DNA of 13,806 nucleotides, from NCBI GenBank assembly GCA_934515035.1, contig CAKSXP010000024.1:1-13806 (forward strand), given 5' to 3'. The position numbers were made by a program, and so were the translations under genes. Numbering within the stretch: the stretch's first letter is position 1; every line of letters begins with the position of its first letter. The notes beneath the pieces are model-generated. The model was not told the DNA's origin and searched no databases. It saw nothing but the letters and a program-made list of their open reading frames with translations. Origin of the DNA: an uncultured Oscillospiraceae bacterium. GTDB taxonomy: Bacteria > Bacillota > Clostridia > Oscillospirales > Oscillospiraceae. Shown here one piece after another: positions 1-13,806 of this stretch.

Positions 1-1
1 G

Positions 2-595
2 GCCGCTCGGGACGGCTCGCCGCTGCGCGAATATTTCGGCGTGGATATCCGCGCGCTGCGGGACCGGTATTGCCGGGAGGGAAAGACCTTCATTGCGAAA
101 GCACAGCTGCCCGGCGAACTGCTGGACAGGCTTCGGGGCGGAGCCGCCGCGAAGCCCGAAGAGGGGCTTGTCGGGATGGAGACCGGTGTTATCGACCTGC
201 TGGCGCGGCTTCAGTATCATCACGCCGTGTCCGAAACGGACCGGCTGGTATACTATACCCGGTCGCAGGTGGAGATGGTGCGGCATATCGGGACGGTCAT
301 CGCCGGCGATCTCTCGCAGTGGCACACGGCGCAGGAATTTGCCGGGAGCTTCGGCGTCAGCGAAAGCAGCATCAAGAACTATTTTCGCGGCGTATACGGC
401 CAGAGCATCCCGCAATATACCCGTCAGCTGCGCCTGACGCGCGCTGCGGAACTGCTTGCCGCCGCGGAGCTTCCGGTGTTGGAGATCGCCGTGCAGGTGG
501 GGTATGAGAACCAGAGCAAGTTTTCCGCCGCGTTCCGCAAGGCGTTCGGGGTCTCGCCCCTGGAGTATCGCAGAAGACACAGACTGACCCGGTAA
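2..595 (+). CDS. AraC-family transcriptional regulator, 3' part (N-terminus outside window)
   Basis: The frame is open from base 2 to the TAA at 593-595, so the gene starts left of the window; the ATG-like start near base 41 (a GTG) lies inside the protein. About 197 residues are visible. The C-terminal ~100 residues are an AraC DNA-binding domain with two helix-turn-helix units: one around the WHTAQEFAGSFGVSESSIKN stretch, the second around LEIAVQVGYENQSKFSAAFR, ending with the family signature GVSPLEYRRRHR. The part before it aligns by eye with the complete AraC regulator at 4196-5182, including the shared pattern Y-[YF]-x-R-[ST]-QVE-x-V just before the DNA-binding domain, so the two are paralogues of the YbtA/PchR-like type. 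Such regulators usually sense a siderophore or similar ligand through the N-terminal half, which is mostly missing here. Its target is probably left of the window. It is convergent with the ABC operon and separated from it by a shared terminator. Confidence 0.9.
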   Translation, partial: AARDGSPLREYFGVDIRALRDRYCREGKTFIAKAQLPGELLDRLRGGAAAKPEEGLVGMETGVIDLLARLQYHHAVSETDRLVYYTRSQVEMVRHIGTVIAGDLSQWHTAQEFAGSFGVSESSIKNYFRGVYGQSIPQYTRQLRLTRAAELLAAAELPVLEIAVQVGYENQSKFSAAFRKAFGVSPLEYRRRHRLTR

Positions 596-624
596 AGCAT
601 TCGTTCATCGGTCTGCGCAAATAT

Positions 625-666
625 AAAAAGCCCGTATCAGTGTGTCGGACTGATACGGGCTTTTTT
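625..666. terminator. Bidirectional Rho-independent terminator
   Basis: A perfect 11-bp stem, GCCCGTATCAG (630-640) with CTGATACGGGC (650-660), has a 9-nt loop. It is preceded by AAAAA and followed by TTTTTT, so both strands end in a U-tract. It lies 30 bp after the AraC stop on the plus strand and 17 bp after the stop of the minus-strand ABC gene, serving both convergent transcripts. Confidence 0.93.
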
Positions 667-683
667 GCGTGAGGAGATATGTT

Positions 684-2429
684 TTACAGTTTCCAGCCCT
701 CCGCCGCCTCGCGGATGGCGGTATAGCGCTTATACAGGCCGTCCTGCCGCACGAGCTCGTCGTGGGTGCCGCGCTCGGCGATGCGGCCGTCCTGTACGAC
801 GAGGATCTGGTCGGCGCTGCGGATGGTGGCCAGACGGTGGGCGATGGTGATGATGGTCTTGCCGCGCGTCAGCTCGGAGATGGCCTGCTGGATCAGGTGC
901 TCGTTTTCCGGGTCGATGCTGGCCGTGGCCTCGTCCAGAATGATGATGGGCGCGTTTTTGAGAATGGCGCGGGCAATGGAGATGCGCTGCTTCTCGCCGC
1001 CGGAGAGCGTGCCGCCGCCTTCGCCGACCACGGTGTCATAGCCGTCCGGCAGCGCCATGATGAAGTCGTGGCAGCGGGCTTTTTTCGCCGCGGCGATCAT
1101 CTCCTCCTCCGAGGCATCCGGTCTGCCGAACAGAAGATTCGCCCGGATCGTGTCGTTGAACAGATATACGTTCTGGAACACCATGGATATGTTGGACAGC
1201 AGGCTGTCACAGGTGAACTCGCGCAGATCGTGGCCGCCGACGGAGATGCTGCCGCTTTCGGGATCGTAAAAGCGCGCCAGCAGGCTGCATATCGTGGTCT
1301 TTCCGCTGCCGGAGGGACCGACGATGGCGGTGGAGGTCTTTTCCGGGATGGTGAAGCTCACGTCCTTCAGCACCGTGCGGGAGTCATAGCCGAAAGCAAC
1401 GTGGGAAAACTCGATGTCGAAATGCTCCAGCGGGATGTCCCTGCCGCCGGCGTCGATGAAGTTTTCGCTCCGCAGCATGTCCAGCTGGTCCATTGCGTCA
1501 TCGATGACGCCAAGGGTGTGCGCGCTGTCGCTGATGGGCTCCAGACTTGCGAAAATGCTGAACGAATAGAACACGAACATCAGCATGAAGGAAAAGCTCA
1601 TCTCCCCGTGCAGGCACTGGAGCGCCGCCGCCAGCGCAAGGCCCGCGCTGCCGCATTTCAGCGCCAGCAGGTGCAGCGCGTTGCCGGGAACATAGCCCCA
1701 TTCGATCTTCAGGTGGATATTTCTGCTGTCGCGGACGGCGCGCGTGACGGAGTCCATGGCCGCACCGCTTTTGCCGAAGGACTTGACCACCGCGAGCCCG
1801 CGGGCATATTCGAGGATGGCGCCGGTCATATCCCGGTTGGCCTGCGCCTCCACGGGCGCGTTGACGCGGCTGTAATGGGAGATGACGAGCAGACAGCAGA
1901 ACGAGAGCGCCGCGGCGGCCAGTGCGATGAGCGCCGTGACCGGACTGCACACGGCCAGCGCGATGAAGATGACGAGAAAGTTCAGATAGCCGCCGACGAA
2001 ATTATCGATCATGCGGATGCCCATGGTCTCCAGCGTGGAAAGGCCGGTGGTGATGGAGTTCAGGATGCTGCCGGTGCTGATCTGCTGGAAATAGCCCAGC
2101 GAAACGCGCTTGAGCGCGTCGCCGACGGCGAGCCGGTCGCGCGCCGTGAGCCGGTAGCTGATGGGCTCCTGCAAACAGGCGCGGAAATAATCAAAGAGGA
2201 AGCGCAGAAGCACCAGAACGACCTGAATGACGATCGTTTTCCATATCCATGACGCATCGAAGGCCGCGCCGCTTTGCCGGCTCTCGATCAGCTGTCCGAC
2301 GGTCCAGGCGGCCAGTGCCAGCGGCATTGCCGCAAAAATATGCGAAAAGAACGTCATGACAAAGCCGAGGTACAGCTTGCTTTTGAATTCGCCGCACCAG
2401 TCGATGATGCGCTTTACCGTTTTGAACAT
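684..2429 (-). CDS. ABC transporter half-transporter, fused permease and ATPase (YbtPQ/IrtAB-like), AraC-linked module, second subunit
   Basis: 581 residues, full length for a type IV (exporter-fold) half-transporter. The N-terminal ~320 residues form the membrane domain, with hydrophobic segments roughly at 20-46, 62-82, 145-163, 165-185, 252-272 and 278-296. The ATPase domain has Walker A GPSGSGKTT (371-379), Q-loop Q419, signature LSGGE (475-479), Walker B IIILDE (495-500) with the catalytic glutamate, and switch His 531. ATG is chosen because AAAGGAGG (2446-2439) sits 9 nt upstream, inside the end of the preceding gene; only 4 bp separate the two genes, so they are co-translated and very probably form a heterodimer. 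It resembles the gene at 7849-9579 most closely: both end in A-x-x-W-K-[LI]. YbtP/YbtQ and IrtA/IrtB import iron-siderophores despite the exporter fold. Import of a metallophore is an inference; export of a peptide or drug is the alternative. Confidence 0.9.
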   Translation of the reverse strand: MFKTVKRIIDWCGEFKSKLYLGFVMTFFSHIFAAMPLALAAWTVGQLIESRQSGAAFDASWIWKTIVIQVVLVLLRFLFDYFRACLQEPISYRLTARDRLAVGDALKRVSLGYFQQISTGSILNSITTGLSTLETMGIRMIDNFVGGYLNFLVIFIALAVCSPVTALIALAAAALSFCCLLVISHYSRVNAPVEAQANRDMTGAILEYARGLAVVKSFGKSGAAMDSVTRAVRDSRNIHLKIEWGYVPGNALHLLALKCGSAGLALAAALQCLHGEMSFSFMLMFVFYSFSIFASLEPISDSAHTLGVIDDAMDQLDMLRSENFIDAGGRDIPLEHFDIEFSHVAFGYDSRTVLKDVSFTIPEKTSTAIVGPSGSGKTTICSLLARFYDPESGSISVGGHDLREFTCDSLLSNISMVFQNVYLFNDTIRANLLFGRPDASEEEMIAAAKKARCHDFIMALPDGYDTVVGEGGGTLSGGEKQRISIARAILKNAPIIILDEATASIDPENEHLIQQAISELTRGKTIITIAHRLATIRSADQILVVQDGRIAERGTHDELVRQDGLYKRYTAIREAAEGWKL

Positions 2430-2433
2430 GGTC

Positions 2434-4206
2434 TCACGCCTCCTTTGCGGCGGTAGATACCGCCCAGCTTTTCGCGCCGATATGCGCCTGCCACATATCG
2501 CGGTAGAGCGGACAGGACTCCAGCAGCTCTTCCTGCCGGCCCTGTGCCGTGATCTCTCCGTTTTTCAGAACAACGATGTTGTCCGCGTTCCTGATGGTGG
2601 ACAGGCGGTGCGCGATGACGAGCAGGGTCCTGCCCTTTGTCAGCGCCGCGATGGAGCACTGTATCTTGTCCTCGTTTTCGGGATCGGTGAACGCGGTCGC
2701 CTCGTCCAGAATGACGATGGGCGCGTTTTTGAGTATCATGCGGGCGATGGCGATGCGCTGCTTTTCGCCGCCGGAGAGCCGCTTGCCCGCTTCGCCCGCC
2801 GGGGTGTCATAGCCCTGCGGCAGCTTTTCGATAAACTCCTCGCACTGCGCGGCTCTGGCCGCGGCTCTGACCTCCTCGTCCGTGGCGGCGGGGTTTCCCA
2901 GGCGGATGTTTTCCATCAGTGAGCAGCGGAACAGAAAGTTGTCCTGCGTCACAAAGCTGACGTATTCCGACAGCTGGGAAAGCGGCATATCCTTCACGTT
3001 CACGCCGCCAATGGTGACAGAGCCGTCCGTCACGTCCCAGAACCGGGCGATAAGCTTGGCGACGGTTGACTTGCCGCCGCCGGAGGGGCCGACCAGCGCG
3101 GTAAAGCTGCCCTCGGGCAGCGTCAGGCCGATGCCGTGCAGGACCTCGTCCTTTGCATTGCCGGTATAGGAAAAATGCACATTTTTCATTTCCACACCGG
3201 TGTGCCGTATCTCCGCGCGCTGCGCGGGCTCCGGAAGGGCCGGTATTTCCAGAAACTCCTCAAGGCTTTCCACCGTGAACTTGACCTGCCGCATGTTCTC
3301 GGAAAAAACCTCCAGCTTGGCAAGCGAGCCCACCATGGAGATGGACAGCATCACCGCGAGCGCCGCCTGCGGCCCGGTTATCGCCCCGCTGTTTGCCAGC
3401 GCGAGCGCCGCCGGCAGCGTGCCGATGAGCGTGGAGGGAAAGAGCGCAAAGCTCAGCTTCATGGTCACAAAGGTGCTTGTCAGCCACTTCACGACGAAGG
3501 TGCGGAAATTTGTTATCGCCCGGGCGTATTTTTCGTAGCTTACGCCCGCGCGGCCAAAGGCCTTGATGACTTCGATGCCCTCGATATACTCCACTATCGT
3601 GCTGTTCATCTCGCTGCTGGACCGGTCGTATTGCGCGAAGCTGCTGCCGCTGATCTTGAATGTCAGGCCCATGCAGACGAGCGACAGCGGAAAGGTCACC
3701 AGCGAAGCCAGCGCCAGACGCCAGTCGAGGCAGAGCAGGGCGATGATGCTGATGGCGGGAAGCACGATGTGCCCCGCGCCCTCGGGGATCATATGCGCCA
3801 GCGGCGGCTCCATGTTCTCGATCTTGTCCACCATCATGGTTTTGATCTCGCCGATGGAGCGGTTTTCCACATCGCCGAGCGGCGCGTGCAGAAAGCGATC
3901 GGCCAGACGCAGACGCAGACTTTCCAGAACGCTGTAAGCCATGGCGTGGGAAACGCCGGTGGACAGGCTGAACAGCAGTATCTTCACAGCGTGAGCCGCG
4001 AGCGCGAGCAGGCACCAGCTCACGACCCCGGCGACGTCCGCCGTGCCCGCTGCGAACAGGCATATCAGCCGGTACATGCAGTAAAACGGAGCCAGGCCGA
4101 GCACCACGCTCATCACGGACAGCGCAACGGACAGCGCAAGACGCCTGTTCTCCCCTTCGGCATAGGCGAACAGGGAGCGCATCCAGCTCTTTTTTTCAGA
4201 CTTCAT
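2434..4206 (-). CDS. ABC transporter half-transporter, fused permease and ATPase (YbtPQ/IrtAB-like), AraC-linked module, first subunit
   Basis: 590 residues. The membrane domain has hydrophobic segments roughly at 24-46, 62-84, 145-160, 166-184, 255-275 and 280-297. The ATPase domain has Walker A GPSGGGKST (373-381), Q-loop Q421, signature LSGGE (477-481), Walker B IVILDE (497-502), the D-loop region TDPENE and switch His 533. All catalytic residues are present, so this half is not a degenerate ATPase. The start overlaps the upstream AraC gene by 11 bp, with AAAGGGG (4221-4215) 8 nt before the ATG. The nearest relative in the window is the gene at 6110-7852: both carry a C-terminal CPLYR-[DE]-MWQAHIG segment and an early LAP-[FY] motif in the first membrane helix. 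No siderophore-interaction (SIP) domain precedes it, unlike mycobacterial IrtA but like YbtP/YbtQ. It should pair with the product of 684-2429 in the cytoplasmic membrane. Confidence 0.9.
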   Translation of the reverse strand: MKSEKKSWMRSLFAYAEGENRRLALSVALSVMSVVLGLAPFYCMYRLICLFAAGTADVAGVVSWCLLALAAHAVKILLFSLSTGVSHAMAYSVLESLRLRLADRFLHAPLGDVENRSIGEIKTMMVDKIENMEPPLAHMIPEGAGHIVLPAISIIALLCLDWRLALASLVTFPLSLVCMGLTFKISGSSFAQYDRSSSEMNSTIVEYIEGIEVIKAFGRAGVSYEKYARAITNFRTFVVKWLTSTFVTMKLSFALFPSTLIGTLPAALALANSGAITGPQAALAVMLSISMVGSLAKLEVFSENMRQVKFTVESLEEFLEIPALPEPAQRAEIRHTGVEMKNVHFSYTGNAKDEVLHGIGLTLPEGSFTALVGPSGGGKSTVAKLIARFWDVTDGSVTIGGVNVKDMPLSQLSEYVSFVTQDNFLFRCSLMENIRLGNPAATDEEVRAAARAAQCEEFIEKLPQGYDTPAGEAGKRLSGGEKQRIAIARMILKNAPIVILDEATAFTDPENEDKIQCSIAALTKGRTLLVIAHRLSTIRNADNIVVLKNGEITAQGRQEELLESCPLYRDMWQAHIGAKSWAVSTAAKEA

Positions 4207-5182
4207 GACGGATACCCCTTTCTCTCCGGTATTCCGACGGAGTAAGTTTCATGGTTTTTTTGAATGCCGCGGCAAATTTGCTGGCGCTGTCATAGCCCAC
4301 CATGCCGCCGATCTCGGCAATGCTTGCCTTTGCGTCGCTTATCAGCATTTCCGCCGCGCGGTTCATGCGGTAATCGGTCAGCCATGTGCCGATGGAACAG
4401 CCGTAGGCGGAGCGAAAACAGGTCTTCATTGCCGTCAGCGGCAGATCAAAGCGGCGCGAGAGCTCCTCCTGTGTGAAATTCTCGGAGATGTGCTCCGCCA
4501 GAAAATCGCGGACGGCCTTTACCTTCTCAACCTGAGTGCGGTAGAAATAGGGACGTTCTCCGTCCTCTTCCGGAATGCTGATCGTGTCCAGATACAGAAG
4601 CATTTCCAGTATCTTGACCTTAAAATAGGGAATACGGATAGTTTCCGGCACCCGGTACATTTCGCCGAAAATGTGCTCCATGGCGTCCACGCCGTGAACC
4701 ACCCTCGGATAGCCGCCCAGCTGCCAGCGGGCGATAATGCGCTCCGGCGTGGACGGAAAATTCCGTATCTCGTTGGGCAGCGTTTCCCGGACGGTGTCCA
4801 GGTCGAAGGCGACGGTCAGCCCGTGATAATGACAGGACGGAAAGTGAAAAACGCCGGTATGCTGCTTTCGAAGATCCAGCTTCATGTCTCCGGCTCCCGT
4901 GTATGCAACTGTGTTTCTGCCTGCGGCATATTCCATGCGCCCTTCGCGGCAGTGGTCAACGGCAAAAAGCCTGCGGCCGGTCACAAAGCTGCTCTCATAG
5001 TGCGCCATGTGGAAGTCGTTGAAGCTGAGCATGACGCCGGGAAACACGTCGTAAACGGTCATGGTCCCGTCGCCGCTCCCGTTCCGGAACTGCCACACCG
5101 CGCAGCCGTCGTTCTGCGCGAGAAGCCGGGCTCCCTGCGCCGAAAGCTCGTCGGCCGCGATCGTCATATCGGGCTCGCTCAT
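4196..5182 (-). CDS. AraC-family regulator (YbtA/PchR-like) of the adjacent ABC operon
   Basis: 328 residues, complete. Residues ~1-200 are a ligand-sensing region of the PchR/YbtA style, with a cysteine/histidine-containing DHCREGRMEY segment (76-85) and an HFPSCHYHG segment (113-121). Residues ~220-325 are the AraC DNA-binding domain, with helix-turn-helix one near FTQEELSRRFDLPLTAMKT (236-254), helix-turn-helix two near SIAEIGGMVGYDSASKFAAA (287-306), and the family ending LTPSEYRRERG. The ATG has AAAAGGAG (5200-5193) 10 nt upstream. The 3' end overlaps the first ABC gene by 11 bp, so regulator and transporter are one operon. In the YbtA and PchR systems the regulator activates transport genes when it binds the iron-loaded siderophore; the same logic is inferred here. 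It is a paralogue of the truncated AraC gene at the left edge. Confidence 0.9.
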   Translation of the reverse strand: MSEPDMTIAADELSAQGARLLAQNDGCAVWQFRNGSGDGTMTVYDVFPGVMLSFNDFHMAHYESSFVTGRRLFAVDHCREGRMEYAAGRNTVAYTGAGDMKLDLRKQHTGVFHFPSCHYHGLTVAFDLDTVRETLPNEIRNFPSTPERIIARWQLGGYPRVVHGVDAMEHIFGEMYRVPETIRIPYFKVKILEMLLYLDTISIPEEDGERPYFYRTQVEKVKAVRDFLAEHISENFTQEELSRRFDLPLTAMKTCFRSAYGCSIGTWLTDYRMNRAAEMLISDAKASIAEIGGMVGYDSASKFAAAFKKTMKLTPSEYRRERGIRHEV

Positions 5183-5235
5183 GCTGCGTCATCTCCTTTT
5201 TTCGGTCGATATCGTTTTTTGTACATCCGGCGGCC

Positions 5236-5241
5236 AGTATA
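5236..5241 (-). promoter_or_regulatory. Candidate extended -10 promoter for the AraC-ABC operon
   Basis: Read on the minus strand, TATACT is preceded by TG and one base (TGATATACT), an extended -10 element, about 55 nt before the AraC start codon. I see no good -35 box at 16-18 bp, which fits an extended -10 or an activator-dependent promoter. The call rests on the motif alone. Confidence 0.4.
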
Positions 5242-5285
5242 TCACAACATTGGAAAAGCGTCTGCACCGTTTGGACCGGAATGCT

Positions 5286-5318
5286 CCGTCCGGACAAAAT
5301 TATCCGTCGGCCGGACGG
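5286..5318. promoter_or_regulatory. Inverted repeat between divergent promoters, possible AraC site
   Basis: CCGTCCG (5286-5292) and CGGACGG (5312-5318) form a perfect 7-bp inverted repeat with a 19-bp spacer that includes the AT-rich AAAATTAT. It lies about 45-80 bp upstream of the AraC operon's candidate -10 and just upstream of the tetR -35. That position suits an activator site for the AraC protein, but GC-rich repeats arise by chance in this genome, so the role is a guess. Confidence 0.3.
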
Positions 5319-5333
5319 CGGCGCAAAAGGGGC

Positions 5334-5361
5334 TTGACAAATCCGAAAAGTCTTATATAAT
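5334..5361 (+). promoter_or_regulatory. Consensus sigma-70/SigA promoter of the tetR gene
   Basis: A perfect -35 TTGACA (5334-5339) and a perfect -10 TATAAT (5356-5361) are separated by 16 bp. This predicts a transcript start near 5368, about 38 nt before the preferred TTG start. It is the strongest promoter in the window and its -10 abuts the TetR operator, so it should be tightly repressible. Confidence 0.85.
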
Positions 5362-5392
5362 TCATAACGCAGTTATGAAACGGTGTTATGAA
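5361..5392 (+). promoter_or_regulatory. TetR operator: palindrome plus a third half-site
   Basis: TTCATAAC-GCA-GTTATGAA (5361-5379) is a perfect 8-bp inverted repeat covering the last base of the -10 and the predicted transcription start. The half-site GTTATGAA recurs at 5385-5392 in direct orientation, 13 bp downstream. Position and symmetry are typical of an autorepressing TetR operator; that the adjacent TetR protein binds it is inferred. Confidence 0.72.
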
Positions 5393-5393
5393 T

Positions 5394-5408
5394 GGAGATG
5401 AGACCTTG
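5394..5408 (+). promoter_or_regulatory. Ribosome binding site that selects the TTG start of tetR
   Basis: GGAG (5394-5397), then 8 nt, then TTG (5406-5408). This moves the start six codons downstream of the first in-frame ATG. Confidence 0.7.
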
Positions 5409-6032
5409 GCCAAACAGATCGAAGGCGTGTCGGAGCGTATTCTGACCTGCGCAAAAGCGGAGTTTCTGGACAAGGGCTATACGGACGCCTCGCTGCGGAG
5501 CATCGCGGCGGCGGCCGGGACCAGCACGAACTCCATCTATGTCCGCTTCGGCGACAAAGAAGGCCTGTTCTCTGCCATCGTGGAGCCGGTGCTGAACGCA
5601 ATGACGGAGCGTTTTCTCAAGATCCAGGAAGAGTTCTGCCGCATGGGCCGCGCGGAACAGGCCGCCCATATGGCGGAGTATGCCGACGGCGGCACCATGG
5701 AGCTGGTCGGCTATATGTATGACCACCTGGACGAATTCCGGCTCCTGCTGGATGCGTCCTACGGCACGCGGTTCCATAACTTCGTGGACGAGCTGGTGCG
5801 CATCGAGGTGGAATACACCTACAAATATATGGCGGCGGTGGGGTGCCCCGCCCGTCTGGGCGACGCTCTGACGGAAAAGCTGCTGCACATCGTCACGACC
5901 TCCCGGTTTGAAAGCATTTTTGAGGTCATCCGGCACGGCATGAGCCGGGAGGAGGCCGCGGAATACATCGAGCTTTTAAGCCGGTATCACCGCACGGGCT
6001 TTTTTGCCGTGTTCGGCACACAGCAGGCATAA
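5406..6032 (+). CDS. TetR-family regulator of the adjacent ABC pair (TTG start)
   Basis: 208 residues from TTG 5406. The N-terminal helix-turn-helix is typical of TetR: the first helix holds SERILTCAKAEFLDKGY, followed by ASLRSIAAAAGTSTNSIY and VRFGDKEGLFSAIV (to about residue 60). The rest is an alpha-helical ligand-binding and dimer domain without a motif I can assign to a ligand. I prefer TTG 5406 because GGAG (5394-5397) lies 8 nt upstream of it. The in-frame ATG at 5388 has no ribosome binding site and lies inside an operator half-site. The gene probably represses its own promoter and the ABC pair beginning 77 bp downstream. TTAA-free codon use, with no ATA among 11 Ile codons, contrasts with the LysR genes further right. 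Confidence 0.88.
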   Translation: MAKQIEGVSERILTCAKAEFLDKGYTDASLRSIAAAAGTSTNSIYVRFGDKEGLFSAIVEPVLNAMTERFLKIQEEFCRMGRAEQAAHMAEYADGGTMELVGYMYDHLDEFRLLLDASYGTRFHNFVDELVRIEVEYTYKYMAAVGCPARLGDALTEKLLHIVTTSRFESIFEVIRHGMSREEAAEYIELLSRYHRTGFFAVFGTQQA

Positions 6033-6040
6033 AAGGACAG

Positions 6041-6064
6041 GCTGCCGTTTCCGGCAGCTTTCCC
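6041..6064 (+). terminator. Short hairpin between tetR and the ABC genes, weak terminator or attenuator
   Basis: GCTGCCG (6041-6047) pairs with CGGCAGC (6052-6058) around a 4-nt loop and is followed by TTTCCCT, a poor U-tract. It starts 9 bp after the tetR stop. It may partly terminate the tetR transcript and so lower expression of the ABC genes, or it may only stabilise the message. Confidence 0.45.
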
Positions 6065-6075
6065 TATGCATATTA

Positions 6076-6091
6076 GTTAGTTCACTCTAAC
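6076..6091. promoter_or_regulatory. Inverted repeat just upstream of the first plus-strand ABC gene, possible second operator
   Basis: GTTAG-TTCACT-CTAAC is a 5-bp perfect inverted repeat with a 6-bp spacer, sitting directly before the AAGGAGG ribosome binding site (6095-6101). Half-sites of the GTTA/TAAC type also occur in the tetR operator, although arranged differently. It could be an operator for the ABC genes; no convincing -35/-10 pair accompanies it. Confidence 0.4.
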
Positions 6092-6109
6092 CAGAAGGAG
6101 GAATTTTCC

Positions 6110-7852
6110 ATGAAAGAACAAAGCCCCGTCCAGCGGATCTGGGAGCTGGGCAGGGAACAGCACGGCAGCCTCATCGCCGCCGTGGTCATGGCCGTTGTCG
6201 GCGTGGTGTGCGGCTTGGCGCCGTACTTCGCCGCGGCGAAGATCATCGCCATGCTGCTGGCGGGGGAGAGCGTGCTGCGCGCCTATCTCCCGTGGCTGGC
6301 CACGGCCCTGGCCGGTTATCTGCTGCGCACGCTGCTCTATAACGGCGCGCTGTCCGTCTCCCACAAGGCGACGTTCAGCATTCTGAAAACCATTCGCCAG
6401 AAGCTGCTGGCCAAGCTGCCGCGTCTGCCTCTGGGCACGGTGCTGGACACCTCGAGCGGAAAGCTGAAGCAGACCATCGTCGATCAGGTGGACAGCATGG
6501 AGACCACGCTGGCGCACCTCTTTCCGGAGATGACCGCCAACGTCACGGCGCCGATGCTGACGCTCATCTTCCTGTTCGTTCTGGACTGGCGTCTGGCGCT
6601 GCTGTCGCTCGCTGTGTTCCCCGTGGCGTTTTTCTTTATGATGACGGTCATGGGCGGCTACGCCAGGGATTACGCCGGCGCGGTGCAGGCCACGAACGAG
6701 ATGAGCGGTGCCATGATCGAGTACATCGGCGGCATTGAGGTCATCAAGGCCTTCAATCAGGGCAAGAACTCCTACGCCCGGCTGGTGGACAAGGTGCGCG
6801 CCAACGCACAGTATTATTATGACTGGATGCGCCGCAGCCAGCTCGGAATGTCCATGGCCTATGCCTTTTTCCCCGCGCAGATGCTGACCGTTCTGCCGCT
6901 CGGCTGGGTGTTCTATACCCACGGCACGCTGACGGCGGAAAGCTTCATCACGGTCATCATCCTGTCGCTCGGAATGTCCGCGCCCATCGTGGCGGCTTTC
7001 AATTTCGTGGACACGCTGGCGCAGGTCGGCACAACAGTGGGGCAGGTGGACGAAATTCTGAACGCGGAGGAGCAGACCCACAGCGAAACGCCGGTCGCTT
7101 TTGCAGACCATACCATTGAGATCAAGGATGTTTCCTTCGGCTATCACGACGGTCAGGAAATCCTCCACAACGTTTCCCTGACCATTCCGCAAGGTAAAAT
7201 GACCGCGCTCGTCGGCCCCTCCGGCAGCGGAAAATCGACCATTGCCAAGCTCGTCGCGGGCTTCTGGGACGTGAAAAGCGGCACTGTCACCATGGGCGGC
7301 CACGACCTGAAGGATATTCCGCTCACGCAGCTTTACGACCAGGTGGCCTTCGTGTCGCAGGATAACTACCTCTTTGACGACACCGTGCGGGAGAATATCC
7401 GCATGGGGCGGATGAACGCCACGGACGCCGAGGTGGAGGCTGCGGCGCAGGCCGCCGGCTGCGGCAGCTTTATCGGCAATCTGGAAAACGGTCTTGACAC
7501 CATGGTCGGCGGGGGCGGCGCGCACCTCTCCGGCGGCGAACGCCAGCGCATTGCCATTGCACGGGCCATTCTGAAGGACGCGCCCATCATCGTGCTGGAC
7601 GAGGCCACGGCCTACATTGACCCGGAGAACGAGGCGGTCATCCAGCAGGCGGTGGCAAGGCTGGTGGCGGACAAGACGGTCATCGTGATCGCGCACAGGC
7701 TTTCCACCATCACAGGAGCGGACAATATCGCCGTGGTGCAGGACGGCCGCATCGCCGCGCAGGGCAGGCACGAGGCGCTGCTGGAGCGCTGCCCGCTATA
7801 TCGGGAAATGTGGCAGGCGCACATCGGCACAAAGGACGGTGAGACGGTATGA
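6110..7852 (+). CDS. ABC transporter half-transporter, fused permease and ATPase (YbtPQ/IrtAB-like), TetR-linked module, first subunit
   Basis: 580 residues. Membrane segments lie roughly at 21-50, 58-78, 145-158, 162-180, 250-270 and 278-298. ATPase motifs are Walker A GPSGSGKST (369-377), Q-loop Q417, signature LSGGE (473-477), Walker B IIVLDE (493-498), the D-loop region IDPENE and switch His 529. AAGGAGG (6095-6101) lies 8 nt before the ATG. It is the paralogue of the minus-strand gene 2434-4206: both share the EYI-x-GIEVIKAF segment near residue 205-215 and the C-terminal CPLYR-[DE]-MWQAHIG. The stop overlaps the next start by 4 bp (ATGA), indicating translational coupling with a heterodimer partner. 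Substrate import of the YbtPQ/IrtAB kind is inferred from family resemblance; the substrate is unknown and need not match that of the AraC-linked module. Confidence 0.9.
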   Translation: MKEQSPVQRIWELGREQHGSLIAAVVMAVVGVVCGLAPYFAAAKIIAMLLAGESVLRAYLPWLATALAGYLLRTLLYNGALSVSHKATFSILKTIRQKLLAKLPRLPLGTVLDTSSGKLKQTIVDQVDSMETTLAHLFPEMTANVTAPMLTLIFLFVLDWRLALLSLAVFPVAFFFMMTVMGGYARDYAGAVQATNEMSGAMIEYIGGIEVIKAFNQGKNSYARLVDKVRANAQYYYDWMRRSQLGMSMAYAFFPAQMLTVLPLGWVFYTHGTLTAESFITVIILSLGMSAPIVAAFNFVDTLAQVGTTVGQVDEILNAEEQTHSETPVAFADHTIEIKDVSFGYHDGQEILHNVSLTIPQGKMTALVGPSGSGKSTIAKLVAGFWDVKSGTVTMGGHDLKDIPLTQLYDQVAFVSQDNYLFDDTVRENIRMGRMNATDAEVEAAAQAAGCGSFIGNLENGLDTMVGGGGAHLSGGERQRIAIARAILKDAPIIVLDEATAYIDPENEAVIQQAVARLVADKTVIVIAHRLSTITGADNIAVVQDGRIAAQGRHEALLERCPLYREMWQAHIGTKDGETV

Positions 7853-9579
7853 TCGAAGCATTCAGAAAAATCTGGCAGTTTGCCGGAGGCGAGAGGAAAA
7901 ACATCAACAAATCCGTCGTGGTCAGCTTTCTGGGCGCCGTATTGCAGATGTTTCAGCTTGCGGCCATTTATCTGGTAATCCGGGCGCTGATGCTCGGGGC
8001 CCAGGGTGGAAAAACGGCGTGGCTCGCGCTGGGGTTTGAGCTTGTCAGCATTTTCGGCGGCGCGGTGGCCAGCAGCTATTCCAAGATGTATCAGACCCAC
8101 GCGGGCTACTTTATGGCGGCGGACCGCCGCATTGCCATCGCCGACCGCTTAAAGCGCGTGCCTATGGGCTTTTTCAACGACAACAGCACCGGCCAGCTCT
8201 CCGGCGTCTGCACCACTGTGGTCAGCAGCATTGAGAGCATGGTGCCGATGGTGCTGGTGAACATTCTCGGCGGCCTGATCACCACGGCAGTATTCGCGCT
8301 CGTTATTCTGATTTTTGACTGGCGCATCGGGCTCATCACGCTGGCGGGCATACTGATCTATCTCTGCGTGGTGTCCGCAATGGAGAAAAAGTCCGCCGTC
8401 ATCGCCGCCGACACGCAGCGCTCCCAGACCGATCTGGTCGAGGCCGTGCTGGAGACCGTGCAGGGCATGAGCGTTGTCAAATCCTTCAACCTTACCGGCA
8501 AGGGCGATAAAAAATTGCAGGACGCGCTGGAGCACAACCGCAAAGCCAATCTGCGCGTGGAGCGTGTGATGACGCCCTATACCGCCGCGCAGGAGGCTGT
8601 TCTGCAAATTGCGGGCGTCGGCATGATGCTCGCGGCGGTCGCGCTCTGGATCGGCGGCAGCATGACGCTGCCTAACGCGCTGATGGTGCTGGTGATGTCC
8701 TTCCTGGTGTTCAGCCAGATCAAACTGTTCGGCATGGGCGTCTCCATGCTGCGTCTGGCGGCCGCGGCCATCGACCGCACCGTGGAGACGGAGCAGATGC
8801 CGCAGATGGACGAAAACGGAAAGGCTGTCACGCCGGAGCGCCACGACATCGTCTTTGACCATGTGGACTTTTCCTACGAGAAAAAGCCCATTCTCCGCGA
8901 CGTCAGCGTGACACTGCCCGACCGGACCACCACCGCCATCGTCGGCCCCTCCGGCAGCGGAAAAACGACCTTCTGCAGCCTTGTCGCCCGCTTCTGGGAT
9001 GTGGACGGCGGCAGCGTCAGGATCGGCGGCACGGACGTGCGGGACTATACGCTCGAGTCGCTCATGAGCCAGATCAGCATGGTGTTTCAGGACGTGTATC
9101 TCTTTGCCGACACCATTGAGAACAACATCAAATTCGGCTGTCCGGACGCAACGCACGAGCAGGTGGCCGAGGCGGCGCGCCGCGCCTGCTGCGACGACTT
9201 CATCGAGGCCCTGCCGGACGGCTATGACACCGTCATCGGCGAGGGCGGCGCATCGCTCTCCGGCGGTGAAAAGCAGCGCATTTCGATCGCACGCGCGCTG
9301 CTGAAGGACGCGCCGATCATCATTCTGGACGAGGCCACGGCAAATGTCGATCCGGAGAACGAGGACCGCCTGCAAAAGGCGATTGAAGCACTGACCCACG
9401 AAAAAACGGTCCTGATGATCGCCCACCGGCTCAAAACCGTCCGCAATGCAGACCAAATCCTTGTGCTGGACGGCGGCAGCATCATCCAGCAGGGCACCCA
9501 CGCCGAACTGGCGGCGCAGGAGGGCGTCTACCGGAACTTCATCGCGGAGCGGCAGCAGGCCGCCGACTGGAAGATCTGA
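7849..9579 (+). CDS. ABC transporter half-transporter, fused permease and ATPase (YbtPQ/IrtAB-like), TetR-linked module, second subunit
   Basis: 576 residues. Membrane segments lie roughly at 21-48, 57-76, 132-155, 158-175, 247-270 and 275-294. ATPase motifs are Walker A GPSGSGKTT (366-374), Q-loop Q414, signature LSGGE (470-474), Walker B IIILDE (490-495), the D-loop region VDPENE and switch His 526. The ATG overlaps the stop of the upstream ABC gene by 4 bp. It is the paralogue of 684-2429: both have LKRV[SP]-x-G[YF]F near residue 105, VVKSF near 210, SMVFQ[ND]VYLF at the Q-loop and a C-terminal W-K-[LI] tail. Both ATP sites of the predicted heterodimer look intact, unlike many heterodimeric exporters with one degenerate site. 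Confidence 0.9.
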   Translation: MIEAFRKIWQFAGGERKNINKSVVVSFLGAVLQMFQLAAIYLVIRALMLGAQGGKTAWLALGFELVSIFGGAVASSYSKMYQTHAGYFMAADRRIAIADRLKRVPMGFFNDNSTGQLSGVCTTVVSSIESMVPMVLVNILGGLITTAVFALVILIFDWRIGLITLAGILIYLCVVSAMEKKSAVIAADTQRSQTDLVEAVLETVQGMSVVKSFNLTGKGDKKLQDALEHNRKANLRVERVMTPYTAAQEAVLQIAGVGMMLAAVALWIGGSMTLPNALMVLVMSFLVFSQIKLFGMGVSMLRLAAAAIDRTVETEQMPQMDENGKAVTPERHDIVFDHVDFSYEKKPILRDVSVTLPDRTTTAIVGPSGSGKTTFCSLVARFWDVDGGSVRIGGTDVRDYTLESLMSQISMVFQDVYLFADTIENNIKFGCPDATHEQVAEAARRACCDDFIEALPDGYDTVIGEGGASLSGGEKQRISIARALLKDAPIIILDEATANVDPENEDRLQKAIEALTHEKTVLMIAHRLKTVRNADQILVLDGGSIIQQGTHAELAAQEGVYRNFIAERQQAADWKI

Positions 9580-9600
9580 AAAAAGACCGGCAGAGCCGGG
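9580..9600 (-). terminator. Probable Rho-independent terminator for the tspO-like gene
   Basis: On the minus strand CCGGC-TCT-GCCGG (9599-9587) is a short all-GC stem followed by TCTTTTTT. It lies about 95 nt beyond the stop of the tspO-like gene and directly after the ABC stop codon. The stem is only 5 bp, so efficiency is uncertain. Confidence 0.5.
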
Positions 9601-9631
9601 CTGTAAAAGCTTTTCCCGTGTTTATTTAACG

Positions 9632-9681
9632 GCAGCAGGCTCCGTGGTGATCCGGAAAGGGTCACCGCGGAGCCTGTCTGC
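9632..9681. terminator. Long imperfect hairpin between convergent genes
   Basis: The left arm 9632-9653 pairs with the right arm 9659-9681 around GGAAA. The stem is about 22 bp, including CAGGCTCCG / CGGAGCCTG, with one mismatch, one G·T wobble and one bulged base. There is no U-tract on either side. It probably ends or protects the convergent ABC and tspO transcripts, but a plain intergenic repeat unit is also possible. Confidence 0.55.
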
Positions 9682-9695
9682 GCTTTATGCATTTG

Positions 9696-10163
9696 TCAGT
9701 TCAAACGCCAGATGCCGTAATTGAGGTATGCGGCAAAGACGCACCACAGAAGATATGAGATCTGAAGCAGTGCTGCGGCGTGATCCGTCCTGTAAAAAAT
9801 GAAGATCATGATAACGATCGCCGCGATAAGAAGGAGCAGCCATATGAAGGCGAAAAAGTATGCCTGAAGGCCGAAAAACCACGCGCTCCAGAAAACGTTT
9901 ATAATAAGCTGTACGGCATAGATGAGCAGGGCGTCGCTGCGTTCGCGCGAACCCGTTATCCAGACGCGGGCCATTCCGACACCCATCAGGATGAACAATA
10001 TCGTCCATACGATCGGAAACACGGCCTTGGCGGGAGCGAGCGCCGGTTTGGCGGCCGCGTCGAATGCCGGCATGCCTTTGTATGAGAATATGGCGCCTAT
10101 GCCTCCGGCCGCGAGGGATATCAGGATAAAGACGATATAGGGAACAGACTTTCTGCGCTTCAT
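9696..10163 (-). CDS. tspO: TspO/MBR-family membrane protein
   Basis: 155 residues, the normal length for the family, with five predicted membrane helices (about 7-27, 48-68, 78-98, 101-123, 130-150). Family motifs are visible: KPALAP followed by FPIVWTILFILMG (39-61), the Q-x-x-x-N-x-FWSAWFF segment of helix three (85-97), and SYLLWCVFAAYLN (136-148). TspO proteins (translocator protein, formerly peripheral benzodiazepine receptor) bind porphyrins and other tetrapyrroles or sterols in the membrane; in bacteria they act in stress or tetrapyrrole-linked control. The function here is not established. AGGTGA (10176-10171) lies 7 nt before the ATG. The gene is divergent from a LysR gene with a 140-bp gap, the usual layout for LysR control of a neighbour. 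I found no strong promoter for it in that gap. Confidence 0.9.
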   Translation of the reverse strand: MKRRKSVPYIVFILISLAAGGIGAIFSYKGMPAFDAAAKPALAPAKAVFPIVWTILFILMGVGMARVWITGSRERSDALLIYAVQLIINVFWSAWFFGLQAYFFAFIWLLLLIAAIVIMIFIFYRTDHAAALLQISYLLWCVFAAYLNYGIWRLN

Positions 10164-10243
10164 AATAACATCACCTGAGAGATATTATGCCGCGCCCGCG
10201 GACAAATATGCCCGCAGAGGCTGATTTTTGCGGCGTTATATGG

Positions 10244-10273
10244 TTGTAGAAAAACTCCGGAATATGATATAAT
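10244..10273 (+). promoter_or_regulatory. Promoter of the LysR gene pair
   Basis: A perfect TATAAT (10268-10273) is preceded by TG plus one base, giving an extended -10. A weak -35 TTGTAG (10244-10249) lies 18 bp upstream. The predicted transcript start near 10280 leaves a leader of about 24 nt before the TTG start, holding only the ribosome binding site. Confidence 0.68.
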
Positions 10274-10285
10274 GCTAAAGCTGAC

Positions 10286-10306
10286 GGGAGGAGGTGCGCA
10301 GGTTTG
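10286..10306 (+). promoter_or_regulatory. Strong ribosome binding site that selects a TTG start
   Basis: GGGAGGAGG (10286-10294) lies 8-9 nt before TTG 10304-10306, which is the only start that keeps the whole LysR helix-turn-helix. Confidence 0.75.
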
Positions 10307-11203
10307 ACCGTTAACAGTATAAACGCCTTTCTGAGGATAGTTGAAAAGGGAAGCATTGCGGAAGCGGCCAGAGAGAGCTTTATGAGTCCGCAGTCGTTCT
10401 GGAAGTATCTGTCCAACCTCGAAGACGAACTCAATATGAAGCTTTTTACCCGCAGCGGACGGACGCTCACTCTTTCGCCCGCCGGCAGAGTGTGGTATGA
10501 ATACTTCAAAAACCAGAAGGAGAACAGGGAAGCGCTTATCGGCAGGCTGCGCACGGAGGCGGAGGAGAGCGCGGGAAAGGGCGTCCTCCGGCTGGGCATC
10601 GCGCAGAATGTGTGGATGTGTCCGGAGATAACGGAGACGATACAGGCATACAACGCGCTGGAAGGCGTGCGCGCAATGGATATACATATCGCAACGGCGC
10701 CTGTCCTGGCGGATATGCTCGATCTTGGCGGGATAGACGCCGCGATAACGCTGAACTATCCGGCAACGACCAGACCGAGCAGCGAAACTGTGCTCCGGAC
10801 GGACGAATATGTCATACTTGCCTCGCGTGAGCACCCGCTGGTGACCGGCGGCGCGCCCGCCGGGGAGTTTGCCGGGGAGGAGTTTCTGATCGGGCTTGAC
10901 GGAGACGGGTTCAGCCCGCTCGAGGCAAGGGTGCTGTTTTCCGGCTTTTTCCGCCGGGCGACGGGGCTGACGCCCCGCGTCAGAGTGCTCAGAAACACGT
11001 CCTCTGCGATATGCGAGACCAGGCTTGGCAATGGCCTGATGTTCATAAACGGGTTCGACCAGCTTGCTATCAGCCCGTATTTTGCAAAGATAAAGGTCGG
11101 CGGGGAAAGCTCGCTCGTGTTCCGGCGGCAAAAGGAGACCAGCGATACCGGGCGCATCCTGGAGCTGCTGCGGAAGGCATATTCAAAGGGGGATGAAGCA
11201 TGA
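10304..11203 (+). CDS. LysR-type transcriptional regulator, first of a tandem pair
   Basis: 299 residues from a TTG start. Residues ~1-65 form the winged helix-turn-helix: INAFLRIVEKGSIAEAAR, then MSPQSFWKYLSNLEDELNMK, then LFTRSGRTLTLSPAGRVWYE. Residues ~90-295 form the two-lobed inducer-binding domain, starting near VLRLGIAQN. The recognition helix carries SFWKYLSNLE where most family members have an A-[VI]-S-x-x-[IL]-x-x-LE pattern, so the DNA target may be unusual. It is divergent from the tspO-like gene and overlaps the next LysR gene by 4 bp. The inducer is unknown. Ile codons include 11 ATA out of 18, very different from the ABC/TetR region. Confidence 0.9.
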   Translation: MTVNSINAFLRIVEKGSIAEAARESFMSPQSFWKYLSNLEDELNMKLFTRSGRTLTLSPAGRVWYEYFKNQKENREALIGRLRTEAEESAGKGVLRLGIAQNVWMCPEITETIQAYNALEGVRAMDIHIATAPVLADMLDLGGIDAAITLNYPATTRPSSETVLRTDEYVILASREHPLVTGGAPAGEFAGEEFLIGLDGDGFSPLEARVLFSGFFRRATGLTPRVRVLRNTSSAICETRLGNGLMFINGFDQLAISPYFAKIKVGGESSLVFRRQKETSDTGRILELLRKAYSKGDEA

Positions 11204-12132
11204 CGGACGCGCTGACTGCGAGCTTTCTGTTTTCCGCGAGGAGCCGTTCGTTTTACAATGCCTCCAGAAAGCTTGGAATAACGCCGCAGGCTGTGAGTAA
11301 AAACATTAAAAAGCTCGAAAAAGAGATCGGCTTTGCTCTTTTTGAGGACAGGATGGGCGAACCGGTGCTGACGGCGCAGGGGCAGCGGTATATGGAGTTC
11401 CTTATAGCGGACGACAGACGATTCAACTGGACGATGGACAACGCTCACCGTATCGATTCACCGAACGAGAGAGTGATCCGCGTCGGCGCATATTCGGAGA
11501 TGTTCCTCTCGGAGACGTTCTATGCCGTGCTGAAAGGGCAGAGGGACGCGAAGATATCCTGCCGGTGCTACGAGCCGGAGTCGATGAAATTCGAGCTGAT
11601 GCAGAAGGAACTGGATCTCGTTATCCTTGACCGGCGCGACGCGGAGGATGAGAGGCTCACTTCGAAAAGATTCATAGCGTTTCCGATGGTGCTGGCCGTG
11701 TCAAGACCGCTGGCGCGCCGGGCCGGGGCGTCGTCCGCGGCGGATCTTGCGGATATGCCGGTATATGTGGTCGAGGGCATCCTGCCCGGTATCGGAGAGC
11801 CGGACGGCAACAGGCTCTTCTGTTCACGGTTTGCGGGTCTCGGCCTGCGGCCGGAGAACATAAGGGCGGTGCCGACGGTGGAGGAGGTCGAGTCGTGCCT
11901 GATGCTTGAACGGGGCGTTTCGATCTGCGATATATCCAGCCGTCTGGCGGTCTGCCCCGTGTTCGATATTTTCCCGACGGGCGATACGGTCGAGACCCGG
12001 CTTTGCTGCCGCAGGGACGAGGAAAACGACGCGGCGATCCTGTCTGTTATGAGAGAACTGACCGAATGCTCCGACCGGATATTGAAGGAGATAGTCGAGG
12101 CCGGAAACAGAACGGAATATGAACCGTATTGA
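11200..12132 (+). CDS. LysR-type transcriptional regulator, second of a tandem pair
   Basis: 310 residues. The N-terminal helix-turn-helix is clear: FLFSARSRSFYNASRKLGIT, then PQAVSKNIKKLEKEIGFALF, then a wing ending LTAQGQRYMEFL. The inducer-binding domain follows from about residue 90 (VIRVGAYSEMF). The ATG overlaps the stop of the preceding LysR gene by 4 bp, and AAAGGGGG (11185-11192) lies 7 nt before it, so the two regulators are made together. The two proteins are only distantly alike, which argues against a recent duplication. The neighbouring targets could be the tspO-like gene upstream or the convergent SnoaL-like genes downstream. About 8 of 18 Ile codons are ATA. Confidence 0.9.
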   Translation: MTDALTASFLFSARSRSFYNASRKLGITPQAVSKNIKKLEKEIGFALFEDRMGEPVLTAQGQRYMEFLIADDRRFNWTMDNAHRIDSPNERVIRVGAYSEMFLSETFYAVLKGQRDAKISCRCYEPESMKFELMQKELDLVILDRRDAEDERLTSKRFIAFPMVLAVSRPLARRAGASSAADLADMPVYVVEGILPGIGEPDGNRLFCSRFAGLGLRPENIRAVPTVEEVESCLMLERGVSICDISSRLAVCPVFDIFPTGDTVETRLCCRRDEENDAAILSVMRELTECSDRILKEIVEAGNRTEYEPY

Positions 12133-12134
12133 TT

Positions 12135-12170
12135 TGCGCCTGCGGGCGCAGACTCTGCGAGGCCTTTTTT
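12135..12170 (+). terminator. Probable terminator of the LysR operon
   Basis: Two alternative GC stems, TGCGCC-TGCG-GGCGCA (12135-12150) and CGCAG-ACT-CTGCG (12147-12159), precede a run of six T (12165-12170). They cannot both form completely. The T-run begins 32 bp after the LysR stop. Confidence 0.5.
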
Positions 12171-12180
12171 GACAAGCTGA

Positions 12181-12209
12181 AGCGGCGGAAAGTATATCTT
12201 TCCGCCGCT
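12181..12209. terminator. Perfect 12-bp hairpin between convergent genes
   Basis: AGCGGCGGAAAG (12181-12192) pairs exactly with CTTTCCGCCGCT (12198-12209) around TATAT. No good U-tract follows on either strand, but it lies 16 bp beyond the stop of the minus-strand SnoaL-like gene, so it most likely ends or protects that transcript. Confidence 0.6.
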
Positions 12210-12225
12210 GTTTGATGTTGCTCTG

Positions 12226-13047
12226 TTATTCGGGCTGCTTTGTGTATGTGTTGTCGTTGTCCATCGTTTTGTACGGCACCGGCCAGGGAACGGTGTCCTG
12301 AACGGTCTGGAACAGGGAATACTCATAATGCAGCGGGCCGGGGTCGGACAGACGCAGCATGCCGCGGATGTTGGGCAGATCGTCGTCCTCGCGCTTTACC
12401 TCGGTCTGGCTGCCGTCCTCCTCGGTGGAGGGTCCGGCGGGCGGTCCCATCTGAGGGCGCAGTCCGGGTTCTTTTGCGTACAGGTATTCGTCCCTGCCGA
12501 CGTTGGAGCAGTCAAAGTCGCCGCCGATATCGGGGCAGACCTGTTCGTGGATATAGCGCCATTCGCCGTCCTCATAGCGGAAGTCGGAGCCGTAGCGCTC
12601 CCAGAGGGAACTGCCCCAGTATTTCCCGTTGGAGTTGGGCGCGCAGAACAGAACGCCGGGCGTCAGGAAAAAGCCGCGCGCTGTCTGACCGTCCTCCGCG
12701 ACCTCGATGATATCCGTTGCCAGCGTGTGGAAGGCGACCTCGCTCAGCGAGCGGAAGTCCGTCAGATATGACGCCTCGGGCACGAGGTTGAAGATGTTGC
12801 CGTAGTTTGCGATGCCGCGCCAGTTATAGGTCGTTACGCTGTTGTACCAGACCTCTTCAAAGCCGCGCATACGGCCGAAGCCGTGGGCCCAGGATATGTC
12901 GTCGGCGCGTGACCAGATCTCGTCCCATTCCTCCTTGCAGCGGGTCCCGCCATGAAGATAGGAGTGGCGCGCGTGGAGAGACTCTGCTGCAAGACCGCCC
13001 TCCGCGCGCTGGACGCGTTCCTCAAGAGTCAGATGCTTCATGTTCAT
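12226..13047 (-). CDS. SnoaL-like / NTF2-fold protein with acidic Pro-rich linker and C-terminal tail
   Basis: 273 residues. Residues ~10-185 look like a SnoaL/NTF2-like cone fold: an N-terminal helix region with ARHSY and DEIW, then strands with AEDGQTARG (117-125) and YEDGEWRYIHE (158-168). This superfamily holds dehydratases, isomerases, hydrolases and non-catalytic binding proteins, including bile-acid dehydratase BaiE, scytalone dehydratase and SnoaL cyclase. I cannot pick the reaction. Residues ~195-225 form an acidic, Pro/Gly-rich linker, and the end carries VPWPVPYKTM followed by NTYT. The ATG at 13047 has AGGGGGAG (13063-13056) 8 nt upstream, overlapping the stop of the preceding gene; the next ATG two codons later is less well spaced. 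It is the paralogue and probable partner of the upstream gene. Confidence 0.75.
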   Translation of the reverse strand: MNMKHLTLEERVQRAEGGLAAESLHARHSYLHGGTRCKEEWDEIWSRADDISWAHGFGRMRGFEEVWYNSVTTYNWRGIANYGNIFNLVPEASYLTDFRSLSEVAFHTLATDIIEVAEDGQTARGFFLTPGVLFCAPNSNGKYWGSSLWERYGSDFRYEDGEWRYIHEQVCPDIGGDFDCSNVGRDEYLYAKEPGLRPQMGPPAGPSTEEDGSQTEVKREDDDLPNIRGMLRLSDPGPLHYEYSLFQTVQDTVPWPVPYKTMDNDNTYTKQPE

Positions 13048-13062
13048 AATGTGTGCTCCCCC

Positions 13063-13806
13063 TTAGTCTTCATAGTCCGGATGACCCTCCGGCCCATAGC
13101 TTATCTCCCCGGAGAAACGGAAGTATTCCTGCGGCAGGAAGGGATAATCATCGCTCCAGTTGAGCATTCCGTTGTGGGTCAGCATTTCGATATCGCCCCT
13201 GCCGAATTCGACGGCGGCGGCGTTGTCCTCCGGCGCCAGACGTGTCGGTATGTCGTTGACGCTTCCGCCCGGGGCGACGGAAAAGTCGTTGGAATCGACC
13301 AGATGCCAGATCTTCCACTCCCCGTTTTCCTTGACAAAGTCGGCGGCTATCTTGCCGTTGAACCACCGGCAGTCCGCCGTTTTGCCGGAGCGGGCGATGG
13401 ATTCCTGACCGATGCTGTACCAGATGCCCTTGGCTGTCTGTCCGTCGCCGGACAGAACGACCAGCGGCGTGTTCAGCGGGCGGGATATCATGCAGCCGAA
13501 GCCGAGGTTATCCTCGCTGTATTCCACCTCCGGATGAGTGCTGCAATATTCCCGGAGGGCTTCCATCATGCGCTCGTGATGCCGCACGACATAGTAATTG
13601 CTGATGGAGTCCATGCCGACATAATAGCCCCAGTTGGAGCCGAAGGAAGCGGTGGCGCGGTGTTCGGGCTCGGCGACCCAGAAATCGTTCAGCTCCGCGC
13701 GGCGGTCGTTGTTTGCGATGTAAAAGCTGCGGCGGCTCATCAGATCCTTGACCTGCTCCATGTCCCATACGCGCTCCACCAGCTCGTCATCAGTGAAAAA
13801 TGCTTT
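13063..13806 (-). CDS. SnoaL-like / NTF2-fold protein, 5' end outside window
   Basis: At least 247 residues are visible; the frame is open to the right edge, so the true start lies beyond 13806. The GTG at 13779 is internal, since the residues before it (TDDELVERVWDMEQVKDL) read like normal protein. The core matches the downstream gene by eye: RRSFY with N-DFW versus ARHSY with DEIW, GDGQTAKG versus EDGQTARG, and ENGEWKIWH versus EDGEWRYIH. The C-terminal extension ends in YPFLPQEYFRF followed by ISYGP. SnoaL-like proteins with this layout may act as dehydratase, isomerase or ligand-binding subunits. Only 15 bp separate its stop from the next start, so the pair is co-transcribed from a promoter right of the window. 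The reaction is unknown. Confidence 0.75.
   Translation of the reverse strand, partial: KAFFTDDELVERVWDMEQVKDLMSRRSFYIANNDRRAELNDFWVAEPEHRATASFGSNWGYYVGMDSISNYYVVRHHERMMEALREYCSTHPEVEYSEDNLGFGCMISRPLNTPLVVLSGDGQTAKGIWYSIGQESIARSGKTADCRWFNGKIAADFVKENGEWKIWHLVDSNDFSVAPGGSVNDIPTRLAPEDNAAAVEFGRGDIEMLTHNGMLNWSDDYPFLPQEYFRFSGEISYGPEGHPDYED

Follow-up and report, generated by a model that had tools for sequence, protein, structure and literature searches.

What do two neighbouring pairs of ABC half-transporters, each preceded by a regulator of a different family, carry across the membrane, and what switches them on? To our knowledge, iron sensing and uptake by gut Clostridia, to which this question leads, have been little studied. 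The locus lies in a 13.8-kb window (13,806 nucleotides, the whole stretch of DNA analysed). On the reverse strand are genes for an AraC-family regulator (4196..5182) and the half-transporters A1 (2434..4206) and B1 (684..2429). On the forward strand are genes for a TetR-family regulator (5406..6032), A2 (6110..7852) and B2 (7849..9579). Open reading frames and Pfam matches confirm all six genes. Hence, the order regulator-A-B, which a sequence-only reading of this DNA had described as occurring twice, is real. The four transporter proteins all have the ABC_membrane plus ABC_tran architecture. The AraC and A1 genes share 11 bp, and the A2 and B2 genes share 4 bp. The longest TetR reading frame begins at 5388, and the protein database lists a 208-residue form starting with TTG at 5406; the 223-bp control region reported earlier fits provided that this TTG is the start. 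The motifs used to pair the modules were also present, CPLYR[DE]MWQAHIG in both A proteins and, in the two B proteins, SMVFQ[ND]VYLF together with a terminal WK[LI]. Open reading frames and Pfam additionally revealed a truncated AraC gene (2-595, forward strand), absent from the earlier reading. A TspO gene adjoins B2. No gene for a substrate-binding protein, ECF transporter, NRPS, siderophore synthesis or DtxR protein was recognised in the window.

The lineage of the half-transporters was examined in a tree of 69 sequences, taken from a set of 113. The four window subunits fall in a clade of 56 rows (support 99/98) together with YbtP, YbtQ, IrtA and pairs from siderophore loci; the exporters lie outside. 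A1 and A2 belong to a YbtP/IrtA branch (support 100/99). B1 and B2 group with YbtQ-type sequences, and the B rows are spread over several branches with good support instead of forming a single one. IrtB itself was outside the tree and was represented by a B subunit from Streptomyces, which among half-transporters matches IrtB best. The AU test rejected (p = 5e-5) a tree that set the 13 siderophore references apart from the remaining 56 rows, in which clostridial-type pairs and exporters were combined. Thus, the trees and the AU test bear out the YbtPQ/IrtAB lineage proposed for all four subunits. Neither the A nor the B subunits fell into unrelated clades, and the four did not group among exporters.

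Structural matches were also compared. The best half-transporter in the PDB was YbtP for A1 (315 bits) and A2 (298 bits), and YbtQ for B2 (302 bits). For B1 it was SAV1866 (276 bits), followed by IrtB and YbtQ (263 bits each); this slightly higher score of SAV1866 runs against the lineage assignment.

The same fold is used by ordinary heterodimeric multidrug exporters, and AraC and TetR regulators are common for drug pumps. Furthermore, the best NCBIfam matches of the window proteins are MsbA or MsbA-related export models, all 25 listed per protein being below the cut-offs. We nevertheless regard drug export under AraC and TetR control as very improbable. It is contradicted by the tree and the AU test, and by the ATP sites. 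In heterodimeric exporters of related genomes the first subunit is degenerate, with D for E and in some cases Q for H. Conversely, motif comparison showed canonical ATP sites in A1, B1, A2 and B2, and the degenerate site of TM287/288-type asymmetric exporters is absent from all four. An iron box before A2, described below, also argues against drug pumps. YbtPQ likewise is reported to have canonical ATP-site motifs (PMC8386196, PMC10967856, PMC10246721). The published gate residues of YbtPQ are not kept as a set in the window proteins. They were dropped as a mark of the ligand because IrtA does not keep them as a set either.

The two modules are clear paralogues. A1 and A2 are 41-43% identical, B1 and B2 40%, and A and B subunits 32-37%, all far above chance. 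Such paralogy is expected for any two pairs of the clade and is thus no sign of recent duplication. In the tree, both modules have nearer relatives in other genera than in the neighbouring module, which rules out a recent local duplication. The data support descent of the two lineages from one ancestral pair, the split being old. The distances among A and among B subunits mirror each other (r = 0.963 over 34 pairs). Hence, the cross-assembled heterodimers that had also been suggested are without support.

The leader of A2 contains a perfect GTTAG-N6-CTAAC palindrome, GTTAGTTCACTCTAAC (6076..6091), ending 18 bp before the start codon. There was one match, and 0.07 would be expected even allowing one mismatch. 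GTTAG-N6-CTAAC is also the core of the EqbA operator, which has been tested by gel shift; EqbA is described as a DtxR-type repressor, activated by metal, in the equibactin locus (PMC3672683). The EqbA palindrome spans 36 bp, and its outer arms have no match in the window. The araC leader has no iron box within one mismatch. In L001, which has the closest relative of A1, a one-mismatch box lies 22 bp before the A1 match.

We also counted perfect boxes in five related genomes, using all A-type rows with E < 1e-100 and feoB rows with E < 1e-50. Of the 25 A-type genes, 19 have a box in the 4.5 kb upstream, against 0.44 expected. For feoB, with 800 bp upstream considered, the figure is 4 of 11 genes, against 0.03 expected. 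The other 6 A-type and 7 feoB genes have no perfect box. In G005 and G006, all four feoB genes lack one. The box also precedes FeoA and flavodoxin genes in relatives, as well as genes of central metabolism. DtxR-like genes occur in nine of nine related genomes. An RNA hairpin at the box was considered and set aside. The half-sites are fixed by the search pattern, and the six middle bases vary between loci, making a DNA operator likelier.

How might the two regulators act? A perfect σ70 consensus promoter, TTGACA-16-TATAAT, precedes tetR (5334..5361, forward strand). It scores 12/12 in the promoter scan; one was found, with 0.5 expected at the scan threshold of 9/12. A palindrome with 15-nt arms (87%; 5360..5393) begins at the end of the tetR −10 element and is a candidate TetR operator. 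By eye, related repeats precede the TetR genes of L006, L008, L010, L016 and L053, but not L015. Upstream of araC, the inverted repeat CCGTCCGG-N17-CCGGACGG (5286..5318) may be an AraC site. Relatives have AraC orthologues ahead of their A1-type genes, with 39-55% identity across most of the protein, and BLAST found no AraC homologue on the 8.2 kb of L001. The window AraC was rejected as a YbtA orthologue because the match is limited to the DNA-binding part, the sensor part being unlike. An activator (AraC) had been set against a repressor (TetR) as opposite control logic. As stated, this is unsupported. Taken together, the EqbA-type box in the A2 leader, the position of the palindrome at the −10 element of TetR's own promoter, and the L001 box without an AraC homologue make iron control of both lineages at least as likely.

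The neighbourhoods of related pairs bear on cargo and direction. Across 60 genomes, 24 of 30 matches to the Trep_Strep ECF family (PF09605) have an A-type gene no more than 4.1 kb away. The 30 are those of 33 rows that passed the cut-off, and 7 come from one member of the set, G005. Distances were measured to 53 of 65 A-type rows, from 28 genomes, not 30, after the 12 weakest (mostly second subunits) were dropped. In a set of nine genomes, 14 of 16 Trep_Strep matches are near A-type pairs. This arrangement is reminiscent of the equibactin locus, which has genes for an ECF-like importer. With the same 60 genomes and A-type rows, only 3 of 34 over-cut-off matches to ATC hydrolase have an A-type gene at a distance of 10 kb or less, and this enzyme was dropped as a thiazoline-opening partner. 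We further inspected 10 plasmid regions, chosen for organism diversity from 25 listed matches (449 records). In six, siderophore receptor or synthesis genes lie a few genes from the homologous pair; in a seventh, a gene for an NRPS-type condensation protein is near it.

Alternatively, the pairs could be under iron control and export an apo-siderophore or some other metallophore, with import handled elsewhere by ECF or FeoB. In many relatives a Trep_Strep ECF transporter is encoded next to such a pair, and an iron box suits secretion as well as uptake. In the equibactin system, eqbKL deletion reportedly left the iron-overload phenotype and gave twofold less active medium, and eqbHIJ deletion lowered iron accumulation (PMC3672683). 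Conversely, the EqbKL effect is twofold, and window-type pairs group in the tree with subunits of two proven importers. Siderophore-synthesis genes were recognised neither in the window nor among 30 scanned neighbour genes of relatives, a scan that covers part of the island genes. We consider export unlikely, import being the likelier direction; the two routes of uptake proposed in the earlier reading are putative. The direction matters because this type of pair occurs both in YbtPQ and IrtAB, which are proven importers, and in EqbKL, which may export. Members of either direction share the fold.

TspO proteins are a porphyrin-binding family, and the TspO gene beside B2 raises heme or another tetrapyrrole as the ligand. 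Consistent with this, an ECF transporter of S. lugdunensis is reported to scavenge heme (PMC7299338). However, BLAST found no TspO homologue among the open reading frames of 17 loci and 16 regions, and the heme reading drawn from TspO was rejected since other pairs have no TspO nearby. Siderophores are the cargo described for the characterised clade members YbtPQ and IrtAB (PMC8386196, PMC10967856, PMC10246721), and annotated neighbours elsewhere are siderophore genes. A tetrapyrrole is thus a distinctly improbable ligand.

The two adjacent pairs are best read as metallophore transporters of the YbtPQ/IrtAB lineage, with A2B2 under an iron box. Probably, A1B1 and A2B2 are two heterodimeric iron-chelate transporters of the type IV fold, A2B2 being iron-repressed. 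We envisage them in a gut or rumen Clostridium, a host group suggested by the nearest relatives, as heterodimers of the exporter (type IV) fold, with two working ATP sites. The most likely cargo of each is an iron-chelate, probably siderophores from other microbes, which would cross a single membrane without the help of a binding protein. When iron is replete, an EqbA-like DtxR-family repressor would bind the palindrome before A2 and repress A2B2; when iron is short, A2B2 would come on. TetR would keep its own expression down, and control by a ligand may come in addition. YbtA activates ybtPQ when ligand is present, and AraC probably does the same for A1B1.

The A2 box suggests how such gut bacteria switch on iron scavenging. 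Newer than the transporter pairs themselves is the idea that a box of the EqbA type serves gut Clostridia generally as an iron box. Titles and abstract beginnings in the open-licence literature, searched by topic and not by sequence, do not mention such a box in Clostridia. Tentatively, GTTAG-N6-CTAAC may be the general iron box of a broad group of Clostridia from gut and rumen, with DtxR repressors of an EqbA-like branch as its readers. Its targets would be FeoAB, flavodoxin and whole islands in which as many as five importer pairs with the exporter fold occupy 35 kb, often together with Trep_Strep ECF transporters. Such islands may be a stockpile for other species' siderophores, the twin modules of the window being a small example with two extra ligand sensors. 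A short, searchable operator would thus link importer pairs, ECF transporters and FeoAB, and predicts candidate iron-regulated genes from sequence.

Three known systems invite comparison. YbtPQ is the yersiniabactin importer and IrtAB the mycobactin importer, as described in PMC8386196, PMC10967856 and PMC10246721. As with YbtPQ, ATP sites are canonical and an AraC gene adjoins the pair, ybtA being divergent from ybtPQ; in the tree, the window A subunits belong to the YbtP side, the B subunits going with YbtQ-type rows. Conversely, YbtP and YbtQ are on long end branches (1.6-1.7), the window gate residues and AraC sensor part differ, and the window has two modules, an EqbA-type box and no recognised synthesis genes. 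IrtA lies in the A branch, and the PDB matches of A1, A2 and B2 to this system extend over most of their length. However, the window proteins consist of ABC membrane and ATPase domains only, without the reductase domain of IrtA, and form two separate modules. The equibactin locus of S. equi (eqbA-N) encodes EqbKL, a YbtPQ-like pair for which its authors suggested export; EqbKL, the one such pair examined next to an ECF-like importer, is reported as unneeded for the iron-overload phenotype, whereas the ECF-like importer eqbHIJ is needed (PMC3672683). The window differs in having AraC and TetR genes and no recognised NRPS, ECF or DtxR gene; Trep_Strep ECF transporters neighbour A-type pairs in relatives, with none recognised in the window. 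EqbKL is likened to the window pairs by description, not by the EqbK and EqbL sequences. Both loci have a YbtPQ-like pair and the operator core GTTAG-N6-CTAAC, which in the window lies before A2. In some relatives, the pair likewise has a DtxR-like gene and a Trep_Strep ECF transporter as neighbours.

The window contains two modules, each with the order regulator, half-transporter A, half-transporter B, in divergent orientation. Module 1, on the minus strand, comprises AraC (4196-5182), A1 (2434-4206) and B1 (684-2429). Module 2, on the plus strand, comprises TetR, A2 (6110-7852) and B2 (7849-9579). The sequence-only reading had described this arrangement, and both the layout and its quoted subunit motifs were confirmed; its 223-bp control region holds with TetR starting at TTG 5406 (208-residue form). 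A1 and A2 are 41-43% identical and B1 and B2 40%, compared to 32-37% for A versus B subunits.

Among solved half-transporters, YbtP was the best sequence match to both A1 and A2, and YbtQ was the top match to B2. For B1, SAV1866 scored 276 bits, slightly above IrtB and YbtQ (263 each). Two-halved P-glycoprotein-type chains outscored all these half-transporters. We built trees with FastTree (113 rows) and IQ-TREE (69 rows) from pairs (adjacent A and B genes) of related genomes and plasmid records, YbtP, YbtQ, IrtA and exporters, leaving out IrtB. The IQ-TREE exporter rows were MsbA, MdlA/B, CydC/D and eight subunits of related genomes. The main split was common to both trees. In the IQ-TREE tree, one clade held all window subunits together with YbtP, YbtQ and IrtA (56 rows, 99/98), and the A subunits grouped with YbtP and IrtA (27 rows, 100/99). 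B rows formed several well-supported branches rather than one, and a long-branch warning flagged YbtQ and a Streptomyces B subunit among others. An AU test rejected (p = 5e-5) the separation of 13 siderophore references from the other 56 rows, namely clostridial-type pairs plus exporters. Placement in unrelated clades or with exporters, named earlier as contrary outcomes, was not found. That the window transporters are two members of a known lineage is a sound observation.

All four window subunits have the A-loop Tyr, Walker A, Q-loop Gln, LSGGE, catalytic Glu and switch His. The ATP-site motifs of YbtPQ are likewise canonical, according to the cited part of PMC10967856. In six of the exporter subunits compared, namely MdlA and five belonging to related genomes, Asp replaces the catalytic Glu, and in three of these Gln also replaces the switch His. 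The canonical sites rule out the asymmetric exporter type for the window pairs; they are compatible with symmetric exporters such as MsbA.

YbtPQ and IrtAB are importers (PMC8386196, PMC10967856, PMC10246721; cited in part). A different precedent is the EqbKL pair of the equibactin locus. In the portion of PMC3672683 drawn on here, iron overload of an eqbA mutant persists after deletion of EqbKL, which is dispensable for the phenotype; deletion of the ECF-like eqbHIJ genes lifted the overload and cut iron accumulation. Those authors suggest that EqbKL may export. For the window pairs, we favour import as the likelier direction, given that window-type pairs group with importers in the trees and that no synthesis genes were recognised; export is rather unlikely.

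WIN_A1 and WIN_B1 group beside the Ruminococcus RGIG4311 and Roseburia RGIG9039 modules. WIN_A2 clusters with Faecousia and Merdimonas modules. WIN_B2 groups with Faecousia and another Roseburia module, and next with Merdimonas. By these groupings, modules of other genera are nearer to each window lineage than its neighbour is, through either descent or transfer. The doubling of the modules is old, not local. The earlier proposal that an ancestral pair was duplicated or brought together stands as an old doubling; a recent local duplication was rejected. Distances among A and among B subunits mirror each other (r = 0.963 over 34 pairs, a correlation to which common ancestry contributes; 0 of 2000 permutations as high), and the nearest neighbour is the same for both in 21 of the 34. 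Such parallel distances lend no support to free partner exchange between pairs, and leave the suggested cross-assembled heterodimers unsupported. Only G001, the nearest relative, gave an A1 match at E ≤ 1e-170 among 150 genomes of its family, where close orthologues of A1 are thus uncommon.

Siderophore-related genes, meaning TonB-dependent siderophore/iron-complex receptors or siderophore NRPS/salicylate synthase genes, lay a few genes from the pair in 6 of the 10 plasmid regions inspected, those of Neorhizobium, Bartonella, Chroococcidiopsis, Undibacterium, Rhodovulum and Streptomyces. In the Anaerococcus region, a condensation-domain protein and an ABC importer of the nickel/oligopeptide type are encoded near the pair. 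No siderophore-related gene was near the pair in the Prevotella and S. aureus regions, and the Subdoligranulum record carries no annotation. In relatives of the window, pairs are often clustered as islands. On one contig of Merdimonas faecis (G005), five A-type genes (encoding A1/A2-like subunits) fall within ~35 kb, and a further contig carries three. Two pairs of this genome are preceded by ECF genes (Trep_Strep, CbiQ, double ATPase), with DtxR- or Rrf2-type regulators close by. In a set of 60 genomes from one family, an A-type gene was ≤4.1 kb away from 24 of the 30 Trep_Strep matches, and A-type genes were present in 17 of 18 Trep_Strep genomes versus 28 of 60 overall (Fisher p = 1e-6). 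Nine genomes reached via related loci had 14 of 16 Trep_Strep matches beside an A-type gene. At one related locus, a P-type (E1-E2) ATPase gene (L053:16418-18301) is flanked by two TetR-A-B modules. Genes for ATC hydrolase, possibly a thiazoline-opening enzyme, were noted at L049:3114-3824 and L134:3063-3848, inside a pair island or accompanied by a GTTAG-N6-CTAAC box; as a pair partner ATC hydrolase was rejected, being seldom near a pair in the 60 genomes.

A third gene for an AraC-family regulator (2-595, plus strand) is truncated by the window edge, leaving its C-terminal part, and is convergent with B1. A TspO/MBR family gene (9696-10163, minus strand) is convergent with B2; in the scanned relatives, no homologue of TspO turned up near pairs. 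Two different LysR-type regulators follow in tandem on the plus strand with overlapping ends (10304-11203 and 11200-12132). The neighbouring minus-strand genes at 12226-13047 and 13063-13779 encode products ~20% identical to each other, one SnoaL-like and the other without a Pfam match.

The tetR promoter (5334-5361) is a perfect consensus. A palindrome with 15-nt arms (5360-5393) starts where its −10 element ends, a position that fits tetR autorepression. By eye, the TetR genes of L006, L008, L010, L016 and L053, but not L015, are preceded by similar repeats. Between tetR and A2 is the iron box GTTAGTTCACTCTAAC (6076-6091), the sole match to GTTAG-N6-CTAAC in the window even at one mismatch (0.07 expected). 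No iron box was found in the araC leader of the window; the leader of the L002 araC orthologue has one. At L001, the closest A1 relative, a one-mismatch box (6285-6300; 0.04 expected) lies 22 bp upstream of the A1 match, and BLAST found no AraC homologue on that contig. The match of AraC to YbtA is confined to the DNA-binding domain. 'Opposite control logic' for the two modules, as first proposed, was not borne out, the A2 leader having an EqbA-type box. Judged from sequence, A2B2 at least is probably controlled by iron, with AraC and TetR providing additional inputs.

In relatives, the pattern precedes TetR-type A2 genes, ECF operons and one araC gene, and its middle bases differ between loci. 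Five related genomes have 67 sites (G001, 6; G002, 22; G003, 19; G005, 8; G006, 12), compared to 3 for the reversed pattern. Of the 25 A-type genes in these genomes, 19 have a perfect site in the 4.5 kb upstream, against 0.44 sites expected from density, and 6 of the 12 DtxR-like genes have one within 3 kb (0.25 expected). For feoB, 4 of the 11 genes have a perfect site in the 800 bp upstream (0.03 expected); none of these 4 is in G005 or G006, whose four feoB genes all lack one. Other genes with a site in front of them include those for FeoA, flavodoxin and ZIP transporters, as well as those for enolase, pyruvate formate-lyase, fructose-bisphosphate aldolase and phosphate acetyltransferase. 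Central metabolism in these relatives may thus also be steered by iron. The metabolic-gene boxes are at L135, L142, L154, L130, L149 and L129; enolase-like genes account for three loci, one of them Pfam-scanned. At four places (L122, L125, L136 and L145) the box is beside proteins alike by eye; the one scanned belongs to the leucine carboxyl methyltransferase (LCM) family.

DtxR-like genes are present in 9 of 9 related genomes. According to the cited section of PMC3672683, EqbA is a DtxR-like repressor; Fe2+ and Zn2+ enhance its binding, and Mn2+ does so to a smaller extent. The EqbA operator, printed there with GTTAGATGTATCTAAC at the centre, was required for binding in gel shifts and is described as unlike other iron boxes. 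We take the window element at 6076-6091 to be a putative operator of the same kind, although the outer arms of the 36-bp EqbA palindrome are absent from the window. The EqbA-type box, a candidate iron box for gut Clostridia, is the more novel finding.
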